A DNA stretch of 64,000 nt from assembly GCA_016342355.1 (NCBI GenBank), contig JAEINP010000002.1:124001-188000 (forward strand), written 5' to 3'. The notes under the pieces are model-generated. The model made no database searches. It worked only from the letters and a program-made list of their open reading frames with translations, and had not been told where the DNA came from. Of the stretch, positions 1 to 64,000 are shown one piece after another. The stretch comes from Desulfatibacillum sp. Lineage in GTDB: Bacteria > Desulfobacterota > Desulfobacteria > Desulfobacterales > Desulfatibacillaceae. The position numbers and the translations under genes were made by a program. Each line of letters begins with the position of its first letter. Within the stretch, counting starts at the first letter, position 1.

Positions 1-309
1 CCGTATTTGTAGATGGGATAGGCGCAGCCAAGGCCGATAAGATTAACCTGCACCCGCAGGGAACTGGAAGCCCGGGCGATTTCTTCAGTGATGATGGAGG
101 CGGCCAGCCAGCCCATGCCTTCCCCACCGTATTCCTCGGGAATGACAGCCCCGAAAAAGCCCAGCTCGCCCATGGGTTTCAGAACCTCCTTGATGGGCAG
201 GTAATGGTCGGCGTCCCATTGGTCCGCATTGGGAGCGATATTCTTGGTGGCGAATTCCCGGACAGCCTTTTGGAGCATCTTGTGCTCCCTGGACAGTTCA
301 AAAAACATG
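1..309 (-). CDS. acyl-CoA dehydrogenase, N-terminal part (runs off the left edge)
   Basis: This is the 5' end of a minus-strand gene: 103 codons from an ATG at 309, still open at base 1. The start is preceded by a GGGAGA ribosome binding site. The peptide begins MFFELSREHKML and carries the helical acyl-CoA dehydrogenase N-domain, including a stretch like IPEEYGGEGMG and then ITEEIARASSSL. These match the N-terminal helices and the acyl-binding region of the family, which oxidises acyl-CoA to 2-enoyl-CoA using FAD and passes electrons to ETF. It is the last visible gene of the beta-oxidation operon, 39 bases after the thiolase at 349-1542. The catalytic Glu lies outside the window, so chain-length preference cannot be judged. 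Confidence 0.88.
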
Positions 310-348
310 GCGTATCTCCCTAATGCCGGGGAAACCCCGGCCACAAAA

Positions 349-1542
349 TTATTTTTGGGTGGTCAAATTTTCCCAGATGATGGTATAGCCCTGCCCTCTT
401 CCCACACACATGGTGCACAGGCCGTATTTGGCCTGGGGATTTTCCCGGAACTGGGCCGCCATAAAGGCCACCAGACGCGGGCCGGAGGCTGCCAGGGGGT
501 GGCCGAAAGCCAAAGCCCCGCCCCAGGGATTCACCCGGGGGTCATCCCATTGCACGCCCAGGCGGTCCAGGCAATACATGGCCTGGACAGCGAAAGCCTC
601 GTTGATTTCCACAATATCAATATCCGCCATGGAAAGTCCGGCCTTTTTAAGAGCCTTTTCAGTAGCGGGAACAGGGGCGATGCCCATGACCCGAGGGTCC
701 ACGGCAGCCACGGCTGAAGACACAAAGCGCATGACCGGATTCAGGCCCATGTCCCAGGCCTTGTCCGCTTCCATAAGCAGCACGGCGGAAGCGCCGTCGT
801 TGAGGCCCGAGGCGTTGCCCGGGGTAACCCGGCCGTTTTCCCGGAAAGGAGTTTTCAGAGTGGCAAGGCCTTCCATGGTGGTGGACGGCCTGGGGGCTTG
901 GTCCGTATCTATGAGAATTTTACCGCCATCCTGGTCCCGGGATTCCACAGGAATGATCATGCTTTTCATTTTTCCCGCTTCAATGGCTTTGGCGGCCCTT
1001 GCCTGGCAATGCACGGCGTAGGCGTCGGCCATTTCCTTGGTGAACTCGGGAAAACGGTCGTGGATGTTTTCGGCGGTCTGGCCCATGTTAAAGGCGCTAT
1101 CGTCTCCCATGACCTCTGCGGCCCGGGGATGGGGGTCCCGCATGAATCCCATGGGCAGGTGGCCCATGTGTTCCACGCCCCCGGCCACCAGGCAGTCGTT
1201 CATGCCGCTGGCGATAAGCGCAACAGCGAAGCCCACGGCGGTGAGGCCGCTGGCGCACATGCGGTCCACGCTGCAGCCGGGCACGTCCCAGCCCCAACCA
1301 GCCAGCATGGAAATCATACGGCCTATGGTGCCGCCCTGCTCTTTCATCTGGTTGGTGACGCCCCAGACCACGTCTTCAACGAGTCCGGGTTCCACGGGGG
1401 AATTCCGTTTTATAAGAGCCTGCAACAGGGGCACGCACAAGTCTTCGGAGCGGGTATTCCAGAATATGCCTTTTTCCCCCGCCCTTCCAAAGGCGGTGCG
1501 CACGGCGTCCACCACAACGACATCATACATTTTCTTACCCAT
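349..1542 (-). CDS. thiolase (acetyl-CoA acyltransferase)
   Basis: A 397-residue thiolase that cleaves 3-ketoacyl-CoA with CoA, or condenses acyl-CoAs. I chose the ATG at 1542 (MGKKMYDVVVV) because it overlaps the stop of the upstream thiolase by one base (TAATG), which implies translational coupling; the longer open frame runs back into that gene. Family marks are the nucleophile region DRMCASGLTAVG, NEAFAVQAM, the histidine motif GHPLAASGPR, and a C-terminal Cys region CVGRGQG in place of the usual CxGGGxG. The last motif is slightly atypical. Two adjacent but dissimilar thiolases suggest different substrates, or an acetyl-CoA C-acetyltransferase plus a long-chain thiolase. Which is which cannot be told from sequence alone. 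Confidence 0.93.
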   Translation of the reverse strand: MGKKMYDVVVVDAVRTAFGRAGEKGIFWNTRSEDLCVPLLQALIKRNSPVEPGLVEDVVWGVTNQMKEQGGTIGRMISMLAGWGWDVPGCSVDRMCASGLTAVGFAVALIASGMNDCLVAGGVEHMGHLPMGFMRDPHPRAAEVMGDDSAFNMGQTAENIHDRFPEFTKEMADAYAVHCQARAAKAIEAGKMKSMIIPVESRDQDGGKILIDTDQAPRPSTTMEGLATLKTPFRENGRVTPGNASGLNDGASAVLLMEADKAWDMGLNPVMRFVSSAVAAVDPRVMGIAPVPATEKALKKAGLSMADIDIVEINEAFAVQAMYCLDRLGVQWDDPRVNPWGGALAFGHPLAASGPRLVAFMAAQFRENPQAKYGLCTMCVGRGQGYTIIWENLTTQK

Positions 1543-2789
1543 TAGGATTTCCTTTCCAGGACTGCGGCAATTCCCAGGCCGCCACCGCCGCAAATGCATT
1601 CCAGGGCCATTTTGGCGTTCCTGCGACGCATTTCATAAACCAGGGAAACAAGGACTCGCACGCCGGTGCAGGCGATGGGATGTCCCAGGGAGATGCCCGA
1701 TCCGTTTACGTTGATCTTGCCGTAATCATTTTCCCCAATACCCATGTCTTTCAAATCTGCCAGAACCTGGGCGGCGAAGGCTTCCTGGATTTCGATCAGT
1801 TCCATGTCTTCCATGACCACGCCCGCCTTGGCAAGGGCCTTGCGGGCCGCCGCGCCCACGGTGAGGTAGGTGCGTGTGGGGTCGGCCCCGGCCACGGCCA
1901 CGGATTTTACATAGGCCAGGATTTCCAGGCCAAGTTCCTTGGCTTTATCGGCGCTCATGACCACCACGGCGGCGGCGCCGTCGTTTTCTGTGGAGGAATT
2001 GCCTGCTGTGCAGACACCGCCCAAAACCGGCTTGAGGGAGGACAATTTCTCAAGGGTGGTGTCGGGCCGGGGATTTTCGTCCCGGTCCACGATAATGGGA
2101 TCGCCCTTGCGTTGGGGAATGGCGACGGGAACCATTTCCCCGTCAAAAAGCCCTGCATCCTGGGCGGCGCAGGCTTTTTGGTGGCTGGCCAAAGCCCATT
2201 GGTCGCATTCCTCGCGGGTGACGCCTTCCTCTTTTGCCCCGGTTTCGGCCCAGGACATCATGGAAGGCAGGATGCCATACCTTTTTTCCGGCTGGCTCAT
2301 GACCCGCGCCCGCTGGATGCGGTCGAACATGGGCATGCCCCAAATGGAAAGGTCCCCGTGTCCCCTGGGCATGCCTTTCTGGCCGCCCACGCCCCATTTG
2401 AGGCTGCCGGGAAAATAAAACTCGGCGTTGGACATGCTTTCCACACCGCCCGCCACCACGACCTCCGCCTGCCCGCTTTGAATAAGGGCCGAGGCCAGCC
2501 GGATGGTTTCCAGGCCGGTGCAGCACCTGCGGTCAATGGTGAGGCCGGGAATTTCCTCGGGCCATCCCGCGTTGAGGAGAGCCATGCGGGCGATATTCAC
2601 ATATTCGCCGTTCTGGTAGGACTGGCCCATAATCACCTCGTCCACCTGATCGGGCGTGATACCCGCCTTTTTGACGGCCTCGTTCAGGACCAGGGCCGCG
2701 AGGTCGTAGGCCTCCACTGTCTTGAGCGCGCCCATGTAGCGTCCCACCGGAGTGCGAACGCCGCTGACAATTACAATTTCTTGCGACAT
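1542..2789 (-). CDS. thiolase (acetyl-CoA C-acyltransferase)
   Basis: A 415-residue thiolase starting MSQEIVIVSGVRTPVG. It has the nucleophile loop DRRCCTGLETI (a double Cys, so the active-site Cys is the second or first of the pair by alignment), the NEAF-type region IQEAFAAQV, the catalytic His in GHPIACTG, and the C-terminal CICGGGGLG motif. It is the third gene of the minus-strand beta-oxidation operon, 18 bases after the acyl-CoA dehydrogenase stop and overlapping the next thiolase start. It looks canonical and complete. Expected role: last step of each beta-oxidation turn in the cytoplasm. Confidence 0.95.
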   Translation of the reverse strand: MSQEIVIVSGVRTPVGRYMGALKTVEAYDLAALVLNEAVKKAGITPDQVDEVIMGQSYQNGEYVNIARMALLNAGWPEEIPGLTIDRRCCTGLETIRLASALIQSGQAEVVVAGGVESMSNAEFYFPGSLKWGVGGQKGMPRGHGDLSIWGMPMFDRIQRARVMSQPEKRYGILPSMMSWAETGAKEEGVTREECDQWALASHQKACAAQDAGLFDGEMVPVAIPQRKGDPIIVDRDENPRPDTTLEKLSSLKPVLGGVCTAGNSSTENDGAAAVVVMSADKAKELGLEILAYVKSVAVAGADPTRTYLTVGAAARKALAKAGVVMEDMELIEIQEAFAAQVLADLKDMGIGENDYGKINVNGSGISLGHPIACTGVRVLVSLVYEMRRRNAKMALECICGGGGLGIAAVLERKS

Positions 2790-2807
2790 GATTTCCCCTC
2801 CATGGGT

Positions 2808-4595
2808 TTAGAATGCGTTGTCAGCCAATTCCACCACTTCCCTGTCCACCCGCGTGCAGGTACGGGCCCGAACCTGGGTGTGGGGCAGGGTGATGTCTGT
2901 AAAAAAGGTCGCCTGGGCCACCTTGCCGCGAAAATAGTCATTTTTCTTGCCGGATTTCTGGGCCCGGTCATAGGCGATGATGGCCATATCCACCAGACGC
3001 CAAACCATGATGGCTTCTGCAAAGCACATGAGCGCGGGATAGGTGTACGAAGCCCATTGCAGGGGATCGGCGGAATAGCGGGCGCTCATTTCGCGGGCCA
3101 TTTCCGTGATGTCGGCCAATACGTCCTTGAGGAAACGCACCTGGCTTCCCAGGCCGGGGTGGCTGTGATGCTTTTCGCAAAACTCACTGATTTCCTTCAT
3201 GAAGGCCTTGTATGGTGCGCCTTCGTTCATGTGCATCTTACGGCCCATAAGATCCGAGGACTGAATGCCGTTGGTGCCTTCGTACAGGCTCATGATCTTG
3301 GAATCGCGGAGGTATTGCTCAATGGGATAATCCTTGCAGAATCCATAGCCGCCCAGGCATTGCATGGCGGTTTCGCACACCCGAAAGCCCGTGTCCGAGC
3401 AATAAGATTTAACAATGGGAGTCATGAATTCGGTGAGGGCGGAATAGCGCTCCCGTTGGGCGGCGTCCGGGGACTCGTGAGACAAGTCGGCCCAAAACGC
3501 GGCGGTGTAGATCATGGAGCGCATGCCGTCCACGGCGGCCTTCATCCACAACAGCATGCGGCGCACGTCGGGATGGTCAATGATGGGCACGGAGCCTTGC
3601 TTGCGTTTGGCGATGTCCCGGCCCTGTACCCGGGACTTGGAATAATCCAAAGCGTTCTGGTACGCGGCGCTGGCCATGGTCATGCCGGAAACGCCGGTGT
3701 TGATGCGGGCGGAGTTCATCATCTGGAACATATGGGCCAGGCCCATGTTCTCCTTGCCGCACAGGTAGCCAATGCAGCCGTCCTTGCCGCCAAAAGCCAG
3801 GGCGGCCGTGGGCGAGGCGTGGAGGCCCAGTTTCTTTTCCAGGCCGGTGCAAAACACGTCGTTGAATTCCGCCGCGTTGCCGTTTTCATCCACACGATAT
3901 TTGGGCACGACAAACAGGGAAATGCCGCGCACGCCTTCCGGGGCGCCGTCTATGCGGGCCAAAAGCAGGTGCACGATGTTACCGGCAAGGTCGTGATCGC
4001 CCCAGGAGATGAAAATCTTGCTGCCCTTAATCTTGTAGTGATCGCCTTCGGGATAGGCCATGGTTTCCAGGGCAGCAAGGTTGGAGCCCGCGTTGGGCTC
4101 GGTCAGGGCCATGGTGCCCGCCCATTCGCCGCTATACATCTTGGGGACGTAAGTCTTCTTGAGGGATTGGCTGGCGAAGGACTCGATAAGATGGGCCGCC
4201 CCGTGGGTGAGGCTGGGAGCCATGTTAAAGGCTTGACAGGCCCCGTACATGAGATCGTTGATCACAATGCGCATCATGTGGGGAAAACCCTGCCCGCCGT
4301 ATTCCGGGTCCCGCACCGCCGCCGTCCAGCCGTCCTCGCCATAGGCATGAAAAGCGGCCTTGAACTCCTTGGGACAGGTGACCTTGCCGTTTTCCAGGTG
4401 TACGCCCTGCTCCTCCCCGATTGCGTTCAAGGGCGCCACCACGCCTTTGGCGAAACGCAGGGCCTCGTTGACCAGCATGTCCAGGGTGTCCTCATTGAGG
4501 GACTTGTAACGGTCGAACTCGCAAAGCGCGCCGTATCCCAGTTGTTCCTTGAGGATATAAAACAGATCCTTTTGGTTGATTTTTAAATCGCTCAT
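2808..4595 (-). CDS. acyl-CoA dehydrogenase, ~600-residue (DmdC/FadE-like) subfamily
   Basis: A 595-residue flavoprotein, longer than the ~380-residue short/medium-chain enzymes because of extra N- and C-terminal segments. This is the size class that includes 3-methylmercaptopropionyl-CoA dehydrogenase DmdC and many FadE-like proteins. Visible features are the FAD/substrate loop MALTEPNAGSNL, the ISWGDHD strand, the GGYGFCKDYPIEQYLRD helix, and the catalytic base Glu439 in LYEGTNGIQ. Length alone does not prove DmdC activity, and beta-oxidation context argues for fatty acyl-CoA. It follows the 3-hydroxyacyl-CoA dehydrogenase gene by 80 bases, which hold a strong inverted repeat (4633-4669). 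The ATG at 4595 is the first in-frame start after that repeat. Confidence 0.93.
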   Translation of the reverse strand: MSDLKINQKDLFYILKEQLGYGALCEFDRYKSLNEDTLDMLVNEALRFAKGVVAPLNAIGEEQGVHLENGKVTCPKEFKAAFHAYGEDGWTAAVRDPEYGGQGFPHMMRIVINDLMYGACQAFNMAPSLTHGAAHLIESFASQSLKKTYVPKMYSGEWAGTMALTEPNAGSNLAALETMAYPEGDHYKIKGSKIFISWGDHDLAGNIVHLLLARIDGAPEGVRGISLFVVPKYRVDENGNAAEFNDVFCTGLEKKLGLHASPTAALAFGGKDGCIGYLCGKENMGLAHMFQMMNSARINTGVSGMTMASAAYQNALDYSKSRVQGRDIAKRKQGSVPIIDHPDVRRMLLWMKAAVDGMRSMIYTAAFWADLSHESPDAAQRERYSALTEFMTPIVKSYCSDTGFRVCETAMQCLGGYGFCKDYPIEQYLRDSKIMSLYEGTNGIQSSDLMGRKMHMNEGAPYKAFMKEISEFCEKHHSHPGLGSQVRFLKDVLADITEMAREMSARYSADPLQWASYTYPALMCFAEAIMVWRLVDMAIIAYDRAQKSGKKNDYFRGKVAQATFFTDITLPHTQVRARTCTRVDREVVELADNAF

Positions 4596-4632
4596 TGTAT
4601 TTCATCCTGTTATATCGCCCGGAGGCGCTTGG

Positions 4633-4669
4633 AAAGGGGTCAAACGTCAAACGTAGATTTGACCCCTTT
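4633..4669. repeat. 12-bp-stem inverted repeat between two beta-oxidation genes
   Basis: AAAGGGGTCAAA (4633-4644) is followed after 13 bases by its exact complement TTTGACCCCTTT (4658-4669). It lies between the stop of the hydroxyacyl-CoA dehydrogenase (4676) and the ATG of the acyl-CoA dehydrogenase (4595). No T-run follows on the minus strand, so a simple terminator is unlikely. It could be an mRNA processing or stability hairpin, or a dispersed REP-type element. Confidence 0.8.
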
Positions 4670-4675
4670 GGTTGG

Positions 4676-5548
4676 TTATTTTTTCCGGGTGCCATCCTCG
4701 TTGTATTCGTACCAGCCCTTGCCGGTTTTCCGGCCCAAATGGCCTGCCTTGACCTTGCGCCGGAGCAACAAGGGCGGATAAAAGCGGGGATCGCCGGTTT
4801 CCCTGTACGTGGCCATCATGGCGCCATAGGAAACATCCAGACCTACCATGTCGCCGGTCTCAAAAATCCCCATACGGCGGCCCGAACCCAAACGTAGGCC
4901 CTTGTCGATGTCCTCGCAGGTAGCCACGCCCTCTTCCACCAGCCGCATGGCCTCTATGTTGGAGGGGAAGTTGATGCGATTGATCACAAACCCGGCCACG
5001 TCGCGATTGACCATGATGGGCTCCTTGCCGATCTGAAGCACATATTCCCGGCCCGCCTGGGCGGTTTCATCGGTGGTGCCCATGCCCTTGATGACCTCCA
5101 CGGCCATCATCATGGGAACCGGAGAGAAAAAGTGGATGCCCAGAACCTTTTCCTCCCGGTTGGTGACGGCGGCCAACTCGGTGATGGGAATGGCCGAAGT
5201 ATTGGAGGCGATGAGGGTGTCGGGGCCACAGACTTTGTCCAGGGACTTGAAGATTTCCTGCTTGAGTTCCAGGTTTTCGAAAATAACTTCAATGGCCAAA
5301 TCCACGTCCTTGGCTGCGTCATAAGTGGAGACGGTCTTGATGCGGGCCATGACTGTGTCTACATCCTCGGAAATCTTGCCCTTTTCCGCAAACTTGCCCA
5401 CGGACCAGGCAATGTTCTTTCGGGCTTTTTCCAGGGCTTCCTCGGACATGTCGTTCAGGTAGACCTCAATACCGGCCTGGGCGCTCACTTGGGCGATGCC
5501 TGCACCCATAAGTCCTGATCCCACCACAAACATTGATTTGATAGCCAT
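4676..5548 (-). CDS. 3-hydroxyacyl-CoA dehydrogenase (3-hydroxybutyryl-CoA dehydrogenase type)
   Basis: A single-domain 290-residue enzyme of the HBD/PaaH type, oxidising (S)-3-hydroxyacyl-CoA with NAD+ (or running in reverse). The N-terminal Rossmann motif is VVGSGLMGAGIAQ. The ASNTSAIPITELA and GIHFFSPVPMM segments carry the catalytic serine/histidine region. NRDVAGFVINRI and the C-terminal helical domain ending GKGWYEYNEDG follow. It is the first gene of the operon, with a good ribosome binding site (AGGAGGAAATC) before the ATG. No enoyl-CoA hydratase gene is present in this part of the operon, so that step must be encoded elsewhere or beyond base 1. Confidence 0.95.
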   Translation of the reverse strand: MAIKSMFVVGSGLMGAGIAQVSAQAGIEVYLNDMSEEALEKARKNIAWSVGKFAEKGKISEDVDTVMARIKTVSTYDAAKDVDLAIEVIFENLELKQEIFKSLDKVCGPDTLIASNTSAIPITELAAVTNREEKVLGIHFFSPVPMMMAVEVIKGMGTTDETAQAGREYVLQIGKEPIMVNRDVAGFVINRINFPSNIEAMRLVEEGVATCEDIDKGLRLGSGRRMGIFETGDMVGLDVSYGAMMATYRETGDPRFYPPLLLRRKVKAGHLGRKTGKGWYEYNEDGTRKK

Positions 5549-5869
5549 GATTTCCTCCTGGTTGGTAATTCACTTGAAAGGTTAACAGGTTTGTCAAAAG
5601 CGTTTATGGTAAGAGCAAAAGGCTTGCCAACATGGGGACCAAGCAAATATTATATGATAACGATATGATTTTAATAATAATTTAGACAAAAATCCAGTCA
5701 ATGGTTTTGCCTGAACGGGCGTTTGGGTCGGACGATATGTATAGGATCATCTACACATCCAATGAATAGGTGGATTTATGATTTTGGAATTGCAAGGAAT
5801 CGCGTTTATGTATACAATACTCTACATGTAGACATTGCTATACGCCTTCCCTAAAAAAGGATCTGGTCC
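5549..5869. promoter_or_regulatory. divergent control region between beta-oxidation operon and sigma54 regulator
   Basis: AT-rich intergenic region serving two divergent genes. On the plus strand TTGCAA (5790-5795), a 17-base spacer and TACAAT (5813-5818) form a plausible sigma70 promoter for the regulator at 5870. A perfect 12-bp palindrome, TCTACATGTAGA (5821-5832), sits where transcription would start and could be an operator. On the minus strand a perfect TATAAT (5649-5654) lies in a very AT-rich stretch, but with no good -35. I looked for a GG-N10-GC sigma54 promoter ahead of the operon and did not find a convincing one. Confidence 0.45.
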
Positions 5870-7252
5870 ATGTCAGAAACCCCGGAAAAACCCCCCAGCC
5901 AGGAAAATATTCCATCGAAACTCCTGGACGCCCTGCTGGACAACCCGTACGAAAGCCTGATCCTGGTGGATGCACGGGGGATCATCCGGTATATGTCCAG
6001 CGCCAATGAGGGAATATATCCTTTTACCACGCAGGAGGCGGTAGGTAAACATATCCGGGAGGTTTCCCCCAAAACGCGCATGGACCGGGTTTTGAAGACC
6101 GGCAAGGCGGAGATTGGCCGTAGCATGGTCCTGGACGATAAAACGCGGGTGGTGGCCCGGATCCCCCTGACCAAGGACGGGCGAGTGGTGGGGGCGGCGG
6201 GCAAGCTGCTGTTTGTGGACCCGGGCAAGGTCAAGGAGTTGTATAACCGGATCACCCATTTGGAACGGCGTCTGGAAAAATACGAGGACGAGCTCCAACA
6301 GATTTACCGGACCAATTATTCCCTGGACAGCATCCTGGGGGAATCCCCGGAGATTGAGGAGGCCAGGCAACTGGCCAGACAGGCAGCCCGGGCGACCTCT
6401 CCCGTGCTCATCATGGGGGAATCGGGCACGGGAAAAGAGTTGTTCGCCCACGCCATCCACGGGATGAGCGACCGGGTTTCGGGCAATCTGGTGAAGGTCA
6501 ACTGCGCGGCCATACCAGGAGAGTTGTTGGAGGCGGAGCTGTTTGGGTACGAGGCCGGGGCCTTTACCGGCGCCAAAAAATCGGGCAAGACCGGCAAGTT
6601 TGAACTGGCCCACGGGGGCACCATATTCCTGGATGAAATCGGCGATATGCCAGTGCCCATGCAGATTAAAATCCTGCGGGTGCTCCAGGAGCGGGAGGTG
6701 GAACGGATAGGGTCCAATAGGCCCAAACAGCTGGATTTTCGGCTAATTTGCGCCACCAACCGGGATTTGTCCAAACTCATGCGCCAGGGATTGTTCCGGC
6801 AGGATTTATATTACCGCATCAACGTGATGACCCTCAAACTGCCCCCTTTGAGGGATTGCAAGGGAGATATTTTTCCTGTGTTCCAACATTTTTCACGCAT
6901 ACTGGGTCGGGAAAAGGCTTCCCCAATCATCCTTCCCGGCGTGCAAAGGGTGCTGGAAAAATACGCATGGCCCGGCAATGTGCGGGAATTGCGCAACGTT
7001 ACGGAACGAGCGCTGATTGTGTGCCGGGACAACTCCATTGCTCCGGCGGATTTGCCGGACCTGAGCCAGTCGGAAGTTATGCCGGAGCCCATGAACGGTC
7101 AAGCCACGCTGAAAGCCATGATGGAACAGGCTGAAAAAAACGCCATTGAACAAGCCCTGGCCCAGGCGGAGAGCCGGGCACAGGCTGCCCGGAGCCTGGG
7201 GATTCATCGCACGGGATTGTATCAGAAGATGAATAAATACGGGATTGAATAA
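5870..7252 (+). CDS. PAS-domain sigma54-dependent transcriptional activator
   Basis: 460 residues in three parts. An N-terminal PAS-like sensor (about 20-120, with [13 protein letters not shown]) leads to a short linker helix. The AAA+ sigma54-interaction domain has Walker A GESGTGKE at 183-190, the sigma54-contact loop GAFTGA at 230-235 and Walker [10 protein letters not shown] Fis-type helix-turn-helix occupies about 415-460. Such proteins activate sigma54-RNA polymerase in response to a ligand or a partner bound by the PAS domain. It is divergent from the beta-oxidation operon and is its likely regulator by position; the ligand could be an acyl compound, which is inference. An AAAGGA site precedes the ATG. 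Confidence 0.92.
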
Positions 7253-7381
7253 ACCACATTCATTATTAAATCAGCAATTTGAGTTGTACAATTCCATGAA
7301 TTACTGTTGTAACTGCTTCCAGTTTCCCATGGAGAGATCACTTTTTCCCCTTTAGAATCCTGCAGATTCCCCATAAACCCC

Positions 7382-7411
7382 TTGGCAATAAGACAAGATG
7401 GGGTATATACT
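7382..7411 (+). promoter_or_regulatory. candidate sigma70 promoter of the N-ATPase operon
   Basis: TTGGCA (7382-7387), an 18-base spacer and TATACT (7406-7411), about 50 bases upstream of the first N-ATPase gene. This is the best -35/-10 match in the 208-base gap after the sigma54 regulator. Assigned by eye. Confidence 0.5.
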
Positions 7412-7439
7412 TTTCTAAATAGCTTTCATAAGCCCTTAG

Positions 7440-9212
<1,773 letters not shown>

Positions 9213-9220
<8 letters not shown>

Positions 9221-9551
9221 TAAAAATAACAAACGGGATAGCTCCCGGGATTCCCATTTCCGAAAGCAGATTTCCAGTAAGGAAAAAAGCAGGCTAAGGG
9301 CTCGAAAAAGGGGTCCCGGCGACATCTGGTTTGGAGTAGGAACCTTTGGGGTTGTGGGGTGGGCTGTCGCCGTTCCCACGGTGATCGGCGTATTTTTGGG
9401 GGCCTGGATTGATATTAAGAATCAGGGCCAGTATTCCTGGGCTCTCATGCTGATGGGAATCGGCATGGCCCTGGGCTGTTTGAACGCCTGGTTCTGGATT
9501 TCCCGGCAAAATAAAAGCATCAACAAGGAAAGGGACGAGGATGATTCCTGA
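9213..9551 (+). CDS. atpQ: N-ATPase AtpQ-type membrane protein
   Basis: 112 residues from the ATG at 9213, which overlaps the end of atpC by eight bases; a TTG at 9204 would add three residues. The N-terminus is very basic (KEKSRLRARKRGPG). Two hydrophobic segments follow, one around WFGVGTFGVVGWAVAVPTV and one around YSWALMLMGIGMALGC. This matches the AtpQ/AtpZ-like two-helix protein found only in N-ATPase operons, where it is proposed to help membrane assembly or ion uptake. Its function is not established experimentally as far as I know. It overlaps the next gene by 11 bases. Confidence 0.85.
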
Positions 9552-9828
9552 GGTGCTGGGTTATTTTTTTGCCGCGTTTGCCTGGGGCGTTGCCCTGGGG
9601 CTTGTGTTTTTTTGGGGATTGTGGATAACGGTCCGCCATGTGGTGAGTTCCCCCAAGCCCAAGGCATGGTTGACATTCAGCATGTTGCTGCGATTCACGC
9701 TGCTCCTGGCAGGTTTTTACGGGGTTGCCAGGCTTTTCCCGCCCGGGATTATCCCGGCCATGGCAGGGGTTTTGGCGGCCCGGGCTTATGTGAGCAGAAA
9801 AACGCGCAAGACAGGCGAGGCTCCATGA
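9541..9828 (+). CDS. atpR: N-ATPase AtpR-type membrane protein
   Basis: 95 residues with about three membrane segments (roughly 5-30, 42-63 and 66-82). Position between atpQ and atpB is that of AtpR, a small protein proposed to interact with the c-ring during assembly or to substitute for AtpI. The gene starts inside atpQ and ends with ATGA shared with atpB, so synthesis of Q, R and B is probably coupled. The assignment rests on position, size and hydrophobicity rather than on a specific motif. Confidence 0.82.
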   Translation: MIPEVLGYFFAAFAWGVALGLVFFWGLWITVRHVVSSPKPKAWLTFSMLLRFTLLLAGFYGVARLFPPGIIPAMAGVLAARAYVSRKTRKTGEAP

Positions 9829-10505
9829 ACCTTTCGCCCGACAGCATAGTGTATTGGCAATCAGGGTTTGTGGTCATCAACGCCACCCTGGTGTTCACCT
9901 GGGCCATCATGCTTTTTTTGGTGATTTTTTCCTGGACGGTGACTCGCAACCTCAGTACCGGGGAGAAAATTTCCAAAAAGCAAAACCTGCTGGAAAGCAT
10001 AGTGGGCGGTGTTTTAAGCCAGATACAGGAGATTGAGCAGAAAAATCCAAAAAAAAACCTGCCATTGGTGGGCACCCTGTTTATTTTCATTGCAATAAGC
10101 AATGTGCTTACGGTTGTGCCGGGCTTCCAGGCCCCTACCGGGTCTCTTTCCACCACAACGGCTCTGGCTTTATGGGTTTTTGTGGCTATTCCCGTTTATG
10201 GAATCGGGCAGGTTGGTTTTTTGGCGTATATGAAAAACTATTTTCAACCATCGCCCTTGATGTTGCCCTTTAACGTCATGGGCGAAGTTTCCCGAATCCT
10301 GGCCCTGGCGGTGCGCCTTTTCGGCAATATCATGAGCGGCAGCATGATCGGCATGATATTGCTTTCGTTGGCGCCCATCATTTTTCCCATCATCATGCAG
10401 TTATTCGGCCTGCTGACCGGGTTGGTCCAGGCGTATATTTTCGCGGTGCTGGCGGCGGTGTACCTGGCAGCCGCAGCCCAAACCCAGCAATCAAACAGCC
10501 CTTAA
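9825..10505 (+). CDS. atpB: N-ATPase subunit a
   Basis: 226-residue membrane stator subunit. I use the ATG at 9825 (MNLSPDSIVYW), which overlaps the atpR stop as ATGA; the longer open frame upstream lies inside atpR. The essential stator arginine is Arg164 in ILALAVRLFGNIMSG, the hallmark of the ion half-channel helix. About five to six membrane segments are visible. The sequence GQVGFLAYMKNY before it matches the family. Shorter than typical F-type a subunits (~270), as in other N-ATPases. Confidence 0.95.
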   Translation: MNLSPDSIVYWQSGFVVINATLVFTWAIMLFLVIFSWTVTRNLSTGEKISKKQNLLESIVGGVLSQIQEIEQKNPKKNLPLVGTLFIFIAISNVLTVVPGFQAPTGSLSTTTALALWVFVAIPVYGIGQVGFLAYMKNYFQPSPLMLPFNVMGEVSRILALAVRLFGNIMSGSMIGMILLSLAPIIFPIIMQLFGLLTGLVQAYIFAVLAAVYLAAAAQTQQSNSP

Positions 10506-10526
10506 AGGAGCGAAAGGGGATTTTAT

Positions 10527-10805
10527 ATGGATACATTAGGATGGGTCGCGGTGGCCTCCATTATTTCGGCGGGATTGTGCATCGGCCTGGGGGCCATAGG
10601 CCCTGCTTTGGGGGAAGGACGGGCTTTGGCCCAGGCATTGAGCGCCATCGCCCAGCAGCCGGACGAGACAAACTCCATCACCAGGACGCTTTTTGTGGGC
10701 ATGGCCATGGTGGAATCCACCGCCATTTATTGTTTTGTGGTGACCATGATCCTGATTTTCGCCAATCCATTCTGGAATTATTTTCTTTCCAAGGCCGGAG
10801 GCTGA
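10527..10805 (+). CDS. atpE: N-ATPase subunit c (ion-binding rotor)
   Basis: 92-residue helical hairpin. Helix 1 carries GLGAIGPALGEGRALAQAL and helix 2 GMAMVESTAIY. The ion-binding carboxylate is Glu63 in Val62-Glu63-Ser64-Thr65, the pattern of Na+-binding c subunits; a second acidic residue, Glu30, replaces the Gln found at that place in the Ilyobacter Na+ rotor. Two-carboxylate rotors are typical of N-ATPases. The motif suggests Na+ coupling, but a biochemically studied N-ATPase rotor (Burkholderia) was reported to work with H+, so coupling is unproven here. A strong AAAGGAG ribosome binding site fits the need for many copies. Confidence 0.96.
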   Translation: MDTLGWVAVASIISAGLCIGLGAIGPALGEGRALAQALSAIAQQPDETNSITRTLFVGMAMVESTAIYCFVVTMILIFANPFWNYFLSKAGG

Positions 10806-10808
10806 CGC

Positions 10809-11567
10809 GTGCTCATCAACTGGTTCACGGTGATTGCCCAGGCGGTCAACTTTATCATCCTGGTGTATTTGCTAAAGCGTTTCCTTTACGGCCCCATTAT
10901 AAAGGCCATGGAAGCCCGGGAGAAAAGGATCGCAGACCAGCTTGCAGAAGCGGCCCGGGCAAAGCAGGAGGCCCAGGCCCTGGCCGATAGCCTGAAAAAG
11001 GACCGGGAGGATTTCGCCCTGGCCAGGGAGGACATGCTTGCCAAAGCCCGGGAGGAAATCGTCCAATGGCGGGACAAATCCCTGGAAACAGCCAGGGAAG
11101 AGGTGGACCGTGCCCGGGACGCCTGGGTTGACAGACTGGAAGGGGAAAAAGAGAGCTTTCGCCAGGAGGTTAAAACCCGGGTGGCAGACCTTGTGCTGCT
11201 TGCTGCAAAAAAGGTGCTGGAAGACCTGGCTGAGGGCAAGCTGGAGGAGCAGGTGATCCTGACCTTTTTGAAAAAATGCGGGTCCGTGCGGGATACGCCG
11301 GAAATCCGGCAAATTTCCGGGCAGTCCAAAGCCCGGGTCCTGACAGGGTTTCCTCTGGGTGCGGAATCCCAAACCTCGATGCGCGACGAGCTGATGAAGA
11401 TTTTCCAGGAATTGAAGGATATTGACCTGGAAGTCAACCCGGACATTGGCCTGGGGCTCCGGCTTGTCGCCGGAGATTTCCAGGTGGAATGGAACCTATC
11501 ATGGTATCTCCAGGACCTGGAGGCGGGCATGTTTCAAGCCCTGGGACCGGCAAGGAGGGCTGCGTGA
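10809..11567 (+). CDS. atpF: N-ATPase subunit b (b/delta-type peripheral stalk)
   Basis: 252 residues, starting GTG at 10809 ([15 protein letters not shown], read as Met). One N-terminal membrane helix, a long charged coiled coil (about 30-140, rich in A, K, E, R), then a C-terminal part (about 145-252) with [11 protein letters not shown]-ATPase operons lack a separate delta gene, and the extended C-terminus of the b subunit is thought to replace it; the 252-residue length here, against about 160 in ordinary b subunits, fits that. Its stop overlaps the atpA GTG start (GTGA). Confidence 0.92.
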
Positions 11568-13087
11568 ATTCGGAAAGCCTGGCTTCCTCATTGGAGGAAG
11601 CTGCAACGGATATTGAGCAAAGCATCCGGGATCATAAAGCGGACCTGGAAACGGAAGAGGTGGGCCACGTCCACTACGTCGGCCAGGGAATCGTCCGGGC
11701 CAAGGGCCTGGGCCGGGTCAAGGCCGAGGAGATGGTTCTTGTGGGCCCGGGCGTTCCGGGCATTGTTTTGGATATTCTCCCGGACCATGTGGGCATTGTC
11801 CTGTTCCAGGCCGGGGAAGATATTGTGTCCGGCGATATTGTCAAGCGCACCCGCCGTGTATTGGATATACCCGTTGGAGACGCTTTTTTGGGACGGGTGA
11901 TCGACCCCCTGGGACGCCCCCTGGACGGCCTGGGCCCCATCCCGGAACAAGGGCGCAGGCCCGTGGAATCTGTGGCGCCTCCCATTTTGCAGCGGGCGCC
12001 GGTGGACAAGCCCTTGCAGACGGGCATCAAGGTCATTGACGCCCTTATCCCCATCGGGTGCGGGCAGCGGGAACTGGTTTTGGGAGATCGCCAGACCGGA
12101 AAATCCTCCATAGCCCTGGACACCATCGTCAACCAGAAGGATAAAAATGTCCTGTGCGTATATTGCGCCATTGGCCAGCGCAGTTCCAGCATCGCCAAAT
12201 TCATTGAGGCCTTGAAAACCCACGGGGCCATGGACTACACCGCCGTGGTGGTGGTGGAAGGAGACGACGAGGCCGGGCTCCAGTATGTGGCTCCCTATGC
12301 GGCCACGTCTTTGGCCGAACATTTCATGCTCCAGGGCAAGGACGTGCTCATCGTGTACGACGACCTGACACGCCACGCCCAGGCATACAGGCAAATTTCC
12401 CTGCTGTTGCGGCGCCCCCCCGGCAGGGAGGCGTATCCGGGAGACATTTTTTATCTCCATTCCCGATTGCTGGAACGAGCCACCCATCTCAAGCCCGAGT
12501 TTGGCGGGGGTTCCCTGACGGCCATTCCCATCATTGAAACCGAGGCCCAAAACATTTCGGCCTACATTCCCACCAACCTGATTTCCATTACCGACGGCCA
12601 GATTTACCTGTCGCCCGAGCTATTCCAGAGAGGACTGTTGCCTGCTGTGGACGTTGGCAAGTCGGTCTCCCGGGTGGGAGGCAAGGCCCAGTTTCCCGCG
12701 TACCGGAAAATCGCCGGGGATTTGCGTTTGTCCTATTCCCAGTTCCAGGAACTGGAGGCATTCGCCCGGTTCGGAACCAGGCTGGACGAACGCACCAAGC
12801 AAACCCTGGCCCACGGCCAGCGGGCACGGGAAGTGTTGAAACAAAAAAATCTTGCACCGCTCACCGCCGGGGAGCAGGTGGCCGTGCTTATGGCCGCGTC
12901 CCAGGGCCTTTTGGACATGGCGCCCCTGGAAAAAATGGATGAGGCCCAGGAGCTTATTGTGGAAATCGTGCGGGGAGACGGGGAACTGAACCGGAGTATT
13001 CCCCAGGCAAAACCCGATTCCCCGGAGTTGGAAAGCCTGCACACAATGATAAAGGCAAAACTGGAGCCCCTGCTAAACCATGGATGA
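11564..13087 (+). CDS. atpA: N-ATPase subunit alpha
   Basis: 507 residues from the GTG at 11564, chosen because AAGGAGGG lies just before it and it overlaps the atpF stop by four bases. Walker A is GDRQTGKS (174-181), the non-catalytic nucleotide site of the alpha subunit. [11 protein letters not shown]-type region and the [16 protein letters not shown] stretch follow. Cytoplasmic F1 head with atpD. The stop overlaps the atpG start (CCATGGATGA region). Confidence 0.96.
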
Positions 13088-13961
13088 CCTGGAAAGCCTG
13101 AAAAAACGGATCAAGACCGCCGGGGATTTACTGTCTGTGGTGAAAACCATGAAAAACCTGGCAGCCGTGAACATCCGTCATTTTGAGGGAGCGGCCCTGT
13201 CCCTGGAGGAGTACCGGCGAGTGGTGAATATGGGGTGGCAGGCCCTTTTCCGGTCCGGGGGCCATCTTGTGGCCCCTCGGCAAAACCCGAAAATCGTGCT
13301 GTTAGTTATCGGCTCGGATCAGGGCATGTGCGGCCAGTTCAACGAAGTGATTTTGCAGGAAGCCCTGATACGGTTCGGAGATTTGCATGGACAGGGACTG
13401 CAGCCGGTTTTCTGGACCGCAGGAGAAAAAATTCGGGCGGCGCTGGAGGATGAAGGACACACCATACCCCAACATTTTTCCTTGCCGGGAAGCGTCTCCA
13501 GCATCAAGCAGGTTGCCGAAAGCCTGGGAGACGCTTTTGTGGAATGGGAGAGGGAAACCCGAGCCCAGGCCCTGCGCGTCATCCACCACCAATTGGTCAA
13601 GGAAGGGGGATTTGAACCCATGTGCGCCCAAATTCTCCCCCTGGACCAGGCCTGGATAAACAAAACCAAAAGCCTTCCCTGGCCCAACAGGTGCCTGCCC
13701 TTGATAGGCATGAGCCCGGAAGAGTTCTCGGTGCAGTTGTTCAGGCAGCATATTTTTGTTACCATATACGCGGCATTTACCCAAAGCATGGCCAGCGAAA
13801 ACGCGGCGAGGCTTCGGTCCATGCAGGCGGCGGAAAAGAACATCCTGGAAATCGAAGAACGGCTTGTGGGCCTTTTCCGGGAAACCAGGCAAAGCGTAAT
13901 TACTGCCGAACTTTTGGACATTGTGTCCGGATTTGAATCCCTTAAAGATGAAATAACCTGA
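13080..13961 (+). CDS. atpG: N-ATPase subunit gamma
   Basis: 293-residue central shaft. The N-terminus [16 protein letters not shown] and the C-terminal helix region [17 protein letters not shown] with [11 protein letters not shown] are the two coiled-coil ends that form the rotor axis in gamma subunits. [16 protein letters not shown] in the middle matches the conserved GS(D)xGLCG(x)FN motif. It overlaps atpA by eight bases and closes the nine-gene operon. Confidence 0.95.
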
Positions 13962-13977
13962 AAAATAGAATCCCTAT

Positions 13978-16635
13978 ATGAATAATAAGACAGCAACACC
14001 AAGCGGAAGCCAGTTGGGCACCTTTGCGGGTGTCTTCACCCCCAGCGTCCTGACCATCCTGGGAATCATCTTATTCCTGCGCCTGGGATACGTGGTGGGC
14101 GGGGCGGGACTATGGAAGGTCCTGATAATCATAGGATTGGCCAACGCCATATCCGTGCTCACCAGCGTGAGCCTGTCGGCCATCGCCACAAACATGAAGG
14201 TCAAGGGCGGCGGAGATTACTACCTTATTTCGAGAACCCTTGGGCTGGAATTTGGCGGCGCCATCGGCTTGGTGCTGTTCCTGGCCCAATCTGTTTCCGT
14301 GGCTTTTTATTGCATTGGTTTTGGTGAGGCGGTCAGCGGCATGCTGCCGGAGGGGTTAATGCTATCTCCCCGGTTGATAGCTCTCATCGCCATGAGCCTG
14401 CTTTTTATTTTCGCCTGGATGGGAGCGGACGTAGCCACTAAGTTCCAGTACGTGGTCATGGTTCTGCTGGCCCTGGCCCTGGTTTCCTTTTTTTGGGGAG
14501 GCATTCCTTTGGTCAAGGGTTCCCAGCTTGCCCATAACTGGACAGGGCCTTCGGACGGGCCGAATTTCTGGGTGTTATTCGCCATATTTTTTCCGGCGGT
14601 GACAGGCTTTACCCAGGGGGTGAGCATGTCCGGCGACCTGAAAGACCCTATCAAGAGCCTCCCCCAGGGCACTTTCATCGCCGTGTTTTTGTCCATTGCG
14701 GTCTATTTTGCCGTGACTCTGGTTTTTTCGGCAGCTTTGCCCTTGGAAGCCCTGAGCATGGACTATAACGCCATGCGGCATGTCGCCAAGTTCCCCTTTT
14801 TGATAGACGCCGGGGTGATTGCCGCAACCCTTTCCTCTGCCATGGCGTCCTTTTTGGGGGCTCCCCGCATATTGCAATCCCTGTCTCAAGACAAAATTTT
14901 TCCGTTTCTAACGCCCTTTGCCAAAGGTGAGGGAAGCAGTAACAATCCCAGACGAGGCATTCTTCTGGCCGCGGGCATCGGGTTAGTAACTGTGCTGTTG
15001 GGCAACCTGAACCTCATTGCGCCCATTGTATCCATGTTCTTCCTCATTTCGTACGGGCTCTTGAATTACGCCACCTATTTTGAAGCGCGGGCGGCCAGCC
15101 CATCGTTTAGGCCGAGCTTTCGCTTTTTCAATAAAAAATACAGTCTATTAGGCGGACTGGCCTGCCTGGGGGCCATGCTGGCCATTGATCCTGCAGCCGG
15201 GGTTGCGGCCATCGCCACGATCTTCGCCATTTACCAATATCTTCAAAGAACCGCTCATACGGAACGGTGGTCCGATGGCCAGCGTTCCCATCATCTCCAG
15301 GAAATCCGCAGGCATCTCCTTGCCACCGTCAACGCGCCGGAACATTTCCGGGATTGGCGGCCTCAGATCCTGGTATTCAGCGAAAATCCCGAAAGAAGGG
15401 CCCACCTGCTGCATTTCGCCACCTGGCTGGAAGGAAAAAGCGGCACGGTCACAGCGGTCCGGGTTATTGAGGAAACAGGGGCCAAAGGACTCAAGCTAAG
15501 ACAAGATGCAGAAAACGAATTGCGCGAGGACATAGCCAAGGAAAAACTTTCGGCCTTTCCGTTAGCCCTGCGAACTTCCGACGTGGTTCTCTCCCTGGAA
15601 ACCCTGTTGGAAAGCTATGGCATAGGACCGTTTAAAGCCAACACCGCCGTGTTGAACTGGTTTGAGGAAAAACGGTTCAGCACCGTGGGCGTGAGGGAAA
15701 TCCCGTACAGCCGGAACCTGCGCATTGCTTTCCGGGCCGGTGTGAATATTGTGCTTTTGGCCGGGGGCGAGGAGGAATGGACTGCCCTGGAAGCCATTCC
15801 GGCTGAAAAGCGGCGCATTGACGTGTGGTGGCAGGACGACGCCACGGGCCGGTTCATGCTGCTCCTGGCCTATCTCATGACCCGTAATGACGCCTGGAAA
15901 GATGCCCGCATCCGGGTGCTGGCTGAGGCCAAGGAAGGGAATGAAGCGGAAACTCTGCAAACCTTGTCGAGTTTCCTGGAGGACGCCCGTATCAAGGCAA
16001 AGCCTGTTGTGCTTCCCAAGACGGACACCCAGGCAGTTCGGGAGCACTCAAGGGACGCCGCCCTTGTATTCAGCCCGTTCAGGCTTCATTACAATCAGGT
16101 GCAAAACGTTTTTGGAGGAAAAGTTGAGGATTTTCTCACCAATCTTCCCATAGTGGCCCTGGTTTTGGCTGCCCGCGACGTGGACCTGACGGCCCAGCCT
16201 GACGAAGGTGAGGCTGGCAAGATCGCCGCGGCCATGGACGAATACGAGGAGGCCCTTAAAAAGGCCCGGAGTCTGGACAACGAAGTGGAGATGACCAGGC
16301 AGGAGGCTTTAAAGGCTGAGCACAGGCTGCAATATGCGCCCACGGGAGCCTCGGAAGAAGAAGCGGAAAAACGGGCCGCCATGGTCCAGGAGGCCCAAAA
16401 AGCCCGGGACAATGTGGCCATCGCACTTAAAAAGGCCGCCAAGGCAGAGGCCAAGCTCCTGGATGCAACCCGGACTATGGAATCTCTGGGCCTGGAAACC
16501 AAAGCGCCAAAAGAGGTAGGCTCTAAGGAGCCAATGGGTGAAAACGACAATGAGCCCAAGGAGGATGACGCTAAAGAGCCAATGAGTAACGGCGGTCAGG
16601 AATCATCGGACAATAAAGGCAGCCGGAACCAATAA
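13978..16635 (+). CDS. SLC12-type cation-chloride cotransporter-like protein
   Basis: 885 residues. The first ~440 form about 12 membrane helices of the APC/SLC12 fold, opening with GVFTPSVLTILGIILFLRLGY, a segment highly characteristic of Na-K-Cl and K-Cl cotransporters, then GGGDYYLISRTLG. The C-terminal half (about 450-780) is a cytosolic regulatory domain, followed by a coiled coil rich in K, E, A and R, and a low-complexity tail with two KEPM repeats. It follows atpG by only 16 bases on the same strand, so it is probably co-transcribed with the Na+-type ATPase. The obvious idea is that it uses or balances the ion gradient made by the pump; transported ions are inferred from family only. 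Bacterial members are poorly characterised. Confidence 0.9.
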   Translation: MNNKTATPSGSQLGTFAGVFTPSVLTILGIILFLRLGYVVGGAGLWKVLIIIGLANAISVLTSVSLSAIATNMKVKGGGDYYLISRTLGLEFGGAIGLVLFLAQSVSVAFYCIGFGEAVSGMLPEGLMLSPRLIALIAMSLLFIFAWMGADVATKFQYVVMVLLALALVSFFWGGIPLVKGSQLAHNWTGPSDGPNFWVLFAIFFPAVTGFTQGVSMSGDLKDPIKSLPQGTFIAVFLSIAVYFAVTLVFSAALPLEALSMDYNAMRHVAKFPFLIDAGVIAATLSSAMASFLGAPRILQSLSQDKIFPFLTPFAKGEGSSNNPRRGILLAAGIGLVTVLLGNLNLIAPIVSMFFLISYGLLNYATYFEARAASPSFRPSFRFFNKKYSLLGGLACLGAMLAIDPAAGVAAIATIFAIYQYLQRTAHTERWSDGQRSHHLQEIRRHLLATVNAPEHFRDWRPQILVFSENPERRAHLLHFATWLEGKSGTVTAVRVIEETGAKGLKLRQDAENELREDIAKEKLSAFPLALRTSDVVLSLETLLESYGIGPFKANTAVLNWFEEKRFSTVGVREIPYSRNLRIAFRAGVNIVLLAGGEEEWTALEAIPAEKRRIDVWWQDDATGRFMLLLAYLMTRNDAWKDARIRVLAEAKEGNEAETLQTLSSFLEDARIKAKPVVLPKTDTQAVREHSRDAALVFSPFRLHYNQVQNVFGGKVEDFLTNLPIVALVLAARDVDLTAQPDEGEAGKIAAAMDEYEEALKKARSLDNEVEMTRQEALKAEHRLQYAPTGASEEEAEKRAAMVQEAQKARDNVAIALKKAAKAEAKLLDATRTMESLGLETKAPKEVGSKEPMGENDNEPKEDDAKEPMSNGGQESSDNKGSRNQ

Positions 16636-16648
16636 GCGATCCCGGCTG
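16620..16648 (+). terminator. weak candidate terminator after the SLC12-like gene
   Basis: CAGCCGG (16620-16626) and CCGGCTG (16642-16648) form a 7-bp stem around the SLC12 stop codon, followed some ten bases later by GGTTTTATT. The T-tract is short and distant, so this is tentative. The next gene is convergent, which makes a terminator here plausible. Confidence 0.3.
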
Positions 16649-16660
16649 TCAGATCAGGTT

Positions 16661-17206
16661 TTATTCTGTAACGGCTGGTTTGGGAGTGCTGGCGATAACC
16701 AGGTTCCACAAAGCCTGCTTCAAGAGGGGGGCCTTTTCAGCCGGGCAGGAAAACACAACCATTTTGCTTACATGGTTCTTGTCGCTACGGCGAATCAAAG
16801 TTTTTTCACCCCGTGTGGTCAGCAGAACCCCGGTAATGCGTTCGCCCCTTTTATGAAAGCGTACCGAGGGATCAATATCTTCCAGGCGGAAGGTTGATTT
16901 TCTAACCCAGGGTTCTCCCTGGCTGCCTTCGTACTGGATCCTGCGTTTGACGTTCACGATTCCGTTTTCAATGGTTACTTCCTGGGCCAACACATAAAAA
17001 GGAGCCACCCCGGGTATGATGCCCGCGGCAAGGTACTTGCAATTGCCGTCATAATTGGCCAGTTCCGCAACAATCGCCAGGGCTTTTTCTTCCGGCATGA
17101 TGGGGCTTTCCTCCGCAGGCGCAATCCCTTCGGAAGCCAAAATCATGCTTGGGCAGCACAAGCCCAGAATAACCAGGGCTATACAAACGCTTTTACTCAG
17201 ATTCAT
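16661..17206 (-). CDS. secreted or periplasmic protein of unknown function
   Basis: 181 residues, beginning with a clear Sec signal peptide (basic MNLSK, then ALVILGLCCPSM, likely cleavage after ILAS-like residues near 25). The remainder is soluble, mixed alpha/beta, with a basic middle (KRRIQYEG, FHKRGERITG) and no motif I recognise. It reads away from the SLC12-like gene and is the last gene of the minus-strand ion-transport block. No function is offered. Confidence 0.7.
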   Translation of the reverse strand: MNLSKSVCIALVILGLCCPSMILASEGIAPAEESPIMPEEKALAIVAELANYDGNCKYLAAGIIPGVAPFYVLAQEVTIENGIVNVKRRIQYEGSQGEPWVRKSTFRLEDIDPSVRFHKRGERITGVLLTTRGEKTLIRRSDKNHVSKMVVFSCPAEKAPLLKQALWNLVIASTPKPAVTE

Positions 17207-17273
17207 AATTCTATCCTTTCTTCAACATAAAAAAACCTAAAAGAAACAAAAAAAGCACCTTGCCGCCCAATCC

Positions 17274-18464
17274 TTATAAGGACGCCTCCACATCAAGACC
17301 CATGGTTTTAGCGCGCTTTGCCCATTGCTGACGGGCCAGGGCCTGCATATCCTTTACCTTATCCATTTCATCCATAATTTCCATACCCAGCAGGGTTTCC
17401 ACCACGTCCTCCAGGGTAACCAGCCCTTTTGTGCCTCCGTAGGTTCCGGCCACCAGAGCGATATGCTGCCTGTTGTCCAGAAAATATTCCAAAAGGCCGG
17501 ACAGGGGCTTGTCCTTGGACACAATAGGCAATTCCCGTTTAAAGTTTTCCAGGGGGGTTTCCCCTTGTCCCTTTGCCATGGCCAAAAGCATGTCGGTCTT
17601 CAGGACAAAACCCGTGATATCGTCCATGTCTTTTCCAAACACAGGCAGCCTGGAGAAAGGAGAATAGCCCGAAATTTCCAGGGCCTGGGCCACGGTCATG
17701 GTTAGGGGATGGGCGGCGATGACTATGCGGGGAGTCATTATATCCTCAGCCTTCAGGGAATCCAGATGAAACAGGTTACGGATAATCCGGGACTCCCGTT
17801 CGTTGATATGTCCGGATTTCGCCCCTACCCCGGCCATGGCAATGAATTCCTCCCGGCTGAACACGTGGAAATTCCCGTCTTTTGCTATGAGACTGGTAAG
17901 CCGCTCTGAAACCAGAATCAGGGGATACAGAATGAGAATCAATATCCTAACAAAATGGGCCGTAATGCCCGTCAGGTTTCTCCAGTAAACCGCGCCCAGG
18001 GTTTTGGGAATGATTTCGGAGAGAAACAGGATCATAAGGGTCATGACTGCAGAAAACACCCCAAACCAAGTGCTGCCGAAAACAGCCGTTGCCTTGGCGC
18101 CGGAACCGATGGCGCCCACGGTGTGGGCGATGGTGTTGAGGGTCAGGATAGCGGCTAGGGATCGGTCCACGTCCTCATGCTTTAATTTTTTAAGCAGAGC
18201 CGCCTTTTTGGGTTCCTTGTCTTCAAGCCCGGCTATAAAGGAAGGTGTTATGCTCAATAACACGGCCTCGGCCACGGAGCATAAAAAAGAAAACACCAGA
18301 GCCAAAAGGACATAGAGCACCAGTAGCAGGACATCTGTTTCAGAGACCGCGCCCCGGGCTTGGAGGGGTTCACGCATTCCAGCGGCAAGGGCCGCGCCCC
18401 CGGCCAAAACAAACAGGGTGAGCGCATATACGGAAAAAGGGCTGCCGTGCTTTCCAATCCTCAA
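17274..18464 (-). CDS. CNNM/CorC (HlyC/CorC) family membrane protein with CBS domains
   Basis: Cytoplasmic-membrane protein of the DUF21 + CBS-pair family, often linked to Mg2+/Co2+ efflux or Na+/Mg2+ exchange. I place the start at the TTG at 18464 (396 residues), where GGGAGGT sits nine bases upstream; an open frame continues back to 18596 but its peptide is Trp/Cys/Arg-rich and not family-like. The DUF21 region has four hydrophobic segments (about 10-180) including SVAEAVLLSITPSF and FLSEIIPKTLG. The CBS pair follows (MTPRIVIAA, GLVTLEDVVETLLGMEI). The C-terminal CorC_HlyC domain usual in longer members is missing, so this is the short form. Confidence 0.88.
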   Translation of the reverse strand: MRIGKHGSPFSVYALTLFVLAGGAALAAGMREPLQARGAVSETDVLLLVLYVLLALVFSFLCSVAEAVLLSITPSFIAGLEDKEPKKAALLKKLKHEDVDRSLAAILTLNTIAHTVGAIGSGAKATAVFGSTWFGVFSAVMTLMILFLSEIIPKTLGAVYWRNLTGITAHFVRILILILYPLILVSERLTSLIAKDGNFHVFSREEFIAMAGVGAKSGHINERESRIIRNLFHLDSLKAEDIMTPRIVIAAHPLTMTVAQALEISGYSPFSRLPVFGKDMDDITGFVLKTDMLLAMAKGQGETPLENFKRELPIVSKDKPLSGLLEYFLDNRQHIALVAGTYGGTKGLVTLEDVVETLLGMEIMDEMDKVKDMQALARQQWAKRAKTMGLDVEASL

Positions 18465-18599
18465 AATGCAATTACCTCCCGAATGCAGGGCATCCACGCT
18501 TTTTTTCCAGGCCGACCACCTATCCGAGCGCTCTTTGCAGCCATCTTGCGCGCAGAGGCGTGGCCACCAAGATTCTGGTGTTTGCCCTATTAGCAAACC

Positions 18600-19580
18600 T
18601 TAGATATACGCTATTCTAAACCACATATAGGCGGTAAATGCAAAGATAAAGGCCCCACCCTCCCACCGGTCCAACTCCCGCCTTTTGCCGGTAAACATAA
18701 ACAGGAACAGAGTAAGGCTGGCGGCAAACACGGCTGCGGCGTCGTATAAGTCTCCCTTGTTCAGGGTGGCGGGCCGGATTATGACGCTCAATCCGAGGAT
18801 GAGAAAGGTATTGAAAATGTTTGACCCCACCACGTTGCCCACGGCCATGCTAATCTTTCCCCGGTAGGCCGCCACCACCGAAGTAGCCAGTTCAGGCAGG
18901 GAAGTTCCTGCAGCCACCACGGTGAGGCCCACCAGGGACTCGCTCATGCCGAATTTCCTGGCCAAGAGGACAGCGGAGGCCACAAAGATCCTGCCGCCCA
19001 GGATGAGCAGGAGCAATCCTCCCGCAACAAGTCCCGCCATGGCCATGCCCTTTATTGAGCCTGTCAGGCCTACCGGGACGGATTCCAGGACGTTTTCGGA
19101 CTTGGCGATGGAAAAGGTATAGTAAATAAAAATGACAAACAGGCAGAGCAACATCAACCCGTCATAAAGGGAGAGTGTGGAAGAAAGGCCCGGGCAGGCC
19201 CCTTGAGGCTCCGACAAAAAAAAGACGGAAGCAGCAGCCAACACCAGGAAGGGGATGCCCTTCCAGACCGTGTTTTTGTCAACCGCCAAGGGCGTGACCA
19301 GGGAGGCGATGCCCAGGATCAACAGCAGGTTGAACAGGTTGCTTCCCAGAACATTGGAGACTGCCAAGCCTGTGCTGCCCTGGATGGCCGAAACCACGCT
19401 CACCACCAGTTCAGGGCCGGAGGTCCCAAAGGCCACAATGGTGAGGCCCACCACCAGTTCGGACACGCCAAAGCGCCGGGCCAGGGCCGATCCGCCACGC
19501 ACCAGCAATTCCGCGCCCACAATAAGCAAGGCCAATCCGGCCATGATTCCAAAAATATACATGTATGACAAATCTTTCAC
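18600..19580 (-). CDS. Na+/Ca2+ exchanger family (CaCA, YrbG-like)
   Basis: 326 residues, about ten membrane helices in two inverted halves. Each half carries the ion-binding alpha-repeat: FGTSGPELVVSV near residue 50 and AGTSLPELATSV near residue 200, with GSNLFNLLLILG and GSNIFNTFLILG after them. These are diagnostic of the cation/Ca2+ exchanger superfamily. Likely role is Ca2+ export against Na+ (or H+) entry. Its setting near an Na+-type ATPase fits Na+ coupling, though ion choice is not proven. Confidence 0.93.
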   Translation of the reverse strand: MKDLSYMYIFGIMAGLALLIVGAELLVRGGSALARRFGVSELVVGLTIVAFGTSGPELVVSVVSAIQGSTGLAVSNVLGSNLFNLLLILGIASLVTPLAVDKNTVWKGIPFLVLAAASVFFLSEPQGACPGLSSTLSLYDGLMLLCLFVIFIYYTFSIAKSENVLESVPVGLTGSIKGMAMAGLVAGGLLLLILGGRIFVASAVLLARKFGMSESLVGLTVVAAGTSLPELATSVVAAYRGKISMAVGNVVGSNIFNTFLILGLSVIIRPATLNKGDLYDAAAVFAASLTLFLFMFTGKRRELDRWEGGAFIFAFTAYMWFRIAYI

Positions 19581-19630
19581 ATCAGAAAAATATGAGAAAC
19601 CAGAGAGTTGTAGAATCTGACGGCCCTATT

Positions 19631-20203
19631 CTATTTCTTTTTCAGGATCGCTCTCCACCCTGTTGGGGACGCCATGAAAGGTCGGATCACTTTGCTCACG
19701 CTTCCGGCCCGTTCCATGATGTAAAAGGCCTGGGGATCAGCGGCTTTGATCATATGGATAATGTTTCCCACATCCCTGCGCCTGCACACAATAAACAATT
19801 GCGTGACCGGACCTTCCATGCCTTCTCCCTGGAAGGTGGTGACCTCAAAGCCTTCCTTGCGGATTGTCTCGGCCATGGATTTACCCATGGTCATGGTGAT
19901 GGCCCGGAGAATCATGTTACCGGCTGCCAGCCAGCGTTCGAGCTTGATGCCCGCAAAATTGCCTGTGGCGAAACCCAGTGCGTAAAAAAGAATCAGGCTG
20001 GGCTTGTCCTTGATAAGGGGCACCACCGTGGAAATGGCCAACAGCCAGATGATTATTTCAAAGAAGCCCAGAAAGAACGAAGTCCAGGTTTTTCCCTGGA
20101 CAATCATAATAGTGCGAATGGTGCCCAGAGAGACATCCATAATCCGCAGGCAAAAAATCGCCATACCCAACACAATCAAGGGTAAGTCGGCAAGCATTTC
20201 CAT
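19631..20203 (-). CDS. UPF0316 family membrane protein (DUF5698/DUF2179)
   Basis: 190 residues. The N-terminal ~110 residues hold about three membrane helices with MDVSLGTIRTIMIVQGK and FFEIIIWLLAIS, typical of the UPF0316/YebE family. The C-terminal ~80 residues form the soluble DUF2179 domain (EGMEGPVTQLFIVCRRRD). Similar DUF2179 domains occur in YitT-type proteins, where they are thought to sense or bind small ligands. Function unknown. It sits among ion transporters, so a transport-related role is possible but not shown. Confidence 0.85.
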   Translation of the reverse strand: MEMLADLPLIVLGMAIFCLRIMDVSLGTIRTIMIVQGKTWTSFFLGFFEIIIWLLAISTVVPLIKDKPSLILFYALGFATGNFAGIKLERWLAAGNMILRAITMTMGKSMAETIRKEGFEVTTFQGEGMEGPVTQLFIVCRRRDVGNIIHMIKAADPQAFYIMERAGSVSKVIRPFMASPTGWRAILKKK

Positions 20204-20232
20204 AACCGCCAGTCTCCAGAGTGAAATTTGGA

Positions 20233-21198
20233 TTATTTTTTGGAATCAACACCGGAAACAATGGCCAGGGGCGGGGTTTCCGCACCCCAATACAATGTGT
20301 GGTGAGGAAAGGGGATTTCTATGCCCTTGGCGTCAAAGGCTTTTTTCAAACGGCGCAGATATTCCCGTTTCACCACCCACTGTTTGAGGGGCTTGGTTTT
20401 CAAACGGGCTTTGATGATCACGGCGCTGTCGCCAAAAGCGTCCACTCCAAACAGTTCAAAAGGTTCCAGGATCAAGCCGCGGAACTGGGCGTCCCGGGAC
20501 AAATCCTCGGCTACTTCCGCCATAACCTTGGAAACAGCATCCGTGTCTTCCTTATAGGCCACGCCAATGTCAAAAACCGAGGCGGACCAGCCCTTGGTAA
20601 GGTTGGACATGGCGTTGATTTTGCCGTTTTGGAACATGTGGATGGTGCCCTGGGGATCCCTGAGAGAGGTGGTCCGCAGGCCGATATCCTCCACCACGCC
20701 GGTGGTGCCGTTGATGGAAGCCACGTCGCCTGTACGAATATGATTTTCCAAAAGGATAAAAAAACCCGAAATAACGTCCCGAACCAGTTCCTGTGCGCCG
20801 AAACCAAAGGCCAGACCTGCAATGCCTGCGCCTGCTATGAGAGGGGCGATATCCACCCCGACTCTTTTCAGGAGCAGCATGCCCACCATGGTCCAAAGCA
20901 CCACCTTGACCATGGTGGTGAGAACCCGGGTAAGGGTTTCCAACCGGCGGTCCGCTTCGTCCGGGTCAATGCGTCCGCTGGTTTTCATTCTGTCCACCAT
21001 GAAAACCTTGACCTTTTTCATACCGAAACTAAAAAGCCGCAAGGCGATAACCGCCAGGAGCAGGATAAAAAGTATCGAAGGGACGGCTGTTATCAGCCAC
21101 AAACTGGTCTTTTGAATAATGACCTGCCAAAAAGTGGTGTCCAGCCATTGCTCCATTATTAGTCTCCCCATTTGAACAAAATGCCTGATCAAAGCCAT
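20233..21198 (-). CDS. MscS-family mechanosensitive ion channel
   Basis: 321 residues. Two to three membrane helices (about 30-60, 80-105), then the pore helix region APLIAGAGIAGLAFGFGAQELVRD, which has the Gly/Ala-rich packing typical of MscS TM3. The beta-domain follows (GDVASINGTTGVVEDIGLRTT) and then the vestibule domain. The protein opens when membrane tension rises and releases solutes. The MscS type with three core helices is typical in size. It starts ten bases inside the end of the CorA-like gene, so the two are probably co-translated. Confidence 0.95.
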   Translation of the reverse strand: MALIRHFVQMGRLIMEQWLDTTFWQVIIQKTSLWLITAVPSILFILLLAVIALRLFSFGMKKVKVFMVDRMKTSGRIDPDEADRRLETLTRVLTTMVKVVLWTMVGMLLLKRVGVDIAPLIAGAGIAGLAFGFGAQELVRDVISGFFILLENHIRTGDVASINGTTGVVEDIGLRTTSLRDPQGTIHMFQNGKINAMSNLTKGWSASVFDIGVAYKEDTDAVSKVMAEVAEDLSRDAQFRGLILEPFELFGVDAFGDSAVIIKARLKTKPLKQWVVKREYLRRLKKAFDAKGIEIPFPHHTLYWGAETPPLAIVSGVDSKK

Positions 21199-22163
21199 TT
21201 CAAGCGTTTAAAAATAAAAAGCAGCATGCCGCCAAGCCCAACCAGGAAAAGGCAAACAATCAAAAAGGCCCAATGGTTATCCGTGCCCGGTATTCCACCC
21301 ACATTGATCCCCAGCAACCCAGTCATGAGGCCCAGGGGAAGAAAAATGGCCGTTACAATAGACAGGACAAGCATGGCCCTGTTCATTTCTTCCGAAAGCC
21401 GGTTGCCCAGTTCCTCCTGGGTCACTGCGGCCCTGTCCCTGGCCGCGTCCATGTCTTCCACAAAACGTGCGGTGCGTTCGGCGTCTTCCCGGATTTGCAA
21501 TCTGTGGGATTCGTTGATGAGGGGGTTTCTTTCGTTTTGCAGCCGCATGAGGACATCGCGCTGAGGGGCGATATATCTGCGGAGGGCGATGGCCTGCCGC
21601 CGGATCTTGGACAGTTGGGGTCTGAGCGCCCTGGCGTCCTCCTCCAGGATGGCCTCCTCCATCTCGTCCGCAGAATCGTCGATATCCTGAATGACGTCCC
21701 CCATGCGGTCGGTTATCCGGTCGCAGACAAAGGTGAAAAAATCCCCCGGGTCCTTGGGGCCGTTCCCGGCCGCGAGGGCTTCCGCCGCATCTATCACGGC
21801 CATAACCCGTCGGCGGCGCATGGAAATAATGCGGCGTGGTTCCAGCAACATCCTGAGCGCAACCATGTCTTCGGGGTCGGAGCCCGGATTGGCGTTTATT
21901 CCCCGCAAAATGATGAGCAGGTCTTGACCGTAGTCTATGGTCCTGGGCCTGGTTTCATCGGCCACCAGGCTTTGCAGCACAATAGGTTTTAAGCCGCTTT
22001 CCTCTTGCAGCCAATCCATGGCGTCCTTGTGGAGGTAGTCCAAATGAAGCCATAAGGCCCCTTGTTCCGGGGTCCATGCTCTTATCGCCTCCCAATCGAT
22101 ACTTATTCCACCGCCCTTTCCATCCAACAAAAAAGCATAAATAAGGCCTGTTTCATTATCCAT
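21189..22163 (-). CDS. CorA/ZntB-type divalent cation transporter
   Basis: 324 residues. A long cytosolic N-domain with extended helices (about 1-260, e.g. EMEEAILEEDARALRPQLSKI) leads to two C-terminal membrane helices. The signature loop reads GLLGINVGG rather than CorA's GMN, giving GIN, a variant seen in the ZntB branch. This argues for ZntB-like Zn2+ (or other divalent cation) transport, not classical Mg2+ uptake. It precedes and overlaps the MscS gene by ten bases. Confidence 0.9.
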   Translation of the reverse strand: MDNETGLIYAFLLDGKGGGISIDWEAIRAWTPEQGALWLHLDYLHKDAMDWLQEESGLKPIVLQSLVADETRPRTIDYGQDLLIILRGINANPGSDPEDMVALRMLLEPRRIISMRRRRVMAVIDAAEALAAGNGPKDPGDFFTFVCDRITDRMGDVIQDIDDSADEMEEAILEEDARALRPQLSKIRRQAIALRRYIAPQRDVLMRLQNERNPLINESHRLQIREDAERTARFVEDMDAARDRAAVTQEELGNRLSEEMNRAMLVLSIVTAIFLPLGLMTGLLGINVGGIPGTDNHWAFLIVCLFLVGLGGMLLFIFKRLKWL

Positions 22164-22205
22164 TGCGCCCTCCCGAGCCGCCTGCGTGATTATGGGCGAA
22201 CCCGG

Positions 22206-22436
22206 TCAGGAATTGATTTCCTTATCTTCGGGGCATTCCCTTTTCCCTTTAAACAAGGCTGGAAGCCATCCAGCCAATAGCCCTAGGACAAAAACGCAAA
22301 TCAAAACAAGCGCCCTGGAAGCATAGGTGCTCCATACTAAAAAACGAATCTCCACGACCTCTGCATTCTGAACCACAAAGGCGGCAAAAAGCAGCATCAC
22401 CACTATTCTGAAAATGTTCTTAAAGCTCATTAACAC
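22206..22436 (-). CDS. small LapA-like (DUF1049) membrane protein
   Basis: 76 residues with two hydrophobic helices (about 9-23 and 42-60) separated by VQNAEVVEIRFLVW, a pattern typical of LapA/DUF1049 proteins. The C-terminus is charged (KGKRECPEDKE). In E. coli, LapA (YciS) works with LapB in lipopolysaccharide assembly; here no LapB-like gene is adjacent, so only the family assignment is offered. It may start at ATG 22430 (MSFKNIF) rather than 22436. Confidence 0.75.
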   Translation of the reverse strand: MLMSFKNIFRIVVMLLFAAFVVQNAEVVEIRFLVWSTYASRALVLICVFVLGLLAGWLPALFKGKRECPEDKEINS

Positions 22437-22491
22437 ACTCCTTCGCCTCGAACATTCAACTCAAAAAACAGCCAATTTGCACCTCGAAAAC

Positions 22492-22815
22492 TCATATCTC
22501 CAGGACATGGTTTTTAGAACCAAAGCTATTGAGACATACACACTCCTCGTTCGGGTTGAGCATCCAGGCGCCATCCACCAGGAACTTGTATTCATACCGC
22601 CCCGGGGGGACCATAATGATTTTCTGCCAGCACCCGTTTTTATCCATTTTCATCACATGCTTTTCAGCATCCCAACCGTTAAAATCCCCGGCTACCGCCA
22701 CCACAGTCGCCTGCGGCGCCTCCAGGGAAAATGTGACGCGTTTTTTGGAAGGTTGTGATTGGGATGAATTAGCGCCTTTTTCGTTTGCCGCGTTCTGTGA
22801 TTTTTTCTTGGCCAT
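22492..22815 (-). CDS. glycogen-binding (CBM48/AMPK-type) domain protein
   Basis: 107 residues from the ATG at 22815, which has AGGAGGT eight bases upstream; the open frame before it is not needed. A low-complexity basic N-terminus (AKKKSQNAANEKG) is followed by one CBM48/E-set domain: VTFSLEAPQATVVAVAGDFNGW, then GCWQKIIMVPPGRYEYKFLVDG, with the Trp residues that stack on glucan. Such stand-alone domains probably bind glycogen-like polymers or serve as adaptors. No glycogen enzyme lies nearby. Confidence 0.9.
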   Translation of the reverse strand: MAKKKSQNAANEKGANSSQSQPSKKRVTFSLEAPQATVVAVAGDFNGWDAEKHVMKMDKNGCWQKIIMVPPGRYEYKFLVDGAWMLNPNEECVCLNSFGSKNHVLEI

Positions 22816-23247
22816 GGTCAGACCTCCTGTAAAAATCCGCAAATATAAAAACCAACGCCCTTGCACCGTGAAAAGCTGTGCGCTACCACCTACATTCTAA
22901 ATCTTTTTTTTCATATTCTTATAATATACTCACCCCAAGAGGGCATGTCAAAGCAGATTCTTGTTAGCCAACATCGGGTTCCATCCAGAGCATGCCTGGA
23001 TGAAAATACAATAGGGCAGATATAGACCCTGATTACAGTTCATCTTGACATAGTGCGTCATTTGCGTTAGTTTTGGACACATGTAAAAGGCTATTATCAA
23101 ACACCCTGTATTTTTTCAATAAACTTAATTACAACACCAAATATCAATGCTTTTGACTTTTGCGGGAAAAGCATATGGCCTTTCCTAACGTTCTCCGGTA
23201 ATGATTCAAAATGGAGAATTGTTTTTTTAAACCCCATGAGGTGATGC
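22816..23247. promoter_or_regulatory. divergent intergenic region, candidate promoter for the AraC-type regulator
   Basis: 432 bases without a convincing gene. On the plus strand TTGACA (23045-23050), a 17-base spacer and TAGTTT (23068-23073) form a candidate promoter for the regulator at 23248. An AT-rich stretch around 22905-22930 (TTCTTATAATATACT) could hold promoters on either strand, including one for the CBM48 gene. A minus-strand open frame at 23097-23471 overlaps the regulator and lacks family features. Confidence 0.35.
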
Positions 23248-24348
23248 ATGATCTGGTCGGTCCGGGCAATTACCATACCTATATTTTTCGCCAGCGGACT
23301 GGCCTTGCTCCTGGCATTGGAACAAGTCACCCGAAAAAAGCCCAATAAAGCCAACCTCTTGTTTTCGGGAATATTTCTTTGCTGCGCCGTTATTATATGG
23401 GGGGCTGGAGCCGTGGCCAACTGGCTGCCCCCAAAAACACCCTGGACTATATACCTGTTTTTTACGGCCATATGTGCGGTGGGGCCATTATACTATTTTT
23501 ATTTCACTATTTTGCTGCATCCCGAAAAAAAATTCGCCCGCCGATCCCTGATGCATTTTATCCCTGCCATGGGGGCTTTTTGCATCGAAACCGGGTTTCA
23601 GATGCTCCCCCTGAATTTCAAGTCACACTGGCTCAACGAGATGTTTTTGCAGCCGCCCAAACACGCCCTCATGATCCTTGTGGTGGTGGGGGCTGTCCAT
23701 GCCTTCGCCTATATCAGCCATCTGTTGAAAATGGACTTACGCCTGGTTTGGAATGTGAAGGAAGTCAAGATAGAACTCCGATCCCTCTTTGTCCTGGATA
23801 TCCTGGCAATCCTCTCCGTGGTCAGCCTTTACATGGGTTTTACCTTTAAAATTCCCTGGCTGTTCGACTACGGGGGCCTGTTGCTGGCTGTGCTGACGGT
23901 CAGCGTGTTCCTGGGATACAACCGTTTTCCGAATTTCTTACAGTTGCTTAAAGAGGAGTTCGGAAAAATGCGCTATGAAAAGTCCTCCCTCACCCATGTG
24001 GATACCTCGGCCATCAATGAGGGGTTGATCAGGCTCATCACGGAGGAAAAAATCTTCACAGATCCTGAACTGAACCTTAAAGGCCTTGCCGAAAGGCTTT
24101 CCCTTAGCCCCCACCAACTATCCGAATATCTTAACGAGCGGGTGCAAACCGATTTCCGGTCTTTCATCAACGTCTTCCGGGTCAGGGAGGCGAAAAGGGT
24201 CCTTGTGGAGGAACCGGATAAAAACATTCTGACCATTTGCTATGATGTGGGATTCGGGTCCAAATCCACCTTCAACACGGTTTTCAAAAAGGAAACCGGC
24301 CAGACTCCCAGCGAATACAGGGAAAGCGCCCTTTCCTCGTCATCCTGA
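23248..24348 (+). CDS. membrane-anchored AraC-family transcriptional regulator
   Basis: 366 residues. The N-terminal ~230 residues contain about seven hydrophobic helices (first at 7-24), a layout used by membrane-bound AraC sensors. The C-terminal ~110 residues are an AraC double helix-turn-helix: LNLKGLAERLSLSPHQLSEYLNE and then ILTICYDVGFGSKSTFNTVFKKETGQTPSEYR, with the usual second-helix consensus. GAGGTG precedes the ATG. The gene lies directly upstream of the radical SAM-hydrolase fusion on the same strand (313-base gap) and may control that cluster, presumably in response to a membrane or hydrophobic signal (inference). Confidence 0.9.
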   Translation: MIWSVRAITIPIFFASGLALLLALEQVTRKKPNKANLLFSGIFLCCAVIIWGAGAVANWLPPKTPWTIYLFFTAICAVGPLYYFYFTILLHPEKKFARRSLMHFIPAMGAFCIETGFQMLPLNFKSHWLNEMFLQPPKHALMILVVVGAVHAFAYISHLLKMDLRLVWNVKEVKIELRSLFVLDILAILSVVSLYMGFTFKIPWLFDYGGLLLAVLTVSVFLGYNRFPNFLQLLKEEFGKMRYEKSSLTHVDTSAINEGLIRLITEEKIFTDPELNLKGLAERLSLSPHQLSEYLNERVQTDFRSFINVFRVREAKRVLVEEPDKNILTICYDVGFGSKSTFNTVFKKETGQTPSEYRESALSSSS

Positions 24349-24491
24349 TTTCACTAAACCCGCAGGCCCCTGATCCCTCATTTTCGAGATTTTCCACACT
24401 TTTTACGTCCAATCCTATATATCCGAACCTTTTTTTTGCCCGAATCTATAAGACCGGGCGACGTCCCCCACTTTTTTTTGCATAAATGGCT

Positions 24492-24565
24492 CATCACAGG
24501 GCGGCCTGCACTTCACAAAGAGCTTAGACCCCTCTGACAATAATTTGCAGGCCTGCCCTGTGATG
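24492..24565. repeat. long imperfect inverted repeat upstream of the radical SAM fusion gene
   Basis: The left arm 24492-24510 (CATCACAGGGCGGCCTGCA) matches the complement of the right arm 24546-24565 except for one extra base, leaving a 35-base loop. The pairing is 19 bp with a single bulge. No T-run follows. It lies 97 bases before the ATG at 24662, inside the 313-base gap after the AraC-type regulator. It may be a transcribed leader structure, an attenuator or a protein-binding site. The rest of the gap shows no gene. Confidence 0.75.
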
Positions 24566-24661
24566 GACTGGCCCCATGGGCGACAAGCCCCCCTTCCCCC
24601 GCGTATTTTTCAATCGGCCGCATATACCGTGGCCCCAGGCAGCATCACAGGAGGCTCCCGT

Positions 24662-27358
24662 ATGAAGAAAGTGCTATTGGCAAACTCCATTGGCCCCTAT
24701 GAAACCGGATGGGGGGAGGACGTAAACGACCTTTTTGCAGCGCGACTGACCAGGGGCCAGGGACCCTATACCGCAAAGAGCATTTTTCCCGCCTTCGCTC
24801 TCCACCTTTTGGCCGAAAACCTTAACGCCCACACCACAATCATGGAATGGCCCACAGAGGCTTTGTTCCGCAAGGAACTGGAAAAAGAGTACGACTACCT
24901 GGGCATCCAGGTAAAATCCATCCACATGAGCCAGATCGCCCGAATGGTGAAAATCGCCAGGGAGGTTTCCCCGCTTACGGAAATCGTCCTGGGCGGATAC
25001 GGCGTCATGCATATTTTCCAGCCCTACCCTAACGACCCTCTGGAGGACGCCAAATATCTCAGGGAAAATGCCGACCATTTTTGCTTTGAGGAAGGGGTGG
25101 GGTTTTTCCGGAAAATCATCGGCCAAAACCCCAAAGACAGAATCACCCAGGTAAAACAACCCATGTTTGAAGTGACAGTCCATGGGGCGGATTACCTGGC
25201 CCGATTTCCCCTGAGCTCCACCCTGGTCTCCCTGGGCTGCCCCAATGCCTGCGAATTCTGCAATACCTCCCACTTTTTCAAATTCAAAAAAATTACCATC
25301 TGCACCCCCGAAGAAACTTTCGCCTCCCTCAAGGCCGCCAATGACCGGATGGCCGGACTGCCCTCCCTGTTCAACATGATCTGGGACGAGGATTTTCTCA
25401 TAGACCGGGATTATGTAATGCGCCTGGGGGAACTCCTTCAAAAAGGCGGACTCATCGGCAAGGTGAACCTCTTTTGCTTCGCCAGCATACGCTCCATTTC
25501 CCAGTTCACGGTGGAGGAACTGGTCCGGTGCGGCATAGGCGCCCTATGGATTGGCGTGGAATCCAAATTCGAGGACGGCATTCTGTCGGAACACAATTTC
25601 CAAAAGAGGGTAGGCCGGAATGTGGTAGAGGTCTTCGAGGAACTGCACAACCATGGCATTCTGATCATCGGCTCCAATATTCTGGGTCTGGATTTTCATA
25701 ACCACCAGAACATCCTGGAGGACATCGACTATTTTGTGTCCCTCAAACCCGACCTGTACCAGGTTTCGCCGCTCAGGCCCTGCCCGGGAACCACGCTCTA
25801 TGACCGGCTGCTGGAGGACGGCAGGATCGAGGAGGAATTCCGCGCCCAGGACACCATGCTCTGGAGCGATATCGGCCTGAAGCACCCCAACTTCAAGCGA
25901 GGGGAAATCCAGAAATATTTCCATCTGGAGCATAAAAAGCTGCTGGAAACCAACGGCCCAACCGTCTTGAGCGTCATGGATGTCATGCTCAGGGGCTACC
26001 GAAACATGGTCCACTCCCCCGACCCCTTTCTCCAGGCCAAAGCGGACCGGTGCTACTTTTTCGCAAAAAAACTGGGGGCTGGTTTTCTGCCCAGTGTGCG
26101 GGAAATGATTCCCACTCCTGCCGTCCGCCAAAGGGTGGATGAAGTGGAGAAGCAATACCGACGCCATATTGGCGACTTTTCCGCCCGGGAAAAGATTGTC
26201 CAGCAGGCTATCCGCAAAATGATGAAAAAACAGGCTGCCAAAGAACCGCCGGAATCCTATACCCCGGATTATCTGATCACCCAAGTCAAAGGTCCGGGGG
26301 CTGGTCCCAAGGTGGTCAAACGCCAAAGGCCCCTCCGTCATCTTTTGAGCCAGGGTTCGTTAAAGGTTTTGCGCAAGGTGCTTGATCTTCAACATAAAAA
26401 CACTGTTCCCATCCGATTAAAGGATATTGACGATTTTCCCGTGGAATTCCAAACCATGGAAATCGAGGGCAACCGCATGAACTACGTGGACGAGGGCAAG
26501 GGCGAGGTGTTGCTCATGCTGCACGGCAACCCCGCTTGGTCCTATTTATACCGCCACTTCATCAAAGACCTGAAAAAGGATTATCGATGCATTGCATTGG
26601 ACCACCTGGGGTACGGCCTGTCGGACAAGCCCCATTTCGAAGACTATTCCATGGAGGCCCACATCCGCCGCCTGGGTGTTTTCATAGACAAAATGGGCCT
26701 GAAAAACATTACCCTCATCTGCCAGGACTGGGGCGGAATCATCGGCCTGTCCTATGCAGCCCGGAACAAGGAATTGTTTTCGCGCCTCATCCCCATGAAT
26801 ACCACGGGTTTCCTGCCCAAGAGCCCCGGGGAATTTGCCCGATGCATTGGAGCCTGGGCCTTTCCCTATTTATGGTCCTATAAAGTACCGGTCTTAGGCA
26901 AAAAAATGGCCATGGACTGGAATATTTTCCTCCGGGCAGGCATGCACCTGGGGATATACAATAGCAAACGGCAACTGCATCCCAAGGCCATAAACGGGTA
27001 TCTTTATCCTTTCCAAATGGTGCGGGACCGCACAGCCATCATGAAGTCGGTGCGCCAAGTGCCCATGGGGCCTCTGGACAAAACATGGTGGCTGCTGCGC
27101 GATACCGGCAAGGCCCTGGAAGGCTGGGACGTTCGCACCCAGGTGATCTGGGGTATGAAAGACCCGGTTTTCGTACCCTGGTTCATGGAAAAATTCGAGA
27201 CCCTGCTGCCCAACCACGCGCCTTCGATGAAAATCCCCACAGCCGGGCATTTCCTCCAGGACGACGAGCCGGAGATCATCATCAAGGCCATTCGGGGTTT
27301 TTTGAGCGAAAAACAACTGAAACGGAAAAAAAACCAAAGCAAACAACGCGCTGCCTGA
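24662..27358 (+). CDS. radical SAM enzyme fused to haloalkane dehalogenase/OleB-type alpha/beta-hydrolase
   Basis: 898 residues from the ATG at 24662, preceded by AGGAGG; open sequence upstream is ignored. Residues 1-170 look like a cobalamin-binding-type Rossmann domain (YDYLGIQVKSIHMSQ, EIVLGGYGV) but I see no DxHxxG cobalamin-ligand motif. The radical SAM core has its [4Fe-4S] cysteines at C193, C197 and C200 (GCPNACEFC). A helical region and linker run to about 595. The C-terminal hydrolase (599-880) has HGNPAWSY (oxyanion region, from H621), nucleophile Asp689 in CQDWGG, Asp834 in GMKDPVF and His863 in AGHFLQDDEP. Asp nucleophile and this pattern match haloalkane dehalogenases and OleB beta-lactone decarboxylase. 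Fusion of these two activities in one chain is unusual; the reaction is unknown. Confidence 0.9.
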   Translation: MKKVLLANSIGPYETGWGEDVNDLFAARLTRGQGPYTAKSIFPAFALHLLAENLNAHTTIMEWPTEALFRKELEKEYDYLGIQVKSIHMSQIARMVKIAREVSPLTEIVLGGYGVMHIFQPYPNDPLEDAKYLRENADHFCFEEGVGFFRKIIGQNPKDRITQVKQPMFEVTVHGADYLARFPLSSTLVSLGCPNACEFCNTSHFFKFKKITICTPEETFASLKAANDRMAGLPSLFNMIWDEDFLIDRDYVMRLGELLQKGGLIGKVNLFCFASIRSISQFTVEELVRCGIGALWIGVESKFEDGILSEHNFQKRVGRNVVEVFEELHNHGILIIGSNILGLDFHNHQNILEDIDYFVSLKPDLYQVSPLRPCPGTTLYDRLLEDGRIEEEFRAQDTMLWSDIGLKHPNFKRGEIQKYFHLEHKKLLETNGPTVLSVMDVMLRGYRNMVHSPDPFLQAKADRCYFFAKKLGAGFLPSVREMIPTPAVRQRVDEVEKQYRRHIGDFSAREKIVQQAIRKMMKKQAAKEPPESYTPDYLITQVKGPGAGPKVVKRQRPLRHLLSQGSLKVLRKVLDLQHKNTVPIRLKDIDDFPVEFQTMEIEGNRMNYVDEGKGEVLLMLHGNPAWSYLYRHFIKDLKKDYRCIALDHLGYGLSDKPHFEDYSMEAHIRRLGVFIDKMGLKNITLICQDWGGIIGLSYAARNKELFSRLIPMNTTGFLPKSPGEFARCIGAWAFPYLWSYKVPVLGKKMAMDWNIFLRAGMHLGIYNSKRQLHPKAINGYLYPFQMVRDRTAIMKSVRQVPMGPLDKTWWLLRDTGKALEGWDVRTQVIWGMKDPVFVPWFMEKFETLLPNHAPSMKIPTAGHFLQDDEPEIIIKAIRGFLSEKQLKRKKNQSKQRAA

Positions 27359-27399
27359 CAGGCGGTTTTATCAGAACCTGACAAAGAAATGGAACGCCT

Positions 27400-29415
27400 A
27401 TGAGCCAAACCTATCCGTTTTCCGCCTTTGTGGGCCAGGACCTCATGCGTATGGGACTCCTATTGAACGCCGTGAATCCCCGCATAGGCGGCATGCTCAT
27501 CCGGGGCGAAAAAGGCACCGGAAAAAGCACGGTGGTTCGCGCCCTTGCCACTATCCTGCCGGAGATTGATGTGGTGGAGGCTTGCCCCTTTGTGTGCGAT
27601 CCCCACGGGTTGGATCTCATGTGTCCCCGATGCCGAAAATCCGCGGAAAACGGTCCCCTGCCCGTCACCCGGCAACAGACACGGGTGCTGGAATTGCCCA
27701 TCAACGCCACCGAGGACAGGGTGGCCGGAACCATGGACCTGGAACACGCCCTCACCACCGGGGAAAAACGCTTTGAGCCCGGCATCCTGGCCAGCGCCAA
27801 CCGGGGCATTTTGTATGTGGACGAAGTTAACCTCCTGGACGACCATATTGTGGATATCCTGCTGGACAGTGCCGCCATGGGCGTCAACACGGTGGAGCGG
27901 GAAGGCGTGAGCTTCACCCATCCGGCCCGGTTCATCCTGGTAGGCACCATGAATCCAGAGGAAGGGGATTTGCGGCCCCAGTTGCTGGACAGGTTCGGCC
28001 TGAGCGTCCATGTGACCGGCATCCACGACCTGGATTCCAGGGACGAACTTTTAAGGCGTTGGGAGGAATTCGAAGCCAACCCCAGGGATTTCACCTCCAA
28101 ATGGGATAAGCAGGAAAACGCACTCAAAAAGCGCATCGTCAAAGCCAGGACGCTGCTTCCCAAGGTCAAGGCGGACGGGTCCATTATTCGCGCAATAACG
28201 GATATGGCCGTGCGCCTGGGCACGGACGGGCACCGGGCGGATCTGGTAATCCTGAAAACCGCCAAAACCCACGCCGCACTGGAAGGAAGAAAAGAGGTAT
28301 GCCTGGACGACGTGGCCATAGCTGCCAAACTGGCCGTAAGCCATCGCATGCGCCGACAGCCCTTTGACGAAATCCCCGACCACTCCCACGCGGTGGACAA
28401 GGTGTTGGAAAACGCCCGAAAGGCGGAACAGGATAAAAAAAAACTCTTGAGCCTGGAAGCTCCTTCCAATAATAAGGACGAAACGCCCCTGAAAAATGGA
28501 TGTCCCAAAGAAAAAAGCCTGCGCCCGCACCCGAAGGGCGCGGATGCCCCGGGGCAAGTGCACGATTTGGGGAAAACAGGCGCTTTGGCCGAGCAAAGCC
28601 ATAGAACAAGGCTTCCCCCAGCGCCCAGGCCGGAAAAAGGCCGTTTTCAAAAAGCGCGCTCCGTTGACAAAAGGGGCCGATACACCCGTGCATCCATTAT
28701 ATCAGAAGGCAACGACCTGGCCCTGGACGCCACCTTGCGGGCTGCGGCGCCCTTCGCCCGCACCCGCCCTGCCGGGCCATTGGCTATTCCCATACGCCCA
28801 TGGGACTGGAGGCGGAAAACACGCACCCACAAATCAGGAGCTTTGTTCGTCTTTGTGGTGGACGCCTCGGGGTCCATGGGCAATCACCTCATGACCCAGA
28901 CCAAGGCGGCCATCATGCACTTGCTGGCCCAGGCCTACAGGGAGCGCAGCGAAGCCGCCATGGTGGCCTTCAAGGGCCGGAGAGCCGAAATCCTGCTGCC
29001 TCCCACCAAAAGCATGAACCTGGCGGAAAAGATGCTAAGAACCCTGCCAACTGGCGGAACCACCCCCCTTTCCGCTGGAATGGCTTTGGGATTCCGCGTG
29101 GCCCAAAAAGCTCTGAACAGGGCCAGGGTTCCCTGGCCCCGCATAGTGCTTGTGACGGACGGCAGGGCCAACATTGGCATGCACAACCCAGGCAGATTGA
29201 GCGGAGCAACGCCCCTGCCCTTCCATGAGGAAGTTTTCGCAGTGGCCCGGAATATCCGAAAGGAAAAGCAAATCCGGTGTCTGGTCCTGGATACCGAGGA
29301 AAAACACCCCGGCGGCCTGGGCATGGCCCGGGAAATCGCCACGCACATGGGCGCACGGTATGTGCCCATGCATGGTTTGCAGCCGCACTCTATTTTAGAA
29401 GCTGTACTGGAATAG
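27400..29415 (+). CDS. fused magnesium-chelatase-like ATPase (ChlI-ChlD type) with VWA domain
   Basis: 671 residues. Residues 1-340 are a BchI/ChlI-type AAA+ module: Walker A GEKGTGKS (36-43), Walker B with Asp141-Glu142 in LYVDEVNLL, and GTMNPEEGDLRPQLLDRFGL. A four-Cys insertion (C62, C66, C75, C78) looks like a metal or Fe-S site. A basic, Pro-rich linker (about 350-440) leads to a C-terminal VWA domain with MIDAS motif DASGS from Asp488. ChlI plus ChlD drive metal insertion with a large H/CobN subunit, but none is encoded here. In non-photosynthetic bacteria such fusions may be general AAA+/VWA chaperone-like modules. It starts 41 bases after the radical SAM fusion and probably belongs to its operon. 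Confidence 0.88.
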   Translation: MSQTYPFSAFVGQDLMRMGLLLNAVNPRIGGMLIRGEKGTGKSTVVRALATILPEIDVVEACPFVCDPHGLDLMCPRCRKSAENGPLPVTRQQTRVLELPINATEDRVAGTMDLEHALTTGEKRFEPGILASANRGILYVDEVNLLDDHIVDILLDSAAMGVNTVEREGVSFTHPARFILVGTMNPEEGDLRPQLLDRFGLSVHVTGIHDLDSRDELLRRWEEFEANPRDFTSKWDKQENALKKRIVKARTLLPKVKADGSIIRAITDMAVRLGTDGHRADLVILKTAKTHAALEGRKEVCLDDVAIAAKLAVSHRMRRQPFDEIPDHSHAVDKVLENARKAEQDKKKLLSLEAPSNNKDETPLKNGCPKEKSLRPHPKGADAPGQVHDLGKTGALAEQSHRTRLPPAPRPEKGRFQKARSVDKRGRYTRASIISEGNDLALDATLRAAAPFARTRPAGPLAIPIRPWDWRRKTRTHKSGALFVFVVDASGSMGNHLMTQTKAAIMHLLAQAYRERSEAAMVAFKGRRAEILLPPTKSMNLAEKMLRTLPTGGTTPLSAGMALGFRVAQKALNRARVPWPRIVLVTDGRANIGMHNPGRLSGATPLPFHEEVFAVARNIRKEKQIRCLVLDTEEKHPGGLGMAREIATHMGARYVPMHGLQPHSILEAVLE

Positions 29416-29465
29416 TGCATCCTAAGTTTCAGGCATAATCAGGGTTTAAGGAATGGAGGGAACCA

Positions 29466-30854
29466 TTGGGATATCTGGATCTGGACACAAAAATGAACAA
29501 GCGGCTCAAAGCCCTGCAACAAACCGCCAGGGAATTCGGCAGGGAGGTTGTGAGGCCGGCGGGCATCGCCCTGGACAAACTCACAGACCCGGCGGACGTC
29601 ATTGCCGATGATTCCGTGCTGTGGGACGTGTTTCAGGGGTTTCGGGAAAGAGGCCTCCATAAGGTCATGATACCCAAGGCCTTTGGGGGCGCCATGGGAG
29701 CCTTGCCGCCCCTGGCCCTGACCCTGGTGAACGAGCAGATGGGCTATGCAGACGGAGGTCTTGCCGTCAGCATGCTGGTTGCAGGCATGCCCTTTGTCTT
29801 CGCCATTATGTCCCCTCATAAGGAGGTCCGAAACTGGGCGCGGGATTTTGTAAATGACACCAAAGGAAACATGATCGGATGCTGGGCCATTACCGAGCCT
29901 GACCACGGAACCGACTGGGTGCTGGGGACCAGCAGGGCCGGTGGCGATCCCCGCCTTGCGCCCGGACTCACGGCTGTCAAAAAGGGGGATGAATACATCC
30001 TCCACGGATGGAAATCCGCCTGGGTCAGCAACGGAACTATCGCAACCCATGCAGTGCTCCATGTGGGGCTGGACCCGTCCAAGGGCATTCATGGCTCGGG
30101 CATCGCCCTGTGCCCCTTGGATCTGCCCGGGATCACCCGCAACGCCCCGTTGAACAAGGTGGGCCAACGCCCCCTGAACCAGGGAGAAATCATCTTCGAC
30201 GAAGTCAAATTGCCAAAAAAATACATGCTCCTTCCGGCCCCGGGTTTTTTTGGCGCAAACACCTTTGGGCACACCTTCCTGGGAGTTGCCAACAGCAGCA
30301 TGGGCGTCACCTTTGCCGGACAGGCCCAGGCCACCCTGGACGAAGCGCTCCGGTTCGCCTACGAAAACAAACGCAACGGCATCCTGCTTGCAGAACAGGA
30401 GGACGTTAAAATCAGGCTGTTCCGCATGTTCGCCAAGGTGGAGGCCGCCAGAAACCTGGCCCGAAAAACATCCCTTCATTTCATGTCCATGAGTTCCGGC
30501 AGGATTTCAAACTTCGCCACATCGCACCGCCTCACCTTTTGGGCCTTGGGCAATGCCTTGCACGCCTTTTTCCAGGCTTATGAAAAGTATGAATCCGTGC
30601 GCGATTGGGCCGAAGTCCTGACCCATCCCGTCCGGACTAACGAACTCATGGAATGGGGAAAATACGGGGTGGCCTCAAAAATCACCGCCACGGAAACCGC
30701 CTACGAAGTAGCCCAGGAAGCTCTCCAGATATTTGGGGTGGATGCCCTTTCTCCGGATTGCCCCATTGAAAAGATGCTCCGGGACGCACGGGCCTCCATG
30801 ATCGAGGACGGCGCCAACGACGCCCTGGCCATGGCCGCCTTTGAAGGGGTGTGA
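29466..30854 (+). CDS. acyl-CoA dehydrogenase-family flavoprotein (paralogue 1)
   Basis: 462 residues, starting at a TTG (29466) with GGAGGGA just upstream. FAD/substrate strand GCWAITEPDHGTDW is the family loop and WVSNGTIATH the following strand. C-terminal: VAQEALQIFGVDALSP, then IEKMLRDARASMIEDGAND. The usual YEGT catalytic-Glu motif is replaced by MIEDG, with Glu in the aligned position. It shares the segment RPAGIALDKL with the next gene and the two are clearly paralogous. The Rossmann-like mid-domain is longer than in short-chain enzymes. Substrate is unknown. It follows the chelatase-like gene by 50 bases. Confidence 0.87.
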   Translation: MGYLDLDTKMNKRLKALQQTAREFGREVVRPAGIALDKLTDPADVIADDSVLWDVFQGFRERGLHKVMIPKAFGGAMGALPPLALTLVNEQMGYADGGLAVSMLVAGMPFVFAIMSPHKEVRNWARDFVNDTKGNMIGCWAITEPDHGTDWVLGTSRAGGDPRLAPGLTAVKKGDEYILHGWKSAWVSNGTIATHAVLHVGLDPSKGIHGSGIALCPLDLPGITRNAPLNKVGQRPLNQGEIIFDEVKLPKKYMLLPAPGFFGANTFGHTFLGVANSSMGVTFAGQAQATLDEALRFAYENKRNGILLAEQEDVKIRLFRMFAKVEAARNLARKTSLHFMSMSSGRISNFATSHRLTFWALGNALHAFFQAYEKYESVRDWAEVLTHPVRTNELMEWGKYGVASKITATETAYEVAQEALQIFGVDALSPDCPIEKMLRDARASMIEDGANDALAMAAFEGV

Positions 30855-30901
30855 TTGTTCCACGATGCGTTTTGACCATACAAAAAAAGGGAGGCCTTTT
30901 C

Positions 30902-32113
30902 ATGGCTTATCGAGATATTGACGTCTGCCCCAACAAGGAAACCAGCGCGGTTCTTAAGGAAGTAAAAAAATTCGCCGTCGAATTCATGCGGCCTGCGGGC
31001 ATCGCCCTGGATCAACTGGCTTCCCCGGCCCAGGCCCTCCAGGATGATTCGCCGTTGTGGGAAATGTTTTCCCGTTACAGAAAGCTGGACCTCCACGCCC
31101 TGGATATCCCGGAGGAACAGGGCGGCCTGGGCAAGGCGGACTGGATGACCTCCACCCTCATCGCCGAAACCCTGGGTTATGGAGACGCCGGACTGGCGGT
31201 TTCCCTGGTTTCCGCAGGCCTGCCCTTTCAATGCGCAGCCCGGCTGGACGTCAAAAAGGTCAAAGAAATCCTCACCAGCTATTGCGAATCCGGGGATTGC
31301 CCCACCATTGCCTGTACGTATTTGTCCTGCCTCAATTTCATGCAGGACCATTCCTCCCGGAACGGAAGCGACAAACTCCCCGTGACAGCAACCCCGGACA
31401 AGGGCAAGTATGTGTTGAACGGGACCACCCCTCCCCTGCCCAACGCGCCATTCGCCACCCACGTTTTCCTGGAATTCACAATCAACCTGAAAAACTCCCC
31501 CCCACGCACGGCCCTGGCGGTCATCCCCCTGGACTCACCGGGGGTTTCCCGCAAAGCGCCCCTGGACGTGAGCGGGCAGCGTTCCCTGCTGCGTGCCGCC
31601 CTGGAATTTAAGGATTTGAAAATCACAAAGGGAAATATCCTTACCGATGAAGATGCAGTCTTAAAAGGCCTCCATAAGGATTATGTGGTGCGGCTGAACC
31701 AGTGCCTGGGGCTGGTTTTCTGCGGCCTGGCCATGTCGGCCTTTGACCAGACCCTGGAGTACTCCCGGGGACGCATCCAGGGCGGAGTTCCCATATTTTC
31801 CCACAAGAATATCAAGCTGCAATTTTTCAAGATGTTCAAAATGATAGAGGCGGCCCGGGCCAATGCAAGGCGGCTGGCCTGCCACTATCACGATTGCTCC
31901 GTGGAATGCTCCCTGGCCCATGCCCTGGCCGCCAAATGCCTGTCCACGGAGACCGCCGTCATGGCCGCCAGCGAAGCCATCCAGATCCTGGGCGGCTATG
32001 GCCTGACCAGGGAGTTTCCCATGGAAAAGCTGTTCCGGGACGCCCACGCGGCCATGATCGAGCACGGCGTCAACCAGGACCTGGCCCTGGAAGCGATGGA
32101 GTGCTTCAAATAG
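30902..32113 (+). CDS. acyl-CoA dehydrogenase-family flavoprotein (paralogue 2)
   Basis: 403 residues from the ATG at 30902 (MAYRDIDVCPNK), which has GGGAGG nine bases before it; an in-frame ATG at 30851 overlaps the previous gene and is less likely. It shares RPAGIALDQLASPAQAL-type N-terminus, SLVSAGLPFQCAARLD region and the C-terminal AIQILGGYGLTREFPMEKLFRD helix with the preceding paralogue. Its catalytic region reads MIEHGVNQD, with Glu in the expected place instead of YEGT. The FAD loop (ACTYLSCLNFMQDH) departs from the usual TEPxxGSD, so substrate or cofactor handling may differ. Two paralogues side by side suggest a heteromeric enzyme, or two successive oxidations. Confidence 0.87.
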   Translation: MAYRDIDVCPNKETSAVLKEVKKFAVEFMRPAGIALDQLASPAQALQDDSPLWEMFSRYRKLDLHALDIPEEQGGLGKADWMTSTLIAETLGYGDAGLAVSLVSAGLPFQCAARLDVKKVKEILTSYCESGDCPTIACTYLSCLNFMQDHSSRNGSDKLPVTATPDKGKYVLNGTTPPLPNAPFATHVFLEFTINLKNSPPRTALAVIPLDSPGVSRKAPLDVSGQRSLLRAALEFKDLKITKGNILTDEDAVLKGLHKDYVVRLNQCLGLVFCGLAMSAFDQTLEYSRGRIQGGVPIFSHKNIKLQFFKMFKMIEAARANARRLACHYHDCSVECSLAHALAAKCLSTETAVMAASEAIQILGGYGLTREFPMEKLFRDAHAAMIEHGVNQDLALEAMECFK

Positions 32114-32150
32114 AATTTCCTGCTCATACGGGCCGTGAGTTTACCAAGGT

Positions 32151-32714
32151 CTAATTATTGGAGGCTGGCTCCACATCACCATCCCGCACCAAACGCACGT
32201 AGTTGTATATCCTTATTGCGTCTCCCTGGGGTCCATTACCCGTGGGCCAGTCTTCCGGATTGCCTGTTTTGGGATCGCTACGCTGCGCTCCCGCCCCAAG
32301 CACATCGCTCCATACGCCATCCATGTAACCCATGGCCCGTCCAAACGCCACATACACCGCAGCCGAACCGGCGCCGGCGGTCCAATTGGCATGGGTGGTG
32401 CTGGTCCAATAATAGGGAAAATCGTCCTGGCCCGCTTCATTGGTGATGGAGGTGGCATCGAACACGGGATCAATGACTGCTGTTCCTCGGTTGACGGGCA
32501 TGCAATTAGGCTGCTGTCGCTGAAACAGGTGTCTTGTCAGATATCCACCAGTGCGTAAGCATACCCCGAGTCCCCCACCGTGTCCTCTTTATTGCGAGGA
32601 TGCACCCGATGTGTCTCCGGTGGAACCGCCAACGTTTGATCCCTACCCCGTGCAGCCGACACATACAGCCAGAAAGAAGAAAAAAACGCCAATGACAACC
32701 AAATGCTTTTTCAT
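32151..32714 (-). pseudogene. decayed DUF1566 (Lcl_C) lipoprotein gene
   Basis: A lipoprotein signal peptide is encoded from the ATG at 32714 (MKKHLVVIGV, lipobox before Cys in CVGCTG), preceded by AAAGG. The same frame then meets a TAG at 32645-32643 and a TAA at 32591-32589, and is later open from about 32590 to 32151. That last part encodes a DUF1566-like end: DPVFDATSITNEAG, YYWTSTTHANW, AAVYVAFGRAMG. In another frame between them the peptide reads GYAYALVDI then, after a stop, QDTCFSDSSLIACP, also family-like. Premature stops, at least one frameshift and an internal deletion are therefore present, as a full protein of this family would be far longer. The ORF at 32151-32501 alone is not a functional gene. 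Confidence 0.72.
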
Positions 32715-32958
32715 GGTCAAGAACCTTTCCCTGGAGTTGTTTTGGTTTTTCAAACAAAAATCCAGCGCCTTCGAAATCCATGATAGAAAAAGAATGTGGG
32801 GACAATGTGACGAGAAAATGGAAAGGTAATGGGGGGTTAATAAAAAGGTTGTAATTAGCTTAACAGGTTTATTACAAAGGGTGTGATGTAACGATTGAAC
32901 GGCCAAGAAAGCCATTTATCCCGGGTGGCGCAGTCCCCCGTGAAAAAACAGCTTAACC

Positions 32959-34467
32959 ATGCAATCCAGATTATCCAATAAAATCATCGGAGCTTTTCTC
33001 CTGTTGGCCTTCATCAGCATAGGGCTTACCGTGGGATTGTCCCGCTATTATTCCTATAAGAATTTCCGGCAATACCTTTGGGAAAAGGAGCTTGGAAAAA
33101 TCGAACTTATTGCCACAGCAGCCGCCCAATACTATTCCCAAGAGCAGGGGTGGGAGGGTCTCCGGCGAGACCACAGGCAGTGGTTAAAGCTGATGGCCTC
33201 CGGCAGGGACGAGGACGAAACACCGTCTTCCGGACCTGTCATGAATCCCCGCAGCCAGGTGGGCTTCCCCGAACATCCTCCATTTGAGCCGCCGGGCCGG
33301 AACATGGAGGGACGTCCACCGCATCCTGTCCAACCTCCGGGCGAGCCTTTGCAACTGGGGCAACGCGTCAGTTTGCTGGATGCCCAAAAACGGCGCGTCC
33401 AGGGCGCCCGTTTTTCAATCGACAAGTTAACCCTGGTCCCTGTCAATATTTCAGGAGAAACAGTGGGTTGGATAGGAATCGCCAAGGATTTCAAAATCAC
33501 ACACCCGCTGGAGGTGGGTTTTATTCGCCAACAATCCAAAGCGCTCTTCCTCATAGGAGGGGCGATTCTGATTCTGTCCATCAGCCTGTCCATGCTCCTG
33601 GCCAGGAGCTTTCTAAGGCCCATACGCATGCTTGTGAAAGGGACAAAGGAAATTGCAAAGCATCATTTCCAGGTGAGAATCCCGGTCAGAAGTTCCGATG
33701 AATTGGGACAATTGGCGTCTGATTTTAACGAAATGGCCAGACAGTTGGAAAAGTACACCCAGATGCAGGAGCAATGGATTTCGGATATTTCGCACGAACT
33801 GCGAACGCCCCTCTCAGTTCTTATTGGGTCTATAGAGGCCCTGGAGGACGGAATCAGAAAACCGGACGCACAAACCTTTGCCATGCTGCATGCCAAGGCC
33901 CTGTATATAAATCAGTTAGTGAATGACTTGCATACCCTGTCCATGACGGAATCCAACGCCCTGAAAATGAACAAAACAAATCTCGACATTCAAGCCCTAT
34001 TGATAGAGGTAGTAAACCGTTTTAGGGAACGGACAGAAAAATCAGGCCTGGAAGTGATGGTAAAAAATTTGATGGACCCCCCCTCGATAATACACGGAGA
34101 TCCTAATCGGCTTACCCAGGTATTTTCCAATCTGCTGGAAAACTCCCTGCAGCATACCGACATCCCTGGAACCCTTTGCATTGGGCAGGAACAAAAAGGG
34201 GATGCTGTGGAGATAGTTTTTGAAGACTCCGCCCCTGGCGTGCCAAAGGAGGCTTTGCCCAAAATTTTTGACCGATTGTTTCGGGCGGACCCGTCGAGAA
34301 ACGCGGACACGGGGGGAAGCGGGCTCGGGCTTTCCATTTGCAAGAGCATTATCGAAAGCCATGACGGAACCATACGCGCCCAAAATAGCAGTTTGGGTGG
34401 GGTATGCATCATAATCACACTGCCACTGGCAGTGAAAAACAGCTTCCAAAAATCTGATGGTGATTGA
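32959..34467 (+). CDS. sensor histidine kinase (BaeS-like)
   Basis: 502 residues, inner-membrane. TM1 at about 11-27, a periplasmic sensor region to about 190 with a Pro-rich, acidic stretch (95-130), TM2 at about 196-215, HAMP to about 265. The HisKA phospho-acceptor is His279 in DISHELRTPL, and the ATPase domain has NLLENSLQHT and GSGLGLSICKS. It autophosphorylates and passes phosphate to the response regulator that starts four bases after its stop. Domain order is that of the BaeS/CpxA group, which often monitors envelope stress; the stimulus here is unknown. The Pro-rich insert in the sensor is unusual. Confidence 0.94.
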   Translation: MQSRLSNKIIGAFLLLAFISIGLTVGLSRYYSYKNFRQYLWEKELGKIELIATAAAQYYSQEQGWEGLRRDHRQWLKLMASGRDEDETPSSGPVMNPRSQVGFPEHPPFEPPGRNMEGRPPHPVQPPGEPLQLGQRVSLLDAQKRRVQGARFSIDKLTLVPVNISGETVGWIGIAKDFKITHPLEVGFIRQQSKALFLIGGAILILSISLSMLLARSFLRPIRMLVKGTKEIAKHHFQVRIPVRSSDELGQLASDFNEMARQLEKYTQMQEQWISDISHELRTPLSVLIGSIEALEDGIRKPDAQTFAMLHAKALYINQLVNDLHTLSMTESNALKMNKTNLDIQALLIEVVNRFRERTEKSGLEVMVKNLMDPPSIIHGDPNRLTQVFSNLLENSLQHTDIPGTLCIGQEQKGDAVEIVFEDSAPGVPKEALPKIFDRLFRADPSRNADTGGSGLGLSICKSIIESHDGTIRAQNSSLGGVCIIITLPLAVKNSFQKSDGD

Positions 34468-34470
34468 AAT

Positions 34471-35166
34471 ATGAGCAAAAATAACATCTTGATAGTGGAA
34501 GACGACCGGGATATCTCGGATTTATTGAGGGACTATCTCAAGCAGGCGGATTTTTCCGTGAGGCAAATATTTCACGGTGACGAATTAATCCCGGAAATGC
34601 GGATTCATGCGCCTGATATTGTGCTGCTGGACCTCATGCTGCCAGGAGCGGACGGCATTACCCTTTGCCGGGATATCCGCAGATTTTCCAGCATTCCCAT
34701 TATTATGATAACAGCCAAAGTGGATGAGATTGACAGGCTTCTGGGCTTGGAACTGGGGGCGGACGACTACATTTGCAAGCCGTTCAGCCCCCGGGAAGTC
34801 GTCTCCAGGGTCAAAGCGGTGCTGCGCCGTACCTATCCGGAATCAACGGAAAAAGTGCTCCACGCTGGCCCGATATTTTTGGATGCGGAAGCCTATTGCA
34901 CAACGATTGAAGGCATTGATCTGAAACTCACGCAAAGTGAGTTTTCTCTCTTGCGGGTGCTTATGGAGCGCCCGGAACGGGTTTTTTCAAGGAATGAACT
35001 CATAGCCGAAATCCAGGGTTATACCTACGACGGATATGACCGAAGCATCGACACGCATATCAAAAATTTGCGAAAAAAACTGGATGCCGTCCGCCAGGGT
35101 CTGGACCCTATCAAATCCGTTTATGGTGTTGGCTACAAATTCAGCCTGGATGCTGAAAATAACTGA
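34471..35166 (+). CDS. OmpR-family response regulator (BaeR-like)
   Basis: 231 residues. Receiver domain: acidic pair in LIVEDDRD, phospho-acceptor Asp54 in IVLLDLMLPG, Lys103 in ICKPFSP. C-terminal winged helix with LTQSEFSLLRVLMERP and RSIDTHIKNLRKKLD, and the closing VYGVGYKFS wing. Paired with the kinase just upstream. It is transcribed toward the aminotransferase gene but a 162-base gap separates them, so its targets cannot be inferred from position. Confidence 0.95.
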   Translation: MSKNNILIVEDDRDISDLLRDYLKQADFSVRQIFHGDELIPEMRIHAPDIVLLDLMLPGADGITLCRDIRRFSSIPIIMITAKVDEIDRLLGLELGADDYICKPFSPREVVSRVKAVLRRTYPESTEKVLHAGPIFLDAEAYCTTIEGIDLKLTQSEFSLLRVLMERPERVFSRNELIAEIQGYTYDGYDRSIDTHIKNLRKKLDAVRQGLDPIKSVYGVGYKFSLDAENN

Positions 35167-35328
35167 TTTCAAAAAAATTCAGGACTCCAACTTGCCCCTT
35201 GTTATATCCTTTCAAAAAAATGAAATAAACATTGAGGCGGATTTATGCCATATTGGCAGGCGTCTAATTTGCTTCCAAACCAACTTTTTTCAATTATTGA
35301 ATTCATACAAAAACATAAGGGGCTTTTT

Positions 35329-36483
35329 ATGAAGATTTCCACTCGGGGACAAAACATACGGCAAAGCGACATACGCACCATGACCACGGCCTGCCGTGAG
35401 GCTGGAGGCATCAACCTGGCCCAAGGGGTTTGCGACCTGAAAGTGCCTGCCCCTGTAATCGCCGGAGCCAAACAGGCCATGGACGACGGATTCAATATCT
35501 ACACGCCCAACCACGGCCTGCCTCAATTGCGTGAGGCCATCGCCGACAAGACCGCGGCTTTCCACGGCAAACGCCCCAATCCGGAAACGGAAATCGTGGT
35601 GAGCCTGGGCGCCACAGGAGTCTTCTATTGTGCGGCCATGGCCTTGTTGAACCCCGGGGACGAGGTGATTTTGTTCGAGCCCTATTACGGATACCACGCC
35701 AGCACCCTGGAGGCTGTGGAGGCCGTGCCTGTTTATGCGCCCACCCAGCCGGGCTCCTGGAAAATTGAGCCCGACGCCCTGGCAAAGGCCATCACCTCAA
35801 AAACAAAAGGCATCGTATTGTGCTCCCCGGGCAATCCATCCGGCCATGTGTTGACCCGGGAGGAAATAGACATAGTGGCGGACCTTGCCAACAAGCATGA
35901 TCTTGTGGTCTTTTCGGATGAAATCTACGAGCATTTTTTGTTTGATGGACGCTCTCATCTTTGTCCGGGGCTACATCCCGGCCTGGACGGACGCACCGTC
36001 ACCATGTCCGGCGTGTCCAAAACATTCAGCATCACAGGCTGGCGTCTGGGTTATTGCATCTGCCCCGAACATGTGGCCACGGCCATCACCCACCTGAACG
36101 ATTTGGTCTACGTCTGCGCTCCCGCGCCCCTGCAAATGGGCGTGGCCGCCGGACTGTGCCAGTTGGGCAGGGACTATTACGAGGGCTTGGCTCGGGATCA
36201 TGAAAAAAAGCGCGACCTGTTTTGCAACACGCTGGCACAAGCCGGGCTGGCGCCCCATCGGCCTGAAGGGGCGTATTATGTATTGGCGGATGTCTCCAGC
36301 GTACCGGGTAATGACTCCCTGACGCGGGCCATGTATCTCCTGGAAAAAACCGGGGTGGCCAGTGTTCCGGGCCGTGCCTTTTTTCACGATAATTCCGGAG
36401 ATAGCCTGGTCCGTTTTTGCTTTGCCAAGGAATTTCCCATATTGGAAGAGGCATGCGATCGGATACTGTCTTGGGCAAGATAG
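35329..36483 (+). CDS. PLP-dependent class I/II aminotransferase
   Basis: 384 residues from the ATG at 35329 with AAGGGG in front; upstream in-frame sequence to 35245 lacks a ribosome binding site. The PLP lysine is Lys231 in SGVSKTFSITGWRLGY. Other marks are NPGDEVILFEPYYGYH, SPGNPSGHVLTREE and FSDEIYEHF, the fold-type I aspartate/aromatic aminotransferase pattern. Substrate could be aspartate, methionine or an aromatic amino acid (similar sequences are often annotated as kynurenine or methionine aminotransferases). Cytoplasmic. Its neighbours give no clear pathway. Confidence 0.93.
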   Translation: MKISTRGQNIRQSDIRTMTTACREAGGINLAQGVCDLKVPAPVIAGAKQAMDDGFNIYTPNHGLPQLREAIADKTAAFHGKRPNPETEIVVSLGATGVFYCAAMALLNPGDEVILFEPYYGYHASTLEAVEAVPVYAPTQPGSWKIEPDALAKAITSKTKGIVLCSPGNPSGHVLTREEIDIVADLANKHDLVVFSDEIYEHFLFDGRSHLCPGLHPGLDGRTVTMSGVSKTFSITGWRLGYCICPEHVATAITHLNDLVYVCAPAPLQMGVAAGLCQLGRDYYEGLARDHEKKRDLFCNTLAQAGLAPHRPEGAYYVLADVSSVPGNDSLTRAMYLLEKTGVASVPGRAFFHDNSGDSLVRFCFAKEFPILEEACDRILSWAR

Positions 36484-36832
36484 AAACCGCCAACTGGTGG
36501 TGAAATCCACCCACCACACGAATTCCATGAAGCAATCCCAGGGGGAATCCTGACGGGCAGAAGTCATCATTCCCCGGCGCTTTTGAATTGCGTACAATGT
36601 CAAACCCATCTATCAAATTAAAATCATAACAAAAAACTCCTTTCTGTCTCACAAAGGAACCTGCGCAAAGATTTTCCTTGACACGTTTCTTCGCTATATT
36701 TTATAAAAAAATATATTTATATAAAATAGCTTTGTGCAAATTAAAGCTATTCACCTGCACTTTGCCCTGACAATGGACTTCGCCCTTTTGAGGGCTGAGG
36801 AAAAATCGCATCATCCACACAGGAGGAAGCAC
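36484..36832 (+). promoter_or_regulatory. promoter with AT-rich inverted repeat, upstream of the HpaB-family gene
   Basis: 349 bases without a gene. TTGACA (36678-36683), an 18-base spacer and TATAAA (36702-36707) form a good sigma70 promoter. An inverted repeat overlaps and follows the -10: GCTATATTTTATA (36693-36705) and TATAAAATAGC (36720-36730), matching except for one extra base in the left arm. This is a credible operator, possibly for the PadR regulator downstream. The 5' half of the gap (36484-36660) shows nothing notable. Confidence 0.6.
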
Positions 36833-38269
36833 ATGGCCGTCACAAACTCAGAAGCATATACAGAAAGACTAAAACAAATCTCTCCCAGAGTTTTCATCCT
36901 GGGGGAAAAGGTGGATCAGGTCTGGAATCATCCCTTATTCCGCTCGTCCATCAATCAGCTTTCCAAAACCTATGATTACGCCTTTGATCCGAAACACAGG
37001 GAGCATGCGATAGTGCATTCGCCATTGGTGGACGAACCTGTGCGCCGCCTTGGCATACATATTCAAACCAGCAAAGAGGATTCATTGCTGAAAGTTAAAA
37101 TGACCCGGGAAATTTGTGCGGAACGGCTTTGCACTCAATGCATGTCCAATACCATGTCCAGCGTATGGTGCGCCACTTATGACGCCGAGGAAAAATACGG
37201 GGAGCCGTACCACCAGCGTTTTGTGGAGTTTATAAAGTATCTGCAAAAGACCGACAAAGCCATGGCCTGGGGAATGATGGACCCCAAGGGGGATCGCAGG
37301 CTCAAAGCTTCGGAGCAAAAGCCGTTTTGCGATATGAGAATCGTGGAAAGAAACGCCAAAGGGATTGTTGTCACCGGCGCCAAGGCGCACACCACTCTAG
37401 GGCCCGTATGTGAGGAAATTGTGGTGGCGCCCTGCCGCTCCCTCACAGCGGAAGACAAGGATTTTGCCGTTTCCTTCGCCATACCGGTAGACACTCAAGG
37501 CGTCACATTCATTTGCCGCCCCGCTCCCGGGTCCCGAACCCCCATGAACATGGAGAAGCCCATTGGCAGTTCCATTGGCGCCGTGGAGGCCATGACCGTT
37601 TTCCAGGATGTTTTCGTGCCCTGGGATCGGGTGTTCCTGTGCGGAGAGTGGGATATGAACGACCGTGTCCCAATGTATTTTGCTGGCATCCATCGCCAGT
37701 CCAAATGCGCATGTCTTGCCGGGCACACGGACCTGATCATCGGGATCGCCGCCTTAACCGCCCGGGTTAACGGGCTGGATATGAAAGCCACCCACATCCG
37801 GGATAAAATCACCCGGCTCATGATCGATGCGGAAGCAGCGTATGGCTGCTCCCTGGGCGCTGGAGAGGAGGGACATCACCATCCCAGCGGTGTTTGGGTG
37901 CCTGATTTCCGAATAGCCAATGCAGGGCTTAATAATATCCGGTCACAGGTGGGCAACCATCTGGCCGCCTTGCACGATATTGCCGGGGGCGTCATCGTCA
38001 CCATGCCCACCGAACACAGCTACAATCATCCGGAATTAAAGGAACTCATGGATGTCTATTTTCAGGGAGGACAAAATTACACCACAAAGGAAAGATTGCG
38101 AGCTTTGCACCTTTGCCAGGAAGTGTGCGCCTCCAACTTTACCGGATACTTTCTGGGCTGGGCCATCAACGCTGCGGGTTCTCTCCAGACCAACGAAATG
38201 GCGGTCAGGGCAGCCTATGACTTGGAAAAACGCGTAAACATTGCTAAGGGATATGCTCAGATTGCCTGA
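36833..38269 (+). CDS. 4-hydroxybutyryl-CoA dehydratase / HpaB-family flavoprotein
   Basis: 478 residues from the ATG at 36833 (AGGAGGA upstream). The fold is the HpaB/acyl-CoA-dehydrogenase-like flavoprotein: DPKGDRRLKASEQ, GIVVTGAKAHTT, FAIPVDTQGVTFICR, VFVPWDRVFLCGEWD. In 4-hydroxybutyryl-CoA dehydratase a [4Fe-4S] cluster is held by C99, C103, H292 and C299. Here His287 and Cys294 (HRQSKCAC) have the same spacing as the last two. At the first site there are Cys95, Cys100 and Cys103 (LCTQC) instead of CxxxC. So it is either a variant dehydratase or a relative with an altered cluster. Hydroxylases of the HpaB group lack these cysteines. The PadR gene downstream may regulate it. Confidence 0.82.
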   Translation: MAVTNSEAYTERLKQISPRVFILGEKVDQVWNHPLFRSSINQLSKTYDYAFDPKHREHAIVHSPLVDEPVRRLGIHIQTSKEDSLLKVKMTREICAERLCTQCMSNTMSSVWCATYDAEEKYGEPYHQRFVEFIKYLQKTDKAMAWGMMDPKGDRRLKASEQKPFCDMRIVERNAKGIVVTGAKAHTTLGPVCEEIVVAPCRSLTAEDKDFAVSFAIPVDTQGVTFICRPAPGSRTPMNMEKPIGSSIGAVEAMTVFQDVFVPWDRVFLCGEWDMNDRVPMYFAGIHRQSKCACLAGHTDLIIGIAALTARVNGLDMKATHIRDKITRLMIDAEAAYGCSLGAGEEGHHHPSGVWVPDFRIANAGLNNIRSQVGNHLAALHDIAGGVIVTMPTEHSYNHPELKELMDVYFQGGQNYTTKERLRALHLCQEVCASNFTGYFLGWAINAAGSLQTNEMAVRAAYDLEKRVNIAKGYAQIA

Positions 38270-38323
38270 TGAAGGGGGCGTTTTCTGAACTGGAATGGAA
38301 ACTGAACCGTTAATCCCATAAAA

Positions 38324-38358
38324 AGGGGGCAACCCGTTTGCATTACGGCTTGCCCCCT
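38324..38358. terminator. strong hairpin between the dehydratase-like gene and padR-like gene
   Basis: AGGGGGCAA (38324-38332) pairs with TTGCCCCCT (38350-38358). After a C-C mismatch the inner CCGT (38334-38337) pairs with ACGG (38345-38348), giving a 7-base loop. No T-run follows. It could end the upstream transcript or act in the leader of the regulator gene, which starts at 38383. Confidence 0.55.
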
Positions 38359-38382
38359 GCTGATATCCTGAAGGAGTCAATC

Positions 38383-38919
38383 ATGGATGTGGAACTGACA
38401 ACCCTGGGTTTTCTCATGTCCGGACCGAAAACCGGGTATACGCTCAAAGCCATCTCCAGCAAAATGATGATGCTGTACAGCAAAATCACCTTGAACCAGA
38501 TCTACCCGACTTTACGAAAACTGGAGTCAGCCGGTTATGTGGCAAAAGAAGTCGTTTTTCAAACAGGCAAACCCAACAAGCATGTATATACCCTGACACC
38601 GGAGGGAAAAGACTTTTTTTTCAGGAAAATGACTGACCAGCCCCCTCCCTTTGAATTGTCTTTTCCATTTTTTGAAAAGATTTACTTTTTCCGGTTTTTG
38701 AACAACGAACAAATCATGGGGGAATTTGAAAAGGAAATCCAGGCCATGGAGGAAATAATAGGCGATATCACAAAGGCCCGGGGCGAGGTTGAAAACAAGG
38801 CCGACGACCATGGCAAATTCATTTTTAAAACCACCTTACGCGTCCTGGAGACCCTTCAGCAGTCTTACCGGGAGGAATTGGACTCCTATCGCAAACCGGA
38901 TATGTCTGACTCCGTTTAA
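38383..38919 (+). CDS. PadR-family transcriptional regulator
   Basis: 178 residues from the ATG at 38383 (AAGGAG seven bases before). N-terminal winged helix: TLGFLMSGPKTGYTLKAI, then NQIYPTLRKLESAGYVAKE, the PadR recognition region with the wing hairpin ending KHVYTLTPEGKDFF. C-terminal half is a helical dimerisation arm. PadR proteins repress genes for phenolic acids or other small ligands. The nearby inverted repeat in the promoter of the dehydratase-like gene (36693-36730) is a candidate operator, by inference. Confidence 0.92.
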   Translation: MDVELTTLGFLMSGPKTGYTLKAISSKMMMLYSKITLNQIYPTLRKLESAGYVAKEVVFQTGKPNKHVYTLTPEGKDFFFRKMTDQPPPFELSFPFFEKIYFFRFLNNEQIMGEFEKEIQAMEEIIGDITKARGEVENKADDHGKFIFKTTLRVLETLQQSYREELDSYRKPDMSDSV

Positions 38920-39131
38920 TCCTGCCCCATCTCCCGGGATATTTTTTCAACAACATGGTCACTGGATGCATTGATCGCACGCCTTCAGACAACAAAGGCA
39001 GGGAAGCCATAACCCAACTTCATATAAATAAAACTTACACCCACTCGTTGACTGGCCCTTAAGTTTTTCCCCTTTTGTCCGATGTTGTGAGAAGGCAGGT
39101 AAAAACTTTTCCTTAACAGGAGGATCCGTAT

Positions 39132-39524
39132 ATGGCCTTTTTTCAGTGGGACGATAAATACAGCGTGGGCGTGGCTCGATTTGACCAGGAACACAAAAAA
39201 CTCATTGACCTGACCAACCGGTTTTATGATGCAATGAAAGAGGGAAAAGGCAGGGATGTCATCGGGCCAACCTGCAGGGAACTGGTCAACTACACCAAAA
39301 CCCATTTCGCCAACGAAGAACTGGCGCTGGCAAAGACCTCGTATCCCAACCTGGCTGAGCACAAACGGGAACACAATCTTTTTACAAACCAAGCCCTGGA
39401 TCTGCAAAAAAAAGTGGAGTCGGGGGAGCCTGTGGTAATTTCATCCATAGGCAATTTTCTTAAAAACTGGCTTATTAACCATATCCAGGGCACGGATAAG
39501 ACCTACTCCAAATATTTTTCGTAG
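39132..39524 (+). CDS. bacteriohemerythrin
   Basis: 130 residues, a four-helix bundle that binds O2 at a di-iron site. Ligand pattern is visible: DQEHKKLID (His), THFANEE (His and Glu), HKREH (two His), HIQGTDK (His and Asp). Family spacing is intact and the length is normal. In anaerobes it is thought to carry or scavenge oxygen or to sense redox. AGGAGGATCCGTAT precedes the ATG. Stand-alone, cytoplasmic. Confidence 0.96.
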   Translation: MAFFQWDDKYSVGVARFDQEHKKLIDLTNRFYDAMKEGKGRDVIGPTCRELVNYTKTHFANEELALAKTSYPNLAEHKREHNLFTNQALDLQKKVESGEPVVISSIGNFLKNWLINHIQGTDKTYSKYFS

Positions 39525-39543
39525 TAATTTTTTGCCCTGAGTC

Positions 39544-41463
39544 CTAAAACAGGCTCAGTTGCTTGGGTTCGGACTGGGATTCTGACGCGGAATTTGAAAC
39601 AGGACCTGCCAGCATTTTCTGGTACTCGTCCTCCGTCAGCACTTTCACGCCCAGTTCCCGGGCCTTTTGGGCCTTTTTTGCCCCCACCTTGGCGCCGCAC
39701 ACCAAAAAATCCGTATGGCCCGAAACCGCGCTCTGAACCTTGGCGCCCAAGGCCCTGGCCTGGTCTTCCATGTCCTTGCGGGAGCCCTGCTCCATGGATC
39801 CCGTAAAAACCACGCCCTTGCCCGCAATGGGGCTGGAGGTGTCGATTTCGGAAGCCAGGGGCGTTTTTTGCAGGTTGAAACCCAAATCCAACATGTGGCG
39901 GATAGTCAGTCCCTGAGCCTTTAAGCCCAGTTCGATAGATTCGCTGGTTTTTTCGCCAAACCCGTGTTCAGCCGCGATTTCAGCCTGGGTTTTGATGAGC
40001 AATTCTTCCAGAGGAAAATAAGTGAGGATTTTGCGACTGTCCCCTTCGCCCAAGTCGCTGATGCCGAAAGCTGCCAAAAACCGCCAGTCTTCCACGGGCT
40101 TGGTTTTACTGAGATTGATGGCTTCGGCCAAATTTTTTGACTGGATTGGACCGAATTCCAGGGCTAAAAAGGCGTCCTCGTCCATGGCGTAGATTTTTTC
40201 CAGGCTGTCAAATCCCCCGGCCACCAGACGCTCCACGGTCTTGATGCCAAACCAGTCCGCATTGCCCAAAATGCGGAACCAATGCCGTATTCGCTGCTCC
40301 ACCCTGGCCTTGCAGGCAAGGTTATTGCACTTTAAAAAATCATTGTTCCATTCCAGGGGAATATCACAGACCGGACAGTTTTCCGGAAGTTCAACTTTAT
40401 CTGAAGGGGTGACTACAGACTCCAATTTTGGAATGACTTCTCCGCTGCGGATCACTTCAATAAGCGCCCCAACGCCTGCGCCCTTGTCCCGAATGCGCCC
40501 GGCGTTGTGGGCCGTAACCCGCCGGATGGTGGCCCCGGACAATTTCAGGGGCTCCACCTCCAGCACGGGGGTGACGTTCCCTGTGCGCCCCACCTGCCAG
40601 GTAATGGCATTGACGGTGGTAACACCGGTTTCGCCTTTGGACTTGATGGCTATCTGCCACCGGTAATGATGGGAGGTGGCGCCCATGTGGTCCCGCACGT
40701 CCTGGTTCATGACCGAGGCCACCATGCCGTCCATGGGATAGTCCGTGGCCCGGGTCAGGTCTTGGGTGATTTTTTCAATGTCCTCCACCAGTTCCTTGCC
40801 CGTGCCGTTCCATTTGTCCAGGATGGCATAAGGCACGAAATGAACCTGCCCCTTTTTCAGGGCCTTCTTGGCGAAAGGATTGAGCACGTCCGACGATATG
40901 ATGCCCACCACCATGTTCCGGGGATGCTCGAACCGGTTTGCCAGGTGTTCGGTAAAATAAGACTGGACTACCACGATCTCGCCCAGGCCAAGGCCAAGGC
41001 CTATCAATCCCATGTGTCTAACGCCTTTTTCAAAAGCGTTGGTGATGTCGTATCCCGCATACCCGTTGCCCCGGGTGGCCAGAATCTGGCCGTCGTCCCG
41101 GGCTGCCAGGCCGTCCAGCTTGGGAGTTACCTGAAACTCCACCTCATCCACGCCGATCTGGGCCGCCTCTTTGTAAACGCGGTCCACAAAACGTTCCAGG
41201 GCCAGCTTGTCATAAGCCTTTTCCGTGGACAACATGGGGGCCGGATGGCGCACTTCCCGTTTACCGGCAAAGCTCTCTGCCTCCACCACGGGCAGGAAAG
41301 GGTGGTCCGGGGCCAGCTCCCGCAGACGTTCCACCAAAAGGTCGTAGTGAGCGTCGGAAACCAGAAGCTCGCCTGCCCGATAGGCCTCGTTGTACTTGGC
41401 AAGCCACTGGGCCAGCAATTCGGGATCGGAAATCTCTGCTATGTTGCTTGGCAAATCCTGCAT
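39544..41463 (-). CDS. divergent NAD+-dependent DNA ligase (LigA-type)
   Basis: 639 residues from the ATG at 41463, which lies inside the end of the phosphorylase gene. The adenylation lysine is Lys115 in TPKLDGLA, followed by the short TRGNGYAGYDIT. OB-fold: QVGRTGNVTPVLEVEPLKLSG. A four-Cys zinc finger follows (CPVC and CNNLAC), then helix-hairpin-helix repeats and a C-terminal BRCT (GKGVVFTGS). It departs from housekeeping LigA (~670 residues): the NAD+ Ia domain has DAHYDLL but not the usual HHEYLYH-type helix, and two residues are missing after KLDG. It may be a second, non-replicative ligase, or the only one of a divergent lineage. Mg2+ and NAD+ dependence are family knowledge. Confidence 0.86.
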   Translation of the reverse strand: MQDLPSNIAEISDPELLAQWLAKYNEAYRAGELLVSDAHYDLLVERLRELAPDHPFLPVVEAESFAGKREVRHPAPMLSTEKAYDKLALERFVDRVYKEAAQIGVDEVEFQVTPKLDGLAARDDGQILATRGNGYAGYDITNAFEKGVRHMGLIGLGLGLGEIVVVQSYFTEHLANRFEHPRNMVVGIISSDVLNPFAKKALKKGQVHFVPYAILDKWNGTGKELVEDIEKITQDLTRATDYPMDGMVASVMNQDVRDHMGATSHHYRWQIAIKSKGETGVTTVNAITWQVGRTGNVTPVLEVEPLKLSGATIRRVTAHNAGRIRDKGAGVGALIEVIRSGEVIPKLESVVTPSDKVELPENCPVCDIPLEWNNDFLKCNNLACKARVEQRIRHWFRILGNADWFGIKTVERLVAGGFDSLEKIYAMDEDAFLALEFGPIQSKNLAEAINLSKTKPVEDWRFLAAFGISDLGEGDSRKILTYFPLEELLIKTQAEIAAEHGFGEKTSESIELGLKAQGLTIRHMLDLGFNLQKTPLASEIDTSSPIAGKGVVFTGSMEQGSRKDMEDQARALGAKVQSAVSGHTDFLVCGAKVGAKKAQKARELGVKVLTEDEYQKMLAGPVSNSASESQSEPKQLSLF

Positions 41464-42182
41464 AAGGCCTCGATGGTTTTCTTTCTGGTTTCCTGGAATC
41501 GTGGATCGGCAAAGCCCGGCTTCCACTTTCCCGAATGGAGTTCGTCCGAAACCATAAGCAGGCCGCACAAGGCCACCTGCCGAAAATGGGCCACGGTCTG
41601 AAGGGCGGATAGCTCCATATCCACGGCCTTGGCCCCTTGCCAGGAAAAATGTTCAATCTGCTCCGGGGTTTCCCGATAGATAGCGTCCGTGGTCCAGACA
41701 GGTCCCCGGGAATGCCCGATCCCCGCATCGTCCAGGGCCGAAGTTAACTCGCCTGCCAGATTCTCGTCAGGAAAGGATCGGATAATCGTGCCGATTTCCC
41801 GGTGAGAATAATGGACCGAGGTGCCTTCGTCCACAAAGGCGGAGTCCGGAACAATCACATCGCCGATATGAAGATCGGAAGAAATGGAGCCGCACCAGCC
41901 CAGGAAAACAATCTTTTTCGCTCCCCAGGCGATGAGATTCTCCATAACATAGGCGGCATAAGGCGCGCCCATCATGGGACCGGCAACACAACCGCCCTGG
42001 CCGTTCTTATTGAAATACGCCTTGTTCATGGGCAGATGCTGTTCCATTTTCAGGCCCAGGCCCGCCACCAGATCCTTGGTGTCGGGACGCACTGCACACA
42101 TGACAGTCAGGGAATCCAGCTTGGGCGCCCCTTTCCATGCCTTGGGATTTATGAGAGCCTCTTTGAAAACAATTTCGTCCAT
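41439..42182 (-). CDS. nucleoside phosphorylase (PNP/UDP family)
   Basis: 247 residues of the MTA/SAH nucleosidase-purine/uridine phosphorylase fold. Marks are CVAGPMMGAPYAAYVME (phosphate/sugar pocket), KKIVFLGWCGSIS, and the C-terminal AKAVDMELSALQTVA, where the Glu binds the ribose. WTTDAIYRETPEQ also matches family members. It reversibly cleaves the nucleoside glycosidic bond with phosphate. The base cannot be chosen from sequence. The stop overlaps the ligase start by 25 bases, so the two are probably translated together, a pairing that might link nucleotide salvage and DNA repair. Confidence 0.9.
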   Translation of the reverse strand: MDEIVFKEALINPKAWKGAPKLDSLTVMCAVRPDTKDLVAGLGLKMEQHLPMNKAYFNKNGQGGCVAGPMMGAPYAAYVMENLIAWGAKKIVFLGWCGSISSDLHIGDVIVPDSAFVDEGTSVHYSHREIGTIIRSFPDENLAGELTSALDDAGIGHSRGPVWTTDAIYRETPEQIEHFSWQGAKAVDMELSALQTVAHFRQVALCGLLMVSDELHSGKWKPGFADPRFQETRKKTIEALCRICQAT

Positions 42183-42187
42183 GGTCT

Positions 42188-42442
42188 TTATATGGCCGGA
42201 GGCGCCAGATCCACCATTTCGTCCTTGATCTCGTCAATCATGTCGTAAAGCCAAAGCACGTCTTCCACCGTCAGGCGGCCAGCCTTACCTTGCCTTTTGG
42301 TGCCGTCTTTGCGGGTGAACATCCTAGGGCCGATTTGAAGTTTTGGCTCGGACTCGGCGTATTGGTTGATGGATATCACCAGGCCGGTTTCCTCGGATTC
42401 CCATTGTTTGATGACCTTATCCAGTTCCGCATCATAGGGCAT
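42188..42442 (-). CDS. small conserved-looking protein of unknown function
   Basis: 84 residues, soluble. The N-terminal third is acidic (AELDKVIKQWESEE), then a basic middle (RMFTRKDGTKRQGKAGR) and an acidic amphipathic helix at the C-terminus (EDVLWLYDMIDEIKDEMV). It starts with AGGAGAAAAAAT-type spacing and lies five bases before the phosphorylase, so it is likely part of that operon. I recognise no family. The basic patch could bind nucleic acid, which is only a guess. Confidence 0.65.
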   Translation of the reverse strand: MPYDAELDKVIKQWESEETGLVISINQYAESEPKLQIGPRMFTRKDGTKRQGKAGRLTVEDVLWLYDMIDEIKDEMVDLAPPAI

Positions 42443-42482
42443 ATTTTTTCTCCTTATTTTCTAATTAGTTAGTCAAACCAAG

Positions 42483-42503
42483 CTGGCCCGTGTGAAGGGC
42501 CAG
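42483..42503. repeat. short hairpin upstream of the small gene
   Basis: CTGGCCC (42483-42489) and GGGCCAG (42497-42503) form a 7-bp stem with a seven-base loop, 41 bases upstream of the ATG at 42442. It is part of a 490-base gap (42443-42932) between this operon and glyS that otherwise holds the REP-like pair at 42646-42752 and no convincing gene. Confidence 0.5.
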
Positions 42504-42645
42504 GGTGGTTTATTATTATATGTGGCGGCAAGGGCTTACCTTGCCAAGTACATGAACCATAGGTGCAACGCAAAAATCATATGCATTCCCACACGGACAG
42601 GCTGTATCGCAATTGTAACCCCGGCAAAGGAGGCGCCATGCTTTT

Positions 42646-42752
42646 CCCCCTCCCCCTTGACGGGGGAGGGTCGGGGTGGGGGTGATATTTTTCACGTGTT
42701 TCCATAAACTAACCCCCCATCCTGTCCTTCCCCCGCAAGGGGGGAAGGGACC
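42646..42752. repeat. REP-like inverted pair (BIME-type element)
   Basis: Two GC-rich stem-loops in opposite orientation. Left unit (42646-42685): CCCTCCCCC/GGGGGAGGG with loop TTGAC, then a GGGGTGGGGG tail. Right unit (42713-42752): CCTTCCCCC/GGGGGAAGG with loop GCAAG, with its matching tail on the left side. The complement of the right unit clearly aligns with the left unit. Such head-to-head pairs are typical of REP/BIME elements dispersed by RAYT transposases; a RAYT remnant lies at 61723. Confidence 0.7.
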
Positions 42753-42932
42753 AAGACGGGAGGGAGAAGGCCTCCGAATAGCCGCCAATCGACCGACTGA
42801 ATAACCGTTTGCTTGATTGCGGCACAGCTTGGGAGCATGGGAACTATAAAATAACATGCTGTTTTTGTTGAGTTTCGTATTATCCAACCCAACCTGTAAA
42901 AGCGATTCTAAGGTTATAGCTTTTGCGCATTA

Positions 42933-45005
42933 TCAGGTGGAAATTCTGGAGAAATCCGCAAACCGGCCAAACAAGCCTGCAATTCCAGCCAACAGGGCCA
43001 AACGGTTTTCCCTGACCTTTTCGTCCTCAGCCATGACCATGACATCGACAAAAAACACGTCCACGGCAGGCCGGAGTTTGGCTATCTCCAATAAAGCCTC
43101 ATCCACACCCAGGCCGTTTATCTTTTCTTCAGTGGCCTTAAAGGCGTCCAGCAGGGCTTGTTCACAATCCTTTTCAAAAAGGGACGGATCAACGTTCTTT
43201 TCCGGCAAGGCTCCCTTTTCAGCAGCCTGTTTGATGATGTTCGCCACACGCTTGAAGGTCTGGGCCAGGGCTTCGTAGTCAGGCAGGGTCTTGAGTTTTT
43301 CCACCGCCGCCACCCGCTGCCACAGGTAGGGAATGTCATCACAGGAAATGGCTATGGCCGCTTGGATAACATCCTTCGAGAAACCCTGCTCCGCCAGCAT
43401 GTGGGCCAGACGGTCGGCCATAAATGAGATAACCTTTTCGCGGGTTTCGCTCAGGTCCTCCGTGGCCTTGTCCTTGACCAGTTCCAGGCCTTTGTCCACC
43501 ACCGCTCCCAGGCTGAGGGCATAGCCTTTTTCCTGAAATATACGGATGACGCCGATGGCCTGACGGCGGAGTGCGTAAGGATCGCGGTTGCCCGAAGGAA
43601 TAAGCCCCACGGCAAAGCAGCCGCACAGGGAGTCCATTTTATCGGCGATGGCTACGGCGTCGCCGGTTTTTGTCTGGGGCAAAGGGCCGCCCGAGTATGC
43701 TGGAAGATAATGTTCTTCCACGGCGCTGGCCACTTCCTTGTCCAGCCCGGCCAGATTTGCATAAGCCTTGCCCATGACTCCCTGGAGTTTGGTGAATTCC
43801 ACCACCAACCCGGAAACAAGGTCCGCCTTGCTGAAATGGGCGGCCTGAAGAGCCTTTTCCGGATCACCGCCAATTTCCGGCGTTCCAGCCAGGAACCGGG
43901 CCATTTCCTCCACCCGAGCCACCTTTTCGCGCACTGTGCCCAGTTTTTTCTGGAACAGGATGCCTTCCAGGCGGGTGACCCAGTCTTCCATGGATTGCTT
44001 TTTATCCACGTCAAAAAAGAACTTGGCATCGGAAAGCCTGGCCCGCAAAACCCGTTCATGGCCTGTAGCAACCAGTTGGGGATCTTTGCACTGGGTATTG
44101 TTCACCGCCACAAAGCAGGGCATGAGTTTGCCCTCGTTGTCCTGGATGGCGAAATATTTCTGATGCTCTCGCATGGCTGTAATAAGGACCTTGTCAGGCA
44201 CTTCCAGAAAGCCGGTTTCAAAACGGCCTCCCACGGGAGCAGGATATTCCAACAAATTGGTGACGATATCCACCAATTCCTCGTCCTCGATGGCTTCCCC
44301 ACCCAGGCTTTTTGCCGCAGCCTCCACGCCTTCCTTGACCATCTTCCGGCGTGTGGGAATATCCACAATGACCTTGGCCTTTACCAGGGCTGCCACATAA
44401 TCGCCGGGCGCCTGAATATCAATGGGGTCCGGCGCCATGAAAAAATGCCCCCTTGTCTGGCGACCGCTTGTGACGCCGTTCCATGCAAAGGGGATGATCT
44501 CGTTTCCCAGCAGGGCGACCAGGGAGAAAACCGGCCTGGCGAAAGTACCTGTGAGGGCGGCCCACCGCATGGACTTGGGGAAAGGAATGTGGCTGATGAT
44601 TTCGGGCAAAAGCTCCTGGAGAATGCTTAGGGTGTCCCTGCCTTCATCCTGCTTTTTGGCGCACAAATACACGCCTTTTTCCGTTTCCTGAAAGGTGAGT
44701 TCCTCCACGGCCACGCCCGCCTTTTCGGCGAACTTGACGGCCGGAACCTTGGGCTTGCCTGCGTCGTCAAAGGCTACGCTCTTGGGAGGCCCGATCATTT
44801 CCGTCACCACGGATTCCTGCCTGTCCGCAACCTCGTCCAGAATAATGGCCAAACGCCGGGGCGTGCCGTAGGTCCTGGGCTTGGAATGGGCAATGCGGGC
44901 CGCCTCCAATTTGGTGTCCAGGGCCCGGGCCAGGGCCTCCAGGGCCGGAACAATATACCCGGCGGGTATTTCTTCGCTTCCTATTTCCAATAACAATGAT
45001 TCCAT
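42933..45005 (-). CDS. glyS: glycine--tRNA ligase, beta subunit
   Basis: 690 residues, normal length. The N-terminus MESLLLEIGSEEIPAGYI is highly characteristic of GlyS, followed by GTPRRLAIILDEVADRQ and the HD-like core. The C-terminal anticodon-binding part has the RLALLAGI stretch. The enzyme is an alpha2beta2 glycyl-tRNA synthetase with GlyQ, whose gene lies 34 bases upstream. Together they charge tRNA-Gly. It is the last gene of the mgtE-recO-GHMP-glyQ-glyS run. Confidence 0.97.
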   Translation of the reverse strand: MESLLLEIGSEEIPAGYIVPALEALARALDTKLEAARIAHSKPRTYGTPRRLAIILDEVADRQESVVTEMIGPPKSVAFDDAGKPKVPAVKFAEKAGVAVEELTFQETEKGVYLCAKKQDEGRDTLSILQELLPEIISHIPFPKSMRWAALTGTFARPVFSLVALLGNEIIPFAWNGVTSGRQTRGHFFMAPDPIDIQAPGDYVAALVKAKVIVDIPTRRKMVKEGVEAAAKSLGGEAIEDEELVDIVTNLLEYPAPVGGRFETGFLEVPDKVLITAMREHQKYFAIQDNEGKLMPCFVAVNNTQCKDPQLVATGHERVLRARLSDAKFFFDVDKKQSMEDWVTRLEGILFQKKLGTVREKVARVEEMARFLAGTPEIGGDPEKALQAAHFSKADLVSGLVVEFTKLQGVMGKAYANLAGLDKEVASAVEEHYLPAYSGGPLPQTKTGDAVAIADKMDSLCGCFAVGLIPSGNRDPYALRRQAIGVIRIFQEKGYALSLGAVVDKGLELVKDKATEDLSETREKVISFMADRLAHMLAEQGFSKDVIQAAIAISCDDIPYLWQRVAAVEKLKTLPDYEALAQTFKRVANIIKQAAEKGALPEKNVDPSLFEKDCEQALLDAFKATEEKINGLGVDEALLEIAKLRPAVDVFFVDVMVMAEDEKVRENRLALLAGIAGLFGRFADFSRIST

Positions 45006-45039
45006 TTGATCCCTCTATATATTCCTGAAAATCCCCGCC

Positions 45040-45906
45040 CTATTTGGCCAGGGGAAATCCCATGGATTCTCTTTGTTCAAGGTATTTTTCGGCGCAGCCT
45101 CTTGCCATGTTGCGGATGCGTGCAATGTAGCCCGTGCGTTCCGTCACGCTGATGGCGCCCCTGGCGTCCAGCAGGTTGAAGGTGTGTGAGCACTTGAGGC
45201 AATATTCGTAAGCAGGCATGACCAGGCCCTTTTCCAACGCGGCCTTGGCCTCGGCTTCATAGGCGTCGAACATGTTCAACAGCATGCTGACGTTGGCCAC
45301 CTCGAAGTTATAGGTGCTTTGCTCCACTTCGTTCTGATGGTGCAGGTCCCCGTATTTGACAACGCCGTTCCAGTCCAGTTCGTACACATTGTCGATTTCC
45401 TGGAGATACATGGCGATGCGTTCCAGACCGTAGGTGAGTTCCACGGTCACCGGAGAGAGTTCAATGCTTCCCGCAAGTTGAAAATAGGTGAACTGGGTGA
45501 TTTCCATGCCGTCCAGCCAGACTTCCCAGCCCAGGCCAGCCGCGCCCAGAGTGGGGGATTCCCAGTCGTCTTCCACAAAGCGGATATCATGGGCCAGGGG
45601 ATCGATGCCGATTGCCTTGAGGCTTTCCAGGTACAGGCCCTGGACGTTATCCGGCGAAGGCTTGATGATGACCTGAAACTGGTAATAATGCTGGAGGCGG
45701 TTGGGGTTTTCCCCGTATCTTCCGTCCGTAGGCCTGCGGGAAGGCTGGACATAGGCGGTTTTCCACGGCTCAGGCCCCAGGGACCGGAGCAGGGTTTCAG
45801 GGTGAAAGGTTCCGGCGCCCACTTCCATGTCATAGGGCTGTACGAGCACACACCCTTTTTCAGCCCAGTATTTTTGAAGTGTGAGAATAATATCTTGAAA
45901 CTTCAT
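45040..45906 (-). CDS. glyQ: glycine--tRNA ligase, alpha subunit
   Basis: 288 residues, the catalytic class II subunit. The start [18 protein letters not shown] and the block [16 protein letters not shown] are typical, as is [19 protein letters not shown], a class II motif that binds ATP and glycine. It forms glycyl-adenylate and works with GlyS. The gene is directly before glyS. Confidence 0.98.
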
Positions 45907-45924
45907 GGATTTCTTTTCCTTTTC

Positions 45925-46986
45925 TTACTTTTGGCTTACCAGGACCCCGTCCGGGTCGATGCCTGCATCCAACAGATGCGCACCCTCTTCCCCGGCCAGT
46001 ATCCCGGCCCACAACTCTTTGATTGTATCCATCTTATCTTCTTCACCCAAGGCCCACACGCAACCACCAGCGCCAGCCCCGGTAAACCGGGTGCCAGCTG
46101 CATTCTCCTTGGCCGCCTTAACCAGACGGTGCATGATGGGGTTGAGGACATCGGGCGTCATTTCCAAACGCAGGTCCACTTCTTCGTTCATAGCCTGGAT
46201 GGCCCGGGGCAAATCCTTTTTGGACACGGCATCCACAAAATCCGATGAAAGTCCGGCAATGCGGACCCATTTGTCCCGGTTGGTTCCGGCCACAAATTGT
46301 TTCATCCAGGTGGAATTCACATCGCTGGACACATGGGGCACGCCGCAATAAGCGACAAGAATTTTTTTCTCAAATTCCCGGGTTTCCTTTTTTCCCATAA
46401 GGGATTGTTTTTCAAACTTGGGGCCGTCCGGGCTGACAGTCCAGTACCACGCGTTAACCCCGCCATAAGCTGCGGCAAGCTGATCCTGCAACCCGCAGGG
46501 AATGCCCAGGACCGCGCTTTCTATGTCATGGGCCAGGGCCACGGATCTCCTGACCGGCAAGGCCCTTTCCCCGATTTCCTGATAGGCCTTGTCAAAGGCT
46601 GCGATGGTGGCAAGGGCTGCTGCAGAGGACCCTCCCAGGGCGCTTTTCGGGGGTGACTGGGACTCCACGGTAACATGCACGCCCTTGGCCCTGAAATACA
46701 CGGCAATGGCGAAGATCAAGCCCAGAGGATGATCAAAAGGCGCGGAGTCCAGGGGATATTCCGCGCTTTCAAAGCCCCTGGAAGAAACCCTAATAGAGTC
46801 GGAATCGTTGGCGCTGAGGGTTACCTTGGTCCGCAGGGCCAGGGCCGCATTGAAGGTGCACGGGGCAAGATGGTGAAGGGTGTAATAGAACACCGGAATG
46901 TCCAGGGTCCCCCCCATGTCGATCCTGCATGGTGCCGAAGCCTCCACCGAAACGTCCTGCAACAGTTCTTTTAAGCGGTTAGACAT
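45925..46986 (-). CDS. GHMP-family sugar or metabolite kinase
   Basis: 353 residues from the ATG at 46986 (GGGAGG upstream); the ATG at 47001 adds five residues and lacks a site. The ATP-binding motif reads SPPKSALGGSSAAALA, a variant of the GHMP PxxxGLGSSAA motif, and motif 3 is GTRFTGAGAGGCVWAL. The N-terminal APCRIDMGGTLDIP resembles the substrate loop of galactokinase/heptose-kinase-like members (APxRIxLxGxHTD). Substrate is unclear. It could phosphorylate a sugar for lipopolysaccharide or another small alcohol. It is tightly packed between recO and glyQ. Confidence 0.85.
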   Translation of the reverse strand: MSNRLKELLQDVSVEASAPCRIDMGGTLDIPVFYYTLHHLAPCTFNAALALRTKVTLSANDSDSIRVSSRGFESAEYPLDSAPFDHPLGLIFAIAVYFRAKGVHVTVESQSPPKSALGGSSAAALATIAAFDKAYQEIGERALPVRRSVALAHDIESAVLGIPCGLQDQLAAAYGGVNAWYWTVSPDGPKFEKQSLMGKKETREFEKKILVAYCGVPHVSSDVNSTWMKQFVAGTNRDKWVRIAGLSSDFVDAVSKKDLPRAIQAMNEEVDLRLEMTPDVLNPIMHRLVKAAKENAAGTRFTGAGAGGCVWALGEEDKMDTIKELWAGILAGEEGAHLLDAGIDPDGVLVSQK

Positions 46987-47001
46987 GAGATAGCCTCCCA
47001 A

Positions 47002-47778
47002 CTAAAAATGCTGTTTTCGTAATTCCTTCAAAAACCGCAGGCTTTTGGGCTCCCTGCCCAAATGATAAGCCAGAAAGGACTCCAGCAAATCAGTTCCCCG
47101 ATCCATGGCCTCCCGGGACAATTTCATACGCCCGGCAGTCACCAAGTCTCCCCGATTGAGCCAAAGCATTTGCTTGACAGCTCCCACGGAAAGGACCGGC
47201 CCGGGTACTTTGCATATTCCGCACTCCGGGCATACTATGCCCCCCCGTGCATGGTCAAAACAAATCCGTCCTGTTCCCCATTCCTCCAGGGGCCGGTTGC
47301 ACGCCACACAATGGCCCAGGCTGGGCGAAAGCCCTGCCAAAGCCAAAAAACGCAGTAAAAACAGTATATTGATCTTGTCTCTGTCAGTGATTCCCGTATC
47401 CAGGCTTTCCAGGGCATGAATGAGCAAAAGAAAAATTTCCTCCTGCTCGTGCCCTTCTTCCGCCCATGAGTATATGGTTTCGGCCCATAAGCTGGCAAGG
47501 GCTGTTTTATGAATATCCATACGAATATTGCTGAAATGGTGCTCCAGATTGGATTCGGATAACAGGGGAAGGCCCCCTTTTTTCTTTCCATAGGCATAAA
47601 CAATGCCAACCTGGGAGAATAACTCCAGGGCGCCCCCAAAGCGTTTGAAACTTTTTCGTGCGTTTTTGGCAAGGGCCGCCACCTTGCCTTGGGCCAGGGT
47701 GTAAAAGGTCACGATGAGGTCGAAGTCCCCATACTCGATACTGCGCAAAATCACGGCTGATGTGGTTATTGGGGGCAT
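47002..47778 (-). CDS. recO: DNA repair protein RecO
   Basis: 258 residues. The N-terminal OB-fold (ITTSAVILRSIEYGDFDLIVTFYT) and C-terminal helical part with a CxxC...CxxC zinc site (CVACNRPL, then CPECGIC) define RecO. In the RecFOR pathway it loads RecA at gaps. Adjacent to a GHMP kinase and MgtE, a housekeeping arrangement. Full length. Confidence 0.93.
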   Translation of the reverse strand: MPPITTSAVILRSIEYGDFDLIVTFYTLAQGKVAALAKNARKSFKRFGGALELFSQVGIVYAYGKKKGGLPLLSESNLEHHFSNIRMDIHKTALASLWAETIYSWAEEGHEQEEIFLLLIHALESLDTGITDRDKINILFLLRFLALAGLSPSLGHCVACNRPLEEWGTGRICFDHARGGIVCPECGICKVPGPVLSVGAVKQMLWLNRGDLVTAGRMKLSREAMDRGTDLLESFLAYHLGREPKSLRFLKELRKQHF

Positions 47779-47783
47779 TTTTC

Positions 47784-49136
47784 TTACAGGTTAAGCAGCA
47801 ACGTGGCAATTTGAAAATAAAAAAAGACGCTCAAAATATCTACGGAAGTGGTGACAAAGGGGCCTGTGGCCACTGCCGGATCAATATGGAGCCTGGCGAA
47901 AACAAGGGGAAACATGGAGCCCACCAGAGCTGCGATGCTCATGGAAGAAATGACTGCCAGGGACACGGCAAAGGAAAGTGCCCATTTGTCATGGGTCAGG
48001 AATGCGACGCCGCCGACAACGAATCCGTAAAAAGCGCCCAGGATCATGCCCACGGAAAGCTCCTTGCCCACCACTTTCCAAAGATCCCGGATGTTGATCC
48101 TGCCTGTGGCGATACCCCGCACCACAATGGTGGAGGACTGGGTGCCTATATTGCCGCCCATGCCCATGATGACCGGGATAAAGGCGGCCAGGTATGTCAT
48201 TTGCTTGAGGCTGGCTTCGAACCTGCCAATAATGAAGTAGGCCAGCACGCCGCCCAGGCAGCTTGCAAAAAGCCAGGGAAGGCGGATGCGAGTGCTTTTG
48301 ATCACCGACTGGGTCTCCACGAATTCCTCGCCCACACCGGCCATTTTAAACATGTCTTCGGTGGCTTCCCGGCGGATAATGTCAATGACATCGTCCACGG
48401 TGATGATGCCCACCAGTTTATTGTCCTCGTCCACCACAGGCACGGCCAGAATGTCATACCGGGCCACGATGCGGGCCACTTCCTCCTGGTCCGTATCCGT
48501 GCTTACCCGATAAACATCCGAGGTCATGAATTCCTTCATGGGGGTTTCGGGCGGGACCACCACCAACTGGCGCAGGCTGCTTACTCCGGCCAACCTCCCG
48601 TAATCATCAGTTACGTAGAGGTAAAAGGGCATTTCAACGTCTATATATTCCTTTTGCAGGGAGGCGATGGCTTGTTCGGCGGTGGTATTTTTGCTCACAG
48701 CCACAAAGTCAGGCACCATGATGCCGCCGGCAGTATCTGTATCGTAACGAAGAAGCCCCTCCACCTCGGCGGAGCCTTCCTTTTCCATTTTCCGCAGAAT
48801 TTCCGTGGCCAGATTATCGGGAAAACGTTCCATGAGGTCGGCCACATCATCGGAGGCCATGGTATCGAGAATGTTGACGATTTCATCCACTCCCATGTCT
48901 TCGATAATCCGGAGAAAAAGGTCTTCGTCCAATTCAGCAAAAACCAAACCCTTTTGTTCCAGATCATGAATCATGGAAAAGAGTTTTTTCTGATCAGGGA
49001 ACGTAAGTGTGCGAAAAGCTGCGGACAGGTCGGCGGCATGGGTTTTGTTGACGATCTTACGGACCTGAGCGTTAGCCCCTCTCCTCAATAGTCGACGGAT
49101 GGGTTCAATGGTCGTTTTTGTGCGATCGCCTAACAT
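47784..49136 (-). CDS. mgtE: magnesium transporter MgtE
   Basis: 450 residues, usual length. N-terminal helical MgtE_N region, then two CBS domains (YLYVTDDYGRLAGVSSLRQ and LVGIITVDDVIDIIRRE) and a C-terminal five-helix channel domain (FIPVIMGMGGNIGTQSS, a conserved loop with the GNxGxQ motif). Mg2+ binding to the N and CBS domains gates the pore. In other bacteria it is controlled by Mg2+ directly, sometimes by a leader RNA; I see none of those elements in the 53 bases upstream. Confidence 0.96.
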   Translation of the reverse strand: MLGDRTKTTIEPIRRLLRRGANAQVRKIVNKTHAADLSAAFRTLTFPDQKKLFSMIHDLEQKGLVFAELDEDLFLRIIEDMGVDEIVNILDTMASDDVADLMERFPDNLATEILRKMEKEGSAEVEGLLRYDTDTAGGIMVPDFVAVSKNTTAEQAIASLQKEYIDVEMPFYLYVTDDYGRLAGVSSLRQLVVVPPETPMKEFMTSDVYRVSTDTDQEEVARIVARYDILAVPVVDEDNKLVGIITVDDVIDIIRREATEDMFKMAGVGEEFVETQSVIKSTRIRLPWLFASCLGGVLAYFIIGRFEASLKQMTYLAAFIPVIMGMGGNIGTQSSTIVVRGIATGRINIRDLWKVVGKELSVGMILGAFYGFVVGGVAFLTHDKWALSFAVSLAVISSMSIAALVGSMFPLVFARLHIDPAVATGPFVTTSVDILSVFFYFQIATLLLNL

Positions 49137-49189
49137 TATAGAAAAAACCTTTCTCGGATTAATACAGGCCTAAATAAACGATAGGCCTG

Positions 49190-50182
49190 TTACCGAATAA
49201 TTTTTACGTAAGAGCTTTTTTCCAACTCGGAAACCCATTGATTATATTTCGCCTGAACCTGGTTGTTATACAGGACCATCTGGATTTCTTCGGTAGCCTG
49301 CTCCAGGTTGCGCCCTTCCCCTGGCTTGATTTCTTCCAGCCAGAATATTTGCAGGCCCTGGTCCACAGGCATGGGCGAGGTAATATCCCCGGCTGCCATG
49401 GTTACAACCAAATCTCCCAGATCCTTGGTCAGGTCACTCACGAAGAAAAGACCCAGATCTCCCCCGCTTCCCCCAACTTTTTCGGAAGCCGCGTTTTCGA
49501 TAAGAGACGGAAAAGCCTCTCCAGCCTTGTGCATGGCTATAATTTCACCCATGGTCTTTGCCACCGCGTCTTTGTCTTCCTGGGTGGCGTTCTCGGGATA
49601 GGGCAACAGGATATAACGCAGATGATATTGTTTTTGTCCCGCGTATTCCTCTTCATGCTCCTTGTAGTAGTCCTGGATTTCCTTTTCCGTGACCACTATT
49701 TTGGAGTCCACCTCGGTGTTTTTCAATTTCAGGAAAAGGATGGTGTCCCGGACCTGACTCCGGAGCATTTCCATGGTAAGGCCGTCCCTTTTCAACTGAT
49801 TTCTCAGAGCTTCGTCCGTCAGGGAACTGGCCTGTTTAAACCGCTCCATGTAGGCGTCAATTTCCTCTTCCAGGACCTTGACCCCGAGTTTTTCGCACTC
49901 CTGGCGGGCAATCAGGGAACTGACCATACTGCGGAGCATTTCCTCCCGCTCCTGGTAGACCAATTTTTCCTTATCTTCCTCGGATAAAGTCGAGGCCTGT
50001 ATCTGGCTCATAACAGGAATCATCCGGGTTTCCAGTTCGGAAAGCATGACGACATCCGTATTCACGATGGCCACGATCCTGTCCACCAATTCGCCATCCG
50101 CCAAAACAGGGCTGGCAACCATCAATGCCAGCAACGCCGACAGGAAGGCAATCAAATAATATTTTTTCATAGTACCCGCCAT
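49190..50182 (-). CDS. SurA-like periplasmic peptidyl-prolyl isomerase/chaperone
   Basis: 330 residues (ATG at 50170 is an alternative start with a normal signal peptide, MKKYYLIAFLSALL). Signal peptide ends near ASPVLAD. The N-terminal SurA_N chaperone region has DRIVAIVNTDVVMLSELETR, and a PPIC rotamase domain occupies about residues 190-290 (YHLRYILLPYP, then GGSGGDLGLF). SurA helps fold outer-membrane proteins. One PPIC domain is present instead of two, which is common outside gamma-proteobacteria. It lies just downstream of a related lipoprotein gene. Confidence 0.92.
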   Translation of the reverse strand: MAGTMKKYYLIAFLSALLALMVASPVLADGELVDRIVAIVNTDVVMLSELETRMIPVMSQIQASTLSEEDKEKLVYQEREEMLRSMVSSLIARQECEKLGVKVLEEEIDAYMERFKQASSLTDEALRNQLKRDGLTMEMLRSQVRDTILFLKLKNTEVDSKIVVTEKEIQDYYKEHEEEYAGQKQYHLRYILLPYPENATQEDKDAVAKTMGEIIAMHKAGEAFPSLIENAASEKVGGSGGDLGLFFVSDLTKDLGDLVVTMAAGDITSPMPVDQGLQIFWLEEIKPGEGRNLEQATEEIQMVLYNNQVQAKYNQWVSELEKSSYVKIIR

Positions 50183-50212
50183 CTTTAGTCACCTATTAAA
50201 TGCAACAGACCC

Positions 50213-51076
50213 TTATAACAACTCAGGCCTGATCCGAACCGGATATTGTTCTTTCAGTTCCATCAACCACTCAGCATATATTTCCTGAGCCTTTTGAACC
50301 TCCAAGACTCTCCGGGCCATTTCCCGGTGCTCCTCGCTAACGATTTCTTTGTCCTGGAGTTCCTTATCGCTGGCAGGGCCTGCGCCCTCTTCCGAATAAG
50401 CAATTTCCTCTTCCGGGCGTCTTTGGGGAATGACAGGATGCCCTGCAAGGTAAGCATCAATTTCCTCTTCCGAAACCTGAACCCGCTCCCCGACCTCCCC
50501 TGAAATGGTTTCCTCAATCAAAAGACGCCGGGCAAGACCTTTGCGCCATGCCTTGTAAGACAGAGCCTGGTCCTGCAGGACCTGTCTGAAACTATCGGGC
50601 GGTTCCTGAAGGTTTTGCTCAACCACCCCAGGCTTATTGTCAACCGGCGCCTCGTCAGGGGATTCGGCAATAATGCCCTGATTTATGTACTCCTCGTTGA
50701 CAAAGGAATAGTCCTGCCAAATTTGTTGTTCCGCCTCCTGCAATGCCTCGGGGTCCAGGACAATACCGTGCACCCGGGCGTGCTCCAGGACAAAAAGCTC
50801 CTCCACAAGTTGATTGAGGAATAATTTCCGGGTTTCTTTCCTGTTGGGGGTGTATCCCAGGCCATAACCTGAAAACCCAGCTTCGGCAAGGTCAAAAAAT
50901 TCGTTGAATTCAGGCAGGTTCAGGGAGGTCCCCCCCACGCTGGCTACCACGTCATCATGGACAGGCGCTTCTTTTTCACATCCGGAAAAAAAGATCATAC
51001 CTGCCACAAGACACACAAAGGCAACCCCAAAAAGGATGGGGGTGAACTGTGCTTTATGGAGCCGAATCCTATTCAC
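50213..51076 (-). CDS. SurA_N-like lipoprotein (foldase without PPIase domain)
   Basis: 287 residues from the GTG at 51076, five bases after GGAGGG; other starts up to 51154 would overlap the end of mfd. Signal peptide with lipobox FFSGC (lipidated Cys about residue 33). The region DVVASVGGTSLNLPEFNEFF and RKLFLNQLVEELFVLEHAR resembles SurA_N/PrsA-like chaperones. No rotamase domain is seen. The C-terminal third is acidic and ends with an amphipathic helix. It is likely an inner- or outer-membrane-bound periplasmic chaperone working with the adjacent SurA-like protein. Acidic, Gln-rich composition is otherwise unremarkable. Confidence 0.78.
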   Translation of the reverse strand: MNRIRLHKAQFTPILFGVAFVCLVAGMIFFSGCEKEAPVHDDVVASVGGTSLNLPEFNEFFDLAEAGFSGYGLGYTPNRKETRKLFLNQLVEELFVLEHARVHGIVLDPEALQEAEQQIWQDYSFVNEEYINQGIIAESPDEAPVDNKPGVVEQNLQEPPDSFRQVLQDQALSYKAWRKGLARRLLIEETISGEVGERVQVSEEEIDAYLAGHPVIPQRRPEEEIAYSEEGAGPASDKELQDKEIVSEEHREMARRVLEVQKAQEIYAEWLMELKEQYPVRIRPELL

Positions 51077-51143
51077 CACGTCCCTCCATTTTGGTTTTGG
51101 CGCCGGGCGCCAAGCCCTTACCTTTGACCGAAAGGCAAATGAA

Positions 51144-54100
51144 CTATTTAACACGCCCCGCGATATCTTTCAATACGTTTTTCGCGGTCACTGTCCGCCC
51201 CTTGACGGAATCGGAGTCCAGGGACACCTTGAGCACCCCTTCATTATTCAACTGAAAACGCGGATAATTTTCACGAATCATGTGAAGAAGCTCATCCTTG
51301 GCGCCCTGGTGCTCCGGAGAGATCGTAAGGTGCAAATTCTTGCCCGAAAGGTCCATCTTCCTAATGCCGGCATCCCGGCATAATATTTTAAACATAATCT
51401 TGTAAAACAGCTGGTTGGTTTCAGTGGGAATATTGCCGAAGCGGTCCTTCATTTCCTTGGAAAAGGCCCCCACTTCGGAAACCAATTCCATCCGCGACAA
51501 ACGGCGGTAAGCCAGAAGGCGCTGGTCTGTGTCCGGGACATACCATTCCGGGATGAAGGCGGAAAAGTCCACGTTGATCTCCGGGTCCAGGGGAGGCGTG
51601 GTGTCCTGGCCTTTAAGCTGACTGATAGCCGCTTCCATAAGCTGGAGGTACATTTCGTATCCCACGGCGGCTATCTGGCCGCTTTGGGCCGACCCCAAAA
51701 TGGCGCCGCCGCCGCGAATCTGCAAATCGCTCATGGCGATGGCAAAGCCTGCACCCAGGTCACTGTGTTCCATGAGGACCTTCAGCCGCCTTTGGGCATC
51801 CCTGGTCAGCACCGATTCATCGGGGATGAACAGGTAAGCGTATGCCTGGTCGTCTCCCCTGCCCACCCTGCCCCGCAACTGGTAAATCTGGGCCAGGCCG
51901 AACATGTCAGCCCGGTTGATCAAAATGGTGTTAGCCGCAGGGATATCCAGCCCGGATTCGATGATGGTCGTGCATACCAAAAGGTCTATCTCCTGATTCA
52001 CGAATTTCATCATGGCCTTTTCCAGCAGAGTCTCGGACATCTGGCCATGGGCCACGCCTATCCGGACTTCGGGAACCAGTTCCTGGAGCCTGTGGGCCAT
52101 GGCGTCAATGGACTGAACCCGATTATGGACAAAAAAGGTCTGACCCTTCCTGGCAAGTTCCGCACGGATGGCTTCGGCGGCCATCACCTCGTCAAACTTG
52201 GATACATAAGTGGTGATGGGCCGTCTTTGCTCCGGGGGCGTGTTTATGACGCTGATATCCCTGATTCCCACCATGGACATGTGGAGGGTCCGGGGTATGG
52301 GCGTGGCCGTAAGGGCCAGAACATCCACGGTAGCCCGAACCTTTTTGAGCATTTCCTTATGGCGCACGCCAAAACGCTGTTCCTCGTCAATGAGCACCAG
52401 ACGCAGGTCTTTGAATTCCACCGATTTCTGCAAAACACTGTGGGTGCCAATGATAATATCAATGGCGCCCTCGGCCAAACCCTGAAGGATTTCCTTTTTT
52501 TCCTTGTCCTTACGGAACCGGTTCAAACAGGCTATCTTGACCGGATACCCGTCATAACGCTTTAAAAAAGTCCGATAATGCTGCTCGGACAAAATGGTGG
52601 TGGGCGTAATAAACGCCACTTGCTTGGAATCGCTTACCGCCTTGAAAGAAGCCCGCAAGGCCACCTCGGTCTTGCCGTAGCCCACGTCTCCGCAAACCAG
52701 GCGGTCCATAGGGCGGGGGCTTTCCATGTCAGTAAGCACGTCGTTGATGGCCCTGGCCTGGTCCGGGGTTTCCTCGTATTCAAAGCCTGCCTCAAACTCG
52801 GCAAAATAACTGTCCGTGGGAGAAAAGGCATGACCCTGCTTGATTTTCCGCACGGCATAGACCTTAAGCAACTCTCCGGCGATTTTTTCCACGGATTTTT
52901 TGACGCGGCTTTTTACTGTTTCCCAGGACTTACCCCCCAGCTTTTCCAGAGCCGGGGCCGCCTCGCCTATGGTCCGGTATTTCTGAATGAGGTTGGACTT
53001 ATCCACTGGCAGGTAGAGCTTGTCACCGTCCCTGTATTCAAGAAGCAAAAAATCATTGGCCACCCCGTTCAATTCCATCTTGACCAAGCCGCCATAACGG
53101 GCGATGCCATGGTCCACATGGACCACATGGTCCCCCTGGCTCAGTTGCGCCAAGTCCAGCAATTCGGTCCTGGGGCGGGAGGTTTCCATTTTCCTGCGAC
53201 GATGCTTGGGGCCGAAAATTTCCGTTTCCGTCACTATGGACAAAGATTCGTGGGGCCATACAAACCCCGATGACAGGCTGCCCAGAACCACCTTGCACCT
53301 GGAATCAGGCTCACTCATCCACCTTTGGTTTCGGGAAAGGCTGACTCCATAGGGAGAAAGGAGGTTTTCCAGGCGTTCCGCCTGCATTTTGGACCCGCAG
53401 ACCATGATCACGGAGTACCCCAGGGAACGTTTATCCTTGATCCAGTCCACCAGGGGTTTTAACAAATGATCCCGGTCTTTGAAGCCCTTAAGGCTTTGTG
53501 CCAGTTCCGTATTGGACAGAACCTCCATCTGCATTCTGGCCTTGTTCTTTTCTTCTTCCCGGGGACCGGTGAGGGCCAGGGACGGAAAAAGCAAGGGACG
53601 GGACCTGCGGAGGCTTTCCCCGAATCCGTCCGTATCCAAATGGGTCATGGCAGGAGGGATGGACAAACGATTTTCTGCCAAAGCCTTTTCGTAATTCTCC
53701 CCCACTTCCTTAAAATATTGGACATATTCCTGATGGACCGCAACAGGGTCCAGCACGGCGCAAAGCGTATTTTGGGGGAGATAATCAAACAGAGTATCCC
53801 CTCCGTTTTCGTACAGCAGGGGCACAAAGCCCTCTATACCCGGAAAATGCAGGCTGGTTTTAAGGCTCTCCACCACCTCCCGTATCTTGGTCACGGGCAT
53901 TCCCACCTGGACCGCTTTTTCCCGAATCCTGTGAGTAATGCTTTGGAGAGCGTCCCGGGAAACCACCGCTTCGGTGGCAGGAAGGATGACAGCCTCCTCC
54001 ACCTTTTTGACGGTACGCTGGGTGGAAGGGGAAAAAAACCGTATGGAATCCACCTCGTCCCCATAAAACTCGATGCGCATGGGCAGGGAATAAGGAGGAC

Positions 54101-54683
54101 CAAACACATCCACAATGGAGCCCCTAACGCAAAAGTCACCCGGTTCCTCCACGATCAGGTTCCGGACATATCCCCCGCTCACCAGCCTTTCCACCAGGGA
54201 CTCCCGATCCAGCTCCTCCCTCACCATGACCAGTTCCCCAAACCCGTTGAGGACATTTTTGGGGATGAGTCTGGAGGCGACAGCCTGGGGCGTGGTCACC
54301 ACAATTGCCGGAGTCCCGGAATGGGCCAGACGGCTAAGGGTGGTAATGCGGTTCGCTGCGGTTTCGGTATGGTAGGAAATCCCCTTGAAAGGAAGGATGT
54401 GGTAGGCTGGAAATTCCATAATCCAACCCTGGGGAGATGTTTCGGAATCAGGCGTTTTCAAATCCTGAAGAAAAAACTCCAGGTCCGCCACCAGGATTTT
54501 GGCCTCCTTTTTTGTAGGGGCCAGCACCAGCATGTGGCAATTTTTTTCCCGGAACAAGCGGGCCAAAAGGTATGCCTGGGAGGATCTTTCCAATCCCAGG
54601 CATTCCACGGGTCCCTGGTGCTGCTTCGCCAGTTTGAAAAACCCGGCGGCAGCCCGGGTTGCATTTTCGATGGGGGAACTCAC
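51144..54683 (-). CDS. mfd: transcription-repair coupling factor Mfd
   Basis: 1179 residues, full length. UvrB-like N-terminal part (about 1-350), RNA polymerase-interaction domain (LVHVDHGIARYGG-type region near 510), then the SF2 translocase: Walker A GDVGYGKTEVA, DEEQ box VLIDEEQRFGV, and the helicase C motif TTIIESGLDIP. The C-terminal TRCF domain follows (from about 1015). Mfd removes stalled RNA polymerase at lesions and recruits UvrA. It heads the gene pair of periplasmic chaperones. Confidence 0.97.
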   Translation of the reverse strand: MSSPIENATRAAAGFFKLAKQHQGPVECLGLERSSQAYLLARLFREKNCHMLVLAPTKKEAKILVADLEFFLQDLKTPDSETSPQGWIMEFPAYHILPFKGISYHTETAANRITTLSRLAHSGTPAIVVTTPQAVASRLIPKNVLNGFGELVMVREELDRESLVERLVSGGYVRNLIVEEPGDFCVRGSIVDVFGPPYSLPMRIEFYGDEVDSIRFFSPSTQRTVKKVEEAVILPATEAVVSRDALQSITHRIREKAVQVGMPVTKIREVVESLKTSLHFPGIEGFVPLLYENGGDTLFDYLPQNTLCAVLDPVAVHQEYVQYFKEVGENYEKALAENRLSIPPAMTHLDTDGFGESLRRSRPLLFPSLALTGPREEEKNKARMQMEVLSNTELAQSLKGFKDRDHLLKPLVDWIKDKRSLGYSVIMVCGSKMQAERLENLLSPYGVSLSRNQRWMSEPDSRCKVVLGSLSSGFVWPHESLSIVTETEIFGPKHRRRKMETSRPRTELLDLAQLSQGDHVVHVDHGIARYGGLVKMELNGVANDFLLLEYRDGDKLYLPVDKSNLIQKYRTIGEAAPALEKLGGKSWETVKSRVKKSVEKIAGELLKVYAVRKIKQGHAFSPTDSYFAEFEAGFEYEETPDQARAINDVLTDMESPRPMDRLVCGDVGYGKTEVALRASFKAVSDSKQVAFITPTTILSEQHYRTFLKRYDGYPVKIACLNRFRKDKEKKEILQGLAEGAIDIIIGTHSVLQKSVEFKDLRLVLIDEEQRFGVRHKEMLKKVRATVDVLALTATPIPRTLHMSMVGIRDISVINTPPEQRRPITTYVSKFDEVMAAEAIRAELARKGQTFFVHNRVQSIDAMAHRLQELVPEVRIGVAHGQMSETLLEKAMMKFVNQEIDLLVCTTIIESGLDIPAANTILINRADMFGLAQIYQLRGRVGRGDDQAYAYLFIPDESVLTRDAQRRLKVLMEHSDLGAGFAIAMSDLQIRGGGAILGSAQSGQIAAVGYEMYLQLMEAAISQLKGQDTTPPLDPEINVDFSAFIPEWYVPDTDQRLLAYRRLSRMELVSEVGAFSKEMKDRFGNIPTETNQLFYKIMFKILCRDAGIRKMDLSGKNLHLTISPEHQGAKDELLHMIRENYPRFQLNNEGVLKVSLDSDSVKGRTVTAKNVLKDIAGRVK

Positions 54684-54697
54684 TAAAGACTACTCCG

Positions 54698-55513
54698 TCA
54701 CGTTAAATCCACCAAGCCATGGACGCGGTTAATGGCGCTTTCCACACTATCCCCCCCCTGGAAAGACACCTGAATTGCCTGAGTGGGGCAAATTTCCGCA
54801 CAACGCCCGCATCCCCGGCATTCTCCATTGATCTCAGCCTTTCCATTCTCCAGGCTGATGGCGTTTACAAAACAAATATTATTTGTGCAAGCCCCGCAAC
54901 CCACACAGTCATCCGTTACCGTGACGCTCAGGCCGGGCATGGCGGCCACGCGTTCGCTGATCCTGGGCGTGATGGTGGGAATGACCTTCCACAGGCAGCA
55001 GCAAGGGCAGCAATGGCAAACTGTCAGCAATTTTTCCTTGGGCCGCACATTCAGCCAGATGGTGTCCAGCTTGTTACGGCCAATAAGATGCACAAGACCA
55101 GCCTCCCGGCATTTCCGGGCGTGTTCCAGGGTTTCATCCACAGAGGACAGGCGGCCAAATTTCGGATTGATATCCAGGGCCGCCTCTCCCAGGAAAATGC
55201 AGCCCAGGTCAACGGGATAATCCTGGCAATCCTCACTTTCCCGGCATATGCAGGTATTCATGATGAACCGGTAATTCGAGTTGACGATAAAATGCTCCAG
55301 GACCTGGGAAGGAAGCACCATGTCCCCGGGGTTGTCCAGGGTTTGGTTGATTGCCACCACAGAATCCTTGACCAAGTACATGATGTCATCATTTTCAAAC
55401 AAGGCTTTTTCAATAATCCTGCCAAGGATCGGCAGATGCGTCATGCGCGCCATCATGAATCGGGAAGAAAACGTTTTCTTAAGAAGTGTCTTAACCCAAT
55501 ACGGACTTGCCAT
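54698..55513 (-). CDS. ferredoxin-domain Fe-S protein with extra Cys-rich region
   Basis: 271 residues. The last ~70 hold two [4Fe-4S] motifs: CVGCGACTNNIC (CxxCxxCx4C) and CRGCGRCAEICP (CxxCxxCxxxCP). A separate Cys-rich region upstream has CICRESEDC and LGC near residues 85-105, and a remarkable CHCCPCCC stretch near residue 165. These could bind further clusters or metals. The N-terminal ~80 residues are helical without motif. Cytoplasmic redox protein; partner unknown. It sits between mfd and the SpoIIE phosphatase, 14 bases from mfd. Confidence 0.83.
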   Translation of the reverse strand: MASPYWVKTLLKKTFSSRFMMARMTHLPILGRIIEKALFENDDIMYLVKDSVVAINQTLDNPGDMVLPSQVLEHFIVNSNYRFIMNTCICRESEDCQDYPVDLGCIFLGEAALDINPKFGRLSSVDETLEHARKCREAGLVHLIGRNKLDTIWLNVRPKEKLLTVCHCCPCCCLWKVIPTITPRISERVAAMPGLSVTVTDDCVGCGACTNNICFVNAISLENGKAEINGECRGCGRCAEICPTQAIQVSFQGGDSVESAINRVHGLVDLT

Positions 55514-55554
55514 AGCCCCCCCATTTTTTGTACGACTATTGCCGCCAGTCAGAT

Positions 55555-57696
55555 TTATTCCAGAACCTTGATGATCACCAGGGTGATGTCGTCCTCCTGG
55601 TTCACAGGTTTTCTGAAGCGATCCACCTCGGTAAACACCCTGTCCATGATGGTCCGGGCGGACTCATGGGCATACTCGGCAATAATCTGTTTAAAGGCCT
55701 CTTTGCCGAACATGTCCCCTTGCTGGTTTCTGGCCTCCCAAATGCCATCCGTGCCCACTGCGATGATCTGTCCCGAATAAATGGTCTGTTTGTATTCCTT
55801 GTATTTATAGTCCTCAACCCCTCCCAGAAACATACCCTCGCCGCCCAATTCGCTGAAAACGCCGGTGTGGGTGTCCAGCACCACGGCGGGGTCGTGCCCT
55901 GCCCTGAGCCACTTGACATGTTTTTCCCGGGTGTCCAAATCCATATAAAACAAGGTCATAAAACGTCCGGACTGACCCACGTCCAGGGTCAGAAGACGAT
56001 TCACGTCAGACACAATATTGGTGATGCTGCCGCTCATGCTGGAACGCTGACGAAATAATGCCCTGGCCGTTGTCATGAGCAGGGCCGAGGGAATTCCATG
56101 GCCCGAAACATCCCCCACAACCACCGTTATCTTATGGTCATTGGTCTCGTCAAATTCCAGATAATCGTAATAATCCCCGCCGGTTTCATCGGAATAGACA
56201 ATAGCTCCCGCTATGTCCAGCCCGCTCACATTAGGCACCTCGGTGGGCAGGAGGTTTTGCTGCACCTCATGGGCCAGTTCCAGGGCCTTTTTCAGGCGTA
56301 CGTTCTCCCGCAACCTGGGCACCATTTCGTTAAAGGCCTTAATCAGATCGCCCCGTTCGTCATTGATATTGAAATCCATGTGAACGGAAAAGTCCCCCTT
56401 TGCCAGACGCTTGACCGCCCAAACCATCTGGCGGATATGCCCGGTAAAAAAATGGGAAATAACCATGGCGCCCAGGGTCACCAGCAAAAGAGCCAGGCAG
56501 GCCGCCACAAAGTTCACGATCAGGTGTCGCCGAGTCAGATTGGTCACCACCTCGTCGGCTTTTTCAATGGAAATATTGATGGAACTCATGGGGGTCACCA
56601 ACAGCTTAAAATATTTCGCCCCAATGGGCGAATAGGCCCAAATGGCGTCTTCTCCCCGGGTTCTCAAACGGGCCACGCCGGTATTGCCCTGCTCCATGGA
56701 GGCTAAAACACTATGAAAGATCTCCTTGTCCGGGGAATCCAGCCATTCGGTGAAAACCATTCCGGTCCAGTCTCCCCTGGCGGAAATATAATCATCATGG
56801 GCCAGAACCAAAGCACCGGTTTTGCCGGTTTCAGGATTGAGCTGCACCAGAATATCGTAGGATTCCACCTTGCCGATCCATGCGGAAGGAATACTGGCAA
56901 GCTCCAAAACGTCTTTCAAAAGCACATCCATTCCGGCAACGCCCACCACGGTTCCCTGGGGATTGCGCACCAGAGTGGAGGCTGAAAAAATGACCTGGCC
57001 CGTGGTTTCGTCAATCAAGGGAAAGGTCCAGGCCACGGGTTTCTCTTCGCTTGTCCCGACCAGCGCTTCCCGGTACCAGGGTTTCAGCCGGGGATCATAG
57101 CCCTCGGGATATTCCCCGTGCCCGGGATAGGCCATAAGCAGGCCGCTTTCCAGGGCCACATAGGTTCTTGCCCTGAATCCGCTGTCATTGAAGGCCATTT
57201 TCAATTCTTCGGATAGTCTTCCCAATACTGCCACATCCGCGGCATGTTCGGCCGGGTCAATGCCAGGGGACGCAATCAGGACCGGATGCTTCATGCTGAC
57301 TTGGCAAGGGCCCACAGTCCCGTCCACATGCCTGATTTCAAAGCCTTTCTTCGGCCCCAAATCGGAGGGCGCCCTGGCAGGGTCCCTGAAATCATCCCCC
57401 CAATAAAGCGGTTCCTGGCTGCCTTCCCCGGGTAAGGCATAGAGATACTCCGCCTTGCGGGCCATGGAGACCAGCCGGAACTCCAGGGCGCTTTCCAACC
57501 CGGACTGAATTTCCGCCACATTCCTGACAGTCACTTCCAAGGCTTTTTCCGAAAGCTCCATCAATGCCGTACGGCTGCCCTGAGATAACAACTGCCCTGC
57601 TCTTTTGGTGGCCTTCTGGCTCACCGCCGTCACAACAAAAAGTGGAATGAGGGAGAATATTAGCAGGACCAGAAAGACTTTCCATCTTAACTTCAT
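55555..57696 (-). CDS. membrane-bound SpoIIE-type protein phosphatase with dCache sensor and HAMP
   Basis: 713 residues from the ATG at 57696 with GGAGG six bases before; an upstream frame start adds 14 residues. TM1 at about 4-25, an extracytoplasmic dCache domain with [15 protein letters not shown]2 at about 395-420, HAMP ([14 protein letters not shown]), a coiled linker, and a C-terminal PP2C/SpoIIE domain with [18 protein letters not shown] and metal-binding Asp in [11 protein letters not shown]. Such proteins dephosphorylate anti-sigma antagonists or partner proteins in response to small molecules. No anti-sigma gene is adjacent. It is divergent from the MoxR-VWA pair. Confidence 0.93.
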
Positions 57697-57783
57697 CAAA
57701 CGCCTCCAGTGTCCAATAGGTCCCTGTTCATACCACAACCGGGCCAGGATGCAAGACTATCCATCATGGGATTTTTTCGTGCC

Positions 57784-57812
57784 TTGACCCCGGACTTTAG
57801 GTCAACTATATT
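57784..57812 (+). promoter_or_regulatory. sigma70 promoter with overlapping inverted repeat, upstream of moxR-like gene
   Basis: TTGACC (57784-57789), a 17-base spacer and TATATT (57807-57812) form a promoter about 44 bases before the ATG at 57856. The half-site TTGACC recurs inverted as GGTCAA (57800-57805), ten bases apart, so a regulator binding there would cover the promoter. It lies in the 159-base divergent gap with the SpoIIE gene. Confidence 0.55.
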
Positions 57813-57855
57813 CACCATTTGGTTGACAACAGAAATACGCATAAAGGAAAAATGT

Positions 57856-58683
57856 ATGAACCAGGCCACCGAAAATACCCAAACCCCGGACCCTGCCCCT
57901 TATATGATCAATCATGAACCTTTTTACCTGCCCGTCAAGGATGAAAAGACGCTCTTTTCGGCTGCGTACAACGCCAGGCTGCCGGTTATGCTCAAAGGCC
58001 CTACCGGATGCGGTAAGACACGCTTTGTTCAGTACATGGCCTTTAAACTGGGGCGTCCCCTGGTTACCGTGTCCTGCCACGAAGACCTTTTCGCCTCCGA
58101 CCTATTGGGCCGCTACCTCTTAAAGGACGATGAAACCGTGTGGGTGGACGGACCCCTGACCCGGGCCGTACGCATGGGCGCCATCTGCTACCTGGACGAG
58201 GTGATGGAGGCCCGCAAAGACACCACCGTGGTCATCCATCCCCTGACCGACGACCGACGTGTATTGTCACTGGATAAAAAAGGGGAGGTGGTGGAAGCCC
58301 ACCCGGATTTTATTCTGGTGGTCTCGTACAATCCCGGATACCAGTCCGTTGTGAAGGATCTCAAACAAAGCACCCGGCAACGCTTTGTATGCCTGGAGTT
58401 TGACTATCCGGCCCTGGAAGGCGAAGCCCGGATCGTGGCAAAAGAAGGGGGCGTGGACGAAGAAACATCCCTCACCCTGGTGGGGCTTGCCCGGCGCATC
58501 CGCAACCTGCGGGAGCAGGGTCTGGCCGAAGGGGCCAGCACGCGCCTGCTCATCTACGCGGCCCAGCTCATCAGGGAAGGAATTTCACCCAAAAACGCCT
58601 GCCTTGCAGCCATGTGTTTGCCCATCACCGATGATCCCGGACTGGCCGAAACCATGACCGACCTCATCGAGGACCTTTTCTAA
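57856..58683 (+). CDS. MoxR-family AAA+ ATPase (NorQ/CbbQ-type)
   Basis: 275 residues from the ATG at 57856 (AAAGGA upstream); sequence to 57709 in frame is upstream non-coding. Walker A GPTGCGKT (48-55), Walker B with Asp114-Glu115 in [12 protein letters not shown], sensor region VSYNPGYQ. The [24 protein letters not shown] opening is typical of CbbQ/NorQ. Together with a VWA protein of the CbbO/NorD type these ATPases activate metalloenzymes such as Rubisco or nitric oxide reductase by remodelling them. The partner VWA gene is 12 bases downstream. Confidence 0.94.
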
Positions 58684-58695
58684 AGGACCCAGCCC

Positions 58696-61476
58696 ATGGA
58701 TCAGGATGACGTAAATTTTCGGGAAGCCACAGCAAGGCTCAGGGCTTTGATGGAACCCCTGTCCCTGGCTGATCCTCAGATTTCCGAAATGGTCCGGGGA
58801 GTCCTGGCCGGAAAAACCCGGCTGGATCGCATTCCCGCGCTCACGGATAACGGCATCCACGCCCTGGCCTCGGAAACAGCCTTCGGGAAGGCCTATTGCC
58901 TGGGGATGGCCCGGCTCCTGGATGTCCCGGACCGGCAATTCGCCCTCTATATAAACCTGGCAAACAAGGCCGGGATGGAAGGGGCCACCCTGGGAAAAAT
59001 CGTGGCGGAAACCATGCCCCTGGCTATTCTCTCAGGCCGCAGGGATATGGTTCCAAAGCTCATCAGCGCCATTTATTCCGTAAAAAAATGGAGCACCCAC
59101 GCCATGGAACGTCCCCTGGAGGCCTTTTCCTGGCTCATGAACCAGGACGATCCCCGATCCGCAGCCCAATACCTCGCCCTGGCGCGGGTTGTTTTTCGCC
59201 AAAGCATGACCTACCACCAGCGCTTGCTGTTTTCCCAACTCCTGCCCAAGGCCGCCAAAAGCCTGCCCAAAGCCAGGCGATGCTTCCAGATGCGCGCCAT
59301 GGCAAAGGCCGCTAAAGCCAGTCTGGACTGCGTGGAGCCCCTGTGCGACGGACTTGAAAAAGGCGTCCACCTTTTGGACGAGGAAGCCCTCACCCTGTTC
59401 ACGAACCAGGGTCTGGCCAGGCTGTCCCATAGCCGGGACGCGGCCATGAAGTTTTTACGTTTGGAATCCAAGCTGGGGGCCGATACCTTCGCCAGCCTCC
59501 AGGTAACGGTTTCCCTGGATCAAACCCGGGAGGTCATCACCCGATACCTCCGGGCCAGGACAGGCCGGAGCCTGAACGTCACGTCCATTGAGCCCCTGCA
59601 TAACCGGGGGATCGGCCGCCATACCCTGTCTATTACCGACGGCAGGGTTGTATATTTGCCCGGGGAAATGGGATTTTTCCCGGACAAGGAAAACAACACG
59701 GCCCTGTACAAGGCCCTGGCCCGCATGGAAGCCGGGCTGTGCGAGTTCAACACACACGATTTTGACCTGACCAGGGCGGTTTTCGCGTGCCGCGCCCGAG
59801 GCCTGGAATTCCCCCTGCCCGAAACCAAAGCCCAATATACGGACCTTTTTTTGTTTTTATCGGAATTCGACGTGTTCCAGCTTGCCTGGGATCTTTTCAC
59901 GGCCCTGGAGCACGGCAGGGTTCATAGGCTGTTGCTGGAAAAATATCCAGGATTCGCCAGGCATACCTTTCCCTTGATGGAAGCGGAAATGGAGCGCGTC
60001 CTGGAGCAAGGCGCCCCTCCCCTCTCCTGGCTATATGCGGCCATCGGCCTGGGCATGAATATGGAAAAATGGAACCCCGGAGAGAATATTGCCGGGATGT
60101 TATTGTCATCGGCCCAATCCTTTAAAAGCATTGAGGGTGAATTCTCCGACGTCCACCAGAGCGCGGCCCTTGTCGTGGAGCTTTACGGCCCGTGGCTGGG
60201 ATTTTTGCAATCGTTTTACGGAACCATGCTCACAAAGGACCTGGCCCAGGCATACCAGCCCATGCAGGTTCCGTTCGGCAGGACCGTCATGGCCGGGGCA
60301 AGTTCCCCGGTTTCGGAAAACGACCGCAAAGCCGCCATGCTCATGGCCAAACTGGCGAAAATGGGGGTGTACGCCCTCCGGTCTGACCTGAAAAAGCGGC
60401 TGGATTCCCAGCACGGAGCCATAACCGAGCGGGACATTCGGGATCTGGCCATGGAGATGCCCGCACCAGGGGCGGAAAAATCCGAACCCCTCGGTCCGGA
60501 GCAGGAACAGTCCCTGGACCTGAGCTCCCTCAAGGATTCCGGGGACCTGGCCCCTTCCCTGCCCCAAGAGGACGACCTGACCCACCCGGTTTTCTGGTAC
60601 AAGGAATGGGACCATAATTCCCAGGATTATTTGCCCGACTACTGCCGGGTGGTGGCCGCGCCCGGCCTCCCAAGCCACGCGGAGTTTTACGACACGACCC
60701 TCAAGGAACACGGGGGATTGGTTAAAAATATACGCAAGAGTTTCGAGTTGTTAAGACCCCAGGAGCTGGCGATCCTCCGCCATTGGATAGAAGGGGATGA
60801 TTTCGACTACCGGGCGCTCATCGACTACGCTGTGGACCGCAAGGCGGGCCGCAGCCCGTCGGAAAGGCTTTACATCAAGCGGGTGAAGCAAATCCGCGAT
60901 GTTTCCGTGCTGCTGCTGGTGGACCTGTCCCGATCCACCAGCAATCTGGCCGCAGGGTCCGAAAAAAGCGTCCTGACCGTGGAAAAGGAAGCCATCGTGC
61001 TCTTTTGCGAGGCTCTGGGGGCTGTGGGGGATTCCTTCGCCATTGCAGGATTTTCCGGCGCGGGCAGGCTGCGGGTGGACTATTCGCGGATCAAGGATTT
61101 TGACGAGGCCATGACCCCGGAGGTGAAACAACGCATCAGCGGCATGGCGCCCTCCCGGAACACCCGGATGGGTCCGGCCATCCGCCACGCCGCCCACGTG
61201 CTGGCGGGCGTACCCTCCAAGGTGCGGTTGATGATCGTGTTGAGCGACGGGTTTCCCAACGATTTGGAATACAAGGGACAGTACAGCATCAACGACACCC
61301 GCAAGGCCATTGCCGAGGCCCGGTCCCGGCAGGTCCATGTGCATGCCATCACGGTGAACCTGCAAACCAGCATCAACCTGGATCTCATCTATGGAGGCGT
61401 CCACCACAATCTCATATCAGACGTCCGCGAACTGCCCCACAAATTGCCCAGGATTTACAGGACGTTGACGAGGTAA
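58696..61476 (+). CDS. large VWA-domain protein (NorD/CbbO-type)
   Basis: 926 residues. The N-terminal ~560 residues are helical and largely unlike any enzyme I recognise; a stretch TSIEPLHNRGIGRHTLSITD at about 290-310 might be a family mark. The C-terminal VWA domain has the MIDAS motif DLSRSTS from Asp743 and an Asp-rich LSDGFPNDLEY strand. NorD/CbbO proteins join the MoxR-type ATPase in an activation complex. Which metalloenzyme is activated is not evident: no Rubisco or nitric oxide reductase gene lies in the window. Its length (926) is larger than NorD of denitrifiers. Confidence 0.9.
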   Translation: MDQDDVNFREATARLRALMEPLSLADPQISEMVRGVLAGKTRLDRIPALTDNGIHALASETAFGKAYCLGMARLLDVPDRQFALYINLANKAGMEGATLGKIVAETMPLAILSGRRDMVPKLISAIYSVKKWSTHAMERPLEAFSWLMNQDDPRSAAQYLALARVVFRQSMTYHQRLLFSQLLPKAAKSLPKARRCFQMRAMAKAAKASLDCVEPLCDGLEKGVHLLDEEALTLFTNQGLARLSHSRDAAMKFLRLESKLGADTFASLQVTVSLDQTREVITRYLRARTGRSLNVTSIEPLHNRGIGRHTLSITDGRVVYLPGEMGFFPDKENNTALYKALARMEAGLCEFNTHDFDLTRAVFACRARGLEFPLPETKAQYTDLFLFLSEFDVFQLAWDLFTALEHGRVHRLLLEKYPGFARHTFPLMEAEMERVLEQGAPPLSWLYAAIGLGMNMEKWNPGENIAGMLLSSAQSFKSIEGEFSDVHQSAALVVELYGPWLGFLQSFYGTMLTKDLAQAYQPMQVPFGRTVMAGASSPVSENDRKAAMLMAKLAKMGVYALRSDLKKRLDSQHGAITERDIRDLAMEMPAPGAEKSEPLGPEQEQSLDLSSLKDSGDLAPSLPQEDDLTHPVFWYKEWDHNSQDYLPDYCRVVAAPGLPSHAEFYDTTLKEHGGLVKNIRKSFELLRPQELAILRHWIEGDDFDYRALIDYAVDRKAGRSPSERLYIKRVKQIRDVSVLLLVDLSRSTSNLAAGSEKSVLTVEKEAIVLFCEALGAVGDSFAIAGFSGAGRLRVDYSRIKDFDEAMTPEVKQRISGMAPSRNTRMGPAIRHAAHVLAGVPSKVRLMIVLSDGFPNDLEYKGQYSINDTRKAIAEARSRQVHVHAITVNLQTSINLDLIYGGVHHNLISDVRELPHKLPRIYRTLTR

Positions 61477-61483
61477 AATCCCA

Positions 61484-61560
61484 TAGGGGCAGGCCCCCGT
61501 GCCTGCCCGCTCGGTGATGACGGATAAAAAAAAATGGGGGCGCAGCAAGCAGCGCCCCTA
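61484..61560. repeat. REP-like inverted pair (77 bp)
   Basis: The element is bounded by TAGGGGC (61484-61490) and GCGCCCCTA (61552-61560). The left stem is GGGCAGGC (61487-61494) with GCCTGCCC (61501-61508), and the right stem GGGGCGC (61537-61543) with GCGCCCC (61552-61558), in opposite orientation, separated by an A-rich spacer. It lies just after the VWA gene stop and 160 bases before a RAYT remnant. Confidence 0.75.
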
Positions 61561-61722
61561 CAGATGATGCAAGAACCCAGGATCCGCGGGTGGCCCTGGC
61601 ACTCCTCAGTGAGGGTGGCCCGGGGAGCGTCCTGTGCTACCCGGGTGCGGCAGCACAGTTTTTCGGACATGGGTCCTGCACAAAGCTGGAGAGACACCAT
61701 AGCGGACAGGGAACATCGAAGG

Positions 61723-61836
61723 CGGATTCATGATGAAAGGAGATATGGCCATTTCATCACCTTTTCCTGTTATCGAAGAATCCCTTTGTTGGGTCATGAA
61801 AGAGCGCGAGGGATTGTCCTTCATTATCTATCAGAA
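61723..61836 (+). pseudogene. remnant of REP-associated tyrosine transposase (RAYT/IS200-like)
   Basis: The frame reads RRYGHFITFSCYRRIPLLG, then ERARGIVLHYLSE, matching the start of RAYT-type Y1 transposases, which typically open with FxTFxCYxRxPLL. About 38 codons are recognisable. The HxH and catalytic Tyr motifs are missing. The peptide continues without family likeness to 61887. It lies in a 677-base gap (61477-62153) that otherwise holds only the REP-like pair and no gene. Confidence 0.6.
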
Positions 61837-62153
61837 CCACTGAAAAATCAAAATGGCGAGCGCATGGGATTCTCGGTAACATCCTGAAAATCTGAATAAT
61901 TTTTCTGATCATGGGTTTGGCGGGTGGCCAAGGCAATCGCCGGTTTTTCAAATTCGCGCCTTGGATCGCCATTGGCATAATGGCCAATTGCCTCGCTGGT
62001 TTCCCATTCCCCAGGCCCTCCATGGAGATGTCTGCAAAACTTTCCGTTGCCATTTACAGATTATCCTGTCCGGGCGCCCTTTTTTTTTGCTTGATTCTCC
62101 CCGGCAGGGCCTTATCTTTTGGTTAGGATTTTTGCATAAACCGGGAGAAAACC

Positions 62154-62369
62154 ATGGCCGATATAGCTCAGAATACTCAAAAATGCTCCTGTTCGGAAAA
62201 ACACTATGTGGTTCTGGACGGCATGCGGTTTTTGCGCACCTCGAACGGCTTGGTGTTTACCCCGGAGTTCAATCCCCATAACAGAAAACACTCCTGCCCT
62301 GACTGCGCCTCCTGCGCCATGTGCGCGGACTCCCGCTGCACCGCGTGCCTCGGGCAGAGCTCCAGGTGA
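62154..62369 (+). CDS. small cysteine-rich protein
   Basis: 71 residues from the ATG at 62154 with GGGAG six bases before. Six cysteines cluster near the C-terminus (CPDCASCAMCADSRCTAC) and two more near the N-terminus (KCSCSEKH). The CxxCxxC spacing suggests metal or Fe-S binding. The ORF is short, so some caution applies. It is on the same strand as the phospholipase D-like gene, 140 bases away. Confidence 0.55.
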   Translation: MADIAQNTQKCSCSEKHYVVLDGMRFLRTSNGLVFTPEFNPHNRKHSCPDCASCAMCADSRCTACLGQSSR

Positions 62370-62509
62370 TACCCAATTGCGGTCATCCGAAATACCCCGC
62401 GTTGCTGTTGGCCTTTGCCATAGGCAGAAAAAATTGCTATTAATAGCTGCATCGGCCTAAAAACAATGATTATCAAACCCGTTTCCTTAAACCCAAAAAT
62501 GAAATCGCC

Positions 62510-64000
62510 ATGATTGTTGTCAAGGATATCTTTGTCACACCGGAAACGCTTTCCAACAATGGCGAAAGCGCCATTGAGGTGAGGTGCACGGTTTTTTCGC
62601 GGAACGAAAACTGCGTTGTGACGGACGTGGGCCTGGACCTGCGCCACACCATGCTGGACGATGTGTTTCCCCTGCGGCCGGACCCGGACAACCTCCTGAC
62701 GCCCTCTGCGGAAGGCGTCTACACGGGCAGGCTGGAATTGCCCCGGCTTATGGATGCGGGAGCTTACCGGCTGCCTATCGTGGCCCGGGACTCCAAGGAG
62801 GGGGCGGGAGCGGGCGTCTCGCGTTTTGATGTGCAATGGAATCCCGGAACGCCCCCGGAGATCGGAACCCCGGGATTTGCAGAGATGCAGGAGGCCTACG
62901 GAGGCCATCCCTTTGTGGGGAATAATCGGGTGGAAGTCCTGGATAACGGCCAAAAGGCCCTGGACAAGCGCCTTGCCATGATTGAAGGGGCCAGACGGCA
63001 GATCAATATCCAGACGTACACCTTTGAAGGAATGGGCATGGGCGGCAGGCTTATGGACGCGCTTTTGAAAAAGGTGGACCTGGGGCTTGAGGTGAACGTG
63101 ATCCTCAATTCCGACAGCCAGTTTCCGTCCTCGCCCCTGTCCCTGCTTCGCCTGAAAGCCAATCAGTTGTTTTATGAATGGACCCGGACGGGAATCGAAA
63201 AACAGGATGAGGACAAAAAGCCGGAATCGTTCTGGGACCGGATATTGCCCAGAAAGAAAGCGGGCGGCCTGAACCTGGCCTTGTTTTCAGGCCGGTCCGT
63301 GGGGGTTCCCCAGTCTCCTGCTTTCAAAGCCCTCGTGATGGATCACTGGCTTTCCCGCATGATGGACGAAAAAAAGATCAAACCGGACGGCCCTCAAGAC
63401 GAGCACCTGGCCTCCTATTCCGGGCCTGGAGGACTCCCGGCCCTGCCTTTGCTGGACTATGCCGTGCACGAAAAAATCATGGTGGTGGACGGCGAAAAGG
63501 CCATTGTGGGGGGCCGCAACCTGGAAAGCGCTTATTTTGAGCACTGGCAGGACCTGGACCTGTATGCGGAAGGTCCTGTGGTGGACCAGATCCAAGCCGG
63601 TTTTCTAAAGAATTTTAGCGAAATTGCCGACCCGGACACGCCCCGCCTGCCTACCGCCATTTACCATTCCATCCCCGCGGAACCAGGCGTGACAGCCCAA
63701 TTTGTCCAAAGCAGGCCATGGTCGGGAGCCAATAACGTGCTTTTGACCATGTGCAACGCCATTGCCGCTTGCCGATCCACCTTTTACGCCATGTCCCAGT
63801 ATCTTGTGCTGCCGGGGTCCATGCTCCGGGACGCCATTCTGGAAGCCGCCGGGCGGGGGGTGGACGTCAGAATTTTGACCAACTCGGTCCGAACCTGCAA
63901 AGAAGTGGGATTTTCCACCGCCTATTTCGTCACCCTCAACTATCTGGAAGAATTGTTGGGGGCAGGTGTCCGGATTTTTGAGGTCCTGGGAAACGAAGAC
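62510..64000 (+). CDS. phospholipase D-like protein (runs off the right edge)
   Basis: 497 codons from the ATG at 62510 (frame remains open at 64000). N-terminal ~100 residues: beta-rich, Ig-like (EVRCTVFSRNENCVVTD, GLDLRHTMLDD). A first PLD-like region starts with INIQTYTFEGMGMGG. A full HKD motif appears around 63467-63535: HEKIMVVDGEKAIVGGRN, with His, Lys, Asp and GG/N in place. The second HKD would lie past the edge. Members cut or transfer phosphodiester bonds (cardiolipin synthases, phospholipases, nucleases). Start choice has a weak ribosome binding site, so it is less certain than the gene itself. No signal peptide. Confidence 0.85.
   Translation, partial: MIVVKDIFVTPETLSNNGESAIEVRCTVFSRNENCVVTDVGLDLRHTMLDDVFPLRPDPDNLLTPSAEGVYTGRLELPRLMDAGAYRLPIVARDSKEGAGAGVSRFDVQWNPGTPPEIGTPGFAEMQEAYGGHPFVGNNRVEVLDNGQKALDKRLAMIEGARRQINIQTYTFEGMGMGGRLMDALLKKVDLGLEVNVILNSDSQFPSSPLSLLRLKANQLFYEWTRTGIEKQDEDKKPESFWDRILPRKKAGGLNLALFSGRSVGVPQSPAFKALVMDHWLSRMMDEKKIKPDGPQDEHLASYSGPGGLPALPLLDYAVHEKIMVVDGEKAIVGGRNLESAYFEHWQDLDLYAEGPVVDQIQAGFLKNFSEIADPDTPRLPTAIYHSIPAEPGVTAQFVQSRPWSGANNVLLTMCNAIAACRSTFYAMSQYLVLPGSMLRDAILEAAGRGVDVRILTNSVRTCKEVGFSTAYFVTLNYLEELLGAGVRIFEVLGNED

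Follow-up and report, generated by a model that had tools for sequence, protein, structure and literature searches.

The window analysed here, a stretch of 64,000 nucleotides from the sulfate-reducing bacterium Desulfatibacillum sp., encodes a single chain in which an AprD4-like radical SAM module is joined to an intact hydrolase of the haloalkane dehalogenase type. Downstream of the gene there is usually a motor of the ChlI-ChlD type, and in some loci acyl-CoA dehydrogenases come next. The features of the window locus are the following.

23248-24348, + strand: AraC-family regulator, upstream of the fusion
24646-24661, + strand: ribosome-binding site region, CACAGGAGGCTCCCGT ahead of ATG
24662-27358, + strand: radical SAM/haloalkane-dehalogenase-like hydrolase fusion, 898 aa
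24662-25186, + strand: N-terminal Rossmann (B12-binding-like) domain, about residues 1-175; no DxHxxG by motif scan
25187-25891, + strand: radical SAM core, about residues 176-410; CX3CX2C at C193/C197/C200
25892-26446, + strand: helical region (about 411-525) and linker (526-595), from the secondary structure of the predicted model
26447-27316, + strand: hydrolase domain, about residues 596-885; N623, D689 (nucleophile), W690, D834, H863
27400-29415, + strand: fused AAA+/VWA motor of ChlI-ChlD type (TIGR02442; annotated as putative cobaltochelatase), 671 aa
29466-30854, + strand: acyl-CoA dehydrogenase 1, 462 aa
30851-32113, + strand: acyl-CoA dehydrogenase 2, 420 aa, its start overlapping the preceding gene by 4 bp

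Translation of 24662-27358 on the forward strand gives 898 residues with a sole, terminal stop and CPNACEFC at 193-200. The mechanically called open reading frame opens farther upstream, with a TTG at 24545; a strong ribosome-binding site, CACAGGAGGCTCCCGT, directly precedes ATGAAG at 24662, and the alignments of the fused homologues begin at Met1 of this shorter frame. An RNA hairpin 5′ of the gene is conserved within the genus only, and no Rfam family reaches its cut-off on it. The AraC-family regulator was rejected as a conserved partner, since of the fusion loci read just two carry it, the window and the same-genus locus L057 (the same as L038).

The single-chain fusion is real. The original prediction had proposed one continuous protein and raised the concern that a frame error might have joined halves that are separate in close relatives; unbroken homologues with 58-84% identity exist at seven other places (G001, G138 twice, G022, G191, G010 and G050), and the open frame together with this recurrence rules out a frame error or an assembly artefact. 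Genome searches for the architecture and its context, covering the phylum plus control genomes, found the fusion end to end in seven of nine Desulfatibacillaceae genomes (G000, the window genome; G001, of the same genus; G010, G022, G138, G191 and G235) as well as in a single genome from a different family (G050). With two copies in G138 this makes nine fusions in eight genomes, the ninth, in G235, being divided by contig ends alone. The contig scan relied on exact peptide patterns, which reach close relatives only, and is therefore no proof of absence in other phyla; several genomes are draft assemblies, so that absences are not final. All eight aligned fusions retain the cysteines of the radical SAM site and the pentad of the hydrolase described below, and the helical region and linker (about 411-595) are the least conserved part. 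Against the G001 copy, dN/dS is 0.04 for the radical SAM core and 0.10 for the hydrolase, values that are only rough because dS is 0.9-1.6, and that suggest purifying selection on both halves. The full-length protein is predicted with a pLDDT of 89.7 and a pTM of 0.89.

Motif, Pfam match and fold all place the fusion in the radical SAM superfamily. The predicted cysteines C193, C197 and C200 are intact, CX3CX2C is present in 37 of 37 aligned family rows, and Pfam Radical_SAM matches residues 189-357 with 30.5 bits (cut-off 29.5). The best fold match of a model of residues 1-590 is the radical SAM 1,2-diol dehydratase AprD4 (PDB 6fd2; Z 22.4 over 390 aligned residues, rmsd 4.0; next match 17.9), which shares a Rossmann domain and radical SAM barrel across fusion residues 1-494. 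This alignment starts at residue 1 and bears out the earlier assignment of the N-terminal domain to the B12-binding type, as it does the remark that DxHxxG is lacking: none of the 37 aligned family members has the motif in its first 230 residues. Cobalamin-dependent radical SAM enzymes often bind cobalamin without DxHxxG, so its absence alone does not exclude the cofactor. The fusion has no match to PF02310 (Pfam, E 0.001), and the relatives L052 and L054 score 27.7 and 29.7 bits, under the cut-off of 32.1; a STAS-like tail suspected by eye in these two relatives is not found by Pfam. AprD4 differs from the fusion in being a lone enzyme of 454 residues without a hydrolase, with 17% identity, and the AprD4 family model NF033070 gives 30.2 bits against a cut-off of 500. 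Its substrate is the aminoglycoside paromamine, on which it acts with the reductase AprD3, according to an excerpt of PMC5461906.

In the C-terminal domain Pfam Abhydrolase_1 matches residues 616-870 with 103 bits, and the top NCBIfam hydrolase match, haloalkane dehalogenase PRK03592, covers 592-887 with 165.8 bits, short of its cut-off of 241. The triad D689, D834 and H863 had been read correctly, and N623 and W690 complete a pentad of haloalkane-dehalogenase type that is kept in all eight fused domains. An Asp-His-Asp triad with Asn and Trp is how subfamily III of the haloalkane dehalogenase-like enzymes is defined in the available part of PMC10503415, and the pentad suggests that the fused domain belongs there. 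DhmeA is the best sequence match and, by E-value, the top fold match (3e-18, with a TMt of 0.84, against 0.88 for some HaloTag chains); its N63, D129, W130, D258 and H286 correspond to N623, D689, W690, D834 and H863. Identity is about 30%, DhmeA is not fused to a second enzyme, and it reads HDWGG, as do the OleB rows, where all eight fused domains read QDWGG. The fused hydrolase domains form a clade of their own with support of 100/100.

The motor gene, which the original prediction did not mention, begins 41 bp past the fusion. It shares with the motors of the cobalt and magnesium chelatases (TIGR02442) the AAA+ and VWA domains and Walker and MIDAS-type motifs, the latter read by eye, and scores 718.6 bits, below the family cut-off of 779.45; it differs in its link to a radical SAM-hydrolase gene, in a separate clade, and in genomes where often no CobN/BchH is found. 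After eight of the nine fusions the next same-strand gene is such a motor. Nine of ten ChlI domains from this context form one clade (95/97), which stands apart from the rows labelled CobN-linked; the ChlI of G149 (L105) is unplaced in this tree. No CobN/BchH match was found in six of the eight fusion genomes (G010, G022, G138, G191, G235 and G050), nor in G013 and G149. G001 has two full CobN copies, one sharing its contig with a second ChlI/ChlD pair, and the window genome has a CobN fragment of only 159 profile positions; the motor could therefore still serve a chelatase within the genus. In G149 the hydrolase adjoining ChlI-ChlD is a PRK00870 haloalkane dehalogenase (475.5, cut-off 265).

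Acyl-CoA dehydrogenase 1 lies behind the motor in the window and at L040, L043 and L044, and its orthologues (67-74%) are found on other contigs in G022, G138 and G050. Relatives of acyl-CoA dehydrogenase 2 occur at L040 (41%) and L043 (35%). G001 has no acyl-CoA dehydrogenase relative beside its motor and none above 39% elsewhere in its genome; this, with G022 and G050, contradicts an acyl-CoA dehydrogenase as constant member of the cluster. A 39% relative of the first dehydrogenase adjoins a stand-alone radical SAM gene at L088; the penicillin amidase beside such genes at L087 and L090 was not counted into the system.

We propose, with a probability of about 0.36, that the fusion is the catalyst in an anaerobic pathway not yet described and carries out a predicted two-step reaction, radical first and hydrolase second. 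That the radical half makes an unstable intermediate for the hydrolase to resolve had been suggested earlier, and is a reasonable inference helped by four of 42 stand-alone radical SAM loci (L047, L048, L051 and L089), where distant relatives encode the halves in separate genes near each other; at L051 the motor adjoins as well. Several observations count against a pathway. In a uniform tblastn across the 42 loci, 38 have no such hydrolase nearby and 41 lack ChlI/ChlD; in the tree, the hydrolases encoded as separate neighbours do not form one clade with the fused domain. Also against it are one G138 fusion without an adjoining motor, the roughly 1 kb with an opposite-strand frame that separates fusion and motor in G235 and in G138 copy 1, and the acyl-CoA dehydrogenase 1 orthologues of G022 and G050, which are unlinked to the fusion. 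Among the 38 loci, L159 has an OleB 6 kb away.

The scarcity of nearby hydrolases at stand-alone loci would suit two independent enzymes joined just for assembly or co-regulation, with no common substrate. We consider this unlikely given the high pTM of the joint predicted model, the retention of the fusion in seven of nine family genomes, and the recurrence of the same combination where the two genes are separate but close together and the hydrolases belong to different branches. Slightly less probable is tetrapyrrole or corrinoid tailoring, in which a BchE-like radical SAM enzyme would work with a true ChlI-ChlD metal chelatase and a BchO-like hydrolase. The cobaltochelatase annotation of the next gene, the CobN of G001 and weak matches of the two halves to BchE (24 bits) and BchO (33.9 bits) point that way; set against them are the genomes without a CobN/BchH match, the position of the ChlI clade, the second ChlI/ChlD pair that G001 has on the contig of one CobN, and the motor's being the sole tetrapyrrole gene among 20 window proteins scanned.

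OleB-type chemistry, in which the hydrolase would form an olefin by decarboxylating a beta-lactone and the same lipid would be modified by the radical SAM half, we regard as equally improbable, and the link to OleB drawn in the original prediction proved weak. OleB shares the hydrolase family of the fused domain and is assigned to subfamily III in the available part of PMC10503415; the OleB proteins of the ole clusters L160-L162 (33-36%) are among its closest stand-alone hydrolase relatives, and all four stand-alone hydrolases whose context was read are OleB inside ole clusters. A third radical SAM relative in G050 lies about 5 kb from a genuine oleABCD cluster. Olefin synthesis is nonetheless disfavoured: the pathway was probed by way of its OleC family, NF006754, and no OleC exceeds the cut-off of 478 bits (best 182.7) in any of the seven fusion-bearing Desulfatibacillaceae, while G050 has one on a contig other than that of its fusion. 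The fused clade groups apart from nine OleB-type rows, four with ole context, whose own grouping is moderately supported (87/87, below the starred level); it reads QDWGG where they read HDWGG. A fusion of another family member is known, the OleBC of Micrococcales and Granulosicoccus (excerpt of PMC7064751), in which OleB lies on a different tree branch and its partner is OleC instead of a radical SAM enzyme. Least likely is a true dehalogenase that strips halide from an organohalogen, with the radical SAM half preparing the substrate or using the product: the pentad is complete and the G149 hydrolase beside ChlI-ChlD passes its dehalogenase cut-off, but the fused domain falls below the cut-off of all three haloalkane dehalogenase models matched, the scan of 20 window proteins recognised no further organohalogen gene, and subfamily III enzymes have low dehalogenase activity as far as the available part of PMC10503415 describes them.

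Under the proposed radical-then-hydrolase pathway, the radical SAM site would abstract a hydrogen atom from a candidate CoA-linked or lipid-derived substrate, and the radical product would carry a reactive carbon centre, one that either sits in a strained cyclic ester or ether or bears a leaving group. Asp689 may then attack this carbon to form a covalent ester from which His863 and Asp834 would let water free the product, with N623 and W690 holding the leaving group; the acyl-CoA dehydrogenases could prepare or finish the acyl chain. The motor may remodel or activate the fusion enzyme and would have lost its role in metal insertion into a tetrapyrrole. A more specific version, which we hold only tentatively and as somewhat doubtful, is a three-part ATP-driven anaerobic system of an undescribed kind, in which a ChlI-ChlD motor co-opted from tetrapyrrole metal insertion would drive a two-site fusion that replaces the missing CobN/BchH and channels the intermediate from radical site to hydrolase within one chain.

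In the portion of PMC7159879 available, MoxR-vWA chaperone pairs belong to the same AAA+ clade as the chelatase motors, and those of its members that have VWA partners remodel other proteins; the third components named there for the conflict systems differ, with no radical SAM-hydrolase among them. Elp3, a radical SAM enzyme, has two linked active sites that lie far apart (excerpt of PMC13315578). Our searches of the open-access literature found no description of radical SAM combined with haloalkane dehalogenase or with magnesium chelatase, nor, for Desulfatibacillum with radical SAM or haloalkane dehalogenase, of the fusion.

Fusions show which reactions may come one after another, and in this one a hydrolase type that opens reactive carbon centres is attached to a radical enzyme. 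Desulfatibacillum alkenivorans, a named relative, degrades alkenes and alkanes anaerobically. The fusion and its apparently borrowed chelatase motor point to an undescribed anaerobic pathway. If the motor serves the fusion, the machine for metallating chlorophyll and B12 would gain a second, unrecognised use, and the family name 'cobaltochelatase' would be wrong for one definable clade.

Our analysis demonstrates a radical SAM/hydrolase fusion architecture with intact catalytic residues, selection acting on the gene, and linkage to its neighbors. The genome is 5.26 Mb, and among named organisms Desulfatibacillum alkenivorans DSM 16219 is the closest (84% identity). The fusion and the genes that follow it are:

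24662-27358, + strand: radical SAM/hydrolase fusion, open frame of 898 residues
Fusion residues 189-357: Radical_SAM domain (Pfam)
Fusion residues 616-870: Abhydrolase_1 domain (Pfam)
27400-29415, + strand: ChlI-ChlD motor, a fused AAA+/VWA gene, 671 residues (TIGR02442, 718.6 bits)
29466-30854: acyl-CoA dehydrogenase 1, downstream of the motor
30851-32113: acyl-CoA dehydrogenase 2, overlapping dehydrogenase 1 by 4 bases

The fusion starts at an ATG with a strong ribosome-binding site ahead. The original prediction of a single chain is borne out by a frame open over all 898 residues and by unbroken copies in six of the nine Desulfatibacillaceae genomes searched, one of which (G138) has two; with genome G235, where the fusion lies as two pieces at contig ends with a 45-residue overlap, it is present in seven of the nine. 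Genome G050, of a different family, also carries it (58%), and the other two genomes of that family have no fusion at E 1e-100. In the hydrolase tree all eight fused domains fall into a single clade (support 100/100), which is compatible with a single fusion event. Against G001, of the same genus, dN/dS is 0.04 for the radical SAM core and 0.10 for the hydrolase, values that are rough because dS is 0.9-1.6. The full-length model (pLDDT 89.7, pTM 0.89; alignment of 49 rows) scores as would be expected if the halves sit in a fixed arrangement. Among the NCBIfam models shown, neither half passes a cut-off; the top name is haloalkane dehalogenase PRK03592 for the C-terminal part (165.8 bits, cut-off 241) and HpnJ for the radical SAM part (62.9 bits, cut-off 577.6).

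A hairpin of about 70 bases (24492-24562) lies between an AraC gene and the fusion. It folds far better than shuffled sequences (z -6.2 in the window, -5.0 in G001), and at one pair the two species differ by a compensated change from G-C to A-U. Both Desulfatibacillum genomes have a single copy of it; it has no match in eight other genomes searched and reaches the cut-off of no Rfam family.

In the radical SAM half, CX3CX2C occurs in 37 of 37 family rows of a motif scan, and DxHxxG, noted from the sequence as lacking, is found in none of the 37 over the first 230 residues. The best fold match of a model of residues 1-590 (pLDDT 88.7, pTM 0.89) is AprD4, an enzyme not known to need cobalamin (Z 22.4, 390 aligned, rmsd 4.0, 17% identity); TsrM (17.9) and OxsB (17.5) come next. 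AprD4 is described as a radical SAM dehydratase (PMC5461906); the predicted common fold does not show function. Within the same phylum, G330, G365 (two), G357, G291 and G321 have stand-alone relatives at 42-45%.

The hydrolase triad, predicted to be intact, belongs to a pentad (N623, D689, W690, D834 and H863) kept in all eight fused domains. It corresponds to N63, D129, W130, D258 and H286 of DhmeA, a haloalkane-dehalogenase-like subfamily III protein (PMC10503415), with 66 residues from Asn to nucleophile in both. DhmeA is the best sequence match (141 bits) and first by E-value in the fold search (3e-18, TMt 0.84), although by TM-score certain HaloTag chains rank above it. The fusion might instead perform OleB-type chemistry, and the four stand-alone hydrolase relatives with context read (loci L159-L162) are OleB genes adjoining OleC. 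We disfavor this alternative, less firmly for a beta-lactone that a different enzyme would supply. In the tree the nine OleB-type rows group separately from the fused clade, with a support of 87/87 for their own branch, and all eight fused domains have QDWGG where OleB-type rows have HDWGG. L160b, initially labelled as OleB, is a different hydrolase placed elsewhere in the tree.

Separate genes for the two halves were sought at 42 stand-alone radical SAM loci, some on short contigs (L047, L048, L051-L056, L076, L087-L103, L159, L163-L177), by a single tblastn (E 1e-10) whose queries were fused, separate and OleB hydrolases. In four of them (L047, L048, L051 and L089, the last with a 4-base overlap between the genes) a same-strand hydrolase sits no more than 3.6 kb from the radical SAM gene; at L159 an OleB gene lies 6.1 kb away. 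The four hydrolases form no clade together or with the fused domain, and the Trp after the nucleophile is replaced in L048 (Gln) and L089 (Val). From their sequences, these cases may be read as repeated pairing of the radical SAM protein with different hydrolases of the same fold, but most of the loci (37/42) have no such hydrolase in the stretch at that threshold. At L159:7426-18624 (G050:C14) an ole cluster (OleC 745.7 bits) and a third radical SAM-half relative share a strand some 5 kb apart; the genes separating them include a B12-binding radical SAM gene and a TPR gene.

The motor, annotated as a putative cobaltochelatase, starts 41 bases past the fusion stop, and Walker, arginine-finger and MIDAS-type motifs were read by eye in its translation. 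It is the next gene, same-strand and within about 1.1 kb, in eight of nine fusions (window, G001, G010, G022, G138 copy 1, G191, G235 and G050, where it is split in two); only G138 copy 2 departs from this pattern. Fusion and motor stand about 1 kb apart in G138 copy 1 and G235, and the interval holds an opposite-strand frame (L044:1407-2384 (-) and the matching L050 stretch; about 325 residues, 56% identical, no Pfam match). In the region L049:3560-12594 (G138:C4), the motor-less fusion is preceded by a B12-type radical SAM gene and by genes with ferredoxin domains, of which one has DUF362. Among the 42 stand-alone loci, ChlI/ChlD is in the stretch at L051 (G013) alone, in the order radical SAM, ChlI, ChlD, hydrolase. 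L105 (G149), read against the transcription strand, runs from a hydrolase through ChlI to the first part of a ChlD that lies at the contig end; this hydrolase (L105:1525-2430, G149:C204) is a PRK00870-group haloalkane dehalogenase (475.5 bits, above the cut-off of 265).

Twenty other ChlI/ChlD loci of the class were picked from 44 genomes matching at E 1e-100. Our script recovered ChlI/ChlD in 18, and CobN, the large chelatase subunit, is in the stretch at 12 of the 20 (L137-L139, L141-L148, L153), among them L146, one of the loci where the script missed ChlI/D. Nine of ten sequences from radical SAM/hydrolase contexts fall into one clade of the ChlI tree (95/97), and the remaining G149 sequence is unplaced; the label of the 13 CobN-linked rows is partly assumed, because CobN is in the stretch for 10 and absent at L136, L140 and L121. 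A search for CobN/BchH (PF02514) finds nothing in G010, G022, G138, G191, G235, G050, G013 or G149; G001 has two full copies and the window's genome a piece of 159 profile positions. The motor thus stands without a known large subunit in six of eight fusion genomes, several being drafts. Lone ChlI-ChlD proteins whose stretch, as read, has no CobN make up a second clade (L149:4733-6763, L150:7983-10187 and L154:8624-10687), with a B12-binding radical SAM gene within a few genes in L149 and L150.

Dehydrogenase 1 has in-place orthologues at three other fusion loci (L040, L043, L044; 71-73%) and orthologues on other contigs of G022, G050 and G138 (67-74%), that of G138 starting at a contig end. 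These counts place it in seven of eight fusion genomes, linked in four (five if the G138 contigs adjoin). G001 has no dehydrogenase beside the motor and nothing above 39% in its genome. Dehydrogenase 2 has relatives of comparable quality in L040 and L043 only; the acyl-CoA dehydrogenases near the fusions of L045 and L049 are more distant (22-26%), and at L088 a 39% relative of dehydrogenase 1 lies two genes from the stand-alone radical SAM gene. Counted among fusion genomes, this co-occurrence suggests, and does not show, acyl-CoA chemistry.

We propose that a 5'-deoxyadenosyl radical would abstract hydrogen, that a putative reactive product would pass to Asp689, and that water, acting through His863/Asp834, would release it. 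The motor would remodel the enzyme, a step that leans on MoxR-clade ATPases with VWA partners, described in PMC7159879 as acting on other proteins. Against this model count the infrequent hydrolase linkage outside fusions, the fusion without a motor, CobN in G001 and its piece in the window's own genome, and the inconstant dehydrogenases. Every single domain is already known; in the open-access papers searched, neither the fusion nor a ChlI-ChlD motor linked to it is described.
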